Shown here: positions 1 to 64,000 of the stretch, one piece after another
How positions within the stretch are numbered: position 1 is the stretch's first letter
How the letters are laid out: each line of letters opens with the position of its first letter
Source: Deltaproteobacteria bacterium
GTDB taxonomy: Bacteria; Desulfobacterota; Dissulfuribacteria; Dissulfuribacterales; DYLC01
Length of the DNA stretch: 64,000 bases
NCBI GenBank assembly: GCA_028695735.1
Contig: JAQVIJ010000001.1
Span: 646,447-710,446 of the forward strand
Reading direction: 5' to 3'
The notes under the pieces: generated by a model
The model's database searches: none
What the model saw: only the letters and a program-made list of their open reading frames with translations
Told to the model about the DNA's origin: nothing
Translations under genes and position numbers: made by a program

Positions 1-106
1 ATTAAATAGTCCGTAATTTTGAGCGAGGCAGTATTGTTTCTCATGTTTGTTGTTTGAATTGCTGTATGCTGTTCCCACATTAAGTCGTCATGAGGAGGGT
101 TTGAAG

Positions 107-469
107 ATGAGTGGGTTCGAATCCATTGTCTTGTACCTTGGGATGTCCATGATCGCCATTCTGGCTATGCTTGGCATATCGGCATTGCTGGGGCCGTTCC
201 GTCCCAAGTCCAATAAGGCTACCACATATGAATGCGGCGTGCCCCTTTTTGAGGCGGGCATAAAACGCTATGACGTCAAGTATTATCTGGTGGCTGTTCT
301 TTTTCTGGTTTTCGATCTGGAAACTGTTCTGATTTATCCCATAGCTGTTCAATTCAAGTCCTTGGCCCAGCAGGGTTGGGGTGTTTTTTTTGAGATTTTT
401 GTATTCGTTGCCGTGCTTTTGGCAGGACTGCTCTACGCCCTTCAGAAACGGGCTGTGGAGTGGGACTAA
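107..469 (+). CDS. nuoA: NADH-quinone oxidoreductase subunit A
   Basis: Small membrane subunit of respiratory complex I (120 aa), part of the arm that links the quinone site to the proton-pumping domain. Three hydrophobic segments are visible (about residues 7-29, 63-85 and 90-112), and the conserved loop YECGVP lies near residues 40-47, carrying the Cys characteristic of NuoA. An upstream in-frame ATG at 47 exists, but the ATG at 107 follows a strong GAGGAGGG ribosome site and gives the normal family length. First gene of an 11-gene nuo operon; nuoB starts 12 bases after its stop. The promoter is probably upstream of or at the window edge; none is clearly visible. Confidence 0.95.
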   Translation: MSGFESIVLYLGMSMIAILAMLGISALLGPFRPKSNKATTYECGVPLFEAGIKRYDVKYYLVAVLFLVFDLETVLIYPIAVQFKSLAQQGWGVFFEIFVFVAVLLAGLLYALQKRAVEWD

Positions 470-481
470 GGGGGTATCGAG

Positions 482-1003
482 ATGGGTCTTAAGGCTTATA
501 CTGGTGAGGGTTGGTTGCTGACCAAGATGGAGGAGCTGATCAACTGGGGCAGAAAGCGTTCCCCGTGGCCGCTTCCTTATGGTACCGCCTGTTGCGGCAT
601 AGAGATGATGTGTGCATTGGCCGCCAGTTACGATATGGCGCGTTTTGGGGCGGAGCGTCCCAGCTTCTCTCCCCGTCAAGCCGATGTGCTCATAGAGGCA
701 GGCACTATCAGCAAGAAAATGGCGCCCATATTGCGGCGTATATATGACCAGATGGCGGAGCCCAAGTGGGTGATCGCCATGGGTGCATGTGCCTGCACAG
801 GCGGGGTGTTTCGCACCTATTCCACGCTTCAGGGTATAAACAGGGTCATTCCCGTGGATGTATATGTGCCCGGCTGTCCTCCTCGTCCGGAGTCTCTGTT
901 GTATGCCCTTATGAAGGTTATGGAAAAGATAGAAAAAGACCATCCGCTTCGCGCCCTGTTTGACCGTGAGATCGGACAGGTCGATTTGAGGAGTTGCCCA
1001 TGA
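482..1003 (+). CDS. nuoB: NADH-quinone oxidoreductase subunit B
   Basis: Peripheral-arm subunit (173 aa) that carries cluster N2, the last Fe-S centre before quinone. The four expected ligands are visible: the CysCys pair at 37-38 (ACCGIE), Cys103 in MGACACTGG and Cys132 in VPGCPPRPE. The second motif has an extra cysteine (Cys105) two residues after the ligand, which is not usual in the family. It sits between nuoA and nuoC, and its stop overlaps the nuoC start as ATGA, implying translational coupling. Assignment is by recognised family motifs and operon order. Confidence 0.96.
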   Translation: MGLKAYTGEGWLLTKMEELINWGRKRSPWPLPYGTACCGIEMMCALAASYDMARFGAERPSFSPRQADVLIEAGTISKKMAPILRRIYDQMAEPKWVIAMGACACTGGVFRTYSTLQGINRVIPVDVYVPGCPPRPESLLYALMKVMEKIEKDHPLRALFDREIGQVDLRSCP

Positions 1004-1557
1004 GCCTGAAAGATCAAGTCCAGAGTTGTTTGGGGCCATTGGTGGTGGCTGTTTCTGAGTGCCAGGGTGATTTGAGCGTCGAGGTATCCCGTGAGAATAT
1101 CAAGGCTGCTTTGTCTAAATTAAAGGAGGATCCAGGGCTTTCCTTTGATTTTCTCAGCGACCTTTTTGGAGTGGACAATTCGGAATTATATAAAAAGACT
1201 GCTGCCAAGCCTGCAAAGAAGGCCGAGGCAGAGACTGCTCCGGAAGAGCCCCCCAAACCCCAGGAATTTCCCCCCAGATTTGAAGTCATTTATCTGCTGC
1301 TGTCCCTCAAGACCAACAAGCGGTTACAGGTAAAGGTGCGCGTGCCCGAAGAAAATCCTGTTGTGGACAGCGTGGTGTCCCTGTTCAAGGCAGCCACATG
1401 GCCTGAACGCGAGGCGTATGACATGTATGGCATCCGTTTCAACGGCCATCCGGATCTTAGGAGATTACTCATGTGGGAGGGGTTCCCTGCGTATCCTTTG
1501 CGTAAGGATTATCCCTTGGAGGGCAGAGGGGAAGAGAGGCATCTGATCTATGATTAA
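1000..1557 (+). CDS. nuoC: NADH-quinone oxidoreductase subunit C
   Basis: The 30-kDa-type peripheral subunit of complex I (185 aa), separate from NuoD here. The signature region WPEREAYDMYGI near residues 131-142 and the following HPDLRRLL are typical. The ATG at 1000 overlaps the nuoB stop (ATGA) and has GAGGAG upstream; a TTG at 994 is less likely. Between a short N-terminal domain and the conserved core, about residues 64-86 form an Ala/Lys/Pro/Glu-rich linker beginning AAKPAKKAEAE. This resembles the low-complexity tail of NuoI in the same operon. The nuoD start overlaps its end by 8 bases. Confidence 0.93.
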   Translation: MSLKDQVQSCLGPLVVAVSECQGDLSVEVSRENIKAALSKLKEDPGLSFDFLSDLFGVDNSELYKKTAAKPAKKAEAETAPEEPPKPQEFPPRFEVIYLLLSLKTNKRLQVKVRVPEENPVVDSVVSLFKAATWPEREAYDMYGIRFNGHPDLRRLLMWEGFPAYPLRKDYPLEGRGEERHLIYD

Positions 1558-2662
1558 CCATGATGATTATGTCAAGATAAACATCGGTCCTTCGCATCCG
1601 GCCATGCACGGCACACTGCGCGTGGTGGCCTATACGGACGGAGAAACTGTCGTCAGCGCTGATCCAGAGATCGGCTATCTGCATCGCGGGGTCGAGAAGC
1701 TTGGGGAGCATCTGAGTTATCACCAGTTCATTCCCATAACCGACCGCCTTAATTACTGTTCGGCCATTTGTAACAATGTCTCCTATGAGATGGCGGTGGA
1801 GAAGCTCTTGGGTGTGTCCGCACCTGAGAAGGCCCAGCTTGTGCGTGTCATTATGATGGAGCTGGCGAGAATAGCGGATCACCAGGTGTGTGTGGGCATT
1901 CTTGGTGTGGACCTGGGGGCATTCACCCCGTTTTTCTATTTGATCATACAGCGTGAAGAGATATACGAGATATTCGAACACTATAACGGCGCAAGGCTCA
2001 CCAACACCTTCGGCAGAATAGGTGGGGTGGAGGCTGACCTGCCCAAGGATTTCGAGCAGCGCTGGAAGAAGCTGAAGGAAGGCATAGCCCGTGCCAACGA
2101 GGAGACCGACAAGCTGCTCACTCACAACCGTATCTGGATGGATCGTACCATAGGCGTCACGACATTTTCAGCGGAAGATGCACTGGCATGGGGTTTTACA
2201 GGGCCTTGTCTCAGGGCCTGCGGCGTCAAGCGGGACCTGCGCAAGGACGAGCCTTACAGTGTGTATGACAGATTTGATTTCGAGGTGCCCGTCGGCAAGT
2301 ACGGCGATGTGTTTGACAGATATATGGTCAGAATGCGAGAGATGGAGGAATCTGTCAAAATAATCGATCAGGCCTTTAAGCTCTACAAAGATATGCCTGC
2401 CGATGCCCCCCTCATGGCAAAGGTGCCTAAGACCATCAAGCCTCCGGCAGGAGAGGTTTATTCCGCTATAGAGTCTCCCAACGGCGAACTGGGCTTCTTC
2501 ATCAAGAGCGATGGGTCTGACAAGCCTTATCGCATCAAGATACGGCCGCCATGTTACATGGTCTATCAGGCATTCCCTGAGATGGTCAAGGGCGAGATGA
2601 TAGCGGATCTAATAGCTTGTCTCAGCAGTCTCAATGTCATAGCCGGCGAACTGGATCGATAG
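1550..2662 (+). CDS. nuoD: NADH-quinone oxidoreductase subunit D
   Basis: The 49-kDa-type subunit (370 aa), which together with NuoB forms the quinone-reduction site. The N-terminal GPSHPAMHGTLR loop (about residues 13-24) is the conserved quinone-site beta-hairpin, followed by IGYLHRGVEKL, and the DLRKDEPY motif lies near residue 229. It belongs to the NiFe-hydrogenase large-subunit fold but lacks the paired CxxC metal ligands, as expected for NuoD. It starts inside the end of nuoC, and nuoH follows closely. Confidence 0.96.
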   Translation: MINHDDYVKINIGPSHPAMHGTLRVVAYTDGETVVSADPEIGYLHRGVEKLGEHLSYHQFIPITDRLNYCSAICNNVSYEMAVEKLLGVSAPEKAQLVRVIMMELARIADHQVCVGILGVDLGAFTPFFYLIIQREEIYEIFEHYNGARLTNTFGRIGGVEADLPKDFEQRWKKLKEGIARANEETDKLLTHNRIWMDRTIGVTTFSAEDALAWGFTGPCLRACGVKRDLRKDEPYSVYDRFDFEVPVGKYGDVFDRYMVRMREMEESVKIIDQAFKLYKDMPADAPLMAKVPKTIKPPAGEVYSAIESPNGELGFFIKSDGSDKPYRIKIRPPCYMVYQAFPEMVKGEMIADLIACLSSLNVIAGELDR

Positions 2663-2675
2663 GAAGGTGTGGCTT

Positions 2676-3716
2676 ATGAATGATCTGATAATTGCGCTCA
2701 TAAAGGTTGTCTTTATCTGGGTCTGGGTGTTGCTCATTGCAGTGGTCATGACATGGGTGGAGCGCAGAGGCGCCGCCATGATTCAGGACAGGCCCGGTCC
2801 CAATCGTGCGGGGCCGTTTGGCTTGTTGCAGCCCCTTGCGGATGGTATCAAGCTCTTCACTAAAGAGGATATTATACCCGCCAAGGCCAAAAAACTCCTC
2901 TTCATACTTGGCCCCATCCTGTTTTCCCTGCCCGCCTTTTCCGCCTATGCAGTGGTACCCTTTGGCGACAAGATCGTTCTGGGCGGTAAAGAGATCATCC
3001 TTCAGGTGGCGGATGTCAATATCGGTTTCCTTTACATAGTCGCACTGGGTTCCATGGCTGTTTACGGCATTGTGGTGGGTGGCTGGGCGTCCAACAATAA
3101 ATACTCGATTCTCGGTGGGCTACGCGCCACTGCCCAACTCATTTCATATGAGGTGCCCTGGGGGCTGGCCCTGCTGGCCATCGTGCTTGTGTATGGCACC
3201 TTCAGCCTGCGGGAGATCGCATTGGCACAGCAGGGGACGTTTCTCGGGATACTGCCCAATTGGGGCGTCTTCAAGCAACCCCTTGGTTTTATTCTCTTTA
3301 TAGTCGCAGCCTATGCCGAGGCCAATCGCGTACCCTTTGACCTGCCTGAGGCGGAAAGTGAGATAGTCTCCGGTTATCATACGGAATACGGCTCCATGCG
3401 GCTTGGCGTTTATCTTTTCGGAGAATACGTCAATCTCTGCACGCTTTCCGCTCTGATAGTCACATTTTTCTTTGGGGCATGGCACTTGCCTTACATCAAT
3501 ATGGCCTCGTTTTTAGGCCCGATTTCCTATGGCATAGCATCTTTTCTTGTCTTTTTTCTGAAGGTTTCCTTCTTCCTGTGGCTTTTTGTATGGGTCAGAT
3601 GGACCGTGCCACGTTTCAGATATGATCAGGTCATGGGATTGGGATGGAAGGCCCTTATCCCTCTGGGCTTGTTGAATCTGTTTTTGACGGCCCTGGCCAT
3701 TCAGTTGACTGCTTAA
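2676..3716 (+). CDS. nuoH: NADH-quinone oxidoreductase subunit H
   Basis: Membrane subunit (346 aa) that forms the quinone chamber with NuoB and NuoD. About eight hydrophobic helices are visible. The motif ERRGAAMIQDRPGPNRAGPFG near the N-terminus and EANRVPFDLPEAESEIVSGY in the middle are diagnostic, with the acidic residues of the quinone channel. The ATG at 2676 is 8 bases after AGGAAGG; an upstream GTG at 2667 overlaps that ribosome site and is rejected. The gene lies 13 bases downstream of nuoD. Confidence 0.96.
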   Translation: MNDLIIALIKVVFIWVWVLLIAVVMTWVERRGAAMIQDRPGPNRAGPFGLLQPLADGIKLFTKEDIIPAKAKKLLFILGPILFSLPAFSAYAVVPFGDKIVLGGKEIILQVADVNIGFLYIVALGSMAVYGIVVGGWASNNKYSILGGLRATAQLISYEVPWGLALLAIVLVYGTFSLREIALAQQGTFLGILPNWGVFKQPLGFILFIVAAYAEANRVPFDLPEAESEIVSGYHTEYGSMRLGVYLFGEYVNLCTLSALIVTFFFGAWHLPYINMASFLGPISYGIASFLVFFLKVSFFLWLFVWVRWTVPRFRYDQVMGLGWKALIPLGLLNLFLTALAIQLTA

Positions 3717-3726
3717 GGAGTGTATC

Positions 3727-4404
3727 ATGGCAAAGCCTGTTGTAGAGAAGCGATATAAATTGTCCGAGCAGGTCTATCTCTGGGAGCTCATCAAGGGTAT
3801 GGGGCTCACTTGGAAGCACTTCATCTTCAATGTCAAGGCATCGTTCAGGCCGGAGCCGCACACAATCCCCACTTGTTGGCAGTATCCGGAGGACAGGCGT
3901 CCTATCGCACCCAATTTCAGGGGTGCCCACATGCTGATGCTGGATGAGGAGGGTAGAGAGAAGTGTGTGGGTTGCGGAATGTGCGCCAAGATATGCCCTG
4001 CCAACTGCATAACGGTAGAGAATGCCAAGGTGCCGGAGGGCGAGGAGGCTAAATATGCAGGCAAGACCTATTCCAAGACCTTTACCATAGATTGGCTGCG
4101 CTGCATCTTCTGTGGTTTTTGTGAGGAGGTGTGTCCTAAGGGTGCCATGATGCTTGGGCCTGAATATGAACTTGCCCGCTATACCCCTGAGGAATGCCTG
4201 GCGGATAAATCCATGCTCTTGGCCAATTTTCACAAGGCCAAACAGGAAGGCAAGTTGAGGCCTCCCAGAGAGCCTGTGCCTGTGGTAGGGGCTGCGGCAA
4301 AGCCCGGCGAAGAGAAGCCTGCCGCATCAGCGGATGAGAAGGCCGTGACATCTGCCGCAAAACCAAAGGTGGCTGTAAAGGCAAAACCGAAGGCCGCAGA
4401 GTGA
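3727..4404 (+). CDS. nuoI: NADH-quinone oxidoreductase subunit I
   Basis: Peripheral ferredoxin-like subunit (225 aa) with two [4Fe-4S] clusters (N6a and N6b) that pass electrons to NuoB. Ligands are seen at Cys80/83/86/90 (CVGCGMCAKICP) and Cys126/129/132/136 (CIFCGFCEEVCP). From about residue 187 to the end the protein carries an Ala/Lys/Pro/Glu-rich tail not present in most NuoI proteins. A gap of about 80 bases precedes nuoJ. Without NuoEFG this subunit, with NuoB, is the likely entry point for electrons from an external donor such as ferredoxin; that role is inferred from the missing module. Confidence 0.94.
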   Translation: MAKPVVEKRYKLSEQVYLWELIKGMGLTWKHFIFNVKASFRPEPHTIPTCWQYPEDRRPIAPNFRGAHMLMLDEEGREKCVGCGMCAKICPANCITVENAKVPEGEEAKYAGKTYSKTFTIDWLRCIFCGFCEEVCPKGAMMLGPEYELARYTPEECLADKSMLLANFHKAKQEGKLRPPREPVPVVGAAAKPGEEKPAASADEKAVTSAAKPKVAVKAKPKAAE

Positions 4405-4487
4405 AGTAACCGTGTCGTCCTGTGTTGGTGAATATGGCATTCCTGCTGAATTTTAATAGTCCGTGAATCTTTTAGAGGAGTGAGTCT

Positions 4488-4985
4488 ATGGACATATATT
4501 TCTGGTTTTTCGCTCTGGTAGCCGTTGCCTCAGGTATATTTATGGTTACGGCAAGAGAGCCATTGCCTGGTGCGTTGGGTCTGCTGACAACCTTTATCTC
4601 ATTGGCCTCTCTATACCTGCATCTGCATGCGCCTCTGGTGGCCATTTTCCAGATTACCATATATGCAGGCGCTATTCTGGTCCTGGTGGTCTTCGTCATT
4701 ATGCTCCTCATGACTCCGGACGAGGAGTTGAGTGTTAAACAATACAACCTGTCCTATAAATCCATGGGCGCAATAGCAGGCGTGGCAATGATTGCTCTGT
4801 TGCTCGTTGGAGTGAGAGGGATCGCATGTATCGTGGGTGAAAAGGCCCTGCCCAGTGATTTCGGTCAGCCCGGTCTCATAGGCAAGCTGCTGTATTCGGA
4901 TTTTTTGCTGCATTTCGAGGTGGTTTCCGTGCTGTTGCTGGTGGCATTGGTGGGCGCCATCTATATATCGAAGCGTAATCTATAG
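4488..4985 (+). CDS. nuoJ: NADH-quinone oxidoreductase subunit J
   Basis: Hydrophobic complex I subunit (165 aa) with five predicted membrane helices. The segment FQITIYAGAILVLVVFVIMLL near residues 46-66 holds the conserved Tyr/Gly pi-bulge helix typical of NuoJ. The start is preceded by AGAGGAG. The 83-base gap before it contains a short stretch (TAATAGTCCGTGAAT) similar to the first bases of the window upstream of nuoA; whether this has a role is unknown. nuoK follows after 12 bases. Confidence 0.94.
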   Translation: MDIYFWFFALVAVASGIFMVTAREPLPGALGLLTTFISLASLYLHLHAPLVAIFQITIYAGAILVLVVFVIMLLMTPDEELSVKQYNLSYKSMGAIAGVAMIALLLVGVRGIACIVGEKALPSDFGQPGLIGKLLYSDFLLHFEVVSVLLLVALVGAIYISKRNL

Positions 4986-4997
4986 GGAGGCCGGTCA

Positions 4998-5306
4998 ATG
5001 GGAGTCGTCACACTCAATCACTACATACTGCTCGCTTCCGTGCTGTTCGGCATTGGAGCCATTGGATTTGTGACCAGACGAAACGCCATCATACTTTTTA
5101 TGTCCGTGGAGTTGATGCTGAATGCAGTCAATCTGATGCTGGTCGCCTTTTCACGCTTCAAAGCGGATATGGCCGGTCAGGTCATGGTGCTTTTCATATA
5201 TGCTGTGGCTGCGGCCGAAGTGGCTGTGGGCCTTGCGATCCTGATATCCCTCTTTCGTCATGTGCGCGGAGTGGACATCAATCGTTTCAATCTGTTGAAG
5301 CATTGA
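4998..5306 (+). CDS. nuoK: NADH-quinone oxidoreductase subunit K
   Basis: Small membrane subunit (102 aa) with three hydrophobic helices, homologous to MrpC of cation antiporters. Conserved Glu residues lie in the second and third helices ([12 protein letters not shown] and [12 protein letters not shown]) and are part of the proton path in the family. A GGGAGG ribosome site precedes the ATG. The length is normal. It lies between nuoJ and nuoL. Confidence 0.95.
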
Positions 5307-5332
5307 AAAGGGGTTAATTTAGGGGGAGTTGC

Positions 5333-7318
5333 ATGGATAACTTTATCTTCTTGATACCACTTATGCCGCTTTTGGGTTTTATCCTGAACGGCCTGTTCGG
5401 TAAGCGTCTGGGCAAAAGCTTTGTCTCGTATGTGGGATGCGCCAGTGTGGGCATAGCCTTTGCCGTAGCGGCCTGGATGGCCCTGGAGCTTTTTCACCGG
5501 CCAGCCGAGGCAAGACACATCAGTCAGGTACTCTGGACCTGGATGGCTGTTGGTGATTTCAATGTCAATCTTGCCTTGATGATAGATCAGCTCTCCTGTG
5601 TCATGATTTTGGTGGTGACAGGAGTCGGTTTTTTGATCCATATCTACAGCACCGGTTACATGCACGATGACGAGTCGTACTGGCGTTATTTCGCCTACCT
5701 CAACATGTTCGTGTTCTTCATGATTATGCTGGTGCTCGGCGCCAACTATGTGGTGATGTTCGTGGGCTGGGAAGGCGTGGGTCTGGCGTCGTATCTGCTC
5801 ATAGGTTTCTGGTACAAAGGCAATGCCAATGCCGATGCAGGTAAAAAGGCATTTGTGGTCAACAGAATCGGGGACTTCGGATTTATTCTGGGCATGTTTC
5901 TGATGTTCTGGACATTCGGCTCCCTTTCCTATGATGAGGTCTTCAAGTCAGCCTATCAGCTCTATTCCCTTGGCGAGATACACATCAATGACCCCATTCT
6001 CGTGGCCATATGTATACTGTTTTTCGTAGGCGCCACAGGTAAATCAGCGCAGATCCCCCTCTATGTGTGGTTGCCTGATGCCATGGCCGGTCCCACCCCT
6101 GTTTCCGCCCTGATACATGCAGCTACCATGGTGACGGCCGGTGTGTATATGGTTGCCCGTTCCAACATCCTCTATACCCTGTCACCTACCGCCCTGCTGG
6201 TAGTGGGTACTGTGGCTGCGTTTACAGCCTTGATGGCCGCCACAATGGGCATCCTGCAGAACGATATCAAGCGTGTGCTGGCCTATTCCACGGTGAGCCA
6301 GTTGGGTTACATGTTCATCGGCGTGGGCGTCACCGCTTACTGGGCCGGTATATTCCATCTGATGACCCATGCCTTCTTCAAGGCCTGTCTGTTCCTCTGT
6401 TCCGGTTCTGTCATACATGCCATGGGCGGTGAACAGGATATGCGCAAAATGGGTGGTTTGGCCTCAAAAATGCCCATAACTTATGCCACAATGCTCATAG
6501 CCACCATAGCCATTGCCGGTATTCCTCCCTTTGCAGGCTTTTTCAGCAAGGATGAAATACTCTGGAAGGCCTTCACATTTCCTTACTATCCTGTGATGGG
6601 CAAGGTGATTTGGTTCATGGGCGCCCTTGGCGCTGGCATCACTGCCTTTTATATGTTCAGGCTTATCTTCATGACCTTCCATGGCAAGTTCCGCGGCACC
6701 CATGAACAGGAGCATCATCTGCATGAATCACCTTTGTCCATGACAGGTCCGCTTATGATACTGGCCTTCCTCTCTCTCACAGGCGGCTGGCTTGGAATAC
6801 CTCATCTGATTGGAGAGCAGCTGGGCGGTCATATCCCCAATGTGCTGGAGCATTTTCTGGAGCCTGTTTTCGCCAATTCCCAGCATGTGCTGGAAACGGT
6901 CGCTCCATCGGCCCATTATGCCCATGCAGCGGAGTGGAGTTTGATGGCCCTGTCAGTGGCCATCGCAGGCTGCGGCATATTCGGGGCGTTTTATGTGTAT
7001 TCCATGCGTTTTCCGGAGCTGCCCGCACGTTTGGCCGAGGTCTATGCCCTGCACTATCGCGTGGTCTATAACAAATACTATGTGGATGAGATATATCACA
7101 TACTTGTGGTCATGCCCATCTACTATTTCTCCATATTTCTGTGGAAGGTGGTGGATGCCTTTGTGATAGATGGAGTGGGCATCAACGGTCAGGCATGGCT
7201 GGTGCAGCGTCTTGCAAGGGCCGGAGGTTTTGTGCATAACGGCTATCTGCAGACCTATGCCGCCTTCATGATGGTTGGTCTGGTATGTATCCTGTATTAT
7301 TTCCTGCAGTTGAGATGA
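5333..7318 (+). CDS. nuoL: NADH-quinone oxidoreductase subunit L
   Basis: Largest antiporter-like subunit (661 aa), normal length for NuoL. It has many transmembrane helices; the VGWEGVGLASYLLIGFWY segment carries the conserved Glu of the proton channel, and LPDAMAGPTPVSALIHAATMV carries the broken-helix Lys/His region. The C-terminal part (from about residue 540) should form the lateral amphipathic helix that runs along the membrane arm. A GGGGGAG ribosome site precedes the ATG at 5333. nuoM follows after 48 bases. Confidence 0.96.
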   Translation: MDNFIFLIPLMPLLGFILNGLFGKRLGKSFVSYVGCASVGIAFAVAAWMALELFHRPAEARHISQVLWTWMAVGDFNVNLALMIDQLSCVMILVVTGVGFLIHIYSTGYMHDDESYWRYFAYLNMFVFFMIMLVLGANYVVMFVGWEGVGLASYLLIGFWYKGNANADAGKKAFVVNRIGDFGFILGMFLMFWTFGSLSYDEVFKSAYQLYSLGEIHINDPILVAICILFFVGATGKSAQIPLYVWLPDAMAGPTPVSALIHAATMVTAGVYMVARSNILYTLSPTALLVVGTVAAFTALMAATMGILQNDIKRVLAYSTVSQLGYMFIGVGVTAYWAGIFHLMTHAFFKACLFLCSGSVIHAMGGEQDMRKMGGLASKMPITYATMLIATIAIAGIPPFAGFFSKDEILWKAFTFPYYPVMGKVIWFMGALGAGITAFYMFRLIFMTFHGKFRGTHEQEHHLHESPLSMTGPLMILAFLSLTGGWLGIPHLIGEQLGGHIPNVLEHFLEPVFANSQHVLETVAPSAHYAHAAEWSLMALSVAIAGCGIFGAFYVYSMRFPELPARLAEVYALHYRVVYNKYYVDEIYHILVVMPIYYFSIFLWKVVDAFVIDGVGINGQAWLVQRLARAGGFVHNGYLQTYAAFMMVGLVCILYYFLQLR

Positions 7319-7366
7319 GAAGGGTTGATTTACTAACGCATAAATAAGAACAAAGAGGGCTCGGAC

Positions 7367-8941
7367 ATGAATGGATTGCAACTCACATACGTCACCTTTA
7401 TGCCCCTTTTAGGGGTGATTCCCATCCTTTTTATTTCACAGAAGGGTGAGGCTGGCAAGGCATTGATCAAATGGGTCTCCTTTGTCACATCTTTATTGGT
7501 CTTTGCCGCTTCCCTCCGGCTTTATGCAGGGTTTGACCCGACCAATCCCAATTTTCAGTTTGTGGAGCTGGCGTCCTGGATACCTGCCTATGGTATCAGT
7601 TATCATATGGGGATGGATGGTCTCGCCTTCTGGCTGGTGATGCTGACCACATTTCTGACGCCCATCACCATCCTTTCCACATGGAAGGCCATAGAGAAAC
7701 GGGTCAAGGAGTTTCATGTGGCGATGCTCTTTTTGGAGACTGCAATGCTCGGCACCTTTCTGGCCATTGATGTCTTCCTTTTTTACATCTTCTGGGAGTT
7801 GCTTCTCATTCCAATGTACCTCATTATCGGTGTTTGGGGTGGAGAGAGAAGGATATATGCAGCAATAAAATTTTTCCTGTTCACTGCCGTTGGTTCTTTG
7901 CTGATGTTGGTCTGTATCATCGGTCTGGTCTATTTTCACAAGGAGACCACGGGTGTCCTGACCTTCAATCTTCTGGAGCTCTATGGCACAAGGCTTCCTC
8001 ATATCTATGAAGTGCTGTTTTTTGCTGCCTTTGCCCTGGCCTTCGCCATCAAGGTGCCCATGTTTCCGCTGCACACATGGTTGCCGGATGCACACGTAGA
8101 GGCCCCTACAGCTGGTTCCGTGATACTGGCCGGTATCCTGCTGAAGATGGGTACCTACGGTTTTATGCGATTTGCCATGCCCCTTTTCCCGGCAGGTTCG
8201 GAGTATTTTACTCCACTTATAATTACACTTTCAGTGATCGGCATTATATATGGTGCATTGGTGGCCATGGTACAGCCTGATATCAAGAAATTGGTTGCCT
8301 ATTCCTCTGTCTCCCACTTGGGTTACTGCATGTTGGGGCTTTATGCACTTACGCCTCAGGCAGTGGAGGGTTCGATCCTCCAGATGATCAACCATGGTAT
8401 CTCCACCAGCGCCCTGTTCCTTCTGGTGGGTGTGGTCTATGAGCGTCGTCATACCCGCCTCATATCGGAATATGGCGGCATTGCCCGTGTCATGCCTGTC
8501 TATGCCACCATCTTTTTGATAATAACCCTGTCCTCCATAGGGCTTCCCAGCACCAACGGGTTTATAGGTGAATTCTTGATTCTTCTGGGGACATTTAAGG
8601 TCTATAAGGCCGCAGCGGTTCTGGCGGCATCCGGCGTGATATTGGGCGCTGTATATATGCTCTGGATGGTTCAGCGAGTCTTTTACGGTGAGGTGACCAA
8701 TGCCAAGAATCTCACTTTGAAGGACATGACCTGCCGTGAGGTGATTTACATGCTGCCTCTTCTGGTGATGGTCTTCTGGATAGGCCTGTATCCCAACTTT
8801 TTTTTGAACAAGATGCATGTGTCGGTGGATAAGTTTATAGCCCAGACCAAGGTGGAGCGACACAATGGGCCTCATTGTCCTGTGCAGCATGCCAGTCTGG
8901 AGATGAGTCAGGCGGCTCACGGCCAGGTTGCAGGGCAGTGA
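7367..8941 (+). CDS. nuoM: NADH-quinone oxidoreductase subunit M
   Basis: Second antiporter-like proton-pumping subunit (524 aa). The motif [17 protein letters not shown] holds the conserved Glu, and [20 protein letters not shown] is the family signature of the broken helix. The C-terminal 35 residues are hydrophilic and His-rich ([13 protein letters not shown]), a somewhat unusual ending. It lies between nuoL and nuoN in the usual order, with a GAGGG ribosome site upstream of the ATG. Confidence 0.96.
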
Positions 8942-8979
8942 TGGTTTATGCCAATTTCAAGTGAACAAGGAGAGAAGAT

Positions 8980-10506
8980 ATGTTCAGCTTAAGTGAGCTC
9001 TGGAGAATAACCGGTGGACAGCTCATCCTTTTATTTTTCGCCTTTGTGCTGATGTTTGCCGACCTGTATTGTTTTCAAAAAGATACGCCTGAAAAACGCA
9101 TGAACAAAATGGGTTGGCTGGCGGCTGTGGGCATTCTTGCGGCCTTAGGCCATGTGGTCTATCGGGAATGGAATCTGACGCAAGTGATCTTTATGGGTGT
9201 GTTTTCCATGGAGAAGTACACGGCCTTTTTGGTGGTGACGACCCTGATCGCTGGTCTGATTGCCACATTGATAGGCATAGGATATGCGCGAAACAACCAG
9301 ATCATTCGAGCCGAGTATTTTACGGTCTCCCTTTTCGGCCTTTATGGCGCGGTTGCAATGTTGCAATCCATTGACCTGCTCATGATGTTTATTGCCCTGG
9401 AGATCATGTCCATTGCCGTATATGTGTTGGCAGGTTTTCTGAAAAAGGACCAAAGGTCCCAAGAAGGTGCCCTCAAATACTTTTTGCTGGGTAGTTTTGG
9501 TTCTGCCTTTTTCCTCTTTGGAGTTGTTTTGCTCTATGGCATCGCCGGCAGTGTGAATCTCTCTCATATAGCCAAGGTGATCGCCGCAGGTCCTTTGGAC
9601 AGGCCTGAGGTCCTGGTGGCCATGGCAATGATCATGGCGGGTCTGTTTTTTAAGATGGCGCTGGTGCCCTTCCATATGTGGACACCTGATGTCTATGAAG
9701 GCAGCCCCTCTGCTGTGACCGGTTACATGGCTACGGTAGTCAAGGCCGTGGCATTCGGGGCCTTTGTGAAGGTATTTTTTGTGATATTCACTCCGCTCTT
9801 GGCAGGAAGCGGGGAACCGCTCTTCCAGGGTGTCAGCCGTCTCTCCGCATTGTCGATTTACTGGAAGCCTGTTGTATGGTGGATAGCGCTTCTTACCATG
9901 TTCTTTGGCAATCTCATCGCGGTTTCCCAGCAGAATGTCAAGCGCATGTTGGCCTATTCTTCCATTGCACATGCTGGTTATATGGCCTTGGGCATTTTGG
10001 CCGATAACGGTGAGGGCCGCATGGCCATACTTTTCTACCTACTGGCCTATACCTTCATGAACTTAGGTGCCTTTGGTGTCTTGTATGTCATCGATGGCAG
10101 GGAGCGTCAGGCCCAGGATTTGGAGGATTATCGCGGATTGGCCTATGTCAGGCCCGGCCTGGCCTTTTTGATGTCGTTATTTTTGGTCTCTATGGCAGGT
10201 CTTCCGCCTACGGTGGGCTTTATCGCCAAGTTTTATCTCTTTGCAGCCATTATCAAAGAGGGCTATTTTCTGCTGGCCGCCCTGGGTATTCTTACGAGTG
10301 CCATCGGCGCCTATTACTATCTGCGAGTGATCTATATGCTGTATATGAAAGACCCTGCGCGTGAGGTGGTGCCGGGCAATGTAAATCTGGCCACATATTT
10401 GGCACTCATCATAGCGGCCATCAGTGTATTGTATCTGGGAATCTTGCCGTCCAATGTGGCAAGGCTGGCGGATGTGGCACAAAGTACCCTGTCATTTGTC
10501 TTCTAA
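8980..10506 (+). CDS. nuoN: NADH-quinone oxidoreductase subunit N
   Basis: Third antiporter-like subunit (508 aa) and last gene of the nuo operon. About 14 helices are visible. LLMMFIALEIMSIAVYVLAGF has the conserved acidic residue, and VPFHMWTPDVYEGSPSAVTGYMA is the NuoN signature. An AAGGAGAGA ribosome site precedes the ATG. A strong hairpin terminator follows 8 bases after the stop, so no nuoE, nuoF or nuoG lies downstream in this operon. Confidence 0.96.
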   Translation: MFSLSELWRITGGQLILLFFAFVLMFADLYCFQKDTPEKRMNKMGWLAAVGILAALGHVVYREWNLTQVIFMGVFSMEKYTAFLVVTTLIAGLIATLIGIGYARNNQIIRAEYFTVSLFGLYGAVAMLQSIDLLMMFIALEIMSIAVYVLAGFLKKDQRSQEGALKYFLLGSFGSAFFLFGVVLLYGIAGSVNLSHIAKVIAAGPLDRPEVLVAMAMIMAGLFFKMALVPFHMWTPDVYEGSPSAVTGYMATVVKAVAFGAFVKVFFVIFTPLLAGSGEPLFQGVSRLSALSIYWKPVVWWIALLTMFFGNLIAVSQQNVKRMLAYSSIAHAGYMALGILADNGEGRMAILFYLLAYTFMNLGAFGVLYVIDGRERQAQDLEDYRGLAYVRPGLAFLMSLFLVSMAGLPPTVGFIAKFYLFAAIIKEGYFLLAALGILTSAIGAYYYLRVIYMLYMKDPAREVVPGNVNLATYLALIIAAISVLYLGILPSNVARLADVAQSTLSFVF

Positions 10507-10513
10507 GAGAGAG

Positions 10514-10541
10514 TGCCGAGATGCCTTCTCGGCATTTTTTT
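10514..10541 (+). terminator. Rho-independent terminator of the nuo operon
   Basis: Perfect 8-bp stem TGCCGAGA/TCTCGGCA with a 5-base loop, followed by seven T residues, directly after the nuoN stop. It marks the end of the 11-gene nuo transcript. Confidence 0.9.
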
Positions 10542-10660
10542 GTGCAAAAAGTCGGATTGTGCGCAAAATTACTTGAAGTAGGTGAAGTTATAAGTTACTT
10601 ATAAAAGCTTAAAGATTGTATATAGATTGAATACAGTATTTTGAATTTTTGGAGGACGCG

Positions 10661-11422
10661 ATGAGAATAGAAGAAATAGAGGCATTGGAAAAACTTAAGA
10701 AGGAAGGGGCGGATTCCCTTCCATCGCCTGAGAGACGTAAGTTTTTACAGATCGGTCTGGCCGTTACCGGCGTCTTTGCCGGCGGCACCATCCTTTCTTT
10801 GACTGCTGCTCGAAAGAGTTTTGCAGCATTGGACGGTATTGAGCAGAGAAAATTCCCCTACAAACCCCATTATGCCATGGTTATGAGGCAGGATAGGTGT
10901 GTGGACTGTCAGCTCTGCATGGATGCCTGTGTAAAGACCAATAATGTGCCGGATTATGGTTACCGCACCACAATTTTAGAGAGAGAAGTTGAACTTGCCC
11001 CAGATAAAAAATTTCGGGAATTCATTCCAGTTTTATGCAATCAGTGCAATAAGCCACCATGTGTGCGTGTATGCCCTACTACAGCTACCTATAAAGACCC
11101 AAAGACAGGCATTGTTCGTATGGATATAAAGCGTTGTATCGGTTGCAAGACCTGTATGGCGGCCTGCCCCTACAATGCCCGCTACTATAATGAAGACAAG
11201 CGTGCCATAGACAAGTGTGACTTTTGTTTCGAGTCCAGACTGTCCAAGGGTGAGACGATCACCGCCTGTGCGGCGGCCTGTCCTGCAGGGGTGCGTATAT
11301 TCGGTGATCTCGCAGATCCATCCAGTCAGGTGCACAAGTTGGTCTATGAACCTGAGCGTGTCCTCTGGGTGTTGAGGCCTGAGACCGGCGCGGTTCCCAA
11401 TGTTTTCTATACAAAGGGCTGA
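10661..11422 (+). CDS. Tat-exported four-cluster ferredoxin subunit (DmsB/PsrB/NrfC-type)
   Basis: Electron-transfer protein of 253 aa. A twin-arginine signal is visible around residues 28-50 (ERRKFLQIGLAV), so the protein should be exported folded to the periplasm. Four groups of cysteines fit four [4Fe-4S] clusters: CVDCQLCMDAC, CNQCNKPPCVRVCP, CIGCKTCMAACP, and CDFC with a later CAAACP. This is the arrangement of DmsB, PsrB, TtrB and NrfC, which pass electrons between a quinol-side membrane protein and a catalytic subunit. Neither partner is adjacent; the next gene is a hexaheme cytochrome 38 bases away. The ATG at 10661 follows GGAGGA; the TTG at 10649 is rejected. Confidence 0.85.
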   Translation: MRIEEIEALEKLKKEGADSLPSPERRKFLQIGLAVTGVFAGGTILSLTAARKSFAALDGIEQRKFPYKPHYAMVMRQDRCVDCQLCMDACVKTNNVPDYGYRTTILEREVELAPDKKFREFIPVLCNQCNKPPCVRVCPTTATYKDPKTGIVRMDIKRCIGCKTCMAACPYNARYYNEDKRAIDKCDFCFESRLSKGETITACAAACPAGVRIFGDLADPSSQVHKLVYEPERVLWVLRPETGAVPNVFYTKG

Positions 11423-11460
11423 TCCTTTTTCTAAAATTTCAACGAAAAGAGGTGGTTAGA

Positions 11461-12093
11461 ATGAAGAGATATATAAAGATCATTACATTGCTGTTTGCTG
11501 TGGCATCTGTGGGATATACGATTCAGGCAAAGGCCGGTGATGAGGGGCACGGCGGCACCATCACCTTCACAAAACCTGCCAGTTCCGTGGTCTTTGACCA
11601 TAAAACCCATATAGATATGGGGTTTGACTGCGATAGCTGTCACGAGAAGCTCTTTGAATACAAGCGTTCCGCTGAAGATAAAGCTGATTTTAACATGGCC
11701 TCCATGTATGCCGGTAAATACTGTGGCGGCTGTCACAATGGCAATACGGCCTTTGCCTCTAACACCAAATGTGGCTCATGCCACAACAATGTCAAGGCCA
11801 AGATCGTCTTTGCCAAGCCTGTCAAGGCCGTTATCTTTGATCACAAGGCGCATATCGAAATGGTGGGGGATGATTGTGCATCTTGCCATGACAGCGTCTT
11901 TCCATCTGACAAGAAATCCGAGGCCCAGGCGGATTTCACCATGGACAGCCTCTACAAGGGCAAGTATTGTGGCAAATGCCACGATGGCAGTATGGCCTTT
12001 GCCTCCAACACCAAGTGTGCCACCTGCCATATCGGTGTAAAGGGATATAATCGCATGTTTAAGACAGAAAAGGCCGCTCATAAAGGGCACTAA
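11461..12093 (+). CDS. Periplasmic hexaheme cytochrome with two tandem c7-type triheme domains
   Basis: A 210-aa c-type cytochrome with a cleavable signal peptide (cleavage near QAKA-GDE). Six CXXCH motifs fall in two similar halves: CDSCH, CGGCH, CGSCH, then CASCH, CGKCH, CATCH. Each half has the FDHKxHI motif that supplies axial His ligands and matches the triheme c7-like repeat family. The halves share long similar stretches (YKGKYCGKCHDGSMAFASNTKC against YAGKYCGGCHNGNTAFASNTKC), so an internal duplication is plain. It probably forms a two-gene unit with the exported ferredoxin just upstream and shuttles electrons in the periplasm; the partner enzyme is not known. Confidence 0.9.
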   Translation: MKRYIKIITLLFAVASVGYTIQAKAGDEGHGGTITFTKPASSVVFDHKTHIDMGFDCDSCHEKLFEYKRSAEDKADFNMASMYAGKYCGGCHNGNTAFASNTKCGSCHNNVKAKIVFAKPVKAVIFDHKAHIEMVGDDCASCHDSVFPSDKKSEAQADFTMDSLYKGKYCGKCHDGSMAFASNTKCATCHIGVKGYNRMFKTEKAAHKGH

Positions 12094-12123
12094 TAGCCTT
12101 CTTGTCTTTGTGCAATTCACAAA

Positions 12124-12157
12124 AAAACCGCCTGAAGTAACGCCTTCAGGCGGTTTT
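12124..12157. terminator. Bidirectional terminator between convergent genes
   Basis: Inverted repeat CCGCCTGAAG/CTTCAGGCGG with a 6-base loop, flanked by an A-run on the left and a T-run on the right, so it can end transcription from both sides. It lies between the + strand hexaheme cytochrome gene and the minus strand gene at 12165. Confidence 0.9.
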
Positions 12158-12164
12158 TAATTTT

Positions 12165-12437
12165 CTATACCCCTTCTGTCTGACGGGTTGCTGGTCGCTC
12201 CTTGAGATCTGTGGCCAACTGTGAGACCTGTATGCCGAGGGAGATGCATTGTCTGCCCAACATGCAGGCATTGGCCTCTTCATCCTCCAAATAGGTCTCC
12301 AATTCCTTGCCGTCCTTTTCTAACTTGACCACCCATGCCTTTTTCTCCTGATCATAGCGCACGTTGAGGTCAATGGCGCATGCGCCGATGTCGGGATAAA
12401 GCTGTCGAATCTTTTCACAGAGTTCTTGGGAATTCAT
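12165..12437 (-). CDS. Small conserved-looking hypothetical protein
   Basis: A 90-aa soluble, acidic protein that I do not recognise. The ATG at 12437 is preceded on the minus strand by AAAGGAGGACTT, a strong ribosome site; the longer reading from 12500 has no such site. It has three cysteines (CEKI, GACAID, NACMLGRQC) and no signal peptide or membrane segment. The core WVVKLEKDGKELETYLEDEEANACM looks like a small alpha/beta domain. It is transcribed alone, ends at the bidirectional terminator, and lies next to a repeat-rich spacer. No function is proposed. Confidence 0.7.
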   Translation of the reverse strand: MNSQELCEKIRQLYPDIGACAIDLNVRYDQEKKAWVVKLEKDGKELETYLEDEEANACMLGRQCISLGIQVSQLATDLKERPATRQTEGV

Positions 12438-12499
12438 TTGGAAGTCCTCCTTTATTTTTATAGCTGACTTAACAATAGCTATTGTCTTTCTATTATGCA

Positions 12500-12714
12500 A
12501 GGTAGCAACGGATGAGATTGCTTCGGCGGCTATCGCCGCCTCGCAATGACGATGAGTTTGGTGTCATTGTGCCACGCGCCAAAGGCCTCGGCTAGAGGGC
12601 GAGCGATGCGACCCGTGTCATTGCGAGCGAAGGAAAGCAATCCCCTGCACAAAAGAATGTAGGGGCGACCGGCCGGTCGCCCCTACTTGGAAAAAGGCAT
12701 GTCAGCTATGGACA
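12500..12714. repeat. Repeat-rich spacer: dispersed GTCATTGCGAGCG-type repeats and a 28-bp palindrome
   Basis: Non-coding spacer holding two degenerate copies of a dispersed repeat (around 12560-12600 with GTCATTGTGCCACGCGCC, and 12617-12645 with GTCATTGCGAGCGAAGG ... AGCAATCCCC), also found at 63.08 and 63.57 kb. At 12659-12686 is a perfect 28-bp palindrome: half-site GTAGGGGCGACCGG and its exact reverse complement. A near-identical palindrome lies at 57269-57298. No gene is supported here. Confidence 0.8.
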
Positions 12715-15700
12715 TTAGGGTCTTCTGTTTGACACATGAAGGGGACATCGCGTTCCAATGCATTCCCGATTTTTTGAAAACTGTCTGCAGACAAGCTCTG
12801 ACTGGGCCTGTAGTTGAGTGGCAAGGGTGGTCTTCGAGAGACGCTCTGCTGCCTTTAATGCCAGATAGCTCTCCCTTTGACAGCATCTGGCCGCCTCAAA
12901 ACCTGCTATCTCTGCCAATGTCTGATTTACCAGCCCTTGCACTTGCTGTCTCTTGCTGGGAGTCAGGGGTGAGGCCTGAAGAAGTATGGAAAAGGCGATT
13001 CCCACTCCAATGGCAGCCCCACATATGCCCATATAACCACAGGCGCCGCCAGGCACCTTTCCGCCCCTCTCTATGGCAGTTAATATATGCTCCTTGTCTA
13101 TGCCACCTCCTGCATTTTTGTAGGCTGTAAGAATGATCGCCGGCACCATGGCGTGGTGTTCAGGACCATGAATGGGAAATCGCCTATGGGCACGGATTTG
13201 CTGCATGAGACTTATCATATCCTTTTCTTGAGATGTGAGACAGACCTCGCGAATGACCTCTATGGGTTCTGTGATGTGGCAGGTATCGCATACAAAATGC
13301 CCGTTTTTACAGCAACTACTGGCCTCAAAGGTCCTTTGGCAGACTGCACAGCCCATGGTTCTTGTGGTAGTGAAGTATTGAATCTCTGCCCCGCAGATGA
13401 GACAGCCAGTGCTGTGAACGATTGTTTTTTGATGGGTGATCTGGTCCGCAGTGCAATCACATGGTTTTTCTTTTGAGTCTGAAATGAAATCTGCTTGGGG
13501 TATAGAGCAACAGGGGGTAGCTGAGGCTGAGAGATTGGTCACCCTGCCTTGTGCATTTAGCAAAAACACATAATCTGCCTTGGAATGCAGGGCTGATAGG
13601 GCATTTGATGCAATCTCTGTGGTGAGCCCTGTGGCCAGCAGGGTGTCGTTTAGCAAAAGGGCCCTGCCAGGCCCAGCGTATAAGACCCGTTGGCCTGTCT
13701 GAAGGAGACTGGGCTTAAATGCGCGAAAGGTGAGGGAGTGAAATGTGTGGTCCTGAATCTGACGATAGGGAAAGCGTTTTAGCAGTTGAATGTCTATGAA
13801 ACCAAGGCCCTGCAGCACAGAACACAGATAGTCCTGTAACATGGCACCTGCGATACATTCGCCGGCAAGACCGTGATGTGAGCGGATTTGCAGAGGAGGT
13901 TCTGTCTCTGTCACCACATCTGATATGACCATTCGGCCGCCTGGTTTCAGCACACGCCATATCTCTGAAAATACCTGTCGCTTATTGCGCGTGAGGTTGA
14001 TAACACAGTTGGAGATGACCACATCCACGCTGGCATCAGGCAGGGGAATGGCACTCATATCCCCTTGAATAAAGTGCACATTGTTGCAATTCGTGTGTTT
14101 TGCCAGCTCTGCCTTGGCCTCGTTGGCGATCTGTAACATGTCAGGAAGCATGTCCAACCCATAAACCATGCCCGTTTTTCCCACCTGTTGAAGGGCTATA
14201 AAGCACTCCACTCCAGTGCCACAGCCCAGGTCCAAAAGGGTCTCGCCTGGTTGGAGTTGGGCATCTATGACAGGGCTTCCGCATCCATACATGCGCAACA
14301 GGGCCTTTTCAGGAATAAATTGCAGGTTGCTCTCTTGAATCTTTACCGGATTTCGAATGTTGGCATCGGGTTTCTGTGCCCGTTGGGCATAAAAACTTGC
14401 TATGAGCTGTTGATTTCTCACAGAACCTATGGAAAGGAGGCAGTTACAGTGAGTGAAGTTGATCTCTGCAGAGGAAGGGCATTGGGCGGTCAGGTCCCCC
14501 ATGCGCAGTACTATTTGGGGGGTATTGGCTTGTGTTTTAAGCCCCTTGGTCTCTTTTTCAATGGCCCAGATGGCCAAGGCCTTTTGAATGGAGTAATAGG
14601 GGTCCTTTTTCAAGGAAATTCCATTGGTTAAGTCTGTAAGCATGTGGTCCAGATCCCCTATGCCCAAGAGGGGACGCCAGGGGTCATCTTGCACGGGAAA
14701 TGGCTGAGGTTGCAGGGAAGAGCGCAGTTTTTGAAGCCCTTCTCCGTGCAGCCACACTTGCTTGAGGCCATCCTTTATATGACCTACCTGCAGTTGCCTT
14801 CTGTCCACCTGGGCAGGTGTGGCATAGATAAAACCGTCAGGTCCTACAGCCAAAGACTCCCATCCCCCATTTCCAGTGCCGAAGGCGGTGCCTATGGGCG
14901 AAAAGACCTGGGCCTCTATGGCCGTCAGGTTATCGATGACAATGCCCAGGGACTCGGCCTCTTGAAAGGCCATTAGAATCTGTGCCACATCCTCGGCATT
15001 AAAGGCCTCAAAGTGCCTGCCATTTCCTCTAAAGAAATGCCACATAAGGTGCAGATTTTGTATGCCATTGGCCGCTAAAAGATGCAAAAATGGCCTTAAA
15101 TGGGGTAGAGTGGTTGAGTTGACGGCAGTGGCTATGCCAAAGGGCATTTGCAGGCCTTGTAGGGCATGAATGCCCTGTAGCGTGGCATCGAATCTGCCTT
15201 TGCCTCTGATGGTATCATGTATCTCAGAAGGCCCATCCAGACTGATCTGAAAATAGATACGGTCCCTATTCAGGCCTGAAATCACTTGAAGCTGGTGGGA
15301 AATCAGGGTGCCATTGGTCAAGATCGCTATTTTGACAGGGAATTGCCTGAGGATTTGGCTGACTATCTCAAAAAAGTTCGCATACAGCAAGGGCTCGCCG
15401 CCAGTAAAGCAGATGAGCCCTGCCCCCAGGTCACAGGCCTGCTTTATGAGGTTCAGCAGGTCTTCGGGATTTAGCATGCGGCCCTTTTTTAGGTCCTCTG
15501 AAAAGAGACAGTGGCTGCAGTGCAGATTACAGGCATCCGTCAAGTGCAGCCAGAGCTCTTTGAGCTCCTGTGCCTGTCTTTGCCTGCGCTTGGCAAGGGG
15601 GGTATGCGCCTTGGGGAGTTGTCTCAACAGGTCCTGCACGCAATTTTCGCAGACGGCAAAGGAAAGCCCTGTCTGTGCCCTGAGATGTGTTACCATTGAG

Positions 15701-15891
15701 TCAAAGGAATCCCCTTGAATCTGCAAAAGGCGATAGCCCTCGCTGACCATGGAAGATGGGCAGCATGCCTGTAATAGGGAGACGGCCATTTTGTTTAAAA
15801 CAGCCCAGGCAGGCTCAGAGGGTAGCAGGGCAATGGAATGGCCGTTTTGAATGGTTTCACAGAGATAGACTTCCAGTGGTAATCCCTTCAT
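12715..15891 (-). CDS. Three-domain fusion: radical SAM, ArsM-like methyltransferase and DUF5714
   Basis: A 1058-aa protein. Residues about 110-420 form a radical SAM domain with CNLHCSHC (Cys121/125/128), the CxxxCxxC ligands of the catalytic [4Fe-4S] cluster, and the SAM-binding FTGGEPLL. Residues about 530-720 form a class I SAM methyltransferase: LDLGCGTG for SAM binding, preceded by YGCGSPV and followed by VISNCVINL and GRMVISD, resembling arsenite methyltransferase ArsM. Residues about 820-1040 are Cys-rich (CLICGAE, CAVC, CCKNGHFVCDTC) and match the DUF5714 pattern. The start at 15891 is chosen because its ATG overlaps the upstream glycosyltransferase stop as ATGA. It is last in a five-gene operon. 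A metalloid or small-molecule modification role is inferred from the domains; the substrate is unknown. Confidence 0.85.
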   Translation of the reverse strand: MKGLPLEVYLCETIQNGHSIALLPSEPAWAVLNKMAVSLLQACCPSSMVSEGYRLLQIQGDSFDSMVTHLRAQTGLSFAVCENCVQDLLRQLPKAHTPLAKRRQRQAQELKELWLHLTDACNLHCSHCLFSEDLKKGRMLNPEDLLNLIKQACDLGAGLICFTGGEPLLYANFFEIVSQILRQFPVKIAILTNGTLISHQLQVISGLNRDRIYFQISLDGPSEIHDTIRGKGRFDATLQGIHALQGLQMPFGIATAVNSTTLPHLRPFLHLLAANGIQNLHLMWHFFRGNGRHFEAFNAEDVAQILMAFQEAESLGIVIDNLTAIEAQVFSPIGTAFGTGNGGWESLAVGPDGFIYATPAQVDRRQLQVGHIKDGLKQVWLHGEGLQKLRSSLQPQPFPVQDDPWRPLLGIGDLDHMLTDLTNGISLKKDPYYSIQKALAIWAIEKETKGLKTQANTPQIVLRMGDLTAQCPSSAEINFTHCNCLLSIGSVRNQQLIASFYAQRAQKPDANIRNPVKIQESNLQFIPEKALLRMYGCGSPVIDAQLQPGETLLDLGCGTGVECFIALQQVGKTGMVYGLDMLPDMLQIANEAKAELAKHTNCNNVHFIQGDMSAIPLPDASVDVVISNCVINLTRNKRQVFSEIWRVLKPGGRMVISDVVTETEPPLQIRSHHGLAGECIAGAMLQDYLCSVLQGLGFIDIQLLKRFPYRQIQDHTFHSLTFRAFKPSLLQTGQRVLYAGPGRALLLNDTLLATGLTTEIASNALSALHSKADYVFLLNAQGRVTNLSASATPCCSIPQADFISDSKEKPCDCTADQITHQKTIVHSTGCLICGAEIQYFTTTRTMGCAVCQRTFEASSCCKNGHFVCDTCHITEPIEVIREVCLTSQEKDMISLMQQIRAHRRFPIHGPEHHAMVPAIILTAYKNAGGGIDKEHILTAIERGGKVPGGACGYMGICGAAIGVGIAFSILLQASPLTPSKRQQVQGLVNQTLAEIAGFEAARCCQRESYLALKAAERLSKTTLATQLQAQSELVCRQFSKNRECIGTRCPLHVSNRRP

Positions 15892-16565
15892 GTTCTGTCC
15901 TTTCTGATGTGCTTTAATATGCTGGGAGAAATGCCCAGGAGATACCCCAAAAGCAGGAGTTGATGCTGCAGGCTGACCTTTATTATGCCGTCCCTTTTCC
16001 ATCTTCTGGCCGAAGTAAAGACCTTTTGTGGCAAAAGTACGGGGCGGTTCATTCGTCTTGCCCGCATCAAGAGGTCTAAATCCTCCAGTATGGGTAGCTC
16101 CTGAAAGCCGCCTATTTCTTCAAAAAGGTCTCGTCTCATAAACATGGCCTGATCCCCGTAGTGCAGTTCAAAGAGATGGCAGCGCAGTTTGATCAGCCAT
16201 TCCAAAAGGCGAAACCTGATTCCTGGGTGGTCTATGGCCAGTTGAAAAAAGCCCCAGGCAGCCCCTGTGTGAATTGCCTGGGAAATGGCCTGTAAGTAGC
16301 CTCGAGGTGGCCGGGTGTCTGCGTGCAGGAATAAAAAGACATCCCCATTTGCCTGGCCTGCGCCTGTATTGAGTTGAGTGCCGCGACAAGGTGTTTTTAC
16401 GGTGATGACCCTGGCCCCTTGCTGCAAGGCAATCTCTTGAGTGCGATCCTGGCTTGCGGCATCCACTACTATCACCTCAAAGGGCCTTTCAGACATGACC
16501 ATTTTCAAGGTAGTTAAAAGGTGGCCTTCTTCTTGATATGTGGGAATGATGACGCTCAATCTCAT
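15888..16565 (-). CDS. Glycosyltransferase family 2, TIGR04283-like (rSAM/selenodomain-associated)
   Basis: A 225-aa GT-A fold enzyme. The N-terminus MRLSVIIPTYQEEG, the following EVIVVDAASQDRT, the GRGxQLN-like CRGTQLNTGAGQANGD, and FLFLHADTRPP are hallmarks of the family found with rSAM/selenodomain and arsenosugar-type clusters. The HAD in HADTRPP is the metal-binding motif. It is soluble apart from a short hydrophobic C-terminal patch. It overlaps the preceding TIGR04282-like gene by 4 bases and the following radical SAM fusion by 4 bases, so all three are translationally coupled. It probably attaches a sugar to the product of the radical SAM/methyltransferase protein; the acceptor is not visible from sequence. 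Confidence 0.88.
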   Translation of the reverse strand: MRLSVIIPTYQEEGHLLTTLKMVMSERPFEVIVVDAASQDRTQEIALQQGARVITVKTPCRGTQLNTGAGQANGDVFLFLHADTRPPRGYLQAISQAIHTGAAWGFFQLAIDHPGIRFRLLEWLIKLRCHLFELHYGDQAMFMRRDLFEEIGGFQELPILEDLDLLMRARRMNRPVLLPQKVFTSARRWKRDGIIKVSLQHQLLLLGYLLGISPSILKHIRKDRT

Positions 16566-17200
16566 GGCAAAAAAGTGAGGTATTGTAGGTCTTCAGGTCT
16601 ATCAACATCTGGTAATCCTTTGAGCAGGGTGTAGGAAAGCCCGATTTCCCTGCATCGCTGAAGGCTTTGCTGAAGTGTGCTGCTGCTACTCCATGTGATG
16701 TGCTGAAATATGCGCCTTTCCGGTCGATTGAGCCCCACTAAGTAATAACCTCCATCCAGGGCAGGACCAAATACGGCCTCACTGCGGCTCAATGCCTCAA
16801 AGGCCTGCATCAGGATCTCAGGAGTGATAAGGGGGCAGTCTGTGCCGATGAGCACAGCCTTTTTGTAGCCTTGCGCAAACATCTCTTGAAAGGCCTCTGC
16901 CATTTTGGCGCCTAACTCCCCTTGAACCTGTTGCCTTAAGGAAAAGGTCAGTGAGTGTTTCAGAAGCCCTTGAAGCCAGATTTGAGTCCTTTGTACATCG
17001 GAGCCATCAAAAAAGAGCATGCAATAACTTGAGTGCAGCCTTTGCCATTTCAGGACCAGAGTGAGTGTGCGGCGCACCAACTCTTCATGTATCTCTAATG
17101 CCTTTTGTGCCCCAATGACTTGGATTAGGCGAGTCTTTACCTGTCCTGATATGGGATATTTGGTAAAGACTCCCAAGATGTGTTCAGTTTTTTTCTGCAA
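16562..17200 (-). CDS. TIGR04282-like glycosyltransferase/nucleotidyltransferase-fold protein (rSAM/selenodomain-associated)
   Basis: A 212-aa protein of the DUF2064 family. The motif FTKYPISGQVKTRL near the N-terminus, the LIGTDCPLITPEI segment with the metal-binding Asp, and FGPALDGGYYLVGL are the recognised family signatures. It pairs almost always with the TIGR04283 type, as here, where the two overlap by 4 bases. Its 5' end overlaps the upstream membrane Fe-S gene by 17 bases. The family fold is that of sugar-nucleotide transferases; the reaction has not been established from anything visible here. Confidence 0.88.
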   Translation of the reverse strand: MQKKTEHILGVFTKYPISGQVKTRLIQVIGAQKALEIHEELVRRTLTLVLKWQRLHSSYCMLFFDGSDVQRTQIWLQGLLKHSLTFSLRQQVQGELGAKMAEAFQEMFAQGYKKAVLIGTDCPLITPEILMQAFEALSRSEAVFGPALDGGYYLVGLNRPERRIFQHITWSSSSTLQQSLQRCREIGLSYTLLKGLPDVDRPEDLQYLTFLP

Positions 17201-19058
17201 TGTCAGCCTGGTCTTTAGCCTTAAGATGTCTTTTTAGCCAGATGGGTAGTATGGATATCAACAGAATCAAGAGCAGTCCTATTATAAAGCTCCAGGAAAA
17301 ATGTCCTCGCAACACGTCCAAAAGGGAGCTGGAGAATACCACATAGGCGATACAGGCAGGCAGCATACAAAAGAAGCTGACCACTACATACTGAATCAGG
17401 GGTATCGGTGTCAGGCCAAAGGCATAGTTTAAGAGATTAAAGGGAAAGAGTGGAATGAGGCGCGTAAAGGCCACGGCCTTCCAGCCATGCTCTCTGACCT
17501 GTTCAAAGAGCCATTTCCAGCGGGGCCCCCTTAGTTTTTTAAGAATCCACTGGCCTGCCACATATCGGGCCACTAAAAATGCCAGGGTAGCGCCAAGAGT
17601 AGCGCCGATTATGCTATAAATCACTCCAAATACAGGGCCAAAGAGGACACCTGCCGCCAGTGTCATGGGTAGCCCAGGTAGAAAGAGCACAGGGGTGATG
17701 GAGTAGAGCAGAATAAAGCAGATGGGTGCGTAGCTGCCTGTATTTCTTACTAATTCTTGCAGGCGTTCTGCTGTAAAATTTTCCATTATTCCGCTTGTAT
17801 GCACAGCAAGAATGGCCAAGACCAACACCAAAAGCAGACCTATACGGTTTATAACGGTTCGATAGGAGGTGGGTTCCAGACTGGGTCGCTCCCTGGTAGT
17901 GGTGGCATTGAGTGCCTTTTTGAAGTAACGCTTAAGCATCAGGCGATTGAAATAGGTGAGGGGTGCCTTGAAGACGCCAGGTCTTTTACCCGTTGCCTTT
18001 TCATACAAGAGATCCAGAATGTGGTGATTTGTGATGCCCTTGGCCTTTAAGCTTGCGGAGCAGCCTGCACAATAGGTGATGACCGGGCGTTCTTGAGCCT
18101 CTTTTTTGCGAATATTGCCCCAGTTTTCCGCAAGTTCATGAGTTAGAAAGCCAACGGAGCCGCCTTCTCCACAACAGACCGTCTTTTTGCCAGCGTGTTT
18201 CATCTCCTGGCATACCACCCCTAAACCCTCTGCGAGCTGGCGCACAGTCTGTTGAATGCCTGTTTCACTGCGCATAACACATGGGTCATGAATGGTCATA
18301 ACCTCTTGAAAGGCAGGTGAGGGCCTTGGTGTTGAGTGTTGATGAAAGACCTCATAGACCGTCGAAACCTGCATGCCCCTTCCATAGGCCTTAAAGACCT
18401 TAAAGCAGTTGGGGCAGGCTACGATTACTCTTTGAATGTGTTTCGATTGTAAAAAGGAGAGGAGTTCCTGAAAGTATTTGAGAAACCGGGCATGGTCTCC
18501 CAGGTCGTGTGAGGGTTTGGTGCAGCAGTCCAGCACAATGCCAATCTCTGGTATGAGTTCCTTTAGGCGGTTAAAGACATGTTTGACCTGCTCAGGTCGA
18601 GTGCCTGGAAGGGCGCAGCCAGGGAAAAAGATGGTGTCGCAGCCTGTCGGCAGGGCATAGTATGTAAAAAGTGAAGAGGTTCCCCTTTTTTCATATGCAC
18701 GAATCACCTCGTGTTCTGAAAAACAGACGCCTTTTTGATGGGCTATGCGCCTGAGCTGAAGCATCCAGCCATGAATCTGAAGGCCCTTGGGGCAGACTGC
18801 CTGACACAGCCCGCACAGGCTGCATTCAAAGGATATGGTTTCGTCCAGCTTGGCGTTCAAAAAGTCCTGGGCCAATCCCTTGGGGGCCTGAAGCCTTTTT
18901 AGAAATAGACAGTCCTTTTGACACAGTCCGCATTCCATGCAGTTTTGGGCGATCTCCTCTGCAAGGGCCGCAGCCTCCCCATGAAATTGTAGCAGTTGAA
19001 TCTCTGGTGCAGTCGGCCCCTGGCCCTGGCTTCGTAGCCCTATCTTGTCTTGTTCCAT
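17184..19058 (-). CDS. Fusion of HdrD/GlpC-type Fe-S protein with a VTT (TVP38/TMEM64/DedA-like) membrane domain
   Basis: A 624-aa protein. Residues about 38-95 carry two [4Fe-4S] motifs (CMECGLCQKDC and CSLCGLCQAVCP). Residues about 140-365 contain two CCG-type domains (LDCCTKPSH and, later, TVCCGEGGS), as in heterodisulfide reductase HdrD, GlpC and lactate dehydrogenase LldE. From about residue 400 a membrane region begins with the VTT signature FLPGLPMTLAAGVLFGP and FTRLIPLFPFNLLNYAFG. Cytoplasmic thiol or quinone redox chemistry joined to a small-molecule or lipid transport-type domain is suggested. Both domain types occur separately near rSAM/selenodomain genes; the direct fusion is the odd feature. 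It overlaps both neighbours by 17-19 bases. Confidence 0.85.
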   Translation of the reverse strand: MEQDKIGLRSQGQGPTAPEIQLLQFHGEAAALAEEIAQNCMECGLCQKDCLFLKRLQAPKGLAQDFLNAKLDETISFECSLCGLCQAVCPKGLQIHGWMLQLRRIAHQKGVCFSEHEVIRAYEKRGTSSLFTYYALPTGCDTIFFPGCALPGTRPEQVKHVFNRLKELIPEIGIVLDCCTKPSHDLGDHARFLKYFQELLSFLQSKHIQRVIVACPNCFKVFKAYGRGMQVSTVYEVFHQHSTPRPSPAFQEVMTIHDPCVMRSETGIQQTVRQLAEGLGVVCQEMKHAGKKTVCCGEGGSVGFLTHELAENWGNIRKKEAQERPVITYCAGCSASLKAKGITNHHILDLLYEKATGKRPGVFKAPLTYFNRLMLKRYFKKALNATTTRERPSLEPTSYRTVINRIGLLLVLVLAILAVHTSGIMENFTAERLQELVRNTGSYAPICFILLYSITPVLFLPGLPMTLAAGVLFGPVFGVIYSIIGATLGATLAFLVARYVAGQWILKKLRGPRWKWLFEQVREHGWKAVAFTRLIPLFPFNLLNYAFGLTPIPLIQYVVVSFFCMLPACIAYVVFSSSLLDVLRGHFSWSFIIGLLLILLISILPIWLKRHLKAKDQADIAEKN

Positions 19059-19915
19059 TCCTCGATGCCTCCTTCAAAGTTGATGGCAGACGAATATCCA
19101 GCCAGAATGTGGGCCAACCATGCCCAGGCAGAGCGAATGCCGCCCGTGCAGTAGTAGATGGTCCTTTTCTCAGGGGACAGACCGTGTTTTTTGAGCAACT
19201 CTTGAAACTCTTGCCTGGAGACCAGAGTGCGATTAGGGCCTTTATAAAAGGATTCCCAAGGGATATGAACGGCATTGGGTATGTGCCCCATGAACCACTC
19301 CATGTTTGAGCGCACATCCACGAGATTTACATCCCTTTCTTGTCTGATGGCTTCTGCGGATATGTTGATGGAGCTATTGAGCTGAACCTTATACCCCTGG
19401 GCTTGAGGCCGCTTGTTGGTAAATGGCCCTGTCTCCAATGCCAAGTTTGCCTGTTTCCAGGCCTGAATACCGCCATTTAGAAGGCGAATCTGCCCCGTAT
19501 GGCCCAGCCAGGCCAGCATCCAGCAGACCCAGGCCTCTCCACCCCAGCTTTTATCCGCATCTCCATATACCACAACAGGTGTGTTCTCCTGAATGCCCAA
19601 GTAGCTCAAGGCCTCTGCAAGGCGTTGGGGCGGCCAGATACGGTATTTGATGCCCTTTGCATCGGTCTCTGTGTAATCCTCCCATGAAAAGGGAATCGCA
19701 CCAGGCAGGTGTGCCTTTTCGTATTCTGTGCGAGGACGGGCATCGAGAATGATCTTGTATTTAGTTAAATTCTGCTGTAATTCTTCCACATCGATGAGAG
19801 AGATGTCAAACGCCATGGAAAGATTTGGGATGCAGAGCCATATAATGCCAAAGAGCAAGGATATTATTGCAAGCAAATGGCTATTTCCAGGTATCGGAAT
19901 GGTTTTTATCATCAT
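19040..19915 (-). CDS. Exported two-domain rhodanese (sulfurtransferase)
   Basis: A 291-aa protein with an N-terminal hydrophobic signal (about residues 12-35), so probably periplasmic or membrane-anchored. Two rhodanese domains follow. The first (about 40-160) has ILDARPRTEYEKAHLPGAI but lacks a catalytic Cys, with VVYGDADKSWGGEAW where the active loop should be. The second (about 185-290) has VDVRSNMEWFMGHIPNAVHIPW and the active loop YYCTGGIRSAW with the catalytic Cys. This inactive/active pairing is normal for thiosulfate:cyanide sulfurtransferases. GGAG lies 6 bases before the start. First gene of the five-gene minus-strand operon; its start overlaps that of a divergent membrane protein by 17 bases. 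Confidence 0.88.
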   Translation of the reverse strand: MMIKTIPIPGNSHLLAIISLLFGIIWLCIPNLSMAFDISLIDVEELQQNLTKYKIILDARPRTEYEKAHLPGAIPFSWEDYTETDAKGIKYRIWPPQRLAEALSYLGIQENTPVVVYGDADKSWGGEAWVCWMLAWLGHTGQIRLLNGGIQAWKQANLALETGPFTNKRPQAQGYKVQLNSSINISAEAIRQERDVNLVDVRSNMEWFMGHIPNAVHIPWESFYKGPNRTLVSRQEFQELLKKHGLSPEKRTIYYCTGGIRSAWAWLAHILAGYSSAINFEGGIEEWNKTR

Positions 19916-21230
19916 GTGTTACTCCATATTGTTTTATAAATTTTTGCCTTTATCTTTTGAATGGCTTGTTATAATAAGTGCAGTGCTTGTTATTCTGCTT
20001 ATATTGTTGATTTATTATTTTATTGTTTATAACATTAAAATGCCTTTTTGGCTTATTATGGCAATAACTATATGTTTACATGTGCCCTTTTTATTTAAGG
20101 CACCTGAATTGTCTAATGATATTTATCGTTATTTATGGGATGGTTTATTATTAAATAATAGAATTAATCCATATGCTTTTAAACCTTCTGATATTTATAC
20201 ATTAAACTCTAACTTGCAAGAGCTTTATAAAAGCCTTGACCATCGAGACTTTTTTACTATTTATCCACCATTTGCACAGATATTTTTTGGTATAGCATCT
20301 TTATTGTTTCATAATGTATTTGGCTTAAAGCTTATCCTTGGAATTCTTGATATATTTACATGTTTCTTTATACTTAGAAGCCTCCAAATTTTGGATAAAC
20401 CTTTGATTTATAGTGTTTTATACGCCTGGCACCCCTTGGTTATCCTTGAAATAAGTGGTTCCGGCCATATAGATGGCTTGGCCATATTTTTGCTTTCCAT
20501 TTTATTTTTTCTTTTTTTCAAGATGTATAAAAAATACAGCTTTTCCAATGTGACTCTATCAATACTTGCTTTTTTATATAGTTCAGCCTTTTTAGTAAAG
20601 CTATTCCCAATAGTATTCATGCCTATATTTTTCTTCTGTTTGCCGATTAGACAATTTATTTTATTTTTTCTTTGTTTTTGTAGTGGTTGTATATTTTTTA
20701 CAGCATTATTTTATCCATATATTATCAATATGTTTACAACGCTATCTATTTATATTGGTAATTGGGAATTTTCTAATATCATTTTTAAAATACTTCATTA
20801 TTTGTCCAATTCTGCTATTATACCACGAGTTATTATGTCTATTTTATTTGTTGTTATGATAAGTATCATTTATTTTTACTTGTATAAAAAGATTCGAAGA
20901 ATCACAGCAGCCGATATTTTATTGGCTTGTTATTATATTACATTAACCTTCTTGATTTTTTCTCCAACCTTACACCCATGGTATGGTTTGTATCTTGTCT
21001 TCTTTTTGCCATTTATACCCAGAATAGAAGGTATTGTTTTATCCTTCAGCCTTCTTCTGTCATATCGTGTGCTGTTCTTTTATATTACAGAAAGACGCTG
21101 GATAGATGACTCATTTATGGCATCTTTGGTGCTTTTGGGGCCCTTGCTTGCCATTTTGATGCAATATCTTTTAGGGCCTCGTAAAATATCCACCCCAGAA
21201 TCTTGTAGCCCGCCCCAAGCGTCCCCTTGA
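19899..21230 (+). CDS. Polytopic membrane glycosyltransferase, GT87/mannosyltransferase-like
   Basis: A 443-aa integral membrane protein with about ten hydrophobic helices. The motif LSNDIYRYLWDG (about residue 68), then INPYAF, and TIYPPFAQIFFG resemble GT-C polyprenol-linked mannosyltransferases of the GT87/DUF2029 type; the Asp in the first loop would be catalytic. The ATG at 19899 is favoured (AGGTAT upstream, normal N-terminus); the ATG at 19914 is possible. The DNA from about 19920 to 21100 is markedly AT-rich compared with both flanks, which suggests acquisition from elsewhere. The 3' end overlaps the convergent glycosyltransferase gene by 116 bases. Confidence 0.75.
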   Translation: MVFIIMCYSILFYKFLPLSFEWLVIISAVLVILLILLIYYFIVYNIKMPFWLIMAITICLHVPFLFKAPELSNDIYRYLWDGLLLNNRINPYAFKPSDIYTLNSNLQELYKSLDHRDFFTIYPPFAQIFFGIASLLFHNVFGLKLILGILDIFTCFFILRSLQILDKPLIYSVLYAWHPLVILEISGSGHIDGLAIFLLSILFFLFFKMYKKYSFSNVTLSILAFLYSSAFLVKLFPIVFMPIFFFCLPIRQFILFFLCFCSGCIFFTALFYPYIINMFTTLSIYIGNWEFSNIIFKILHYLSNSAIIPRVIMSILFVVMISIIYFYLYKKIRRITAADILLACYYITLTFLIFSPTLHPWYGLYLVFFLPFIPRIEGIVLSFSLLLSYRVLFFYITERRWIDDSFMASLVLLGPLLAILMQYLLGPRKISTPESCSPPQASP

Positions 21231-21861
21231 AGGTGCCTGCGACCTTTGGGGTTCCATGCCTTCTCGCTCGATAACTTACTGGAATCTCCTTGTATTTTAG
21301 ACCATTCTTTATGGCCTTGAGCTGCATCTCTACTGTCCACCCATAATCCTGGTCCCTCATGCCCAGGGCCATAAGTGCCTTTTTCGAGATAGCCCTATAG
21401 GGTCCCAAGTCAGTGACATGCGCATGCCAGAAGAGATTTATGAGGGTGACGGCCAGCCGGTTGCCGAACCCCTGGATAAAGGTCATGGCCTTGGGCTCCA
21501 CAAGGCCAAGGCGGCGGCTGCCGATGACCAGGTCATAGCCCTGCTCCACAATGGGCTGAAGCAAGAAGGTCATCTCTTCGAGCAGATCGCTGCCATCTCC
21601 AGAGACAAAGACCACCACATTCACATTTAACTTTTCAATGAGCGCCATGCCTGCCAGACAAGCAGCCCCATAACCCTGCCGTCGGGCCTGAGCCACGAGG
21701 GCACCGTGCTCCCTTGCAAGCCTGTCCGTTCCGTCTGTGGAACCATTGTCCGCTACAATGGTGTAGTCCACAAAATCAGGGATCCCTTGAAGAACAGTTA
21801 CGATGTTTTCCGCTTCATTTAAGGCAGGGATGAGGACGGCTATGCGAGAGTTTTTATACAT
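21115..21861 (-). CDS. Glycosyltransferase family 2, DPM1/UDP-glucose-type
   Basis: A 248-aa soluble GT-A enzyme. The N-terminus has VLIPALNEAENI and VADNGSTDGT, the donor-binding motifs; VSGDGSDLLEE carries the metal-binding DGD-like site. The later GSRRLG and VTDLGPYRAISKKAL match the family that transfers a sugar to polyprenyl phosphate or a related lipid. No C-terminal membrane helices are present. It is convergent with the membrane mannosyltransferase-like gene, and their last 116 bases overlap in opposite strands. Its start is divergent from the cellulose-synthase-like gene, with about 130 bases between them. A shared role in an envelope glycan or glycolipid is inferred. Confidence 0.87.
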   Translation of the reverse strand: MYKNSRIAVLIPALNEAENIVTVLQGIPDFVDYTIVADNGSTDGTDRLAREHGALVAQARRQGYGAACLAGMALIEKLNVNVVVFVSGDGSDLLEEMTFLLQPIVEQGYDLVIGSRRLGLVEPKAMTFIQGFGNRLAVTLINLFWHAHVTDLGPYRAISKKALMALGMRDQDYGWTVEMQLKAIKNGLKYKEIPVSYRARRHGTPKVAGTFKGTLGAGYKILGWIFYEALKDIASKWQARAPKAPKMP

Positions 21862-21988
21862 ATGTTAAATTTGTATAAATAATAATGGTCTTGCGAATAA
21901 GTCAAATTGGAAAAATCTATCTCTATTCAAGAAACTATAGCTTTTATCTATTTTACACAGATGCCCTTATGTGTTTAATCTACAAACC

Positions 21989-23485
21989 ATGTCTATGGAC
22001 TTACATGCCCTGGTTTATTGCTTGTTTGTAGTGCATTTCCTTGCCATGGCCTTGATGGGTCTCTATGGTCTTTATCGGCTGCGCCAGATCCTTCTATGGC
22101 TGCGCATGAGACAAGGCCTTTCGCCTCCTTCCCTGCCTTTCACGACGGACTGCCCACATGTTTTGGTGCAGGTCCCCCTCTATAATGAGCGGTTTGTGGC
22201 GGCCCGTATCATTGAGGCCGTATCTCGTCTGGATTGGTCTCAAGAAAGGCTGGAGATACAGGTGCTGGATGACTCCTCGGACGAGACAAAGGCCATTGTG
22301 GACAGGGGGGTGCAGCGCTTACAGCAAATGGGCGTACACATCTATACACTTCGCAGAGGCCACAGAGAGGGTTTTAAGGCAGGCGCCCTGGCACATGGCA
22401 TGACGCACAGTTCAGCCCCTTTTATCGCCATATTTGACGCCGATTTTATTCCAAGGCCGAATTTTTTGAGGCAGGTAATGCCCTTTTTTCAGAATGCCGA
22501 AGTGGGTTTTGTGCAGGCCAGATGGGATTTTTTAAATGAAAAGGATTCCTGGCTGACGCGTATTCAGGCCATTTTGCTCTCTGCACACTTTGGTGTGGAA
22601 CAGTTTCTGCGCTACCATCGCGGACTTTTTATGAATTTTAATGGCACAGCAGGGGTATGGCGTCGCTCTGCCATAGAGAGCGCTGGAGGCTGGAGTTCAG
22701 ATACGGTCACAGAGGACCTGGAGTTGAGTTTTAGGGCGTATTTAAAGGGTTGGAAGGCCGTCTATCTCAATGACCTACTGGTGCCTTCCGAGCTGCCAGT
22801 GACGGTGCAGGCCTTGAAGCATCAACAGAAGCGTTGGGCCAAGGGCTCGATTCAGACCGCAAGAAAGCTCTTGCCGTCTATTTGGCGTTCCTCCAGTAAT
22901 TTTGAGCAAAAATTAGATGCCACCATGCATTTGTTGGGGAATTGCGGTTGGATTCTTGGAACGATTATGTTTCTGACCTTGTATCCTGCCTTGTTGATGC
23001 GAAGTGAGATAGGACCATACCAGATGTTACAGATGGAGATTCCCCTCTTTTTATGTGCAACCCTTTTTTTGTTGCTCTATTTTTATATACATGAATCTGT
23101 CGGCAGAAACAAAAGCAGTTTTTCCATTCTATGTAGTTTGTTCTTATTGCCTGCATTTGGTATTGGCATTGCTCCATCTGTAACTGTTGGCATATTGGAA
23201 GGTTTGAGGGGGTTTGGTGGTATATTTGTCAGGACTCCCAAGATAGGCAATGCCTTTACTAAAAATATCTATATTTATTCTAAAATGAAGATCAATAGTC
23301 TATTAGTAAATTTTATTTTCTTTGCTTATAGTTTGCTGCCTGTTCATTTTGCCATTGAACATCACACATTGATTGCCATTCCATTATTGTTCATATTCCC
23401 CTTGGGTTTTTTCTTGATGTTTATTTCCGAAATTAAGCTTCTATGGCATAGCATATTCTGTGCTTCGCGAACAAGTTCTGATTAG
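21989..23485 (+). CDS. Membrane glycosyltransferase family 2, cellulose/glucomannan-synthase-like
   Basis: A 498-aa processive-type GT2. An N-terminal helix (about 7-30) precedes a catalytic domain with VQVPLYNERFV, LDDSSDETK, AIFDADF (DxD), TEDLELSF (catalytic TED) and QQKRWAKG (QxxRW-type), the full set for CESA-like enzymes. Four or so helices follow. Candidate starts are GTG 21971, ATG 21989 and ATG 21995; none has a clear ribosome site, so the start is uncertain. The last 450 bases (from about 23030) shift to AT-rich composition. It would make or extend a beta-linked polysaccharide or glycolipid at the inner membrane. Confidence 0.85.
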   Translation: MSMDLHALVYCLFVVHFLAMALMGLYGLYRLRQILLWLRMRQGLSPPSLPFTTDCPHVLVQVPLYNERFVAARIIEAVSRLDWSQERLEIQVLDDSSDETKAIVDRGVQRLQQMGVHIYTLRRGHREGFKAGALAHGMTHSSAPFIAIFDADFIPRPNFLRQVMPFFQNAEVGFVQARWDFLNEKDSWLTRIQAILLSAHFGVEQFLRYHRGLFMNFNGTAGVWRRSAIESAGGWSSDTVTEDLELSFRAYLKGWKAVYLNDLLVPSELPVTVQALKHQQKRWAKGSIQTARKLLPSIWRSSSNFEQKLDATMHLLGNCGWILGTIMFLTLYPALLMRSEIGPYQMLQMEIPLFLCATLFLLLYFYIHESVGRNKSSFSILCSLFLLPAFGIGIAPSVTVGILEGLRGFGGIFVRTPKIGNAFTKNIYIYSKMKINSLLVNFIFFAYSLLPVHFAIEHHTLIAIPLLFIFPLGFFLMFISEIKLLWHSIFCASRTSSD

Positions 23486-23628
23486 TTAGTAGATTTTGCT
23501 ATCTTTAGCCCAAGCGCCCATATTATTGAAAATTCCTATTGATTTTCCATTAGTTATCGGAAGAAACGATTTGCATGAATGAGTTTAATAGGTAATTTTT
23601 AAGATATTCTAACATATTAGGAGGGAAT

Positions 23629-24462
23629 ATGAGAAATCTATGTCTGAGTTTGGTGTTATCGGTCATAGTAGTCGGGGTTTGGCAGGCCAATCCTGCCTTT
23701 GCTGGGGCCTGGACCAGTGGCCAGGGGCACATGTACAATAAATTTGCCTTGAATTATTTCAAGAGTGCAAGGCAGTATGATGACGATGGCGACAGCCATA
23801 AGCTTCCCTTTAATGGCTGTTTTCAGGACTTCAATCTCAATTGGTATGAGGAGTATGGCCTAAAAGACAATATAAACCTCATTACATCAGTCTATTACAA
23901 ATGGTTAACCGATGAAAATCGCTATATAGAAAATAAGTCCCATGGCATCTCGGATATGGATGTGGGTATCAAGTATAACCTCGTCAAGACGCCTGTGGTG
24001 GTCTCGGTGCAAGGGCTTTTCAAGTTCGAAGGGCCTTATGACATGAAGGATGTCCCGTCTCTGGGAAATGGCCAAAATGACTTTGAGCTGAGGCTGCTTC
24101 TGGGCAAGTCCATGGAGAAACTGCCCATCTACTTTGGACTGGAGGCAGGTTATCGCTGGCGCTTTGAGGACCCGTCAGATGAGTGGAGACTGCTTTTAGA
24201 GGTGGGGGGAAGCTACGATGACTTCTATGGTCGCATAAAGTTGGATAGTATCATCTCTGCTCGAAATGCAAATGACAGAGACATAATGAGTGTGACCAAT
24301 ATCAGCATGACTCCCCAATTCGATCTGACCAAGTTGGATATGACTCTGGGTTATAACATCGATAAGAAATGGTCAGTGGAATGTTCTTATACACCCACTA
24401 TCTATGGAGAAAATACTACATCGGGCTATACACTAAGTGCAGCCGTCATATTTTCTTTTTAA
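23629..24462 (+). CDS. Outer-membrane beta-barrel protein, possibly ExtI-like
   Basis: A 277-aa exported protein: signal peptide to about residue 25 (ANPAFA-GAW), then alternating hydrophobic/polar strands rich in Tyr, Trp and Asp, ending with a terminal Phe (AVIFSF), as expected for an outer-membrane barrel. A strong AGGAGGG site precedes the ATG. It is 10 bases upstream of a rhodanese-type gene; that pairing recalls the ExtH (rhodanese-like) and ExtI (porin-like) pair of Geobacter, where ExtI has been linked to selenite/tellurite uptake. The link here is only by arrangement and general sequence character. Both proteins start with the same five residues, MRNLC. Confidence 0.65.
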   Translation: MRNLCLSLVLSVIVVGVWQANPAFAGAWTSGQGHMYNKFALNYFKSARQYDDDGDSHKLPFNGCFQDFNLNWYEEYGLKDNINLITSVYYKWLTDENRYIENKSHGISDMDVGIKYNLVKTPVVVSVQGLFKFEGPYDMKDVPSLGNGQNDFELRLLLGKSMEKLPIYFGLEAGYRWRFEDPSDEWRLLLEVGGSYDDFYGRIKLDSIISARNANDRDIMSVTNISMTPQFDLTKLDMTLGYNIDKKWSVECSYTPTIYGENTTSGYTLSAAVIFSF

Positions 24463-24472
24463 GGAGTAAGCC

Positions 24473-26246
24473 ATGAGAAATCTGTGTATTAACCTTTTTA
24501 TTTTGTTGGCCATAGTCATTTCCTCTGTGACGGCATGGGCGTTGGACTGGAGCCACTCCAGTTTTAATCTCAAGCGTCTGCCCCCTCTGCATCTGACATA
24601 TAATGCCGTGGATCTGGTGGATGTGGCGAGATTTACCATAGATGATAATGCCAATGTGGTGGCTGTTACGGATGGTGTAATAAAGCAACTGGGGGATGCC
24701 CTTACTCAGGACGGCCGCTTTCAGGTCTTTAAAAACGATGGCATAGCTGCAAGCCCCATCAGTGCTACAGCCACCTATTCCTACGGCAATTTTCTTGTGA
24801 AGGTGGCTGAGAGCACTGGTGTGCGCATGTTGGAGGTGCGCATTCCTGATGTGGAAAAGAATGCCCTGGCCGTGGCGCCAGAGGCGGTGGTGGCCATGCC
24901 GTTTAGGTTTTTGGTGCTGTCTTCCCGCATGTATGGCCTGCGTCTGGTGCACATCTGCCTGGTAAATCCAGTTTCGTACGCGGAGCAGTTCGGTGGCTTG
25001 ACCCCTGCCTCCTCGCCATATCTGGAGCAGGCCAGGGACATGCTCTTGAAGATGGTGGCAAAGGCGGTGCCCACGGCCTTTTATGACCCCCAGGTGTCGG
25101 CTCACAAGGCCATGCCGCCCAGGAATTTGGCCTCACTGGTGGTGTTGAGCGAGGTGGAGGTAGGGCAGGGAAAGCGCTTTGCAAACGCGGAGGCAGTGGC
25201 CACAGCCATCAAAAAAGGCGATTTAATCCTCTTTAAGGGCACTCCTGATGAACATGCCTATCAAGTGGGTGGGTCTTCTCCTGATTATGAGTATCTCAAG
25301 GACCCCTATGTGTTCTTTAAGGGCTTTTTGTCGTTTTCGCGTTTTTCTGCCATTAAAGACGGCTGGGTGATGCAGGATGGCAAGAAGGTGACCGTCAATG
25401 GCTGGGCTATTCCAGACAAGAGTGATCGCATGCTCACCCTGGTTTCCAATAGTGTCATTCATACCTATAACGACCCATATCAGCTTCTGCGCTATGACAC
25501 AGCCATTGGTCCCATTTTTCAAATGCAGGTCTTTAGCGGCTACATACATCCATTGCTCATGAACATGGGGGTATGGCACTTTGGTTCTCTGCCTGTCTCT
25601 GTCTTTGTGCTGAATACGGCTGCCAATAAGGTGGCTGTGGTGGCGCAAAATCCGGGGTTTCTGGTGGAAAGATACATGCAGGATGTGAGCGATGAACAGT
25701 TGGCCGCAGCCAAGCCCGCCTGGAATGCCAATCCCAAAAACAAGACCGATTGGCCAGAAATGACGCGGCTTGAGATGGCTGAGTATATTCTAAACAGCCT
25801 TCAGAAACTTGTAACTGCTGGCATCTCCTATGTGCCATATACCAATAAATGGCCGCGTGCGGATCGATTGGTGAGCCCTAAATGGGTTAAAGAGACACTT
25901 TTGGATGGGAACAATAACGGTAAACCCTATCTTATTGTAGAGGCCGGCTGGGGGCCTGCCGAGGCGACGGGATATGACAAAGGCCATATCCCTGGCGCCC
26001 TGGCACCCTGGCACCCTTAGGGCCCTTGCATATCTCGCTGATATCTGGGCGCCACAGGGCATCACCAAAGACAAAGAGGTTTCCTTTTATTGCGGCACGG
26101 GGTGGCGTTCCAGTCTGGCCTGGCTTGCGGCCTATGTTATGGGTTGGGAACGCATTAAAAATTATGACGGCTCTTGGTATTACTGGAGTATGGGACCAGA
26201 AAAGGCCTTGAATCCGGTGATAGATGAGTATCCCAATCTGCCTTAA
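24473..26246 (+). pseudogene. Exported protein with C-terminal rhodanese domain, split by a frameshift at an 8-bp tandem repeat
   Basis: The first frame (24473-26020) encodes a 515-aa exported protein with signal peptide MRNLCINLFILLAIVISSVTA. The N-terminal 420 residues hold two regions that loosely recall DUF302 (near VVAMPFRFLVL and near SLPVSVFVLNTAANKVAV). A rhodanese domain begins near residue 455 (RLVSPKWVKE ... YDKGHIPGA) and stops at a TAG. The remainder of the domain, including the active loop FYCGTGWRSS and the ending YDGSWYYWSMGP, continues in the +1 frame to 26246. The break falls in three tandem copies of CCCTGGCR (25990-26013). One copy more, or two fewer, restores one open frame. 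It could be a phase-variable gene, a recent mutation or a sequencing error. Confidence 0.75.
25990..26013 (+). repeat. Three tandem copies of an 8-bp unit within the rhodanese gene
   Basis: CCCTGGCG, CCCTGGCA, CCCTGGCA in a row, followed by a partial CCCTTA. The unit length is not a multiple of three, so each gain or loss of a copy shifts the reading frame. At three copies the frame runs into TAG at 26018; at one or four copies it joins the downstream rhodanese frame. Confidence 0.9.
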
Positions 26247-26267
26247 TGATTCCTTGAGTTTTAGAGC

Positions 26268-26326
26268 AGGGGCGAGGGCATCGCCCCTCTGTTTTTATAA
26301 AGGGCGGTTAAAAAACCGCCTTTTTT
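26268..26326. terminator. Two consecutive hairpin terminators between convergent genes
   Basis: Hairpin 1: AGGGGCGA/TCGCCCCT (26268-26288), followed by CTGTTTTT. Hairpin 2: GGCGGTT/AACCGCC (26303-26320), followed by six T residues. They separate the + strand rhodanese gene from the minus strand Fe-S subunit gene. Confidence 0.85.
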
Positions 26327-26330
26327 GTGT

Positions 26331-27059
26331 TTATGCAATGGGCAGTACGCCTTTTATCATGCGTGCCAGTAGGTTACGTCTTTCTCCAACAGATGCCTGC
26401 GGCATCTTTTGTGGAGCGCATTTGTTAAAAAGCAGCTCTATGTCCCTCTCTTTGCCGTAATAATAGACATTTGGGCCGATATTGACGGCAGCAGAGGTGA
26501 TGCCCTTGGCGCCCTTTTTAATATATTGGGCCACCTCTGAATTTGAGTCGTTCATATCGCCGAAGATGCGGGCCTTGGCCAGGCAGGTCTGAACACAGGC
26601 AGGCTCCAGGCCTTTTTCCAGCCGTTCTACACAGAAGGTGCACTTGTCTGCCTTTTCCAGTTTTTCATTTAGATATCGAGCGCCGTATGGGCATGCCTCT
26701 ACGCACATACCGCAGCCGATACAGTGATTTTTGTCTATGAGCACAGCACCGGTAAATGGATCCTTCCATGTGGCGGCCACCTCCTGAGTTACGGTCTTTC
26801 CTGTTTCCTTGTCCGTAAAGGTCATGGAGCGCACGTCTGCAGGGCAGACCTTGACGCAGGCAGGGTCTTTACAGTGATTGCACAGACCTGGATAGTAGGT
26901 GTAGGAAAGGCCTTTGGAGGTCTGGGCAGGCCCCAGCCTCTTGACCCAGTTTCTTTGATTGGGTACGGGCACATCCCATTCAGCCCTGCATGCTATGGCG
27001 CAGGCATGGCATCCCACACAGCGGTTCAGATCGATGATCATTGCATATTGTTTGGGCAT
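26331..27059 (-). CDS. Four-cluster Fe-S subunit of a molybdopterin oxidoreductase (PsrB/PhsB-type)
   Basis: A 242-aa electron-transfer subunit with four [4Fe-4S] cysteine groups: CVGCHACAIAC, CNHCKDPACVKVCP, CIGCGMCVEACP, and CTFC with a later CVQTC. It has no Tat signal of its own, as usual when it travels with the Tat-tagged catalytic subunit. It is 17 bases downstream of that subunit, with AAAGGAG before the ATG. It differs from the exported ferredoxin at 10661, which has its own Tat signal. It should connect the molybdenum enzyme to a membrane quinol oxidase subunit, but no NrfD/PsrC-type gene is adjacent; two terminators follow directly. Confidence 0.9.
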   Translation of the reverse strand: MPKQYAMIIDLNRCVGCHACAIACRAEWDVPVPNQRNWVKRLGPAQTSKGLSYTYYPGLCNHCKDPACVKVCPADVRSMTFTDKETGKTVTQEVAATWKDPFTGAVLIDKNHCIGCGMCVEACPYGARYLNEKLEKADKCTFCVERLEKGLEPACVQTCLAKARIFGDMNDSNSEVAQYIKKGAKGITSAAVNIGPNVYYYGKERDIELLFNKCAPQKMPQASVGERRNLLARMIKGVLPIA

Positions 27060-27076
27060 AGTCGTCTCCTTTCAGT

Positions 27077-29323
27077 TTATATTGGGAAAGATATGGTCTT
27101 TCCATCTTTTACGAGCCTTACAAAATTGGCACGAATGCCGTGTGTCCCTGTCTGTGGATCTACACAGTTGGCACTACATAAGGACTGGTCATCCATGCCC
27201 TTGTCTTTTGCTATCTCCAGCATGGGGTTTCGCATGCCATAGCCATGGGGAAGAAAGACCGCATCAGTTTTGATACCAGGTGTAACCAGCACTACGGTAT
27301 CGGTGGCAGAGGTGAGTCCATCCTGGTTGACCAGCTTTACCCGGTCTCCGTCCTTGATTCCCATTTTGGCTGCCATCTTGTCGTTTATCCACAGGGCGTT
27401 TTCAGGCATTTCATTGTGAAGCCAGAGATTGTTTTGTGTGCGGGTAAAGGAGTGTACAGGGACGCGGCCAAAGAGCAGATGGGCATAGCCTGCGGGTCTT
27501 TTGGGCGGTGGCGTATAGGCAGGTGCGCCTGCAAAGCCCTTTTCTGCCAGCTCCTTGGAAAAGAGTTCGATCTTGCCGGATGGAGTCTCAAATTCCAGCT
27601 CATTTCCGTTTCTATATGCCTTTTTAGTGGATTCCTCTATGTGTATGCCATTTTCAGCCCTAAGCTTTTCTAGGGAGAGCCCGGCCGGCTCCAGTATTTT
27701 GTTGACATATTCCTCTTGGTTTTGAACTGGAATATGTCTTTCAAACCCCATGCGTTTGGCTATTTCATTGGTGATAAAGATGCTGTCTTTTACATCATGT
27801 AATGGGGTTATGATGGGCATGCGGGCTGCAATATATTGCTTATCAGGCCCATTCGTGCTCAGTTTGCCTCCCTTTTTGATCACATCATAGCGTTCAAGGT
27901 AAGTGGGTTCAGGAAGCAGAATGTCTGCATACATGGTGACATCAGTGGGCATCACATCAACACATAAGACGAAGTCCTGTTTTTTCAGGAATTCAATGGT
28001 CATCGCCTGATTTGGTATGGTTTGAACGATATTTTGCCCCCAGATGACCGTGGCCTTTATGGGATATGGTTTTCCTGTGATGCCGGCGTTTCGAATGGCA
28101 TCAGTGGGTGTTCCAGGGGGATGAAAAGGCCATTTCTCTGCCATATTGATCTTCTCATCGGGTTCGGCGGCGTCTTTCCACTTTACAGAGCCTGTCTTGG
28201 GTGAGATGGGGTTTGTAAAGCCACCAGGCACCTTATATGCCCCAAGCAGTGCGGTCAGGCATGCCAGCGCCCGAATGCGCTGAAAGTCATTGCCATACCA
28301 TGAGCTGAATCTGCCAGGATGAATGGCAACATTTGGTGCATTTTGAGCCAATAACTCCGCTATCTTTATGATTTGAGCTTCAGGTACATCGCATTCCTTG
28401 GCGGCCTTTTTTGCCGGCCACAGGCTGCACGCCTTTTTGAACTCCTCAAAGCCTGTGCAGTTGGCCTGCACAAAGGCCTTGTCGTAGAGGCCCTTGGTGA
28501 TGAGGTGATTCATGATGGCAAGCAGCAGGGCCGTATCTGTGCCTGGTCGAATGGGAATCCAGATGTCGGCCTTGGATGCAGCAGCCGAAAATCTGGGGTC
28601 TATTACGATGAGTTTTGCACCATTTTCCAATCCCTTGAGATAGCTCATGGTATGAGAGACATGGATGTTTTCGCCCAAATGTGAGCCGGTCAGGAATATG
28701 ACCTTGGCATTGGCCATATCCACATTTTCGTCACAGGTGTGCCCGTATGTGGTGAGATAGGCCTGATCCCTTACTCCACGGCACTGAAAGAACGAGGCCT
28801 CACTGATGTTGGGAGTGCCTACAACTGTTTCAAAGAAGTCCATGGGGTATTTGGCTGAGGCACCGTGAGGAAACATGGAGATGCCTTGAGGGCCATATTT
28901 GTCCAAAACTGCCTTGAGGCGTTTGCCACACTCGTCCAGCGCCTCTTCCCATGATATGCGTTGCCACTTGGGGTTGCCTCGTTCGCCTATATTTTTCATT
29001 GGGTATTTGAGGCGGTTTGCGTCATATGCCAGCATGATGCCGGCATTTCCCCGGGCACAGATGGCCTTGCCGTTGTCTATGCTCTTGGGATTGCCTTCCA
29101 ATTTTACAAGCCTGCCGTTTCTCACCTTTCCAACCAGCTGGCAGCGCCAGAAGCACATCTCGCACACACCGCCTGCTATGCTCTGAGTGTCTTCAAAGCT
29201 GCCTTTGGGTACGAAGTCCGGCTTTTTTTCTTCCGCATAAACCTTTATCGCCCTTGAAAGCGGTATCGATGCTGCGGCCAATGCGGCTGCCTGCAGAAAA
29301 TGTCTGCGTGTGATTTCAGCCAT
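27077..29323 (-). CDS. Molybdopterin oxidoreductase catalytic subunit (PsrA/PhsA/TtrA-type)
   Basis: A 748-aa DMSO-reductase-family enzyme with Tat signal TRRHFLQ at residues 5-11, so it acts in the periplasm. The N-terminal [4Fe-4S] motif is Cys54/57/61/89 (CEMCFWRC ... ICARG). Cys181 in FFQCRG sits at the position expected for the Mo/W-coordinating residue and is encoded by TGC. The C-terminal molybdopterin dinucleotide domain (from about 625) has VHSFTRTQNNLWLHNEMPENALWIN. The family reduces polysulfide, thiosulfate, tetrathionate or arsenate; motifs alone do not decide which. Operon order is torD-like, this gene, Fe-S subunit. A strong AAAGGAGG site precedes the start. Confidence 0.9.
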   Translation of the reverse strand: MAEITRRHFLQAAALAAASIPLSRAIKVYAEEKKPDFVPKGSFEDTQSIAGGVCEMCFWRCQLVGKVRNGRLVKLEGNPKSIDNGKAICARGNAGIMLAYDANRLKYPMKNIGERGNPKWQRISWEEALDECGKRLKAVLDKYGPQGISMFPHGASAKYPMDFFETVVGTPNISEASFFQCRGVRDQAYLTTYGHTCDENVDMANAKVIFLTGSHLGENIHVSHTMSYLKGLENGAKLIVIDPRFSAAASKADIWIPIRPGTDTALLLAIMNHLITKGLYDKAFVQANCTGFEEFKKACSLWPAKKAAKECDVPEAQIIKIAELLAQNAPNVAIHPGRFSSWYGNDFQRIRALACLTALLGAYKVPGGFTNPISPKTGSVKWKDAAEPDEKINMAEKWPFHPPGTPTDAIRNAGITGKPYPIKATVIWGQNIVQTIPNQAMTIEFLKKQDFVLCVDVMPTDVTMYADILLPEPTYLERYDVIKKGGKLSTNGPDKQYIAARMPIITPLHDVKDSIFITNEIAKRMGFERHIPVQNQEEYVNKILEPAGLSLEKLRAENGIHIEESTKKAYRNGNELEFETPSGKIELFSKELAEKGFAGAPAYTPPPKRPAGYAHLLFGRVPVHSFTRTQNNLWLHNEMPENALWINDKMAAKMGIKDGDRVKLVNQDGLTSATDTVVLVTPGIKTDAVFLPHGYGMRNPMLEIAKDKGMDDQSLCSANCVDPQTGTHGIRANFVRLVKDGKTISFPI

Positions 29324-29325
29324 TT

Positions 29326-29889
29326 CTAAGAATCCTCCTTTTGAATGAGTATTTGAATCAGTTTAACTAAAGTGGGATAAAATATGTGTTCGGCATGGGT
29401 TTCGACATACTCTTGAAATATGGGGAACCATGTGCGCATGTGTTGCAACATGAGTCCTTCAGTCTGCATATCACCCTGTTCGGCCACATGGGCCAGAAAG
29501 GCCAGCTCCCAGCAAAGGGCATCTGGTATTTCATTTGGCGGCAAATTAAATCCATGGGTTTTATAGAGGCGCATGATTTCTTCTGTGGACTCCCCCCACA
29601 GCCGGTGTTCTAAATAGAAAGATGCATAGGGTGGGGCGGCTGCCGGCCTTTTGCCATCCTGAATAAATAAACGGGTATATTCCAGCTGAAGCCGTAACAG
29701 GGCATCGGGTGTGCTTGCGAATGCCTGAATACCGTGGGCATTTTGTGTGAGCCTAAGGGATTCCAGGAGGCTGATCAAGAAATGGACCTCATTGGAGTAA
29801 AGAAAGTTTTTGTTGGGATAATCAACGAGATATGATAGCCAGTTATATATTATAGATGCCCCAAATGTATTTGCATTATGTTGTTGCAT
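29326..29889 (-). CDS. TorD/DmsD-family chaperone for the molybdoenzyme
   Basis: A 187-aa, mostly helical cytoplasmic protein. The motif PAAAPPYASFYLE (about residues 84-96) matches the E/D-x-x-PPY-x-S-x-Y core of TorD-like chaperones, which bind the Tat signal and help insert the Mo cofactor. It ends 2 bases before the catalytic gene begins, fitting that role. Start at 29889 is chosen over the longer reading from 29982, which would add a hydrophobic leader unlike the family; the ribosome site is weak either way. The DNA around the 5' end is AT-rich. Confidence 0.82.
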   Translation of the reverse strand: MQQHNANTFGASIIYNWLSYLVDYPNKNFLYSNEVHFLISLLESLRLTQNAHGIQAFASTPDALLRLQLEYTRLFIQDGKRPAAAPPYASFYLEHRLWGESTEEIMRLYKTHGFNLPPNEIPDALCWELAFLAHVAEQGDMQTEGLMLQHMRTWFPIFQEYVETHAEHIFYPTLVKLIQILIQKEDS

Positions 29890-30022
29890 TGTACCTGATT
29901 TAAGAAATTGAGCGAATGTTAAATAACTCCATAAGAAAATAATAGCATGGATTGCTTTAACATTCCAATAGATTATTCCCATTGATTTTATTTTATTGAT
30001 AGGTTTTATCTATGCGTAAAAA

Positions 30023-31999
30023 TCATAGATTTTTATTCTGTGGAATGTTGGATGAATTTGATGCAGTAGAATTATGTTTGACATGAGGATATAGAATCCG
30101 TTTCATTTTATTCTTATCAAATAGTGTAAATGATACTGAATCAAGATAGTCAAGTATATTTATTATGCGTCTGCCAATCGGAAATATATTTTTTGCATCT
30201 TCTATTGTCAATTCTTTATTGGTTTTAAAGAAATCCAATAATTTGTCTTTTATAAATTGCAAGGCTGCAGGCGTTAAGTATTCCTCTCGCTCTCCAGTCT
30301 TGCTTTTATATATTTTTATGAGTTTGTTTTGCCTTGTTAATATCTTGAATGCATCTCTCACTTCCTTTTCAGGCAAAGTTAGGGTTTGCAAGATGCCATG
30401 CAGTGTGATGGGCATAATCCAGCTGCTTTCCGCCGTCTTTAAAATAAGCTGCATGAGATGTTCGATCTGTCTGTTGAATCTGGGACGAAATCCCTTTTGC
30501 AGAATCAGTCCCGCCTTGCACTCCAACCGGCCTGTTGATGTCAGGCCGTTGATGGCTGCATCAAACAGAACAAGGGGCAGATTTGGGAATTGGGTGCGCA
30601 GGGTTTCGCGGGCCATGCCTTCTTGTTCAGAATGTATTGCATGGTGTCTCAATACTGTTTCATAAATGGAATTTTGAATGGCTTCAAAGGCGTCTGAAAG
30701 AAAATAACCGTCTCCTACGGGCCTGATGGTTTTGGCCGAGCATAATAGGCTTAAGCGTTCTTTGATGATGCGTAAGGGATAGCCGGATAGGATTGCAATC
30801 TTTTCCGGAGTCAGGATGGAAAGGGGATTAAAGCGCATGAGTGCAGGAATGATCTCGGACAAATCGCCGGTTGCAAGGGTTTGAAGAAGGGCCCCGTGTT
30901 CGTTCCAGCGTTTCCGCCATTTTCTGTCAGAGATTTCCAGCACGCGGCCGCCGCCCAACAGGTCATTTCTGTGCAGTGAGATGAGTACAAAAGGTGAATT
31001 CGGTGGAATCGCAATGGCTGTTTCCAGGCGTAATTGCGCCAGGCCACGCTCATTTGCATTCAGGCCCTCTGAATTCATCAGAACCACTTTGCAATTGGTG
31101 TGCAGGGTGCCTATAAAGAGCCGCGCCGACATATAGGATTTTATGGACGGCATTCCATTGGGGACATATAACTCTACATTTAAAAAACGTCCCTTCGGCA
31201 ATGCGCCGGGGGTGGACACTATACATCCTGTGGTTACATCCTTTGTGCGCAGGGTGGCCAGATTCAGCCCCGTTCTCATGCCTGCATGTACCTGCAATTG
31301 GGGTCTTCCGCCGGCCTGTATGGCCCTTACTCGATCCATTATGCCAACAGGTTGAATTTCGATGATGTCTTCTTGGTTCAGCGAACCGGAACTTACAGAG
31401 CCTGTCACTACCAGACCGTGTCCCTCTTTGTGCAGTATATGGTCGATGGCCAGTACAAAAGGCTGTTCCAAATCAGGCGCTGGCAGGGTGTCGAATAGAT
31501 GCCCGATCGCACTCAGCAGCCCTTCACGGCCTTGCATGGTAATTGATGAGGTCTGAATAATTGGCGCAGCGGTGTATGGCGTGGCCTTGAGCAGATCGGC
31601 CGTCTCTTCCAGGGCCAAAGCCAGCAGATCTTTTTCCATGCGATCGACCTTCGTGATTACACAGATGAGCCGCGGTACCCCCAGAAGCTGTAAGATGGCG
31701 AGGTGCTCGCGTGTCTGCGGCATTACTCCTTCATCCGCAGCTATGACCAATATGGCTGCATCTATGCCCCAAATGCCCCTGATGGCGTTGTGCAGAAATT
31801 CCTTATGCCCTGGCAGATCAATAAAGAAGGCGGTCTTGTTGTCAGGGAATCGCAGGACCGCATGGCCTGATGTGATGGTGATGCCTCGGCGCCGTTCCTC
31901 TAAGTGTCGATTGAGTTCAACGCCTGTGAGCATCTTTACCAGACTGGTCTTGCCGTGTTTTACATGGCCTGCCACGGCTATGATGATGGAATTACGCAT
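30023..31999 (-). CDS. selB: Selenocysteine-specific elongation factor SelB
   Basis: A 658-aa GTPase. G1 is GHVKHGKT near residue 12, G3 is DLPGHKEF, and G4 is TKVD, the EF-Tu-type set. The N-terminal 340 residues form GTPase and beta-barrel domains; the remaining 300 form the repeated winged-helix region that binds the SECIS mRNA hairpin, and the total length fits SelB. The ATG at 31999 has AAGGA at good distance; an ATG at 32008 is too close to it. A tRNASec-shaped tRNA lies just upstream on the same strand, in the place of selC. No selA or selD is visible in the window. Confidence 0.93.
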   Translation of the reverse strand: MRNSIIIAVAGHVKHGKTSLVKMLTGVELNRHLEERRRGITITSGHAVLRFPDNKTAFFIDLPGHKEFLHNAIRGIWGIDAAILVIAADEGVMPQTREHLAILQLLGVPRLICVITKVDRMEKDLLALALEETADLLKATPYTAAPIIQTSSITMQGREGLLSAIGHLFDTLPAPDLEQPFVLAIDHILHKEGHGLVVTGSVSSGSLNQEDIIEIQPVGIMDRVRAIQAGGRPQLQVHAGMRTGLNLATLRTKDVTTGCIVSTPGALPKGRFLNVELYVPNGMPSIKSYMSARLFIGTLHTNCKVVLMNSEGLNANERGLAQLRLETAIAIPPNSPFVLISLHRNDLLGGGRVLEISDRKWRKRWNEHGALLQTLATGDLSEIIPALMRFNPLSILTPEKIAILSGYPLRIIKERLSLLCSAKTIRPVGDGYFLSDAFEAIQNSIYETVLRHHAIHSEQEGMARETLRTQFPNLPLVLFDAAINGLTSTGRLECKAGLILQKGFRPRFNRQIEHLMQLILKTAESSWIMPITLHGILQTLTLPEKEVRDAFKILTRQNKLIKIYKSKTGEREEYLTPAALQFIKDKLLDFFKTNKELTIEDAKNIFPIGRRIINILDYLDSVSFTLFDKNKMKRILYPHVKHNSTASNSSNIPQNKNL

Positions 32000-32031
32000 G
32001 GTTCGCATTCCTTAGAGTTTCTCCAATGAAA

Positions 32032-32121
32032 AGGGGGCAAGGGGAATCGAACCTCCCCCCTGTTTTTTAGACAGGGCCGACGGGTTTGCAGCCCGTGGGA
32101 TGCGCCAGCACCTTTGCCCCC
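32032..32121 (-). tRNA. Atypical tRNA with a tRNASec-like body, GCA (Cys) anticodon and U73
   Basis: Minus-strand tRNA of 90 nt, 5' end at 32121. Acceptor stem 8 bp (GGGGGCAA with TTGCCCCC). D arm GGTGC-TGGC-GCATC with only a 4-base loop. Anticodon arm ACGGG-CTGCAAA-CCCGT, anticodon GCA, which reads UGC/UGU. Long variable arm with stem CCCTGT/ACAGGG. T loop TTCGATT; the T stem is GGAGG against CCCC, which pairs as 4 bp with one bulged A. The acceptor branch is therefore 8/4 with a bulge, 12 bp, rather than the 13 bp (8/5) of bacterial tRNASec. The discriminator is U, the cysteine identity base; tRNASec normally has G. CCA is not encoded. It lies 33 bases upstream of selB, the usual selC position. 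Confidence 0.88.
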
Positions 32122-32420
32122 ATTGTAATTTCATTTTGCCATTATAGTTCCAATGCGGAGAATAGTGCAAATAGAAATTATCAATTGAATAAATGATTTT
32201 GATTTGTATTTCCTATGTATTTTAGCCTAAAAGTATGGTGATTTATAGAAGTTATTGATGGAATTTCAAAATGTTATTGATTTAATCGATTTGATTTTAG
32301 AAGAATACCTTGTAATTATAAAATAATTCACAATAAAGGGGGTGAGGGTCTGTAATAAGAGATAAAGGAATGTAGGTGTTTTGGTTTTAGTTATCACATC
32401 TCAATTCGTAGGAGGGAAGC
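32122..32420 (+). other. AT-rich intergenic region upstream of the mtrAB-type genes
   Basis: About 300 bases of AT-rich DNA between the tRNA (minus) and the decaheme cytochrome gene (plus). It should hold divergent promoters. I see no clear operator, sigma-54 site or hairpin here. Confidence 0.6.
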
Positions 32421-33467
32421 ATGAAAAACTATCTCAAGACATGGATTTTGCCCATTGGTTGTGGAATAGCGGCCGCTGTTTTGGTGTCGTGTTCCACGAG
32501 CAATCGTTTGTCAGAGGTGCACTTTCCGGCATCTATGAAGGATGCCAAGGCAGTTGGAAGCAAGGCCTGTGCCGAATGTCATTCGGATGTGTGTAAGGAC
32601 TTTGGCCACAACATTCATAGCCGAATAGCCAAGTTTGAAATTGCAGTTAATGGTGTTACGCGTGAGGGCTGTGAGGCATGTCATGGACCTGGCAGCAAGC
32701 ATGTGGAGTCAGGCGGGGATACCTCAAGCATATTAAATCCCGCAAAGCTTGAGGGCATGGAGTCCGCTGCCCTGTGCATACAGTGTCATGCAAGTGGAGA
32801 GACATTGGAGTGGCATTCATCTGTGCATTCCATGCAGGATATGGCCTGTGTGAGTTGCCATACAGTGCATCATGAGAAGGATGACCTGACCAATCGTGAA
32901 ATGGTTTGGGGCTATAAACGCAAATACACCAAAGATGCAGGCCTAAAAAAGCCAGAGCCAGAGTTATGTTTTGATTGCCACAATTCCGTTCGTGTTCAAA
33001 CCAATTATCCCAATCATCATCCCATCAAGGAAGGGAAGCTTGTCTGCTCTGACTGTCATAATCCCCATGGAACACAGACTCGGCCCATGCTGCGCGTAGA
33101 GGACAGAAAAAGTGAACTATGTCTAAGTTGTCACATGGAATACACAGGGCCTTATGCCTTTGAGCATGCACCTGTAATGGAGGACTGTAGCATCTGCCAC
33201 AATCCCCATGGCGCTGTCTCTGACAACCTTTTGAAGCAGCAAGAGCCCTTCTTGTGTCTGCAGTGTCATCAATTGCACTTTCATACCTCATTTAGGCCCA
33301 ACACCGATGCACTGCCAAGCACTTATAAGTTTAGAACTGGCGTACCAAGTGATCATTCCATGCAGACTGCCATGATGACTCGTTGCACACAATGCCATTC
33401 CATGGTGCATGGCTCTGACTTGCCGTCTCTCTATACTCCAGGCGGTGGTAGCAGACTAACTCGATAA
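32421..33467 (+). CDS. MtrA/DmsE-type decaheme c-type cytochrome, probable lipoprotein
   Basis: A 348-aa cytochrome with ten CXXCH motifs: CAECH, CEACH, CIQCH, CVSCH, CFDCH, CSDCH, CLSCH, CSICH, CLQCH, CTQCH. Number, spacing and repeats such as SDCHNPHG and SICHNPHG match the MtrA/DmsE/PioA family, whose members form a heme wire inside an outer-membrane barrel. The N-terminus has a lipobox (VLVSC, Cys at about residue 24), so it may be lipid-anchored, unlike soluble MtrA. GGAGGGA precedes the ATG. The barrel partner follows after 15 bases. No outer-surface OmcA/MtrC-type cytochrome lies beside them. Confidence 0.93.
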   Translation: MKNYLKTWILPIGCGIAAAVLVSCSTSNRLSEVHFPASMKDAKAVGSKACAECHSDVCKDFGHNIHSRIAKFEIAVNGVTREGCEACHGPGSKHVESGGDTSSILNPAKLEGMESAALCIQCHASGETLEWHSSVHSMQDMACVSCHTVHHEKDDLTNREMVWGYKRKYTKDAGLKKPEPELCFDCHNSVRVQTNYPNHHPIKEGKLVCSDCHNPHGTQTRPMLRVEDRKSELCLSCHMEYTGPYAFEHAPVMEDCSICHNPHGAVSDNLLKQQEPFLCLQCHQLHFHTSFRPNTDALPSTYKFRTGVPSDHSMQTAMMTRCTQCHSMVHGSDLPSLYTPGGGSRLTR

Positions 33468-33482
33468 AAAGGAGGGGATAAG

Positions 33483-35912
33483 ATGAATAATTTTAAGACT
33501 TATACCATTATTTCCGCATTGCTATTGCTTTCAACTGCCGTAGGCGCAGATGACTCCACCACCAATGAGTTCAGCGGCAAGGTGGAGGCAGGTTATCATG
33601 CTGTGGGCAGAACAGATAGCCTTGAAAAAACTGCTGAGTTTGACAGCGCCCGCTCCAGTGCAACTGGCGGTGTGGATCTGTCCTTATCCAATGAGAATAT
33701 GGCATTTCGCGGCAGGGCCGATTATACGGATTCTGATGAATATCAGACAGCTGGCTCTGTGGATGTGAGTCGTATCTTCAAGATGGAGTTCAATCATGAC
33801 AGCTTTCTGCATAGGACTCGTCATGATAGCTTTCATGAAAAAGACCCCAAGGCCTTATTGACAGGTACCATCAACCCTGGCACTCCAGATGCAACCTTTG
33901 CTACGGCGGAACACAATGGTGCCCCTGGCTATGAAAACATGTATTCTGGTGTAACCGCTGCCAATCCAGTCCCTGTAAAAAAAGAGGATGGTAGTTTTGT
34001 TACAGAAGGGTTTCAGACAGCCACATTTAATGACCTGGACATGGGTCGCAATTATTCCATAAGGCGTATGGAGCAAGAATGGAAGGCCAGCTTGCAGTTG
34101 CCAGCATTTCCCAATTTGGTACCTGAGATTCAATTAAAACGCCAGCAGAAGGATGGCTGGAAACAGCATTCCTTAAGCGTAGGCCAGTGCACGCCTTGCC
34201 ATGCAGTGGCAGTGGGCAAAAAGATTGATTACACCACCGATGATCTCAAATTTGGTGCCACATATAGGCATAGCAATGTAAGCTTTAGCTACTTTCATGG
34301 CATAACCAAATTTGATTCAGGCAAGGATCTGTTTGCTCACAATGGCTTTGTGGACAACGACTATTGGTTCGATGCTGTACCAGGCACAGGGGCGACACCA
34401 GATGCCAGGCGTAGTAGAGAGCTCTATGACAATCAGCATGCTGCAATTGGCGATATGCCTGATACAAATAAACATACTGATACATTTAAGCTGAGAATAG
34501 ACGCACCAAATGCCACTACTATCTACTCAAGTGCAGTATTTTCTCGCACAGAAAATGATAGTAGAGACAATGAATACAAGACAAATACTTATTATTTGAG
34601 CTTAAATAATCGTATGATTCCTAAGTTAAATTTAAAGGCATTTGTTAAGTATTATACGCTGGATAATGATGATATAGCTATAAACTTAGCAAATTATGCC
34701 AATGATAAAACTGTATTATTCACAGCTGATCCAATCAATGGTAGCCAGCCAGTTACATTTTGGGATTATGAGCGTCTTTCCACACTTAGTAGAAATGTAA
34801 CTGAAACAGGTCTAAACTTTGGTTATGGATTGAGTCATGGTTATCATCTGACCGGAGGTTACACTTATAAGATAGAAGACCGTGATAACCGTTTCTTTAA
34901 GGACTTTTATAGTCCAAAACTCATAGATCATGTATATCTTGAGGATGAAAAGACGCAATATCACATTTTGGATCTGGGCTTAAGTGGAAGACCTATAAAG
35001 ACTGTGAATGCCCGTATAGATTACAGATTCCAGCATGTGGAAGACCCATTTATGTATTATCATGGTCTGGGTTACACTACTACATGGATAGACCTCTATC
35101 CCAATGACGGTGTGGATATGGCATCTCAAAATACGCCATTTTATCAGATCTTTAGAAGCATAGATGGCCCAGCTCCACAATATACGGCGGGAAGGACTGC
35201 AAGTGGCTCCAATGTGGCTGAGAATCAACATCGTATCAAGGCCACTGCCACCTGGATGGCCAATGATTGGCTATCTTTTCAGGTCAATGGTATGTATCTG
35301 AACGAGAAGAACGATGTGGAAAGTGACTGGAGCAATAAGACCTGGAATGGCGGTATAAGTTCTCACATCTTGATGAGCAAAAAGCTCTCCTTTAGTTTGG
35401 GTTATGATTACCAAAAGAGCAGTTATGAGACCAAATATAGCACTCCAACCTATATTGGCTGCTTTAGCGAGAGCATGTCAGGCCAGATCGCATCCCGTTA
35501 TGCCGATGTAGATAATGACATTAAGGTGCACATGCTTTATCTCTCCAGCACTTATAAGCCCATACAAAAACTCAAGCTCTATGGTGACATCATCGCCACT
35601 TGGAGTAAGGCGAATTTGAGTGTGCCAGACTTCGGCCCAAATCAGGTCTATGTCTATTTCCCCAATACTGGTTTCCCATATAGCTATTCCATTATGCGCA
35701 ACTATTTGGATTATACAGGTTCGGATTTATTGGCGGAATTGGATTATAGAACTGTGGATCTGGTCTTGGGCGGTGAGATGGAGCTCTATCGTGGAGTGGC
35801 ATTAAATGTAAATGGTGGGTATAGAAAGTTAAGTGACAAAAAGGCCTATTTGGGCTCTGACCTGGACGGAGAGATGTACATGATCAACACTGCATTGGTT
35901 TATCGATTTTAA
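33483..35912 (+). CDS. MtrB/PioB-family outer-membrane beta-barrel protein with an internal heme motif
   Basis: An 809-aa barrel with signal peptide to about residue 21 (TAVGA-DDS), many amphipathic strands rich in Tyr and Asp, and a terminal aromatic residue (ALVYRF). Size and position after a decaheme cytochrome match the MtrB/PioB sheath that holds MtrA across the outer membrane. A CXXCH motif lies at residues 236-240 (QCTPCHAV), which could bind a covalent heme; MtrB of Shewanella instead has an N-terminal CXXC. Part of the middle (about 34540-35000) is more AT-rich. An intrinsic terminator follows 76 bases after the stop. Confidence 0.9.
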   Translation: MNNFKTYTIISALLLLSTAVGADDSTTNEFSGKVEAGYHAVGRTDSLEKTAEFDSARSSATGGVDLSLSNENMAFRGRADYTDSDEYQTAGSVDVSRIFKMEFNHDSFLHRTRHDSFHEKDPKALLTGTINPGTPDATFATAEHNGAPGYENMYSGVTAANPVPVKKEDGSFVTEGFQTATFNDLDMGRNYSIRRMEQEWKASLQLPAFPNLVPEIQLKRQQKDGWKQHSLSVGQCTPCHAVAVGKKIDYTTDDLKFGATYRHSNVSFSYFHGITKFDSGKDLFAHNGFVDNDYWFDAVPGTGATPDARRSRELYDNQHAAIGDMPDTNKHTDTFKLRIDAPNATTIYSSAVFSRTENDSRDNEYKTNTYYLSLNNRMIPKLNLKAFVKYYTLDNDDIAINLANYANDKTVLFTADPINGSQPVTFWDYERLSTLSRNVTETGLNFGYGLSHGYHLTGGYTYKIEDRDNRFFKDFYSPKLIDHVYLEDEKTQYHILDLGLSGRPIKTVNARIDYRFQHVEDPFMYYHGLGYTTTWIDLYPNDGVDMASQNTPFYQIFRSIDGPAPQYTAGRTASGSNVAENQHRIKATATWMANDWLSFQVNGMYLNEKNDVESDWSNKTWNGGISSHILMSKKLSFSLGYDYQKSSYETKYSTPTYIGCFSESMSGQIASRYADVDNDIKVHMLYLSSTYKPIQKLKLYGDIIATWSKANLSVPDFGPNQVYVYFPNTGFPYSYSIMRNYLDYTGSDLLAELDYRTVDLVLGGEMELYRGVALNVNGGYRKLSDKKAYLGSDLDGEMYMINTALVYRF

Positions 35913-35988
35913 TCTTTGTGGCATAAGGGGCTGCCAGAGCCATATTTGACCTTATGTCATGAGGGTCTCGTGTAACCCCCTTGAGCCA

Positions 35989-36017
35989 GCCGCCCGTAAA
36001 AAACGGGCGGCTTTTTT
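35989..36017 (+). terminator. Rho-independent terminator of the mtrAB-type operon
   Basis: Stem GCCGCCCGT/ACGGGCGGC with a 5-base A-rich loop, followed by six T residues. It lies between the barrel gene (+) and the activase gene (minus). Confidence 0.9.
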
Positions 36018-36073
36018 ATACTGCCTGATGTGCTTACATATTCATAATGGCGTTTCATACGCCGTTTAGTGCA

Positions 36074-36820
36074 TCAGGTCATAGATGCCAGCAGGGCTGC
36101 GCCCAGGGCGCCTGTAAACTCCGGTTGTTCCGGCACCAAAACGGGCATGTGCAACATGGCCTTCAGCTCCTGTACCAATGCCTTATTTCTGGCCACGCCT
36201 CCACAAAAGCAGAGGGGTGGATTTATGGAGAGGCGGTTTAGAAGGCTTGCCGCCCGTTGTGCTATGGATTTAAAGATGGCCCGTGCCACATCCGCTGGAT
36301 TTGCGCCTTGCGCCTTTAATGAGATCACCTCGGTCTCGGCAAAGACCGTGCAGGTGCTGTTTATGCTGAAGTCATTGGAGCCCCGCAGGGCCAGTGCATT
36401 CAGTTCAATGATGGAACAACCCAAAGAGGTGGCCATGGCCTCCAGAAAGCGGCCTGTGCCCGCAGCGCAGCGATCGTTCATCACAAAGCTATGCACCCGG
36501 CCGTTCGGGTTTAAGCTGATGGCCTTGGTGTCTTGACCGCCTATATCCAAAATGGTGCGCACCTCGGCAAACAGGTTGTGTACGCCCTTGGCATGCGCCT
36601 TGATTTCCGTAACATGTTCAAAACCCATGTGCTGAGCAAGAAGATGCCTTCCATAGCCCGTGACCAAGGTTTTGTGAGGCTGAATTTCCTCGAGCAGTGT
36701 CTGCACCTCCTGCACATAATCAAAGCCCGTGGCCACCTCCTTTTTAAGGATGCACTCGCCTTTTTGTAGGACAACCAGCTTGATGGCCCTGGAGCCCACA
36801 TCCAAGCCTGCTATTTTCAT
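36074..36820 (-). CDS. BadF/BadG-type ATPase, activase of a 2-hydroxyacyl-CoA dehydratase/double-cubane protein
   Basis: A 248-aa ASKHA-fold ATPase. The N-terminal phosphate loop AGLDVGSRAIK, the DIGGQDTKAI motif, and the cluster-binding cysteines in NDRCAAGTGRF and STCTVFAETE identify an archerase: a homodimer with one bridging [4Fe-4S] cluster that uses ATP to inject low-potential electrons into its partner. Its ATG overlaps the stop of the partner gene (ATGA). Normal length for the family. Confidence 0.92.
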   Translation of the reverse strand: MKIAGLDVGSRAIKLVVLQKGECILKKEVATGFDYVQEVQTLLEEIQPHKTLVTGYGRHLLAQHMGFEHVTEIKAHAKGVHNLFAEVRTILDIGGQDTKAISLNPNGRVHSFVMNDRCAAGTGRFLEAMATSLGCSIIELNALALRGSNDFSINSTCTVFAETEVISLKAQGANPADVARAIFKSIAQRAASLLNRLSINPPLCFCGGVARNKALVQELKAMLHMPVLVPEQPEFTGALGAALLASMT

Positions 36821-38091
36821 GGCGAAATGAGTTCCTTGAAGGCCTCGATGCGCGTCTTTAAGGCCTCCACATCCTGCATGGAGTAGTCTGTTTCCAATCT
36901 CAAGAGTGGAATGCCTTTTGATGCCAGCATGTCCTCCACCCGCTTGGATTCTATGGTATAGGGCTGACAGAATTGAATGGCATAGTGAATGACTCCGTTG
37001 GCCTTGAGGGTCTCAGCCATTTCCACGATGTGATTTAGGCGCTCCGTATTGGGCGTAAAGGTGGCGCAGTCGATTTGGAAGTAGCGTTCGGTTATGGCCT
37101 TCAACATCTCATTTACATCCTTACAGCCCTCTGCCACGGTATTTCTTGTGTTGCGCACGCCCACGCAGCTCTCTTCGCCGACGATCACCGCCTCTGTCCC
37201 TTCTACTATGGCGGGTATCTTCCAGTTGGGAATGGCCATGGGGCAGCCTGACATCAGAATGCGCACTGTATCGCCTCTGGCCACGCCTACATTGTTTTTG
37301 ATGCGCTCCTCCAGTTCGTCACAGAGTTCATTTACGGCATTTGTGAAGCGTACGGGGTCGTCGTAAAAGGCGATTTGATTGATGAGCAGGCTGTCCAGGC
37401 CGCTTATGGGTGGAATTGGGGCTGCGCGCAGCTCGTTGAGTCGGTTTAATGCCCGTCGTTTGTTATTGACTATTTGAATGGTCTTTTGCAGGCGCTCGGC
37501 TGTGATCTTTGTGCCGGTTAAGGCCTCCAGGCGCTCCTTGAAGCGCATGACCTCGGAGTGAAATAGGGACTTGGCATTTTCGCTCTTGGTCTGCGGCACC
37601 TCCATCACATGTACAGGCTGAAACTCGTTAAAGAGCTCATAGGCCTTTTTCTTGCCGTCGCAGGTGGTCTCTCCCACCACTAAATCGCAGGAATTGGCAT
37701 AGGGGCAGAGCCTGGCAAGCTTGAAGCCAAAAAAGGACTTGATGAGCCCGCAGGTATTCTTGGGCAGGTATTGCTCCGCCAATTCAAAGCCGGCCTCGGC
37801 ACCGGCACAGAGCCCGATACAGACGCCGTCTGCCGCAAGTATCAGCTCCTCTGGCACAAAGACACAAAATGTGCCGATGACCTTTTTCCCCTGAGCCTTT
37901 GCCTCTTGCAGCTCCTTTATGCGCAGGCCATGCACCTCGCTTATGACAAAATCGAAGTATTTCATGGCATTGGGCCTGTTCTTTTGAGAGGCATAGATGG
38001 AGGAGTAAAAACCACTCAAGGCCTTCAGAAGACCCTCATGGGCATCTAAATTTAAGCCTAAATTTCGCCACATTTCCTCATAGGTTTGCAT
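36817..38091 (-). CDS. 2-hydroxyacyl-CoA dehydratase D-type / double-cubane cluster protein
   Basis: A 424-aa protein of the HgdB/FldC/YjiM superfamily. The N-terminal Cys-containing segment IGTFCVFVPEELI (about residues 71-83), GLCAGAEAGF, and CPYANSCDLVVGETTCDGK are typical. The protein is a single polypeptide with its own activase and no second dehydratase subunit, CoA transferase or acyl-CoA dehydrogenase nearby. That arrangement fits the double-cubane cluster proteins ([8Fe-9S]) that reduce small molecules with ATP-driven electrons, rather than an amino-acid fermentation dehydratase. The natural substrate is unknown. Promoter is probably in the 170 bases shared with the divergent transporter operon. 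Confidence 0.82.
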   Translation of the reverse strand: MQTYEEMWRNLGLNLDAHEGLLKALSGFYSSIYASQKNRPNAMKYFDFVISEVHGLRIKELQEAKAQGKKVIGTFCVFVPEELILAADGVCIGLCAGAEAGFELAEQYLPKNTCGLIKSFFGFKLARLCPYANSCDLVVGETTCDGKKKAYELFNEFQPVHVMEVPQTKSENAKSLFHSEVMRFKERLEALTGTKITAERLQKTIQIVNNKRRALNRLNELRAAPIPPISGLDSLLINQIAFYDDPVRFTNAVNELCDELEERIKNNVGVARGDTVRILMSGCPMAIPNWKIPAIVEGTEAVIVGEESCVGVRNTRNTVAEGCKDVNEMLKAITERYFQIDCATFTPNTERLNHIVEMAETLKANGVIHYAIQFCQPYTIESKRVEDMLASKGIPLLRLETDYSMQDVEALKTRIEAFKELISP

Positions 38092-38214
38092 GGGACACCT
38101 CCAGAGATGATGTCTTCAACATAATGGGGTTTGTTCAATATGCAAAATTGAAAAAACCTATGAATTTTGTGGTTGCCATCGAAAATAACGATTTTTTTTT
38201 GTGGTTGCAAATAT

Positions 38215-38238
38215 CGTTATTCTCTGCTATATATAACG
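38215..38238 (+). promoter_or_regulatory. ModE-type operator upstream of the molybdate-type transporter operon
   Basis: CGTTAT-N12-ATAACG, a perfect 24-bp inverted repeat, 24 bases before the start of the first binding-protein gene. Half-sites and spacing match, from memory, the E. coli ModE operator at modA. In that system molybdate-bound ModE represses the transporter. A ModE-like gene is encoded at the end of this cluster. Confidence 0.8.
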
Positions 38239-38262
38239 AAAATTCAAATCAAGGGGGAAGAT

Positions 38263-39126
38263 ATGAGGATGTTAAACATGTTTCTGTTTGTTTTTGTTGT
38301 GGTTTTGATTGCTACTCTGTCATTGTCAGGTAATGCATTCTGTGCTGAGAGGCTGATGGTCTTTGCGGGTGCTGCCTCAAAGCCGCCCACAGAGGAGGTG
38401 GCCAAGGCCTTTGAGGCAAAGACCGGCGTGAAGGTGGATATCAGCTTTGGTGGCTCAGGGACCGTCCTCTCTCAGATGATGCTTGCAAAGGAAGGGGACA
38501 TCTATTTCCCTGGTTCGTCTGATTTTATGGAGATAGCAAAGAAGAAGGGTGCGGTTTTGCCTGAGACGGAAAGGATAGTGGTCTATCTCGTCCCTGCCAT
38601 AAATGTGCAGAAGGGCAATCCCAAGGGCATTCGTAGCCTGAAGGACCTCACAAAACCAGGGCTCAAGGTCGCCATTGCCAACCCTGAGGGCGTATGCGTG
38701 GGCACCTATGCCGTGGAGATAATCGAAAAAAACCTTACTCTTCAAGAAAAGGATGCCTTCAGAAAAAATCTCATCAACTATACAGAGAGTTGTGACAAGA
38801 CCGCCACCGCCGTATCGCTTAAGATGGCGGACGCGGTGATCGGCTGGAGGGTCTTTCACTACTGGGATCCTGAACGCATAGAGACTGTTCCCCTTAAAAA
38901 GGATGAGATTATACGGATAGGCTATATTCCCATAGCCATCTCCGCCTTTAGCAAAAACAGAGACCTTGCTCAGCGGTTTATAGATTTTATCCTCTCGGAA
39001 GAGGGAAGGGCGATCTTTCAAAAATATCATTACCTCATGACGCCTGACGAGGCCTTTGCCTATATCGGCGAGAAAAAACCGGTGGGTGGTGAGTATGTGG
39101 TGCCAAGTGAATGGATAAAAAAATAG
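38263..39126 (+). CDS. Molybdate-family ABC transporter substrate-binding protein (ModA-like), copy 1
   Basis: A 287-aa exported binding protein. The signal peptide ends near NAFCA (about residue 27). The mature N-terminus LMVFAGAASKPP is the oxyanion-binding motif of the ModA family; VDISFGGSGTVLSQM and the later GDIYFPGSSDFM give the second half of the ligand pocket. The ATG at 38263 has a GGGGGAAG site. It is about as similar to the second binding protein (39943) as tandem paralogs are, sharing the PVGG ... EWIK ending. The substrate may be molybdate or tungstate. Confidence 0.88.
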   Translation: MRMLNMFLFVFVVVLIATLSLSGNAFCAERLMVFAGAASKPPTEEVAKAFEAKTGVKVDISFGGSGTVLSQMMLAKEGDIYFPGSSDFMEIAKKKGAVLPETERIVVYLVPAINVQKGNPKGIRSLKDLTKPGLKVAIANPEGVCVGTYAVEIIEKNLTLQEKDAFRKNLINYTESCDKTATAVSLKMADAVIGWRVFHYWDPERIETVPLKKDEIIRIGYIPIAISAFSKNRDLAQRFIDFILSEEGRAIFQKYHYLMTPDEAFAYIGEKKPVGGEYVVPSEWIKK

Positions 39127-39861
39127 ATGCAGAAGGTTATGGAATTCTACGATCGTTTAAAACAAGAGCTGGGATACCTAGTTGAAAGGCATAATCTTTT
39201 TAAAGAATGTGTCACAATTACTGCAAGGACCTTAACTCCAAAAGAGGCTATCGGTGAGCCGGAAAGAAGGGATTTCCCGCTTCTAAAAGGAAAAGAGGTG
39301 ATGATTGAGGCCCGGTTTCTGAATCAAAAGGGCCAGGCATATACCAGTATGCCCGGCGATTATAAGGGGGCAATAGAGGATGTTGTAGCCTTTTCTCTTT
39401 TTAATGATTTTGAAAGGGCATGTCTGATATCCAGCTTAAATGCCGTTATGAGACATCTCGGTAGTGTTGAAAAGACAATCCATTGCAGGGATAGAGACCC
39501 TGAAAGGTGTGCAGCGGGGTTTCCATATTATATACAGAAACGCTTTGGAAAACCCAAAATAGCATTTATAGGATTTCAACCCGCAATGATAAACAGCCTA
39601 TCAGGGTCATTTGAACTAAAGGTCGTTGATCTTGATGAAGATAATATCGGTAAGGAAAAATATGGAGTGATAATAAACGGACCTGACAAGACAGGTGAGA
39701 TAGTATCATGGGCTGATATTATTATCGCAACAGGATCAACATCCATAAATGCTACAATTGAGAAGTTTACCAGGGATAAACCAGTTATATTTTATGGCGT
39801 ATCCATAGCAGGCATAGCAAAGATTTATGGATATGAAAGGTATTGTCCGTGTGCATATTAA
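39127..39861 (+). CDS. DUF4213/DUF364-family protein (putative metal-chelating)
   Basis: A 244-aa cytoplasmic protein. The segment RRDFPLLKGKEVMIEARF and the Cys-containing stretch TIHCRDRDPERCAAGFP, followed by a Rossmann-like IAFIGFQPAMI and SWADIIIATGSTSIN, match DUF4213 then DUF364. Family members often sit beside metal or oxyanion transporters. The ATG directly follows the stop of the first binding protein with no clear ribosome site, so translation is likely coupled. Its codon use and base composition are more AT-rich than the binding-protein genes on both sides, suggesting later insertion between duplicated genes. The chemical function is unknown. Confidence 0.82.
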   Translation: MQKVMEFYDRLKQELGYLVERHNLFKECVTITARTLTPKEAIGEPERRDFPLLKGKEVMIEARFLNQKGQAYTSMPGDYKGAIEDVVAFSLFNDFERACLISSLNAVMRHLGSVEKTIHCRDRDPERCAAGFPYYIQKRFGKPKIAFIGFQPAMINSLSGSFELKVVDLDEDNIGKEKYGVIINGPDKTGEIVSWADIIIATGSTSINATIEKFTRDKPVIFYGVSIAGIAKIYGYERYCPCAY

Positions 39862-39942
39862 TGGCTGTATTTTTAAAATTGCCCTTTTGTTTAATGCCTG
39901 CCTTAGTCGCAGACGAAACATATTAGCATTGGAGGAAAAACA

Positions 39943-40797
39943 ATGAAGAGAATGGGTTCAAAACTTTTAATCTATCTTGTGATGCTGTCTTTTATAATAC
40001 TGAACATATCAGCCACTGCAGGCGCTGAAGAGCTTATGGTCTTTAGCGGCGCCGCCTTTAAGAAACCCTTGGATGATCTCATACAAGGCTATGATAAGGC
40101 AAGGGTGAGCGCCAACTATGGGGCTGTAACGGCCATGTTGACACAGCTAAGTCTCGGCAGGCAGGGTGATGTCTTTGTCGTGCCGTCACCTGATATCATG
40201 GAGAAGGCGGTCCAAAAAGGGGTTGTGAAAAAAGAGAGTGTAAGGAATTTCATCTATGCCGTTCCCGTCATAGTTGTCAAAAAGGGCAATCCCAAAGACA
40301 TACATGGTATCGAGGACCTCTTAAGGCCAGATGTAAGGTTTGCCATGGCGAATCCTGAGACAGTATATGTAGGGCAGCTTGCCGCAGAAATTTTTGATAA
40401 AAACCTCCCTTCTGATAAGCTTAATGCCTTGAGGGGTAAGGTGCAGACCTATGCAGAGGATATATCAAAACTCTTGAGCTATCTCCTGATGAATCAGGTG
40501 GATGCGGTGCTGGGATTTGATTTTCTCAAGGGATGGGCCCCTGACAAGGTGGATATTGTAAGGTTGAGACCAAATGAGGTCATCCGTATCGGAAACGGCC
40601 AGATAGGCATCACTGTATTTTCAAAAAACCCCCAGGGGGCGGAGAGATTCGCCGAGTTTATCCTGTCGGACAAGGGGCAAGAGGTGTTCAAAAGGTATGG
40701 ATATCTCACATCCCTTAAAGAGGCCTATGCCTTTTTAGGGGCTGAAAGGCCGGTGGGCGGCGCCCCTGTAGTAAGTCAAGAATGGATCAAGAGATGA
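39943..40797 (+). CDS. Molybdate-family ABC transporter substrate-binding protein (ModA-like), copy 2
   Basis: A 284-aa exported binding protein with a signal peptide ending near ATAGA (about residue 27). Mature start LMVFSGAAFKKPLDDL, then ANYGAVTAMLTQL and GDVFVVPSPDIM line the oxyanion pocket. The C-terminal RPVGGAPVVSQEWIKR parallels KPVGGEYVVPSEWIKK of copy 1. A TTGGAGGA site precedes the ATG. Its stop overlaps the permease start, so this copy is most directly tied to the transporter. Two binding proteins may widen the substrate range, for example molybdate and tungstate. Confidence 0.88.
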   Translation: MKRMGSKLLIYLVMLSFIILNISATAGAEELMVFSGAAFKKPLDDLIQGYDKARVSANYGAVTAMLTQLSLGRQGDVFVVPSPDIMEKAVQKGVVKKESVRNFIYAVPVIVVKKGNPKDIHGIEDLLRPDVRFAMANPETVYVGQLAAEIFDKNLPSDKLNALRGKVQTYAEDISKLLSYLLMNQVDAVLGFDFLKGWAPDKVDIVRLRPNEVIRIGNGQIGITVFSKNPQGAERFAEFILSDKGQEVFKRYGYLTSLKEAYAFLGAERPVGGAPVVSQEWIKR

Positions 40798-41570
40798 ATC
40801 TGAAAAGACTTGCCATCTCCTGCGCCTTTTTTACATTTTCAGTCTATGCGGGTCTTGTCCTGTCGATATTTTATTTTTTCAGCGGTCATCTCTTCATGGA
40901 GACCATTTTGTCCGAAAGGACGCTTTTTTCCATAAGGTTGAGCCTCATCGCCGCAACCCTTGCAACGACGCTTTCCGTGTTTCTTGCCATACCATCCGCC
41001 TATGCCTTGAGCAGATTTGATTTCAGGGGCAAGGATATCATCGATACCATCCTTGAATTTCCCATGATCGTCTCGCCCGCGGCCCTCGGCGCCCTGCTTT
41101 TGATATTTTTCAACACCCCCTTGGGTGAAGCTTTACAGAACAATACCCTTCAGTTCGTCTTTACATTTGCCGGAATTATAGTTGCCCAGTTCGTAACCAC
41201 TCTGGGAGTCGCCACCAGGCTCTTGAAGGCAGCTCTGGATGAGATACCTCCCAGATACGAGGAGGTGGCCCGGACTCTGGGTGCATCCCCTCTCTCGGCC
41301 TTTTTCACCGTCACTCTGCCTCTGGCCAAGCGTGGCATTCTGGCAGCTGTCATTCTCACATGGGCAAAGGCATTAGGTGAATTCGGGGCAACCATTATGG
41401 TGGCTGGCTCTATGGCAATGAAGACAGAGACCCTGCCTGTGGCCATATTCATGCGGCTTGCAAGCGCTGATATAAGCGGTACGGTTGTGCTGATTTTGAT
41501 TTTGATCTCTGTGGGTTTTTTTGTGTTGTATGCTGCTCGATTTTTAACAAAGGGGTCACGGCGTGCTTGA
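40794..41570 (+). CDS. modB: ABC transporter permease, ModB-type
   Basis: A 258-aa inner-membrane permease with about six helices. The EAA-like loop LDEIPPRYEEVARTLGASPLSAFF, which contacts the ATPase, and LTWAKALGEFGATIMVAG are typical of molybdate/tungstate permeases. The ATG at 40794 overlaps the preceding stop (ATGA); an upstream ATG at 40782 is possible. Its end overlaps the ATPase start by 8 bases. Confidence 0.88.
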   Translation: MNLKRLAISCAFFTFSVYAGLVLSIFYFFSGHLFMETILSERTLFSIRLSLIAATLATTLSVFLAIPSAYALSRFDFRGKDIIDTILEFPMIVSPAALGALLLIFFNTPLGEALQNNTLQFVFTFAGIIVAQFVTTLGVATRLLKAALDEIPPRYEEVARTLGASPLSAFFTVTLPLAKRGILAAVILTWAKALGEFGATIMVAGSMAMKTETLPVAIFMRLASADISGTVVLILILISVGFFVLYAARFLTKGSRRA

Positions 41571-42660
41571 GCTTGAAAGGCTTACCATTCAGGCAGGGAC
41601 CTTTTCTGTAACGAATATAGATCTAACGATTCAGCCGGGCTGTTGCCATGTGCTGGTAGGGCCCACGGGCTGTGGTAAGACCACGCTCCTTGAGGCCATT
41701 GTGGGCATACGAAGGCCCCATTCAGGGGTTATTCGACTGGAAGGAAGGGATATCACTGACCTGCCCATTGAAAGGCGGGGGATCGCCTATTTGCCGCAGG
41801 ACCTTGCCCTTTTTCCTCACTTAAGCGTGGAAGGTAACATCTTTTACGGCATTAAACAGCAAAAGGGATTAAATGAGGCACGGCGCAATTTTGTTCTGCA
41901 GTTGACTCAAGAGCTGGGCATCTCTCATCTCCTTAACAGGGGTATAGGGAACTTAAGCGGCGGTGAACGTCAGCGTGTGGCGCTTGTGCGGGCGCTGGCC
42001 CCGGGAAGCAGATATCTGCTTTTAGATGAGCCCTTTTCTGCCCTGCATGAGGCCATTCGAAGGGATATCTGGCAGCTGATATTAGAGTTGAAGAGGCAAT
42101 TGGGGTTGACCATTGTCATGATCAGCCATGATCTTAAAGAGGCATTTTTCCTTGGCGATGAGATAAGCGTGATGGTGGAGGGCAAGCTCCTACAAATTGA
42201 TAAAAAAGAGGTCCTTTATGAAAGGCCCAAAAGTGCAGCCGTAGCCGCCTTTTTGGGCCTCAAAAACCTCTTTCCTGCCAGAATCCTGTATGTGCAGGAC
42301 CAGGAAGTAATTATAACATTGCAAGATATGCCTCAAAAACTCATTCTCTTTTTCAAACAAACAAGGGACATGAGTGAATTGGCGCCCAATAGCCCCGTCT
42401 TAATCGGCATCAGATCAGAACATGTCATGTTATTGCGGCCTGGAATGGCCAACAAACACCAGAAGAATTTGATCACAGGTGTTATTGAGGATGTCTTTTT
42501 TCAAGGGAAGGATTATACAGCCATTTTCAGACCGGATGGCTCTTTCATCACCATTCAGATAGATGTACCCGGCTATGCCGCAAGCAAACTCTCTCTTAAA
42601 AGAGGGGATTCGGCAACGATTTGTATGTGTCCGGAAAGGCTGTTTCTGCTCAGTGAATGA
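41563..42660 (+). CDS. modC: ABC transporter ATP-binding protein, ModC-type
   Basis: A 365-aa ATPase. Walker A GPTGCGKTT, signature LSGGERQRVAL, Walker B YLLLDEPFSAL and the switch His in ISHDLKEA are present in order within the first 210 residues. A C-terminal region of about 130 residues should form a TOBE/MOP-like regulatory domain, as in ModC or other oxyanion importers. It starts with GTG at 41563, 8 bases inside the permease gene, after AAGGGG. The last gene of the transporter operon is followed by the convergent modE-like gene 20 bases away. Confidence 0.88.
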   Translation: MLELERLTIQAGTFSVTNIDLTIQPGCCHVLVGPTGCGKTTLLEAIVGIRRPHSGVIRLEGRDITDLPIERRGIAYLPQDLALFPHLSVEGNIFYGIKQQKGLNEARRNFVLQLTQELGISHLLNRGIGNLSGGERQRVALVRALAPGSRYLLLDEPFSALHEAIRRDIWQLILELKRQLGLTIVMISHDLKEAFFLGDEISVMVEGKLLQIDKKEVLYERPKSAAVAAFLGLKNLFPARILYVQDQEVIITLQDMPQKLILFFKQTRDMSELAPNSPVLIGIRSEHVMLLRPGMANKHQKNLITGVIEDVFFQGKDYTAIFRPDGSFITIQIDVPGYAASKLSLKRGDSATICMCPERLFLLSE

Positions 42661-42679
42661 GTGGTAGGCCAATGGGCTT

Positions 42680-43087
42680 CTAAAATTCCAGCCGCCCTGC
42701 CTCTTCTTGAAGGAATTGTTGAAACCTGGCATAAAGTCTCCAGAAGGCCTGAACAGCCAACTCACCTGCGTCCGTTAAGCGGGCGCCTCCGCCACCCTTG
42801 CCGCCTGTTGCAGTCTCCACTAACGGCATCCTTGCCTGCTTGTTTATGGAATCCACCAGGTCCCAGGCGTGTCGGTATGACATGCCCATGGAGCGTGCCG
42901 CCTCTGAGATGGAGCCGTATAATTTGATACGCTCCAGCAGTATTACCCGGCCATAACCGAGAAATGTCCCCGAAGGCCCTTCCAGCCAGAACCTTCCCTT
43001 TAGGGTATATAGGCCGTTGGAAATGGCGGCATCGGCCTCTGTTGAGTCCTTTTGTTCAAGAGTAAATTTGGGCTTTGACTGTTTCAT
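42680..43087 (-). CDS. ModE-type transcription regulator, DNA-binding domain only
   Basis: A 135-aa protein matching the N-terminal winged-helix domain of ModE: LLERIKLYGSISEAARSMGMSYRHAWDLVDSINK, then GGKGGGGARLTDAGE. It lacks the C-terminal MOP domains that bind molybdate in E. coli ModE, so it may sense metal through another protein or act constitutively. It is convergent with modC, and a ModE-like site lies 3 bases upstream of its own start, suggesting autoregulation. Confidence 0.88.
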   Translation of the reverse strand: MKQSKPKFTLEQKDSTEADAAISNGLYTLKGRFWLEGPSGTFLGYGRVILLERIKLYGSISEAARSMGMSYRHAWDLVDSINKQARMPLVETATGGKGGGGARLTDAGELAVQAFWRLYARFQQFLQEEAGRLEF

Positions 43088-43089
43088 AT

Positions 43090-43113
43090 CGTTATATAAA
43101 AACAGATATAGTG
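43090..43113 (-). promoter_or_regulatory. Imperfect ModE-type operator upstream of the modE-like gene
   Basis: CGTTAT-N12-ATAGTG, the same architecture as the site at 38215, with two mismatches in the right half-site. It sits just before the modE-like start (43087) and may also affect the antiporter gene at 43197. Confidence 0.55.
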
Positions 43114-43196
43114 AAAATCAAGGGGATATTGCATTTCCTTACAAGGCATAGGACAATATTGAAAAGGATTTTAACTTTTTGAAGGGATGAACAATC

Positions 43197-44408
43197 TTGG
43201 ATGTCTCAACATTTTTTCTAAAGCTTTTGATATTATTGCTCTCGGCCAAGTTCTTTGCTGAGATATTTGCCCGTCTGAAACTCCCTTCTGTGTTGGGCGA
43301 GGTGATAGCAGGCGTGATACTGGGCCCCAGTCTTTTAGATGTGGTGAGGCCTGATGCCGTGTTTCATCTCTTGGCGGAGATAGGTATCTTATTGCTTTTA
43401 TTTGAAGTAGGTCTGGAAACAGACATAGGGCAGTTGACCAAGGTAGGCGTGCAATCTACTTTGGTAGCCGTTACTGGTGTGATTTTACCTGCCTTTTTGG
43501 GATACTATTTTGCCCATCATATCTTGGGGCTTCCGTTTATAGCCGCCCTGTTCATAGGTGGCACATTGGTCGCGACCAGTATAGGCATTACTGTGCGGGT
43601 GCTGGCGGACCTCAGGCGGCAGAGGACAAAGACAGCACAAGTGGTCTTGGGGGCGGCGGTTATAGATGATGTGGTGGGGGTTGTGATCCTGGCCTTGCTC
43701 TATGACTTTGTCTCCACAGGCGAGGTAAGTATTCTTAAGACCTTGAAGGTCCTGATGTTTATCAGCCTTTTTATGGTGCTTGCGCCAGTGGTGGCCCGTT
43801 TTTTGTCCCTGTTCATTGGTAAATTGTCGGACACCAATAAAACCAAGGGGATGCTTCCAACCCTGATCATCTCCTTGATCCTGGGTATGGCGGTACTCTC
43901 CCATGAAGTGGGTGCGCCTGAGATATTGGGTTCTTTTGCCGCAGGCATCGCATTGGCCAGACGCTTCTTTCTGCCTTTGGCTGCGGGGCTGGAGCACTAT
44001 AGCCATGGTTTGGCGGAGAAAATAGAGGTGGAGATGAAGTCCATCATAGACCTATTTGTGCCCATATTTTTTGTAGTGGTGGGCGCATCCATGGACCTGC
44101 GAGTGATAGACTTTGGCTCTCAAGACTTTTGGATGGCGGCTTTGGGGTTAAGCTGTGTGGCTATAGCAGCCAAGATGGCAAGTGGTGTCTGGGTGAAAGG
44201 TGGCTGGAATAAAAAATTGGCTACTGGTGTGGCCATGGTGCCCAGAGGGGAGGTGGGATTGATCTTTGCTGAAGTTGGGAAAAAGGCAGGGGTGTTAAAT
44301 GAGGTCATGTACGCAGTGGTGGTCTTTGTAGTGGCTGTCACCACCCTTGTAGCGCCGTTGGCCTTGCGTATCATCTTGAGGAGAGAGGATGGAGATAGCA
44401 CTACTTAG
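43197..44408 (+). CDS. CPA2-type cation:proton antiporter, integral membrane domain only
   Basis: A 403-aa protein with about 12 helices. LPSVLGEVIAGVILGPSLL near residue 30, then AEIGILLLLFEVGLETD and the double-Asp VIDDVVGVVIL, are marks of the KefB/NapA-type exchanger fold, where the Asp pair carries the cation. There is no C-terminal RCK domain, unlike the next gene. The start codon is TTG at 43197 with GAAGGGA upstream. The end overlaps the next antiporter gene by 20 bases, so both are co-translated. Confidence 0.85.
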   Translation: MDVSTFFLKLLILLLSAKFFAEIFARLKLPSVLGEVIAGVILGPSLLDVVRPDAVFHLLAEIGILLLLFEVGLETDIGQLTKVGVQSTLVAVTGVILPAFLGYYFAHHILGLPFIAALFIGGTLVATSIGITVRVLADLRRQRTKTAQVVLGAAVIDDVVGVVILALLYDFVSTGEVSILKTLKVLMFISLFMVLAPVVARFLSLFIGKLSDTNKTKGMLPTLIISLILGMAVLSHEVGAPEILGSFAAGIALARRFFLPLAAGLEHYSHGLAEKIEVEMKSIIDLFVPIFFVVVGASMDLRVIDFGSQDFWMAALGLSCVAIAAKMASGVWVKGGWNKKLATGVAMVPRGEVGLIFAEVGKKAGVLNEVMYAVVVFVVAVTTLVAPLALRIILRREDGDSTT

Positions 44409-46398
44409 ACCTCTGGTCATCATCTTCGGCATCTCAGCAGTAGTGGTGTTTTTATTGGGCAGGCTGAGAATGCCTTCGATTATCGGTTTTATTCTGGCAG
44501 GCTTTATCGCGGGGCCGTTCGGACTCAACCTCATCACCGATATTCATGCAATAGAGATATTTGCCGAGATCGGCATCATCTTGCTCATGTTTACCTTGGG
44601 GCTGGAGTTTTCCATCTCAGAGCTCCTGGCCATGAAAAGAGAGGTCTTTGGTGCGGGTTTTCTGCAGGTGGGGCTTACCATACTTGCCACCTTGTTGTTC
44701 GGCCTTTTATTTCATTATCAGGTCAATGAGGCCGTCTTTTACGGCTTTTTGTTGGCCATGAGCAGCACTGCCATCGCCTTAAAGCTTCTTATGGAGCGGT
44801 CGGAGGCCAGCAGTCCACATGGCCGTTATGTGGTGGGCATATTGCTGTTTCAAGATATTGCCGTTGTGCCTTTGATGCTAATCATTCCCATGCTTAGTCA
44901 AGGAGACAGTCAGGTTATAAATCTCTTGACTACAATTTTTAAAGCCTTTGGGTTGTTAGGGCTTATATTTATCGCAGCTCGATGGATAATTCCTCTTTTA
45001 TTGCGGGAAATTGTTAAGATTAGAAGTAGAGAGCTGTTTATAATTATCATTTTACTGCTTTGTATCAGTACTGCACTTTTTACATCATCTATAGGTCTTT
45101 CTTTGGCATTAGGTTCATTTTTAGCAGGTATTATTATTTCTGAATCTGAGTATTCTGCACAGGCGATTTCAGATATTTTACCTTTTAAGGAAAGTTTTAT
45201 TGCTTTATTTTTTATTTCTATCGGTATGTTAATTGATTTTCATTTTTTAATGAATCACTTGGCATTGATGTCTCTTGTTATTATTGTGATTATAATCATA
45301 AAAGCAATAGTTGTATTTTTTACAACCATTCTTTTATCAAGTCATATTACAGTAGCTATCAAATCTATGTTATATCTATTTCAAATCGGTGAGTTTTCTT
45401 TTGTATTGGCTACTGCTGGTAGAAAATTTCAAATTATATCTGATGATACATATCAAATCTTTCTCATGAGTGCCATTGCAACCATGCTTATGACACCTGT
45501 GTTGGTCAGATTTTCTGAACAATTAAGTCATGGTTTGATTAGATTGTGTCCCAAGCTCAGCACAAAATTTATCAACAAAAAGGCCATGCTTGATGATAAA
45601 AATAATGGCTTTATGCTTAATGAACATGTGATAATTATTGGTTTTGGCATAAATGGTATGAATTTAGCAAAAACATTAAAGGATTCATCCATTCCATATT
45701 GTGTATTAGAAATGAATCCTAAAACAGTAGAAAAATATAAAAAACTGAATGAACCGATTTATTATGGTGATGGAACAAGTATAGAGATATTACATAAACT
45801 TGGAATAAAAAAAGCAAAAATGCTGGTAATAGTTATATCGGATCCAGCAGCAATCCGTAGGATAGTGCAAATCGCAAGACATGAAAATCCTAATATATAT
45901 ATTTTGGTTAGAACACGTTATTTAGCAGAAGTAGATGATTTGATTAAATTGGGTGCAAATGAAGTAATACCAGAAGAATTTGAGACATCAATAGAAATTT
46001 TTGCAAGAGTATTAACTCATTATAATGTGCCACGTAATCTAATAATTAAATATGTTGATAATATAAGACAAAATAATTATGGCATGTTGCGTAATAAAAA
46101 TCAAACTTTACTGCCATTGGGTCAAAGGAAAGATTTTTTAAAATCAATAGATACTGAAATTTATATAATAACAGAAAAATCAATTGCTAAAAATAAGAGT
46201 ATCAGAGAATTAGAATTACGCAAGCAAACTGGCGTAACAATAATTGCAATACAACGAGATCAAGATATTATACAAAATCCAAATCCTGATTATGTATTAC
46301 AACTCGGCGATGTGCTTCTGTTGATCGGAAGTAAGGAGCATGTCTGTAATGCAATGAGTTATTTAGAAGGCGAGGAGTGCCCACTGGGCGGCCTTTAG
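44389..46398 (+). CDS. Kef-type K+/H+ antiporter with RCK (TrkA-N and TrkA-C) domains
   Basis: A 669-aa protein. Residues about 1-385 form the exchanger domain (MPSIIGFILAGFIAGPFGLN, then FQDIAVVPLMLI with the conserved acidic residue). Residues about 415-535 are a TrkA-N Rossmann domain (VIIIGFGINGMNLAKTL, then YYGDGTSIEILHKLGI), and a TrkA-C domain closes the protein (QLGDVLLLIGSKEHV). Base composition changes sharply inside the gene: about the first 500 bases match the neighbours, and from roughly 44900 to 46380 the DNA is strongly AT-rich. It looks like a mosaic of two sources. Confidence 0.88.
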   Translation: MEIALLRPLVIIFGISAVVVFLLGRLRMPSIIGFILAGFIAGPFGLNLITDIHAIEIFAEIGIILLMFTLGLEFSISELLAMKREVFGAGFLQVGLTILATLLFGLLFHYQVNEAVFYGFLLAMSSTAIALKLLMERSEASSPHGRYVVGILLFQDIAVVPLMLIIPMLSQGDSQVINLLTTIFKAFGLLGLIFIAARWIIPLLLREIVKIRSRELFIIIILLLCISTALFTSSIGLSLALGSFLAGIIISESEYSAQAISDILPFKESFIALFFISIGMLIDFHFLMNHLALMSLVIIVIIIIKAIVVFFTTILLSSHITVAIKSMLYLFQIGEFSFVLATAGRKFQIISDDTYQIFLMSAIATMLMTPVLVRFSEQLSHGLIRLCPKLSTKFINKKAMLDDKNNGFMLNEHVIIIGFGINGMNLAKTLKDSSIPYCVLEMNPKTVEKYKKLNEPIYYGDGTSIEILHKLGIKKAKMLVIVISDPAAIRRIVQIARHENPNIYILVRTRYLAEVDDLIKLGANEVIPEEFETSIEIFARVLTHYNVPRNLIIKYVDNIRQNNYGMLRNKNQTLLPLGQRKDFLKSIDTEIYIITEKSIAKNKSIRELELRKQTGVTIIAIQRDQDIIQNPNPDYVLQLGDVLLLIGSKEHVCNAMSYLEGEECPLGGL

Positions 46399-46610
46399 CC
46401 ATAGAAATAACCAATTGGGAAGGGGCATTTAGCTGGCCTGTTGGGAAGGGGTTGTTGGAGCTGGCAGCCGAGGCCAATGTACTTTATTCAGGTTTTGCAG
46501 CAGCCGCTGTGTCAGGTCTTGCCAATGCCGGCTATGAGGTAGCCCTGACCTCTGAAGCCCAGGCCTCTCTCACCATGCTTCAGGCCCAAATGAATGCCCA
46601 AGGCCACTGA
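46377..46610 (+). CDS. Short ORF of unknown function
   Basis: A 77-aa reading frame that overlaps the end of the antiporter gene by 22 bases and ends 31 bases before a terminator. It is Ala-rich (ANVLYSGFAAAAVSG) with no recognisable domain, signal or membrane helix. It could be a small coupled gene or a remnant. No ribosome site is convincing. Confidence 0.3.
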   Translation: MPTGRPLAIEITNWEGAFSWPVGKGLLELAAEANVLYSGFAAAAVSGLANAGYEVALTSEAQASLTMLQAQMNAQGH

Positions 46611-46641
46611 TCTCCTCAAAAAAACTGAAATACGGAAATAA

Positions 46642-46673
46642 AAAGGGGCCGGTGGAGGAGTGCCGGCCCCTTT
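46642..46673. terminator. Bidirectional terminator between convergent genes
   Basis: Stem AAAGGGGCCGG/CCGGCCCCTTT with a 10-base loop, with A residues on the left and T residues on the right. It separates the antiporter operon (+) from the decaheme cytochrome gene (minus). Confidence 0.88.
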
Positions 46674-46717
46674 GTTTTGCGGCTGTTTAACGGTCAGCCA
46701 ACGGTTAGGGTGGGGTG

Positions 46718-48316
46718 TTACATTTTAAGTCCGCGTTCCGGCCTGGAGAAGTTATGGCACTTGGAACAGTCGTATTTTTTGGATGCCACGTGTTTGCTGT
46801 GCAGGCTGGTATAGCTAATCTTGGTTGGGTCTTTGTAACCATGGCACTGTGAGCACACGGTTCTCGAATCAGCCTTCAGCACATAGCCCATGGATTTGAG
46901 ATTCATCTGAGTGGCCGAGCTGGTATGGCAGGCAGAGCACTGCAATGCGTAGCTCTTTGGCGGTACTTCATGAGTGATGAGCTGCCATGTCTCTGTTTTG
47001 ACCGCTCTATACTGGTCTGCAGTGCTGTAGCCCATGTTTATCAGGCCCTGCAGTGTGGCATCCGTGTATTTGCCTGTGCTGAAATAGACATTGGTAGCCA
47101 GGGCAATCAGTGTCCCCCGTGTGACATCATAAGGCGCCTCTGCTGTCTTGTATTTGAATGGATAGAGCTTGCTGTTGGCGTCGTTGATGGCACCTATTGG
47201 ATAGGATGTGGGATAGTTGCCAGTGGCAGGGTTCATGGTTGCTACATCATAAAGGCTGTAGCCCCAACTATAGCCGTTCCAGAATCTATAGACCGGTTTT
47301 ACATTATTGGCCTTGGTGATGGTGGGTTCCCATCTGTTGAGGGTGGCATTCCACTCAGGGGTCACCCATGTCCTATAGATCTCTGTGGCCTCGGTGGCCG
47401 TTGTATCGGCTGCATTTTTGGCAAAGACCGGAATATGGCAGGTCTGACATGCCACACGGCTTACGTGATGAGAGATATCGGTGGAGGAGTGCCCTGTGGT
47501 CAGGCTGGCTTTGCTGCTGTGACAGTTGGTGCAGGTCACCTTCACATCCAGATCTGTTTCCCTCAGATCAGACCCTCTTCCTGCGATTCTGTGGTTTTTG
47601 GTGGTGTGACACTGCTGGCAGGTGAGGTTTTTGCCGCTGGTGGACATGTGATAATCGAATACCTTATCTGTTGTATTGGCGTGAGCCACTGCCATATCCC
47701 CTCTTTTGTAGTTATCACCGCCGCCGCCTTTGGCGTGACACTGAATGCAGTTGGCCCTTACAGGCTTGTGTACCGTCTGAACGGCCTGGTCCATGGTAAT
47801 GGTCATATTGGCGGTATCAGGCACGAATACGCCGTTTACCTTCACCCTTTTGTAATCTTTCTGATGACAGATGAGACAGTCGATGTTTTGAAGGTCGGTC
47901 TGCGTGGGGTTGGTCGTTGGATTGGGTTGTGCGCCGAGACCTACGTGACAGGCCCCGCATCCATTCCAGTTACCCATGATGTTGATGCAGTAGCTGTTCA
48001 TAGCGGTCTTGAGTTTGCCCTGTTGCGCCGCTCCGTTTACCATATAAGGGGCTGCTCCCTGCCATTGATAATGGGCTGAGGCATGTACTTCCTTGGCCTT
48101 GTCTGTATGACAGGCCAGGCATGTGCCAGGACCCTGCCAAGTCAGATTGGCATGGGGACTTGATGAAGTGGAAGTTGTGCTGGTAGTGGTACTGGACGAA
48201 GTTTCGGGTTCTGTTTTTACGATTTTCGAGTAATGGGAATCAGCCTGCGCCATCACAGATGTGAGACACAGGGTGCCCACAGCCACACCTACGACAAACA
48301 ATTTGTAGTTAAACAT
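46718..48316 (-). CDS. OTR-like multiheme c-type cytochrome with ten heme motifs
   Basis: A 532-aa exported cytochrome. The signal peptide ends near VMAQA, followed by a Ser/Thr-rich linker (about residues 38-53). Ten CXXCH motifs are present: CLACH, CGACH, CLICH, CIQCH, CQQCH, CTNCH, CQTCH, CSACH, CSQCH, CSKCH. The segments HASAHYQWQG, IDCLICH, GGGGDNYKRGDM, KNHRIAGRG and RVACQTCHIPVFAK, and the following aromatic-rich region, resemble the octaheme tetrathionate reductase family, with two motifs more than the eight of OTR. Family members can reduce tetrathionate, nitrite or hydroxylamine; the substrate here is open. AGGAGA precedes the ATG. It is divergent from a sigma-54 activator. Confidence 0.85.
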   Translation of the reverse strand: MFNYKLFVVGVAVGTLCLTSVMAQADSHYSKIVKTEPETSSSTTTSTTSTSSSPHANLTWQGPGTCLACHTDKAKEVHASAHYQWQGAAPYMVNGAAQQGKLKTAMNSYCINIMGNWNGCGACHVGLGAQPNPTTNPTQTDLQNIDCLICHQKDYKRVKVNGVFVPDTANMTITMDQAVQTVHKPVRANCIQCHAKGGGGDNYKRGDMAVAHANTTDKVFDYHMSTSGKNLTCQQCHTTKNHRIAGRGSDLRETDLDVKVTCTNCHSSKASLTTGHSSTDISHHVSRVACQTCHIPVFAKNAADTTATEATEIYRTWVTPEWNATLNRWEPTITKANNVKPVYRFWNGYSWGYSLYDVATMNPATGNYPTSYPIGAINDANSKLYPFKYKTAEAPYDVTRGTLIALATNVYFSTGKYTDATLQGLINMGYSTADQYRAVKTETWQLITHEVPPKSYALQCSACHTSSATQMNLKSMGYVLKADSRTVCSQCHGYKDPTKISYTSLHSKHVASKKYDCSKCHNFSRPERGLKM

Positions 48317-48653
48317 AACAATCTCCTTGAAAGTTAAGATAATTGTAATAAAATTCTTTGGAAAGGGGTTGCAAAAACAATAATGTTTCTTTTTATGATG
48401 GCATATTTTTCTCCTCCTTCTTGCTTGTATTCTTACTTGAATATGGTGCTTATAGTTTAAGCAACATACATGCCCATTTTATTTGAACAGAGCGTGTTCA
48501 TCGTTATGACGCAGGTATGAAATGAAAATTTGAGACAGGATCATGGTGCCAATAAAATCAATAAGTTGTATTTAATTTAGTTTTTTTTGAGTAAAGATCG
48601 ACAGGCTGAAGAAAAAAAGTGTTAAGAGCAGCGTTAAGAGGAGGCGTTAACCC
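48317..48653. other. Intergenic region between the divergent cytochrome and regulator genes
   Basis: About 340 bases, AT-rich in the middle. The last 40 bases before the regulator contain four GTTAA elements (starting 48621, 48633, 48646, 48656), three before the start codon and the last just after it. I looked for a -24/-12 promoter (TGGCAC-N5-TTGC) in both directions and did not find a convincing one. Confidence 0.5.
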
Positions 48654-50039
48654 GTGTTAACAGTGTTCAAAAATCAACAGCTTCTAAAGACATTTTTTTC
48701 TGATTTGAACGAGGGTGTCATGATAGTGGATGCAGAAGGCATCATTTTGTTTTTCAACAAGGCAGCCGAAAAGATCACCGGTTATTCTTCCGCAGAAGTT
48801 TTGGGAAAGGATTGTTCCCTGCTGGATTCTGATACATGCATCATACATAACGGTGCTATTCAGAAAAGATGTCCCATATTGATAGGCAGGGATATCATAA
48901 GAAAAAATTGCCATATGAAGCGCAAGGATGGCACAAAAATTCATGTATTGAAAAGTGTAACACCCATCAAGGATCTAAATGGGAATATTATAGGCGGTAT
49001 AGAATTGATGGTGGATATGACATCTCTCAAGAGATGGCCGCAAAATAATATGTCAGAACAGCCTGTTTCATTGTCTGATGGCTTCATGGGCATGATAGGC
49101 AGAAGTCCCATTATGTTAACGCGTTATAAGCAGATCAAGATGGCGGCATCATCCGATGCATCGGTTATTATCTGCGGTGAGACAGGGACGGGCAAGGAGC
49201 TGATCGCCAATGCCATTCATGCCTTGAGTCACAGAAGGGATGGGCCGTTTGTCAAGGTTAATTGTGCCGCTCTGCCTGAAACCCTGATCGAATCGGAGCT
49301 GTTCGGCCATGTGAGAGGGGCCTTCACAGGTGCAGTCAAGGATAGAAAAGGTAAGTTTGAAGAGGCCGATGGTGGCACATTGTTTTTGGATGAAATAGCA
49401 GAGATGTCAAATTCTATGCAGAGTAAACTGTTGCGGGTATTGCAGGAAAGAGAAATAGTCAGACTTGGCGATAACAAAGTGCGAAAGGTAGATGTAAGGA
49501 TCGTAACAGCTACTAATAGAAATATATGTGCTATGCTTAAACGTGGTGATTTTAGGGAAGATTTGTTCTATAGAATAAATATCTTTCCAATACATTCGCC
49601 AGCACTCAGGGATCATACTGATGATATTCCCATTTTGATAGAACATTTTTTAGGACATATATGTAATTTGAATGCTGTACCTACTAAAGTACTAACAGAT
49701 GAAGTAAGGCAGTTATTGTATAATTATAAATGGCCTGGAAATGTAAGACAACTGATAAATGTATTAGAGTATGCTGTCATAGCTTCTTCTGACGCGGAAC
49801 AAATAGATATATCGCACATGCCGATGCATATTCTTGCAGATAATATATATGGCAATAATAATGACATGCTTAAGATTGCCGATTCAGGCACAAAGACCGC
49901 TGCAAGGCATGAGCTGACCCGTGAGGCCATTTTGGCTGCCTTGCAGGCCAACAACGGCAGCAGAACCGCTGCCAGCCGTACATTGGGTGTAAGCCGTGTA
50001 ACACTTTGGAAGAAGATGAGGGAAATGGATATCGCCTAA
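48654..50039 (+). CDS. Sigma-54-dependent transcription activator with PAS sensor domain
   Basis: A 461-aa NtrC-type regulator. Residues about 8-125 are a PAS domain (GVMIVDAEGIILFFNKAAEKITGYS) with several cysteines (GKDCSLLDSDTC, RCPILIG, KNCHMKR) that might respond to redox state or bind a cofactor. Residues about 145-375 form the AAA+ domain: GETGTGKE (Walker A), GAFTGA (sigma-54 contact), GGTLFLDEIAEM (Walker B). A Fis-type HTH closes the protein (RTAASRTLGVSRVTLWKKM). The start codon is GTG at 48654, with AGAGGAGG upstream. The likely target is the divergent OTR-like cytochrome. Confidence 0.92.
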   Translation: MLTVFKNQQLLKTFFSDLNEGVMIVDAEGIILFFNKAAEKITGYSSAEVLGKDCSLLDSDTCIIHNGAIQKRCPILIGRDIIRKNCHMKRKDGTKIHVLKSVTPIKDLNGNIIGGIELMVDMTSLKRWPQNNMSEQPVSLSDGFMGMIGRSPIMLTRYKQIKMAASSDASVIICGETGTGKELIANAIHALSHRRDGPFVKVNCAALPETLIESELFGHVRGAFTGAVKDRKGKFEEADGGTLFLDEIAEMSNSMQSKLLRVLQEREIVRLGDNKVRKVDVRIVTATNRNICAMLKRGDFREDLFYRINIFPIHSPALRDHTDDIPILIEHFLGHICNLNAVPTKVLTDEVRQLLYNYKWPGNVRQLINVLEYAVIASSDAEQIDISHMPMHILADNIYGNNNDMLKIADSGTKTAARHELTREAILAALQANNGSRTAASRTLGVSRVTLWKKMREMDIA

Positions 50040-50719
50040 TCAGGCCTTCGGTGACTCATGGGCAGGAATGAGGTCAAGGCGAGATGATTTGTGACAGTGA
50101 CATCCGCTTCTCGCAGATGGTGGGGCGCAAGGGTGGTGGTGATGGCCACGCATTCCATGCCAGCGGCCTTTGCCGCCCTTATGCCTGCTGGCGCATTTTC
50201 CACCACAAGGCATTCCCTCGGCTTCAGCCCAAGGGAGGATGCAGCGGCAAGATAGGGGTCTGGATGGGGTTTGCGTCGAGTTACTCTGTCACCGGTGACT
50301 ACATGTGAAAGATACATCAAAATCGTGGCAGGCAGCGTGGACACGACCACCTCCAAATGGGAACTGGTCACCATAGCCAAACAGAGTCCATTTTCGTGCA
50401 GGGTTTTAAGCATTGAAGGCACTGCCTTATATGGAGACACCTGTGCCGCATATTTGGCATGAAAGATGGCTTTCTGTCTTTGAAATATGTGGGCGAAGTC
50501 TTCCTCACTCATGGCGCATCCATGACTGCAGAAGATATCCACGGCAGTACTCGGCTCTATCGCCCCTTCGTGTAGATAGAGCAGTTCCTCGCAGATATCA
50601 CAGCCGAAATCCCTCATGGCCTCTTTCCATGCACTTACATGATACTTCATACTGTCCAATATGACGCCGTCCATGTCGAACAGCACGGCCTTGATTTTTC
50701 CCCTGTCTTTTGAGTTCAT
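50036..50719 (-). CDS. HAD-family phosphatase, beta-phosphoglucomutase-like
   Basis: A 227-aa HAD hydrolase. Motif I is LFDMDGVILDS near residue 14 with the nucleophile Asp and the DxD arrangement, motif II is the SS in MVTSSH, and motifs III/IV are KPHPDPYL and VVENAPAGI. The helical cap sits between motif I and II. The family dephosphorylates or isomerises phosphosugars; the substrate is not deducible. Its stop overlaps that of the convergent regulator by 4 bases. Confidence 0.88.
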   Translation of the reverse strand: MNSKDRGKIKAVLFDMDGVILDSMKYHVSAWKEAMRDFGCDICEELLYLHEGAIEPSTAVDIFCSHGCAMSEEDFAHIFQRQKAIFHAKYAAQVSPYKAVPSMLKTLHENGLCLAMVTSSHLEVVVSTLPATILMYLSHVVTGDRVTRRKPHPDPYLAAASSLGLKPRECLVVENAPAGIRAAKAAGMECVAITTTLAPHHLREADVTVTNHLALTSFLPMSHRRPD

Positions 50720-50810
50720 GTTGTTTTTTTTTAGATTTCGGCTGTAACTGTGTTATATTTATCAATTATGATTATAATACAGCTTGTCTGTTTTATAAAG
50801 GGAATGTCAT

Positions 50811-51335
50811 ATGGAAAATACGGTGCTTAAAGCCATTTATGAACGCAGAAGTGTGAGGCATTTTGCGCCTCAGGCCGTTGAGCCCGAGAAAATATATGAG
50901 GTTCTAAAGGCTGGGGCCTGGGCGCCGTCAGGGCTCAATAACCAGCCTTGGCGTTTTGCCATAGTGATTGACGAAGCCAAGAAAAAGGCTGTTTCAGAGC
51001 TTACACGTTATAAACAGGTAGTGCTTGATGCGCCGGTTCTGTTGCCCGTTTTTATTGATAAAACCGCCATGTATCACGCCACCAAGGACCATCAGTCCAT
51101 GGGCGCCTGCCTTCAAAACATGCTGCTTGCCGCCCACAGCCTTGGCCTGGGCGCTGTGTGGCTGGGCGAGATTTTGAAAAATGCCGAGGCAGTGCGCAAT
51201 ATCCTCGCACTACCTGAGAATCTGGAGCTCATGGCCGTGATCGCCATGGGTTATGCCGCCAAAACCAATCAGACCTCTAATCGTAAGACCTTAAATGAGC
51301 TTATAGCATATAACGACCTACAGAAAGGAGTATAA
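50811..51335 (+). CDS. Nitroreductase-family FMN protein
   Basis: A 174-aa flavoprotein of the nitroreductase fold. The FMN-binding motifs are ERRSVRHF at residues 11-18 and GAWAPSGLNNQPWRF at 44-58; the C-terminal half has GLGAVWLGEIL. Such enzymes use NAD(P)H to reduce nitro-compounds, quinones or other acceptors as dimers. The next gene begins 3 bases after the stop and the one after that is coaBC, so the three may be co-transcribed. Natural substrate unknown. Confidence 0.9.
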   Translation: MENTVLKAIYERRSVRHFAPQAVEPEKIYEVLKAGAWAPSGLNNQPWRFAIVIDEAKKKAVSELTRYKQVVLDAPVLLPVFIDKTAMYHATKDHQSMGACLQNMLLAAHSLGLGAVWLGEILKNAEAVRNILALPENLELMAVIAMGYAAKTNQTSNRKTLNELIAYNDLQKGV

Positions 51336-51338
51336 CCT

Positions 51339-51794
51339 ATGAAAAGAACAACCCTGGCAGTCCTGTTGTCCCTGTTGTTGTCCATGCCTCTACTGTCCTC
51401 CTGCGCCCAATTTGGCCCTGGTGCCGGTTCCAATGACACCAGTCCTGTCTCAAGTCAGGCGGTGTTGGCCATGCCCGATGTGCCTGCGCCTGTGGAACTC
51501 AAAAAGGATGAGGACAAGAGCATGGTCATTCGCACCAATGACTTTGAGGGCGGTTTTCTGGTGATGAGGGGCAAGCTCACCGTGAATTCCCTTATAGATT
51601 TTTATACCAACACCATGCCTCAGTACGGTTGGAACCTGAAAGGCGTCATGCACGCCAAACAGAACCTCATGGCCTTTTCCAAGCCCAATGGTGATTATTG
51701 TCTCGTTAACATCTCCGAAACCAATTTCGGCTACGATACCGAGGTGCAGTTCTGGGTGATCACCAACAAGAACGCCGGTGCAAGCCGCTATTAA
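51339..51794 (+). CDS. Lipoprotein of unknown function
   Basis: A 151-aa protein with a lipoprotein signal (LLSMPLLSSC, lipid-modified Cys at about residue 22). The mature part is a single small domain: MPDVPAPVELKKDEDKSM, then GGFLVMRGKLTVNSLIDFYTNTMPQYGWNL. I recall similar small lipoproteins next to coaBC in related bacteria but cannot name a function. AGGAG lies upstream, within the end of the nitroreductase gene. Confidence 0.8.
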   Translation: MKRTTLAVLLSLLLSMPLLSSCAQFGPGAGSNDTSPVSSQAVLAMPDVPAPVELKKDEDKSMVIRTNDFEGGFLVMRGKLTVNSLIDFYTNTMPQYGWNLKGVMHAKQNLMAFSKPNGDYCLVNISETNFGYDTEVQFWVITNKNAGASRY

Positions 51795-51832
51795 GAGGGG
51801 CGACCGGCTACAACTGTATGTGATGGCTTGAA

Positions 51833-53095
51833 ATGATCGAGAATGCCACAAAAGGGCTGCTGGAGGGCAGGCGTTTATTATTGGGTATCGCCGGCGGTAT
51901 AGCGGCCTGCAAGGCCGTGGATTATAGCCGTAAGCTCAAGGCATTGGGTGCAGAGCTGTTTATTGTGCTTACGCAAAACGCCGCTCGATTTGTAACGCCC
52001 CTTTCGGTTGCGGCCCTGACCAGCTCATCCGTTCATTTAGATATGTTCGAGCCTGATTCCTCCAGTGCCATGCTGCACATAGAGCTGGCGCGCAAGGCCG
52101 ACCTCTTCTGCATTCTGCCCGCCACGGCCAATACCCTGGCCAAGGTTGCTTGCGGCCTGGCCGATGACCTGCTTTCCACCCTGTGTCTTTCTCATGGCAG
52201 GCCCATTCTCCTCTTTCCATCCATGAACCCTGTCATGTGGCAAAACCCTGTGGTGCAGGCCAATGTGCGCAGGTTGAAGGATGTAGGTCATAGAGTGATA
52301 ACCCCTGCATACGGAGAGACCGCCTGCGGCGAGTGCGGAGAAGGCAGGCTTCCGGACTGGCCTGTGGTAAGAGAGGCTGTGTTAAAGGCCCTGACACCCC
52401 AGACACTCAGGGACATAAACATCCTCATCTCGGCAGGGCCTACGCGTGAACCCATTGATCCCGTGCGTTTCATCTCCAATCGTTCTTCAGGCCGTATGGG
52501 CTACGCCTTGGCGCAGGAGGCGGCCAGACGGGGTGCGGAGGTGACACTGGTAAGCGGTCCTGTGTCCTTGGAGCCGCCTCCAGGAGTGCATGTGGTGTCT
52601 GTGGAAACGGCCTCGCAGATGCAAAATGCCATGCAGACCCTGGCGCAAGAGGCCCGCATCATCGTGATGACCGCCGCTGTCTCTGACTATGCCCCTATTG
52701 TCACTGCTCAACAAAAGCTTAAAAAGACCTTTGAGACCCTGCATCTGGAGTTGCAACGCAATCCAGACATCCTCACAGGCCTTACCAGCTCTTGCAGGCC
52801 GAATCAGTTCATAGTGGGCTTTTGTGCAGAGACAGAGGCCCTGCGGGAACATGCCCTCCAGAAGTTCAAGGCCAAGGGGGTGCATCTCTTGGTGGCCAAC
52901 GATGTGTCTCAAAAGGATGCAGGTTTTGATGTGGAGACCAATCGAGTGCTGTTGCTCTGGTCCGAAAGGCCCAGGGAACAATCAGGGCCGTCTTTGCGGC
53001 AGGAGGAGATAGTCGTGAAGGAACTGCCTCTGCTGCCCAAGGACCGAGTGGCTCAGGCCATTTGGGACAAGGTAGAGCAATTGGCAGGTCTATGA
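51833..53095 (+). CDS. coaBC: Bifunctional phosphopantothenoylcysteine decarboxylase/phosphopantothenate-cysteine ligase
   Basis: A 420-aa two-domain enzyme of coenzyme A synthesis. The N-terminal CoaC domain (about 1-190) is a flavoprotein with GIAGGIAACKA, the catalytic HIELARKADLFCILPATANT, the FPSMNPVMW substrate motif, and ACGECGEGRL with the active Cys. The C-terminal CoaB domain (about 195-415) has SAGPTREPIDPVRFISNRSSG and later NDVSQKDAGFD. It joins cysteine to phosphopantothenate with CTP and decarboxylates the product. Normal length. Confidence 0.95.
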   Translation: MIENATKGLLEGRRLLLGIAGGIAACKAVDYSRKLKALGAELFIVLTQNAARFVTPLSVAALTSSSVHLDMFEPDSSSAMLHIELARKADLFCILPATANTLAKVACGLADDLLSTLCLSHGRPILLFPSMNPVMWQNPVVQANVRRLKDVGHRVITPAYGETACGECGEGRLPDWPVVREAVLKALTPQTLRDINILISAGPTREPIDPVRFISNRSSGRMGYALAQEAARRGAEVTLVSGPVSLEPPPGVHVVSVETASQMQNAMQTLAQEARIIVMTAAVSDYAPIVTAQQKLKKTFETLHLELQRNPDILTGLTSSCRPNQFIVGFCAETEALREHALQKFKAKGVHLLVANDVSQKDAGFDVETNRVLLLWSERPREQSGPSLRQEEIVVKELPLLPKDRVAQAIWDKVEQLAGL

Positions 53096-53110
53096 GGTAA
53101 CTGTGTTTTT

Positions 53111-54037
53111 TTAGTGTACATGCCCGCAACAGCCCTCACTTTTTTGAGCAGTTTGACCGAGATCGCAATAAAAGGCATCGGAGTTACAGGCACACTCCAT
53201 TTGAATGGTTGTGTGTAGAATGCCGTGTTGTTTGAGATAGAGTTCCACTGCCTGTCTCAGGTGATCCGCCTGGCACATGGTCATGTCCTCCACGGCCACA
53301 TGACAGGAAAAGGCGGGAATGCCATAGCCGATGGACCAGAGGTGTACATCGTGCACATTGAGAATGCCCTGAATCTTCAGAATGCCTTGGGCCAGTTCCT
53401 CTGCATGCAGGTTTAATGGACTCAATTCCAAAAAGATGTAAAGGGCCTCCTTTACCACCCTGATGCCCCCAAAAACGATTACAATGCCCACAATAACGCT
53501 CAGAATAGGGTCTATCAGCCAAAAACCTGTATAGGAAATGACTATACCTGCTATTACCACGGCCACAGAGGACAGGGTGTCTCCCAGCACATGCAGCCAG
53601 GCACTGCGCACATTCAGGTCATGATGCCCTCCGTGCAGCAGCCAGGCCATGACGAGGTTTCCCAAAAGGCCCAATACCGCCACCCAGATCATCATCCCTG
53701 TTTGAATTTCCAGGGGATTGAACAGTCGTTTGTAGGCCTCCCAGAAGATCAGTATGGCTACTACCAAAAGGCTTGCCCCGTTTATGAGGGCTGCCAAGAT
53801 GCCGATACGCTGATAACCGAAGGTGGCTCGAAAATCCGCGGCCTTTTTGGCCATCAGACCCGCCAACAGGCTTAAGAGCAGGGCAATGCCGTCTGTAAAC
53901 ACGTGACCTGCATCACTTAAAAGGGCCAGGCTGTGACTTAGAAGCCCTCCTATGACCTCGGCTGCCAGGATTACAGCTGTGACCAACAGGGCCCATGCCA
54001 GTGGATTGGTGTTGGAGTGAGTGTTGAATTGGCTCAT
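53111..54037 (-). CDS. CDF-family cation (zinc-type) efflux transporter
   Basis: A 308-aa membrane protein with six helices and a cytoplasmic C-terminal domain. Helix 2 has HSLALLSDAGHVFTDGIAL and helix 5 has LHVLGDTLSSVAVVIAG; the HxxxD and HxxxD pairs are the zinc site of CzcD/ZitB-type transporters. The C-terminal end is Cys/His-rich (CACNSDAFYCDLG, CCGHVH). The ATG at 54037 overlaps the CcdA-like stop as ATGA; the longer frame from 54439 merely reads through that gene. It is the last gene of the arsenic operon. Confidence 0.9.
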   Translation of the reverse strand: MSQFNTHSNTNPLAWALLVTAVILAAEVIGGLLSHSLALLSDAGHVFTDGIALLLSLLAGLMAKKAADFRATFGYQRIGILAALINGASLLVVAILIFWEAYKRLFNPLEIQTGMMIWVAVLGLLGNLVMAWLLHGGHHDLNVRSAWLHVLGDTLSSVAVVIAGIVISYTGFWLIDPILSVIVGIVIVFGGIRVVKEALYIFLELSPLNLHAEELAQGILKIQGILNVHDVHLWSIGYGIPAFSCHVAVEDMTMCQADHLRQAVELYLKQHGILHTTIQMECACNSDAFYCDLGQTAQKSEGCCGHVH

Positions 54038-54735
54038 ACGAGAAGTGATTTGTAAAGGATGTAGAGGCTGATCAAAACCAGGAGCAGGCCGCTGGCCTTT
54101 TTTATGGCCAGGGACATTCCCTGCATGAGTTTTGAGCTGAGAATGGCCTCTGTGATGCCTATGGACAGACCTGCCACAAAGATCAAGGCACAGTGGCCGA
54201 TGGCATAGGCAAAGAGGAGGAATGCCCCATAGACCACATCGCCCTCGGTGGAGACATAGGCCAGGATTACCGCCAGGACAGGCGTAGCGCAGGGGGAGGA
54301 GAGCACTCCGGTAAAAAGCCCCAAAAGCAGGGCGCCTATGGCACCCTTTGCTCGAATATTGAGGTTTCTTTGAGGCAGGATGTTCCAATTCATGGGCAAC
54401 AGGTTCAAAAGATGCAGCCCCATGAAAAGGGCCAGGCAAGCAAAACCGAGCTGCAGCCAGTTACCTGCAAAAAGAAGCAGGCTTCCTATCTGCGCTGCAA
54501 ATGCCCCTAATAATGTGAAGGTGGTGGAAAGGCCCAAGACAAAAAGTCCTGAAAAAAGGGCGGCCTTCCATCGGCTGCCTTCAGAATAACCTCCCACATA
54601 GGCGATCACCAAGGGCACAGCCGCCAGGACACATGGGCTGAAGGAAGAGGCTAACCCTGCCAAAAAGCTGAGCAGAAATGCCAGGCCATGCTGAGAGGCC
54701 AAAAGCGTTGACAGGGAGGTGGCGAGCTGTTCCAT
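54034..54735 (-). CDS. CcdA/DsbD-type thiol-disulfide transmembrane protein
   Basis: A 233-aa inner-membrane protein with six or seven helices. Two Cys motifs lie in the first and fourth helices: GLASSFSPCVLAAVPLV and GVLSSPCATPVLAVILAYV, the redox pair that passes reducing power from cytoplasmic thioredoxin across the membrane. It follows a periplasmic thioredoxin-like gene by about 20 bases, its probable partner. Together they may supply reductant for periplasmic thiol chemistry or cytochrome c maturation; in an arsenic operon they might keep a metalloid-handling thiol reduced. Confidence 0.87.
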   Translation of the reverse strand: MEQLATSLSTLLASQHGLAFLLSFLAGLASSFSPCVLAAVPLVIAYVGGYSEGSRWKAALFSGLFVLGLSTTFTLLGAFAAQIGSLLLFAGNWLQLGFACLALFMGLHLLNLLPMNWNILPQRNLNIRAKGAIGALLLGLFTGVLSSPCATPVLAVILAYVSTEGDVVYGAFLLFAYAIGHCALIFVAGLSIGITEAILSSKLMQGMSLAIKKASGLLLVLISLYILYKSLLV

Positions 54736-54754
54736 TGAGTCCAGTGCTTGGCGC

Positions 54755-55147
54755 CTATTTTATGCCCAGTTTGTCCTGCAGCACCTTTTGTATCTCTTCA
54801 TACGGGTAAAACCCCACATGTCTGGCCACCTCTTTGCCGTTTTTATCCAAAAAGATCTGAGTGGGGATTACAAAGACACCATACATGGTGGCGAGCTTTT
54901 TCTCTTCGTCCTTTCCGATGTCCACGAAGATGACCTGTAATCTGTCTTTGTACTCCTTTTCCAATTTCTCCAGAATGGGTTTCATCTGCCTGCATGGAAT
55001 ACATTGAACAGAACCCACCTCCAGCATGACAGGGATGCCCTTGGTGCGCGCCAAGGACAGAAGCTCCCTGCTGGTGGCCGTATGGCCGTTTACGGCAAAA
55101 ACAAGGAAAAACAGGTGAAAGATGGCCAGAAACAGCAGTTTTTTCAT
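54755..55147 (-). CDS. Exported thioredoxin-like protein
   Basis: A 130-aa protein with signal peptide MKKLLFLAIFHLFFLVFAVNGHTA, then a thioredoxin fold with the active site CIPC (VGSVQCIPCRQMKP) and the cis-Pro loop VFVIPTQIFLD. The ATG at 55147 has GGAGA upstream; the frame from 55216 reads through the end of the arsenite transporter gene. It lies between the arsenite transporter and the CcdA-like gene and is likely reduced by the latter. Confidence 0.88.
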   Translation of the reverse strand: MKKLLFLAIFHLFFLVFAVNGHTATSRELLSLARTKGIPVMLEVGSVQCIPCRQMKPILEKLEKEYKDRLQVIFVDIGKDEEKKLATMYGVFVIPTQIFLDKNGKEVARHVGFYPYEEIQKVLQDKLGIK

Positions 55148-55172
55148 AAAAATCTCCAGTAGTGGATTTGTT

Positions 55173-56219
55173 TTAAGCGCCTTCAAAATACCTCTTTTTG
55201 AAGTACAGCGCCACATTGACCAGGCTTATGAGCACAGGCACCTCCACCAGCGGGCCGATTACCGCTGCAAAGGCCTCTCCTGAGTTTATTCCAAAGACTG
55301 CCACAGCCACTGCAATGGCCAGTTCGAAGTTGTTGCTGGCAGCAGTAAAGGCCATGGTGGTGGTTTTGGCATAGTCTGCCCGAAAGCGTCTGCCCATATA
55401 GAATGAGACCAAAAACATCACCACAAAATATATGAGCAGGGGGACAGCCACCTTTAACACATCCAACGGGAGTTTTACGATATATTCTCCCTTTAAAGTG
55501 AACATGACCACGATGGTAAAGAGCAGGGCCACCAATGTGATAAAACCGATGCGGGAGGCAAAGCGGGTCTCATACCACTCTTTGCCCTTGGCCTTGATGA
55601 GAAGAAAGCGGGTGAGCAGCCCTGCAATAAAAGGGATGCCCAGATAGATAAAGACACTTTCTGCTATCTGTCCTATGGTGACATGGACGGTGGTGCCCTG
55701 AATGCCGAATATGGGCGGAAGGACCGTGATAAAGACATAGGCGTAGATGGAGAAAAAGAGCACCTGAAAGATGGAGTTGAATGCCACTAAACCAGCACAG
55801 TACTCCCGGTCTCCACCTGCCAGGTCGTTCCAGACGATCACCATGGCAATGCAGCGGGCCAGGCCTATCATGATCAGGCCATACATGTATTCCAGATGCC
55901 CACTTAAAAAGGTTATGGCCAAAAAGAACATGAGAATGGGGCCTATGACCCAGTTTTGAACTAAAGACAGGCCCAATATCTTTTTGTCGCGAAATACCTC
56001 TCCCAACTCCTCATATTTTACCTTGGCCAGGGGTGGATACATCATGAGAATGAGGCCGATGGCTATGGGGATGTTGGTGGTCCCTGACTGGAATTTGTTG
56101 ATGAATGCCACAGCCGGCGGAAAGATATAGCCCAAAAACACACCACCCGCCATGGCCAAAAAGATCCACAGGGTCAGAAAACGGTCAAGAAAGGACAGCC
56201 GTTTAGCTACACTGGACAT
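55173..56219 (-). CDS. acr3: Arsenite efflux permease, ACR3 family
   Basis: A 348-aa membrane protein with ten helices. The motif [19 protein letters not shown] in helix 4 carries the conserved Cys of ACR3 transporters, and [23 protein letters not shown] in helix 9 carries the conserved Glu. It exports arsenite (and perhaps antimonite) using the proton gradient. Its start lies 13 bases inside arsR, so expression is coupled to the regulator. Normal length. Confidence 0.93.
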
Positions 56220-56581
56220 CTTTTACCCCCGTTGTTGGTCTGGTCTTGTTGGATTATGAATTCATTGAGCCTTTGAAACTCCTCTGCCATCTCCTCTTCA
56301 GGAATCCGTTCCAGCGCCGAAAGGATGAGAAATCTTAAAAAGATGTCATTCTGGTTAAGGCTGTAATATTGCCATTTCCCGCACTTTCTGCTGGTGATAA
56401 ACCCCGCTTTTTTGAGCACCCCCAAATGAAAGGAGACATGGGATTGCCTCATATCCATGGCCTTTGTAAGGGCGCAGACACATCGCTCCTTTTGTTGGAG
56501 TAATTTCAACAGTTTGAGACGGTTGGTGTCTGAAATGGCCTTAAACAGTTCGGCGATGGCTTGTATGGAATGGCTGTTCAT
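56207..56581 (-). CDS. arsR: ArsR/SmtB-family metalloregulatory repressor
   Basis: A 124-aa winged-helix regulator. The sequence [31 protein letters not shown] holds the DNA-recognition helix and the CVC pair, which binds trivalent arsenic in ArsR and causes release from DNA. The ATG at 56581 is preferred; an ATG at 56599 would add six residues. First gene of the minus-strand operon with ACR3, thioredoxin-like, CcdA-like and CDF genes. A TCAAG-N8-CTTGA inverted repeat lies upstream. Confidence 0.9.
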
Positions 56582-56613
56582 GGCTACATGATAAAACAAA
56601 GCTCATTTATATG

Positions 56614-56631
56614 TCAAGTGAAAATGCTTGA
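56614..56631. promoter_or_regulatory. Inverted repeat, candidate ArsR operator
   Basis: TCAAG-N8-CTTGA in the 101-base gap between arsR and the divergent Fe-S gene. The same half-sites occur in a second palindromic site at 57206. Regulation of both divergent genes by ArsR is inferred from location. Confidence 0.6.
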
Positions 56632-56682
56632 ACTGAAAAACATGAGGTGTATAGTTGTGAAAAATACATTCAGGAGGTTCAT

Positions 56683-57201
56683 ATGCCATATATCTCTGAT
56701 GCCATTGACCCCATTTTAGAACCTGCCGCCTGTCATGTGGGAGGCTGTCTGTTCAAGGCCAAAGTGGCTGTTTCTACGGACCTTGAAGATATCATGCCAT
56801 ATGTCAATGCAGTGGCCAGGGTGGTCTTTTATGATTCCCAAGAGCCTGTGATCATCTTCAAACACGATGGCTACAGGGTGGCCATGCGGTCCAAGGAATT
56901 GGCGGCAGCCACTGTATCAAGTGTGGAGGAGGGCAGAAAGGCCCTGGAATCAGTGGTGCGGTTTTTAAATGAGCTCTGGGAGCGCAGAGAAGGTATAACC
57001 CCCCTCAAAAAGGAGCGCAAAAGACCGCCTGCCTTTCAACTCTACAAGCACCTGCCCAAGACCAACTGCAAGGACTGTGGAGAGCCCACCTGCTTGGCCT
57101 TCGCCACTCGGCTCAGTTTGGCTGATAAGGACCTGGAGGAATGCAGACACCTCACAGAGGGGCAGGCAGGGGCGCTTCAGGAGATTTTGGAGAATGCGTA
57201 A
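56683..57201 (+). CDS. Fe-S domain protein (AcsC/CdhD-type [4Fe-4S] motif)
   Basis: A 172-aa cytoplasmic protein. The C-terminal 60 residues contain CKDCGEPTCLAFATRLSLADKDLEEC, the C-x2-C-x4-C-x16-C pattern of the Fe-S domain found in corrinoid iron-sulfur proteins and related ferredoxins. The N-terminal 100 residues (AACHVGGCLFKAKV ... VIIFKHDGYRVAMRS) are a domain I do not recognise by function. ATG 56683 follows AGGAGG; the ATG at 56647 is rejected. It is divergent from arsR and ends just before the candidate operator of the efflux operon. Confidence 0.8.
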   Translation: MPYISDAIDPILEPAACHVGGCLFKAKVAVSTDLEDIMPYVNAVARVVFYDSQEPVIIFKHDGYRVAMRSKELAAATVSSVEEGRKALESVVRFLNELWERREGITPLKKERKRPPAFQLYKHLPKTNCKDCGEPTCLAFATRLSLADKDLEECRHLTEGQAGALQEILENA

Positions 57202-57205
57202 AATT

Positions 57206-57227
57206 CACTTGACAAGTGAGTCAAGTT
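57206..57227. promoter_or_regulatory. Palindrome upstream of the RND efflux operon, candidate ArsR site
   Basis: Perfect 13-bp palindrome CACTTG-A-CAAGTG, followed by AGTCAAGTT, which together also read as CTTGA-N8-TCAAG. It shares half-sites with the arsR upstream repeat and lies about 85 bases before the TolC-type gene. Confidence 0.55.
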
Positions 57228-57268
57228 GTATAAATTTATTTTGATATATTGACTCTGATTAGGAGGAT

Positions 57269-57346
57269 GGTAGGGGCGACCGGCCAGTCGCCCCTACCTT
57301 ATTATTCATGCAAAGAGTATGTGGTGTTTTGAAGCATCGTTTACGG
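57269..57346. repeat. Palindromic repeat plus inverted copy of the 63-kb repeat element
   Basis: 57269-57298 is an imperfect palindrome (arms GGTAGGGGCGAC and GTCGCCCCTACC), nearly identical to the perfect one at 12659-12686. Immediately after it, 57309-57346 is the reverse complement of 63823-63860, with 35 of 38 positions identical by eye, and partly of 63438-63475. The start codon of the TolC-type gene lies at the edge of this repeat. Confidence 0.8.
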
Positions 57347-58708
57347 CGACCGGCCTTTTATTCATGGTTCCTGGGTTGTTGTGTGGCAGTGGTCTTGTTG
57401 TTGGCCCTTTCATTTTCAGGAAATGCCCAAGAACCTGAAGACCCTGAAATGACCATCCTTTCCTTGCAGAAGGCCATAGAGACCGCTGTTCAAAACAGCC
57501 CCCTCTTAAAAACAGCCGCAGAGGAGGAGCGTGCCTCTCAGGCAGTGGAGCAGGGCTCCCGTGCGGCCCTTTGGCCTCGCTTGGACCTCAATGCCTCTTA
57601 TCTCAAGGAAAATCAAGCAATTCCTTACATACCTGCCCAGGCCATCGACATTCCAGCCAAGTTTAGTGATGAGGTATATGCGTGGGGTGTGTTTCTGAAG
57701 TTTCCCCTCTATGAAGGCGGTAGGCTGGTGGGGCAAATAAAGGTCGCAGAGTTGGAGCGCATGGCCCAAGGCCTTTTAAAAGAGATGACCCTGCAAGACC
57801 TGATCTCCAATGTGAGCAACACCTTTAACAAATGCCTGCAGATGGAGGCATTGGTGCAGGCCTATGGGCTTTCAGTGGAGGCATTGCGCAAGGCCCGAGA
57901 GGACATGGAGGCCCGTTTCAGGTTGGGTAGAGTGCCGCAAGTGGAGATGCTGCGCATGGATGTCCAGTTGTCGGCAGAGGAGCAGAATTTGGTGCGCGCC
58001 CAAGAGGGGCTTAGGCGTGCTCGAAACGCCCTGGCATATTTTATGGGGGTTGAGACATCAAAACTCGGCAGCTTAAAGGGGGGGTTAGAGGCAAAGGAAC
58101 GAGTGGCTGCGGCTGATATTTCCCATCTGGTGCAGGCCAGGCCCGATGTCTCTGCCTTGACTCAGCGCCTTCAAGCGGAAAGGGCCAGATTGGAGGTCAC
58201 CAAGGCAAAACGCTATCCATCCATCGGTCTGGTGAGCGATTACGGCAATCGAGCCGGCACAGGCATAAGGGATCGGGAAGAGGTCTGGGAGGCAGGGGTG
58301 GTGGCCTCTGTAAACCTCTTTGATGGCGGAGTGATCTCCTCTGAAATAGCCCGGCAGCAGGCCGTGGTGGCCAAGGCCGAAGAGGCACTGAGGGCCGGTG
58401 TGCTCAGGGCTACAAAGGAGATAGAAGACGCCCTTTCCAGTGTGCGGGAGGCAGAGGCGCGCATTGGGCTGGCTGAAAATGCTGTGCTGCAGGCCAAAGA
58501 GGCCCTGCGCATAGAGGAGTTGCGATATAAAACAGGGGCATCCAGCATCACAGATTTCCTGTTGGCTCAGTCCGCCTTTAGTTTGGCAGAGGCGGGCAGG
58601 CTTCAGGCGCTGTATGACTACACCGCTGCGGTCATAGAGTTTAAAAGGGCAACAGGTAGCCTTTCAGCCCCAAGTACTCAGGCCTCCTCATTCAACTCAA
58701 AGGAGTAA
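57308..58708 (+). CDS. TolC-family outer-membrane efflux protein
   Basis: A 466-aa exported protein with a signal peptide (about residues 20-38, ending SFSGNA-QEP) and two similar halves of long helical and beta segments, as in TolC/OEP. YLKENQAIPYIPAQ and VKRYPSIGLVSDYG-like stretches near the strands fit the family. The ATG at 57308 has no clear ribosome site, and the first 13 codons come from a dispersed repeat, so the true start or regulation is uncertain. The adaptor gene follows 3 bases after the stop. Confidence 0.88.
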   Translation: MQRVCGVLKHRLRRPAFYSWFLGCCVAVVLLLALSFSGNAQEPEDPEMTILSLQKAIETAVQNSPLLKTAAEEERASQAVEQGSRAALWPRLDLNASYLKENQAIPYIPAQAIDIPAKFSDEVYAWGVFLKFPLYEGGRLVGQIKVAELERMAQGLLKEMTLQDLISNVSNTFNKCLQMEALVQAYGLSVEALRKAREDMEARFRLGRVPQVEMLRMDVQLSAEEQNLVRAQEGLRRARNALAYFMGVETSKLGSLKGGLEAKERVAAADISHLVQARPDVSALTQRLQAERARLEVTKAKRYPSIGLVSDYGNRAGTGIRDREEVWEAGVVASVNLFDGGVISSEIARQQAVVAKAEEALRAGVLRATKEIEDALSSVREAEARIGLAENAVLQAKEALRIEELRYKTGASSITDFLLAQSAFSLAEAGRLQALYDYTAAVIEFKRATGSLSAPSTQASSFNSKE

Positions 58709-58711
58709 CAT

Positions 58712-59854
58712 ATGAAAAAGCTCATAGCGGTCCTCGTGATATTGGCTCTGATAGCAGGAGCGGCCCTGGTGGTCATCAAAAAGAAACAGCAGCTCGCCAA
58801 CACCCCAACGGTTCCATCCTATCCGCTTCCTGTAAAGACCGCATCGGTCAATTCAGGTCGGCTGGAGCTCACTGTGGGCTATCTTGGTGTGCTTCAGGCC
58901 TTTACAGCCGTGGACCTCTCATCCCGCATCTCTGCCCACATTCTTAGCATAAATGTGCGGGAAGGTGAGCGTGTCTCAAAGGGACAGCTTTTAATCACGC
59001 TGGATGATCGGGACCTGCAGGAGAAACTCCTTTCACAAAAGGCAAATTTGGCCGCCTTACAGGCCAGCCTTGCCGGCATTCAAAGCCTTTTTGCCACTCA
59101 GGAGTCTGTATTTCAGCGGGATGAGGTCTTGCATAAAAACGGCGCCATCTCCACCGAGGCATTTGAACGGTCTCGCAGCCAGCGGGATGCCCTGCGAGCC
59201 CAGGTAGAAGAGACGAAGCGCCGTATTGAGGCGCAAAATGCCCTGGTAAAGGCCACACAGGTGGAGCTCAGCTATACCAGGTTAACCGCCCCCATAGATG
59301 GGGTTGTGGCCAAACGCCTGATGGAGCCGGGGGACCTGGCGGTGATGGGAAGGCCTATTTTGCACCTGGAGGCACAAGACGCCTTTAAGGTGGCTGTGCA
59401 GGTGCCTCAAAATCAGGTGAATGCCTTTAAGACAGGTGAACGAGTCAGGCTTTCCAATGGCACGGAGCAGATGGAGGCCCGCATTTCCCGTATCTATCCC
59501 GCTGTCACCAACGGCACTCTGGGCACTGTGGAGATAGACCTCAAGACACGGCCCTTTGGCCTGCCCTCAGGTGCCTCTGTACCCGTGGAGTTGTTCACAG
59601 GGGAGGTCGAGGGCTTGATCGTGCCATTGAATGCCCTTTTGATCAATACGGACCGCGCATTTGTCTATGAGGTGAAAAACAGCCGCATTCATGTAGTGTC
59701 TGTGGAGATTCTGGGCAAAAACGCCCAGTTTGCCTGCATCAAGGGTGAAATTCCAGCAGGCGCCTCAGTGGTGGTGGCAGACGAAGGAAAGCTCATGCGC
59801 TTGAACGAGGGCATGGAGGTCGCAGCGGTGAATGCCCTCAAGGGCCAGAGGTAA
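58712..59854 (+). CDS. RND efflux periplasmic adaptor (membrane fusion) protein
   Basis: A 380-aa protein with an N-terminal membrane anchor (about residues 4-23). The lipoyl/barrel-sandwich halves are at ISAHILSINVREGERVSKGQLLITLDD and LTAPIDGVVAKRLMEPGDLAVMG, with a coiled-coil hairpin between them (about 90-170). A beta-barrel domain follows. It links the inner-membrane pump to the TolC-type channel. Co-translated with its neighbours (3 and 6 bases). Confidence 0.92.
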   Translation: MKKLIAVLVILALIAGAALVVIKKKQQLANTPTVPSYPLPVKTASVNSGRLELTVGYLGVLQAFTAVDLSSRISAHILSINVREGERVSKGQLLITLDDRDLQEKLLSQKANLAALQASLAGIQSLFATQESVFQRDEVLHKNGAISTEAFERSRSQRDALRAQVEETKRRIEAQNALVKATQVELSYTRLTAPIDGVVAKRLMEPGDLAVMGRPILHLEAQDAFKVAVQVPQNQVNAFKTGERVRLSNGTEQMEARISRIYPAVTNGTLGTVEIDLKTRPFGLPSGASVPVELFTGEVEGLIVPLNALLINTDRAFVYEVKNSRIHVVSVEILGKNAQFACIKGEIPAGASVVVADEGKLMRLNEGMEVAAVNALKGQR

Positions 59855-59860
59855 CAGACC

Positions 59861-62800
59861 ATGCGCATCACGGAAACTTACCTGAAACGGCCATATCTCA
59901 TCACCTCCCTCATCTTTTTGCTTTCGGCCATAGGGCTCATCGGCTTTCGATACATGCCCATAAACCTCTTTCCTGACAGCGACTATCCCCAGATAGCCGT
60001 TGTGGTCTTCTACCCAGGCGCCTCTGCTCAGGATGTGGAGGATCAGGTCACAAGGCTCGTGGAAAAGGAGGTCAATACCATCGATGCGGTGCGCAAGGTC
60101 TCTTCCTCCACAAAGGACGAGATCACGGCCATCACAGCAGAATTTGAATACTTCAAAGGCCTGGATGCAGCAGCCACAGATGTCTCCAATGCCTTAAAAA
60201 AGATCGAGGGGCAGCTTCCCAAGGACATTCGGCCGCCTCAGCTCTTTAAGATCAGCAAGGCCACACAGCCTGACCTCATTTTGGCGGTAAGCCCAAAGGA
60301 GGGTTCATCCTACGACCTGGCCCGCACACGGCAGTTGGCAGACAACGAACTGAAAGAGGACCTGTTACGGATTTCAGAAGTGGCCAATGTGGAGGTGTTT
60401 GGTGGGTATAATCCAGAGCTGACCATTGTCGTAAATGCAGACCGCATGAACAGCTATGGCATAAGCCTGCCTCAGGTGCTCACAGCAGTCAGCAGCCAGA
60501 ACCTGAACATCCCCAATGGCTATGTGATAAGGGCAGAAAACCAGTTCATTCTAAAGACACAAGGCCAACTCTCTCGCAAGGATGAGGCCGAAAATATCGT
60601 CATAGCCCATGTGAGTTCAGGCGATGTGCACTTGAGGGATGTGGCTGAGGTGCGCACAGGCTATCAGGAGCGGCAGTCCCTGTATCATGGAAACGGCCGT
60701 TCAGCCATCGGCATAAGCATTCTGCGCAGTCAATCAGGCCATGACATCGACACCATAGAGGCAGTAGAAAAGGCCCTGCCCGCACTCAAGGCCAAGTATT
60801 CCATGCTGGAGTTCGAAATCTCGGACACACAGAAGGAGCTCATTCAAAAGAGCGTGGATAACATGATAGATGCCCTGCGGGATGCCATCATCATGACCGT
60901 TTTGGTGATCTTTCTCTTTTTGGCGGATGTGCGAGGCATGCTCCTGGCCGCCATCTCCATTCCCTTTACCTACCTTTTGACCTTTGCCTTCATGTATATA
61001 CTGGGCATGGAGTTCAATATGGTCACGCTCACAGGCATCATACTGGCCGTGGGTATGCTGTTGGATGATGCAATAGTGGTGCTGGAAAACATAGAGCGCA
61101 GATACCATCAAAACAAGGAACCACTGCGCACAGCCGTGTTTGGTGGCACAGATGAGGTGATGCTGGCCATCTTCTCAGGCACCTATGCCACAGTGATGGT
61201 GTTGATTCCCATCATCTTTATCGGTGGTTTTGTACAGACCGTTTTACGCCCCCTTTCCCTGACCCTGTGTCTGGCCCTGGCGGTGTCCTATGTGGTCTCT
61301 GTCACCGTTATCCCCCTGTTTGCCCCGCTTATTCTCAAGGCCGAGGCCAAAAAGAATCGTTTGGAACAAGTGATTCAGCTCTTTGACCGTTACTGTTTAG
61401 GGCCCATTCGGGACTTTTTTGTAGGGCTGTTAAAGATAGCCATGCGCCATAGGGCGGTTTCTCTGCTGTTGGCCGGAGTGGTCTTGTTGGTGAGCATGCG
61501 GCAGATGCCTCTGGTGGGCAGGGACCTGATGCCTCCCATGGATACAGGCATTTTCAAGATAAACTTTGAGGCGGACTCCAACACCTCTTTGGCCGAGACA
61601 GAGCGCATCATAAATGAGATGGAGGCCGTGATTAAGCGCCTGCCTGGAGTGGTGCGCATCTCCACTGTGTCAGGTTCTGAACCTGGAGTGATCAGCTTTG
61701 GAAGCGGCCGTATTCCTCAACAGGGTCAGATCACCGTGCACCTGGTGGACAGATTTCATCGCAATAAGACCCTGTGGCAGGTGGAGGACGAGCTTAGAAG
61801 GGAGTTTAGGGGCATTCCAGGGCTTAAGTATGTGGATGTCTTTGATTATGGGGCCACAGCCCTTTCTTCCATCAAGGCCACAGTGGATATAATGGTAAGC
61901 GGGCCTGATGTTAAAGTGATAGACGAAATCGGCGAGGAGGTGATGTCCAGGCTTCGGAGCGTAAAGGGCTTGGAGAGCATCGCCAGAAGCTGGACATTGG
62001 ACAAGCGCGAGCTGGCCTTTGAAGTGCACATGGAAAAGGCCGCCATCTACGGCATGTCGCCTGTCACCATCTCTCAGCAGGTGGCCGCAGCGGTGCGCGG
62101 GGGTGTGGTCTCGGTATTTCGTGTGCCTGGTCAGGACGGCTATGGTATTCGCGTACAGTATGGCCCGGAGTTTCGCGACAGCATTCCGGTCATCGAGACC
62201 ATGCTCATACAGACACCCAAGGGGCCTGTGCCTCTAAGGGAGCTGGGCGCTATCTCTGTGATAAAGGTGCAGACCACTTTGACGCGGCAGTATCTTCAGC
62301 CGACTCTGGACATCTATGGCTATCGCGGGCTTACCGCTGTGTCGCACATTCACGAGGACATCGACAAGGCCCTGAGCGGGCTCAATCTTCCACCAGGCTA
62401 TACCTTGACGCATGAAGGCGATTTGAAGCAGATGAAGGAGTCCTTTGGCAGGTTGCTGGCGGCATTGGCAATCGGTTTGATTTTATTGTATTTTTCCCTG
62501 GTGCCAGCCTTTGATTCCTGGATACATCCCTTGACCATCATGTCCGCCATTCCCCTTGGTTTGATAGGTGCGGTCTGGTCCATGCTCATCGCAGGCAAGC
62601 ACCAGTGCATGCCGTCTTTCATGGGCATGATACTCTTGGCTGGCATAGTGGTGAAGAACTCCATTTTGCTCATAGATTTCATTCAGGAGGCCAGACAAAA
62701 GGGGCTTTCCGTGCAGGAGGCCATTGTGGAGAGTGTGCGCATCAGAACCAGGCCGATTCTCATGACAGCGGTGGGGACAAGCGTGGGCATGATACCCATT

Positions 62801-62956
62801 GCCATGGAGTGGGCCATCGGATTAGAGAGGCTTTCACCCCTCGCTATTGTGGCCATAGGCGGCTTGATGGTCTCCACCTTTCTGACATTGGTCTATGTGC
62901 CTGTGCTCTATAGCCTGTTTGATGATTTATATCAAAAGGTGAGGGGTAGGGTATAG
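59861..62956 (+). CDS. RND-family inner-membrane efflux pump, HAE1-like
   Basis: A 1031-aa proton-driven pump with 12 helices and two large periplasmic loops. Helix 4 has VGMLLDDAIVVLENIERRY with the proton-relay Asp pair; the N-terminus RPYLITSLIFLLSAIGLIGFRYMPINLFPD and the porter-domain YPGASAQDVEDQVT are typical of the hydrophobe/amphiphile subclass. The motif DDAIV favours drug-type or organic substrates over CzcA-type metal pumps, but metal export cannot be excluded. No terminator is obvious after the stop; a repeat region follows. Confidence 0.92.
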   Translation: MRITETYLKRPYLITSLIFLLSAIGLIGFRYMPINLFPDSDYPQIAVVVFYPGASAQDVEDQVTRLVEKEVNTIDAVRKVSSSTKDEITAITAEFEYFKGLDAAATDVSNALKKIEGQLPKDIRPPQLFKISKATQPDLILAVSPKEGSSYDLARTRQLADNELKEDLLRISEVANVEVFGGYNPELTIVVNADRMNSYGISLPQVLTAVSSQNLNIPNGYVIRAENQFILKTQGQLSRKDEAENIVIAHVSSGDVHLRDVAEVRTGYQERQSLYHGNGRSAIGISILRSQSGHDIDTIEAVEKALPALKAKYSMLEFEISDTQKELIQKSVDNMIDALRDAIIMTVLVIFLFLADVRGMLLAAISIPFTYLLTFAFMYILGMEFNMVTLTGIILAVGMLLDDAIVVLENIERRYHQNKEPLRTAVFGGTDEVMLAIFSGTYATVMVLIPIIFIGGFVQTVLRPLSLTLCLALAVSYVVSVTVIPLFAPLILKAEAKKNRLEQVIQLFDRYCLGPIRDFFVGLLKIAMRHRAVSLLLAGVVLLVSMRQMPLVGRDLMPPMDTGIFKINFEADSNTSLAETERIINEMEAVIKRLPGVVRISTVSGSEPGVISFGSGRIPQQGQITVHLVDRFHRNKTLWQVEDELRREFRGIPGLKYVDVFDYGATALSSIKATVDIMVSGPDVKVIDEIGEEVMSRLRSVKGLESIARSWTLDKRELAFEVHMEKAAIYGMSPVTISQQVAAAVRGGVVSVFRVPGQDGYGIRVQYGPEFRDSIPVIETMLIQTPKGPVPLRELGAISVIKVQTTLTRQYLQPTLDIYGYRGLTAVSHIHEDIDKALSGLNLPPGYTLTHEGDLKQMKESFGRLLAALAIGLILLYFSLVPAFDSWIHPLTIMSAIPLGLIGAVWSMLIAGKHQCMPSFMGMILLAGIVVKNSILLIDFIQEARQKGLSVQEAIVESVRIRTRPILMTAVGTSVGMIPIAMEWAIGLERLSPLAIVAIGGLMVSTFLTLVYVPVLYSLFDDLYQKVRGRV

Positions 62957-63226
62957 TCAAAGACTCCCATAGCTCTTCTTTTTCAGACAGCATGGTTTGC
63001 CTCCAGTTTATGAATTTTTGCCCATCTTGCCAAAGAACAGGGGGTGATAATTCAATTTCTGGGCGATGAGCAGCACATGGAGTTGTCATTGTGCCACGCG
63101 CCGAAGGCTTCGCCAGAGGACTCTGCCCGAATGGCGCTCACGCCGAGGTGAGCGAAGCGAGGCAATCCCCCCAATGTTTTTTGTAGATTATAGTATGCAG
63201 CTGATTAATAACATGTTTTTGTTTTT

Positions 63227-63343
63227 GGGGCGATGAGCAGCCGGCATTTGTTCCATGCCCCACATAACCGCCCTCCTTGGCGGTAATGTGGGGCCGGCGC
63301 CCTCCATGGCGCCTATTCCACAAACACCGGCTGCTCATCGCCC
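63227..63343. repeat. Structured hairpin element, copy A
   Basis: Outer stem of 17 bp, GGGCGATGAGCAGCCGG (63228-63244) with its exact complement at 63327-63343, extended by TTTGT/ACAAA. Inside are two hairpins: 63258-63293 (arms CCCCACATAACCGCC and GGCGGTAATGTGGGG, one A/A mismatch) and GGCGCC-CTCCAT-GGCGCC (63296-63313). The whole can fold as a three-way junction, as RNA or as a DNA cruciform. Confidence 0.8.
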
Positions 63344-63614
63344 TTCCCCACCTCCACATTCTACATCAGAAGTCGCTTAAAAAAGGCATAGACCCTTTGG
63401 ACTTTGGTTACCCCCCTTCCTGAAACCCCACGTCCAACCGTAAACGACGCTTCAAAACACCGCATATCCTTCGAACTTTGGTTAACAGAGGGTAAAATAA
63501 CCAATTCCACGTTTTTTATTGACAGAAACGCCGGTTCCAGGTGATGAGCAGGACAGGGAGTTGTCATTGCGAGCGAAGCGAAGCAATCCCCAGTAATAAC
63601 ATGTTTTTGTTTTT

Positions 63615-63729
63615 GGGGCGGGGGCAGCCGGCATTTCTTCCATGCCCCACATAACCGCCCTCCTTGGCGGTAATGTGGGGCCGGCGCCCTCCGTGGCGCC
63701 TATTCCACAAACACCGCCTGCCCTCGCCC
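63615..63729. repeat. Structured hairpin element, copy B
   Basis: Same fold as copy A. The outer arms are GGGCGGGGGCAGCCGG (63616-63631) and CCGCCTGCCCTCGCCC (63714-63729), with one mismatch and one G/T pair. Bases changed relative to copy A in the 5' arm are matched by changes in the 3' arm, so pairing is kept. The inner hairpins are unchanged except for one loop base (CTCCGT). Confidence 0.8.
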
Positions 63730-64000
63730 TTCCCCACCTCCACATCCTACCTCAGAAGCCGCTTAAAAAAGGCATAGACCCTTTGAACTTTAGTTAACAT
63801 CCCTCCTGAACTCCACGCCCAACCGTAAACGACGCTTCAAAGCAGCACATACTCTTTGCACTTGAGTGAACATGAAGGTAAAGGCCAAATTCACTTTTTG
63901 CAGAAACGTCGGTTTAGCCAGCGATTTTTATTATCAGAAGGGCAGTTTCATTATTTCAGCAGGTCAATCCGTTGTCAGTGGGATTGCAGTAGGAATGAAT

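Follow-up and report, generated by a model that had tools for sequence, protein, structure and literature searches.

Gene content of the locus and identity of the tRNA

In the window (the whole 64,000-nt stretch of DNA analyzed here), the sole tRNA called by ARAGORN is a 90-nt tRNA-Cys(gca) on the minus strand (32032–32121), referred to below as selC*, which is followed on the same strand by selB*, a gene for a SelB paralogue of 661 aa (30023–32008). Genes for an Fe-S subunit, a PhsA-like molybdopterin oxidoreductase, and a TorD-like chaperone lie downstream of selB* (26331–29982, minus strand; PRK14993, PRK15488, and PRK04976, all below cut-off). Divergent from the tRNA are genes for a decahaem cytochrome of the GSU2203/DmsE family (32421–33467, plus strand; NF041028, 422 bits) and an outer-membrane beta-barrel of the GSU2204 family (33483–35912, plus strand; NF041027, 354.5 bits, cut-off 350), the latter an 809-aa open frame without UGA; beyond these, on the minus strand, are an acyl-CoA dehydratase-type activase (36074–36820; TIGR00241, 227 bits) and its partner, a double-cubane-cluster reductase (36817–38091; NF040772, 475 bits).

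The original prediction described a tRNA-Sec-shaped molecule with a GCA anticodon, U73, an 8-bp acceptor stem, and a bulged 4-bp T stem, and ARAGORN, Rfam, and direct reading all agree with it. The Rfam tRNA-Sec covariance model, proposed as a check, accepted the fold over its full length (57.2 bits, gathering 47, E 1.9e-10). By direct reading, the acceptor stem (GGGGGCAA/TTGCCCCC, 8 bp) begins with G1:C72, the D stem closes a 4-nt loop, the long variable arm has the stem CCCTGT/ACAGGG, and the T stem (GG-A-GG/CCCC) consists of 4 bp plus a bulged A and closes the loop CTGCAAA; U73 is followed by TTTT where CCA would stand, and CCA is not encoded. The GCA anticodon and U73 are Cys identity elements, and GCA, U73, and an 8/4 branch with a bulge take the place of the canonical tRNA-Sec features (UCA, G73, and an 8/5 branch). 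The predicted distance of 33 bases to selB needs correction: the tRNA 3′ end is separated from the first selB* ATG (32008) by 23 nt. With initiation at the second ATG (31999), which is what the gene start of the relative in G031 suggests, the spacer grows to 32 nt.

These features (8-bp acceptor stem, 4-bp T stem, bulged A, and U73 with GCA) make this a genuine tRNA of the published selC* tRNA-Cys class, in keeping with the earlier mention of bulged 8/4 minor tRNA-Cys species in Deltaproteobacteria. The class and its SelB* partner (Mukai et al. 2017) are described in a later review (PMC7609411), which lists an 8/4 branch, a bulged A at 51a, U73, GCA, a second selB downstream, and a canonical selC elsewhere, all of which are shared here. 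Unlike some published loci, this one has no cysS*, which is expected only in Desulfobacterales with A1:U72; because the first pair here is G1:C72, ordinary CysRS should suffice. The present order is not named among the selC* lineages in that review. At another locus, a short CysRS gene (436 aa; L113:5194–6504, plus strand) stands directly 3′ of selC*(UCA)–selB* and is followed by selD with UGA, a layout equal to the published cysS* arrangement.

Conservation and distribution among relatives

The fold was evaluated with 30 homologous tRNAs (29 distinct), using 28 drawn pairs, 500 shuffles, and slid controls. Across the 29 distinct relatives, 98.8% of cells were paired and two-sided changes occurred at 13 of the 28 pairs, giving a covariation score of 0.301, compared with 0.133 for the shuffled alignments, none of which (0/500) reached the real score, and 0.036–0.099 for the slid controls, in which pairing fell to 43–62%. 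The fold is far above chance expectation. Since the four T-stem pairs and the bulged A hardly vary among relatives, support for the T stem comes from conservation and not from covariation. It is scarcely credible that the gene is a degenerate or unexpressed copy, a possibility raised earlier as grounds for rejection; such copies exist, for example a second selC* in G220 (L118:4146–4235, minus strand) that is partly degenerate, its bulge altered and some acceptor pairs broken, but here 98.8% of cells pair across the 29 distinct relatives, the bulged A does not change, and linkage to a same-strand selB-like gene is kept at 27 loci.

Within the order, a close SelB* occurs in 4 of 46 genomes, this one counted, and in all four a GCA tRNA lies just upstream. 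A covariance model built from four tRNAs and run on 395 genomes of the phylum found matches in 40; the majority of loci carry GCA with U73, and twelve carry UCA, two of them (in G373 and G301) with A73. The UCA tRNAs at L116:9362–9450 and L117:9594–9682, with discriminator A73 and an adjoining SelB* each, have an identity that is not clearly Cys or Ser. A tight family from one genus (L119:9446–9535, L120:9749–9838, L122:2607–2696, L123:155–244, and L125:9630–9719) combines GCA and U73 with a regular 8/5 rather than 8/4 branch, with obg/rplU nearby in most, and G060, the one genome tested from it, has only one SelB. Likewise, only one SelB was recovered from the genomes (G295 and G026) that hold the selC* tRNAs at L124:9732–9820 and L097:1797–1886.

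Phylogeny and sequence features of SelB*

The selB* product belongs to the SelB family (TIGR00475, 273.2 bits, cut-off 242.25) and shares 30% identity with the other SelB of the same genome. In a phylogeny of 26 SelB* and 21 canonical SelBs from the sampled genomes plus E. coli, SelB* formed a single clade (support 0.995) apart from canonical SelB, with E. coli on the canonical side; mean identity was 38% among SelB*, 51% among canonical SelBs, and 33% between the groups. The UCA members grouped into a single subclade that also includes one GCA member and branches from within the GCA members; on the topology of this tree, UCA is therefore most simply derived and GCA looks ancestral.

The Lys of the SRK (S/G-R-K) motif in WH4, an RNA-binding winged helix, is present in all 21 canonical SelBs, as well as in the E. 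coli and Moorella structures, and is replaced in 26/26 SelB*, with GRR in the protein encoded here. Recognition of SECIS is the task of the SelB winged-helix domains (PMC8124441), and therefore mRNA binding by SelB* probably differs from that of canonical SelB; SelB* may not bind a canonical SECIS. A profile search of the genome contigs with the SelB* C-terminal alignment returned nothing beyond G025 itself. Overall, the pair resembles canonical bacterial tRNA-Sec and SelB in the 8-bp acceptor stem, long variable arm, and SelB fold, and differs from them in the anticodon, the discriminator, the 4-bp bulged T stem, and the lost SRK Lys.

All 21 canonical SelBs have Arg at position 181 (E. coli numbering), a residue that lines the Sec pocket, and 12 of the 26 SelB* have His, Gln, or Gly there, with His in this one. 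Loss of Arg181 could point to an inability to bind Sec, but because Aquifex SelB has Ser at this position, the change is suggestive only. This SelB* retains the residues that align with His61, Asp180, and Arg236 of E. coli SelB. Together with the GCA anticodon and the SelB partner, they would suit the earlier proposal that Sec is carried to UGC/UGU, as by the tRNA-Sec(GCA) of Aeromonas salmonicida, which also bears GCA on a Sec-type tRNA and delivers Sec to UGC. That route, however, needs a tRNA of the SerRS/SelA type with G73, and the combination of U73 and GCA, the 8/4 rather than 8/5 branch, and His for Arg181 make it very unlikely for the present molecule, which has Cys identity.

Ordinary cysteine and selenocysteine machinery

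The genome (2.22 Mb, 97% complete) contains a true selC (C2:594552–594645), which has the UCA anticodon, G73, and CCA in the gene itself and whose presence elsewhere had been raised as a possibility, along with selA, a second selB of canonical type, and an ordinary tRNA-Cys(GCA) at C8:132115; selC* and SelB* are therefore unneeded for ordinary Cys or Sec decoding. Two fdhA genes have an in-frame TGA at the Sec site with a predicted hairpin after it, and one of these hairpins has a GGTCT loop resembling that of E. coli fdhF. Coexistence with selA (31/32) was considered as a telling link to the Sec trait and discarded, because selA is present in 355/395 (90%) of the phylum sample and coexistence proves little.

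Neighboring genes and the search for mRNA targets

Selenoprotein families include FdhA, MvhD, HdrA, an Fe-S oxidoreductase-like protein, and the GSU2204 family (PMC13188914), and the neighbors of selC*/selB* are often Cys forms of such families, or selenium genes. An FdhA whose Sec site is occupied by Cys (TGC) adjoins the pair in L022, L023, and L097; homologues of the double-cubane reductase lie near selC* in 9 genomes, and MvhD, HdrA, and HdrC/GlpC-like proteins are also found beside the pair (raw counts). The activase is in an operon with selC*–selB* at L021, and the selenium genes comprise SelD with UGA, YedE, YedF, and a Se/S carrier protein. Between mvhD and selB* at L108:8402–8956 (minus strand) is a conserved protein of ~180 aa with no Pfam or NCBIfam match, which has homologues in L094, L101, L102, L105, and L110 (six genomes in total).

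It is unlikely that the pair is a retained cassette that marks or controls the operon of a selenium-independent isoform with little or no Cys insertion. Its place beside Cys isoforms and selenium genes would suit such a role, as would the example of M. maripaludis, in which Cys isoforms are switched on when selenium is depleted (PMC11097638), but every tRNA helix is kept, and the GTPase and tRNA-binding parts of SelB* are intact and conserved across many families. Nothing was found in favor of the proposed regulator or suppressor of UGC/UGU.

The neighbors of selC*/selB* yielded neither a SECIS-like element nor a convincing UGA target. In-frame UGAs aligned with Cys in homologues were mostly antisense-frame noise, and a cleaner scan of the neighbors of UCA loci yielded only SelD, whose Sec site is known, and, in G260, a TonB receptor. 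At L107:9164–11278 (plus strand), 0.8 kb from a selC*(UCA), a gene for a TonB receptor contains an in-frame TGA flanked on either side by receptor-like sequence; it may be a target, a pseudogene, or the product of a sequencing error. The Cys FdhA genes share no hairpin after the Cys codon, unlike the Sec homologue of this genome, and therefore do not look SECIS-dependent. Neither synonymous-site conservation nor RNAalifold windows revealed a clear element in the double-cubane reductase (DCCP), MvhD, the protein labeled X, or the activase: DCCP had z 2.6 after Cys374 with no consistent hairpin, one MvhD window had z −2.9, and the other low-z windows were not behind a conserved Cys codon.

These results bear on a tentative and rather doubtful alternative, in which SelB* is the carrier of a second, Cys-only system that recognizes an mRNA element other than SECIS and inserts Cys at specific codons of dedicated Cys-form genes (for example Cys FdhA, MvhD, HdrA, and the GSU2204 protein), at UGC/UGU with the original GCA tRNAs and at UGA with the derived UCA tRNAs. 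SelB* being a single old clade with WH4 altered in every member would fit, as would the repeated occurrence of Cys members of selenoprotein families next to it; however, ordinary tRNA-Cys and EF-Tu would already read UGC/UGU, the FdhA, DCCP, MvhD, protein X, and activase genes yielded no clear element of this kind, and apart from SelD and the one TonB gene the neighbors of UCA loci are without UGA.

Proposed function and implications

The most likely explanation, to which we give a probability of about 60%, is that this selC* tRNA-Cys and its dedicated SelB paralogue insert Cys at Sec UGA codons. According to PMC11415595, a GCA member from Desulfotomaculum reads Sec UGA as Cys, with SelB rather than EF-Tu as its carrier, and charging with Cys is also published for relatives. 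The original prediction lacked the report of UGA decoding; its suggestion that SelB delivers Cys is in line with the published work. As cited there, the recoding tRNA-Cys of D. nigrificans (Vargas-Rodriguez et al. 2018) is likewise tRNA-Sec-like with GCA and SelB delivery; the present tRNA differs in having a SelB* of its own, in which WH4 is altered. Selenium scarcity is the proposed reason for such Cys-for-Sec recoding tRNAs (PMC9437257).

For this organism, we infer the action of SelB*, its mRNAs, and the response to selenium as follows. CysRS would charge the tRNA by way of GCA and U73, the 8-bp acceptor stem would exclude EF-Tu and suit SelB*, and SelB* would bring Cys-tRNA to the ribosome, where GCA could mispair at the third base of UGA and place Cys at a Sec codon, as reported for the relative; when selenium is short, the cell would still make selenoenzymes, for example the two formate dehydrogenases whose genes contain UGA. 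The 2018 paper reportedly named the class tRNA-ReC and proposed programmed codon–anticodon mispairing. A nested subclade with UCA anticodons is what one would expect of a system that serves to read UGA. Against UGA recoding, normal pairing would direct most members to UGC/UGU, the neighboring genes carry Cys codons and not UGA, and the SRK Lys is lost from WH4 throughout SelB*.

The analysis adds the altered WH4, the inference that GCA preceded UCA, and the repeated presence of Cys isoforms among the neighbors, none of which was found in the reviews consulted. From the shared loss of the WH4 Lys one would expect the mRNA element to be altered, and the two fdhA genes with UGA offer ready reporters of Cys versus Sec insertion. 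The published class of recoding tRNAs now extends to an order that has a representative in culture, Dissulfurimicrobium hydrothermale.
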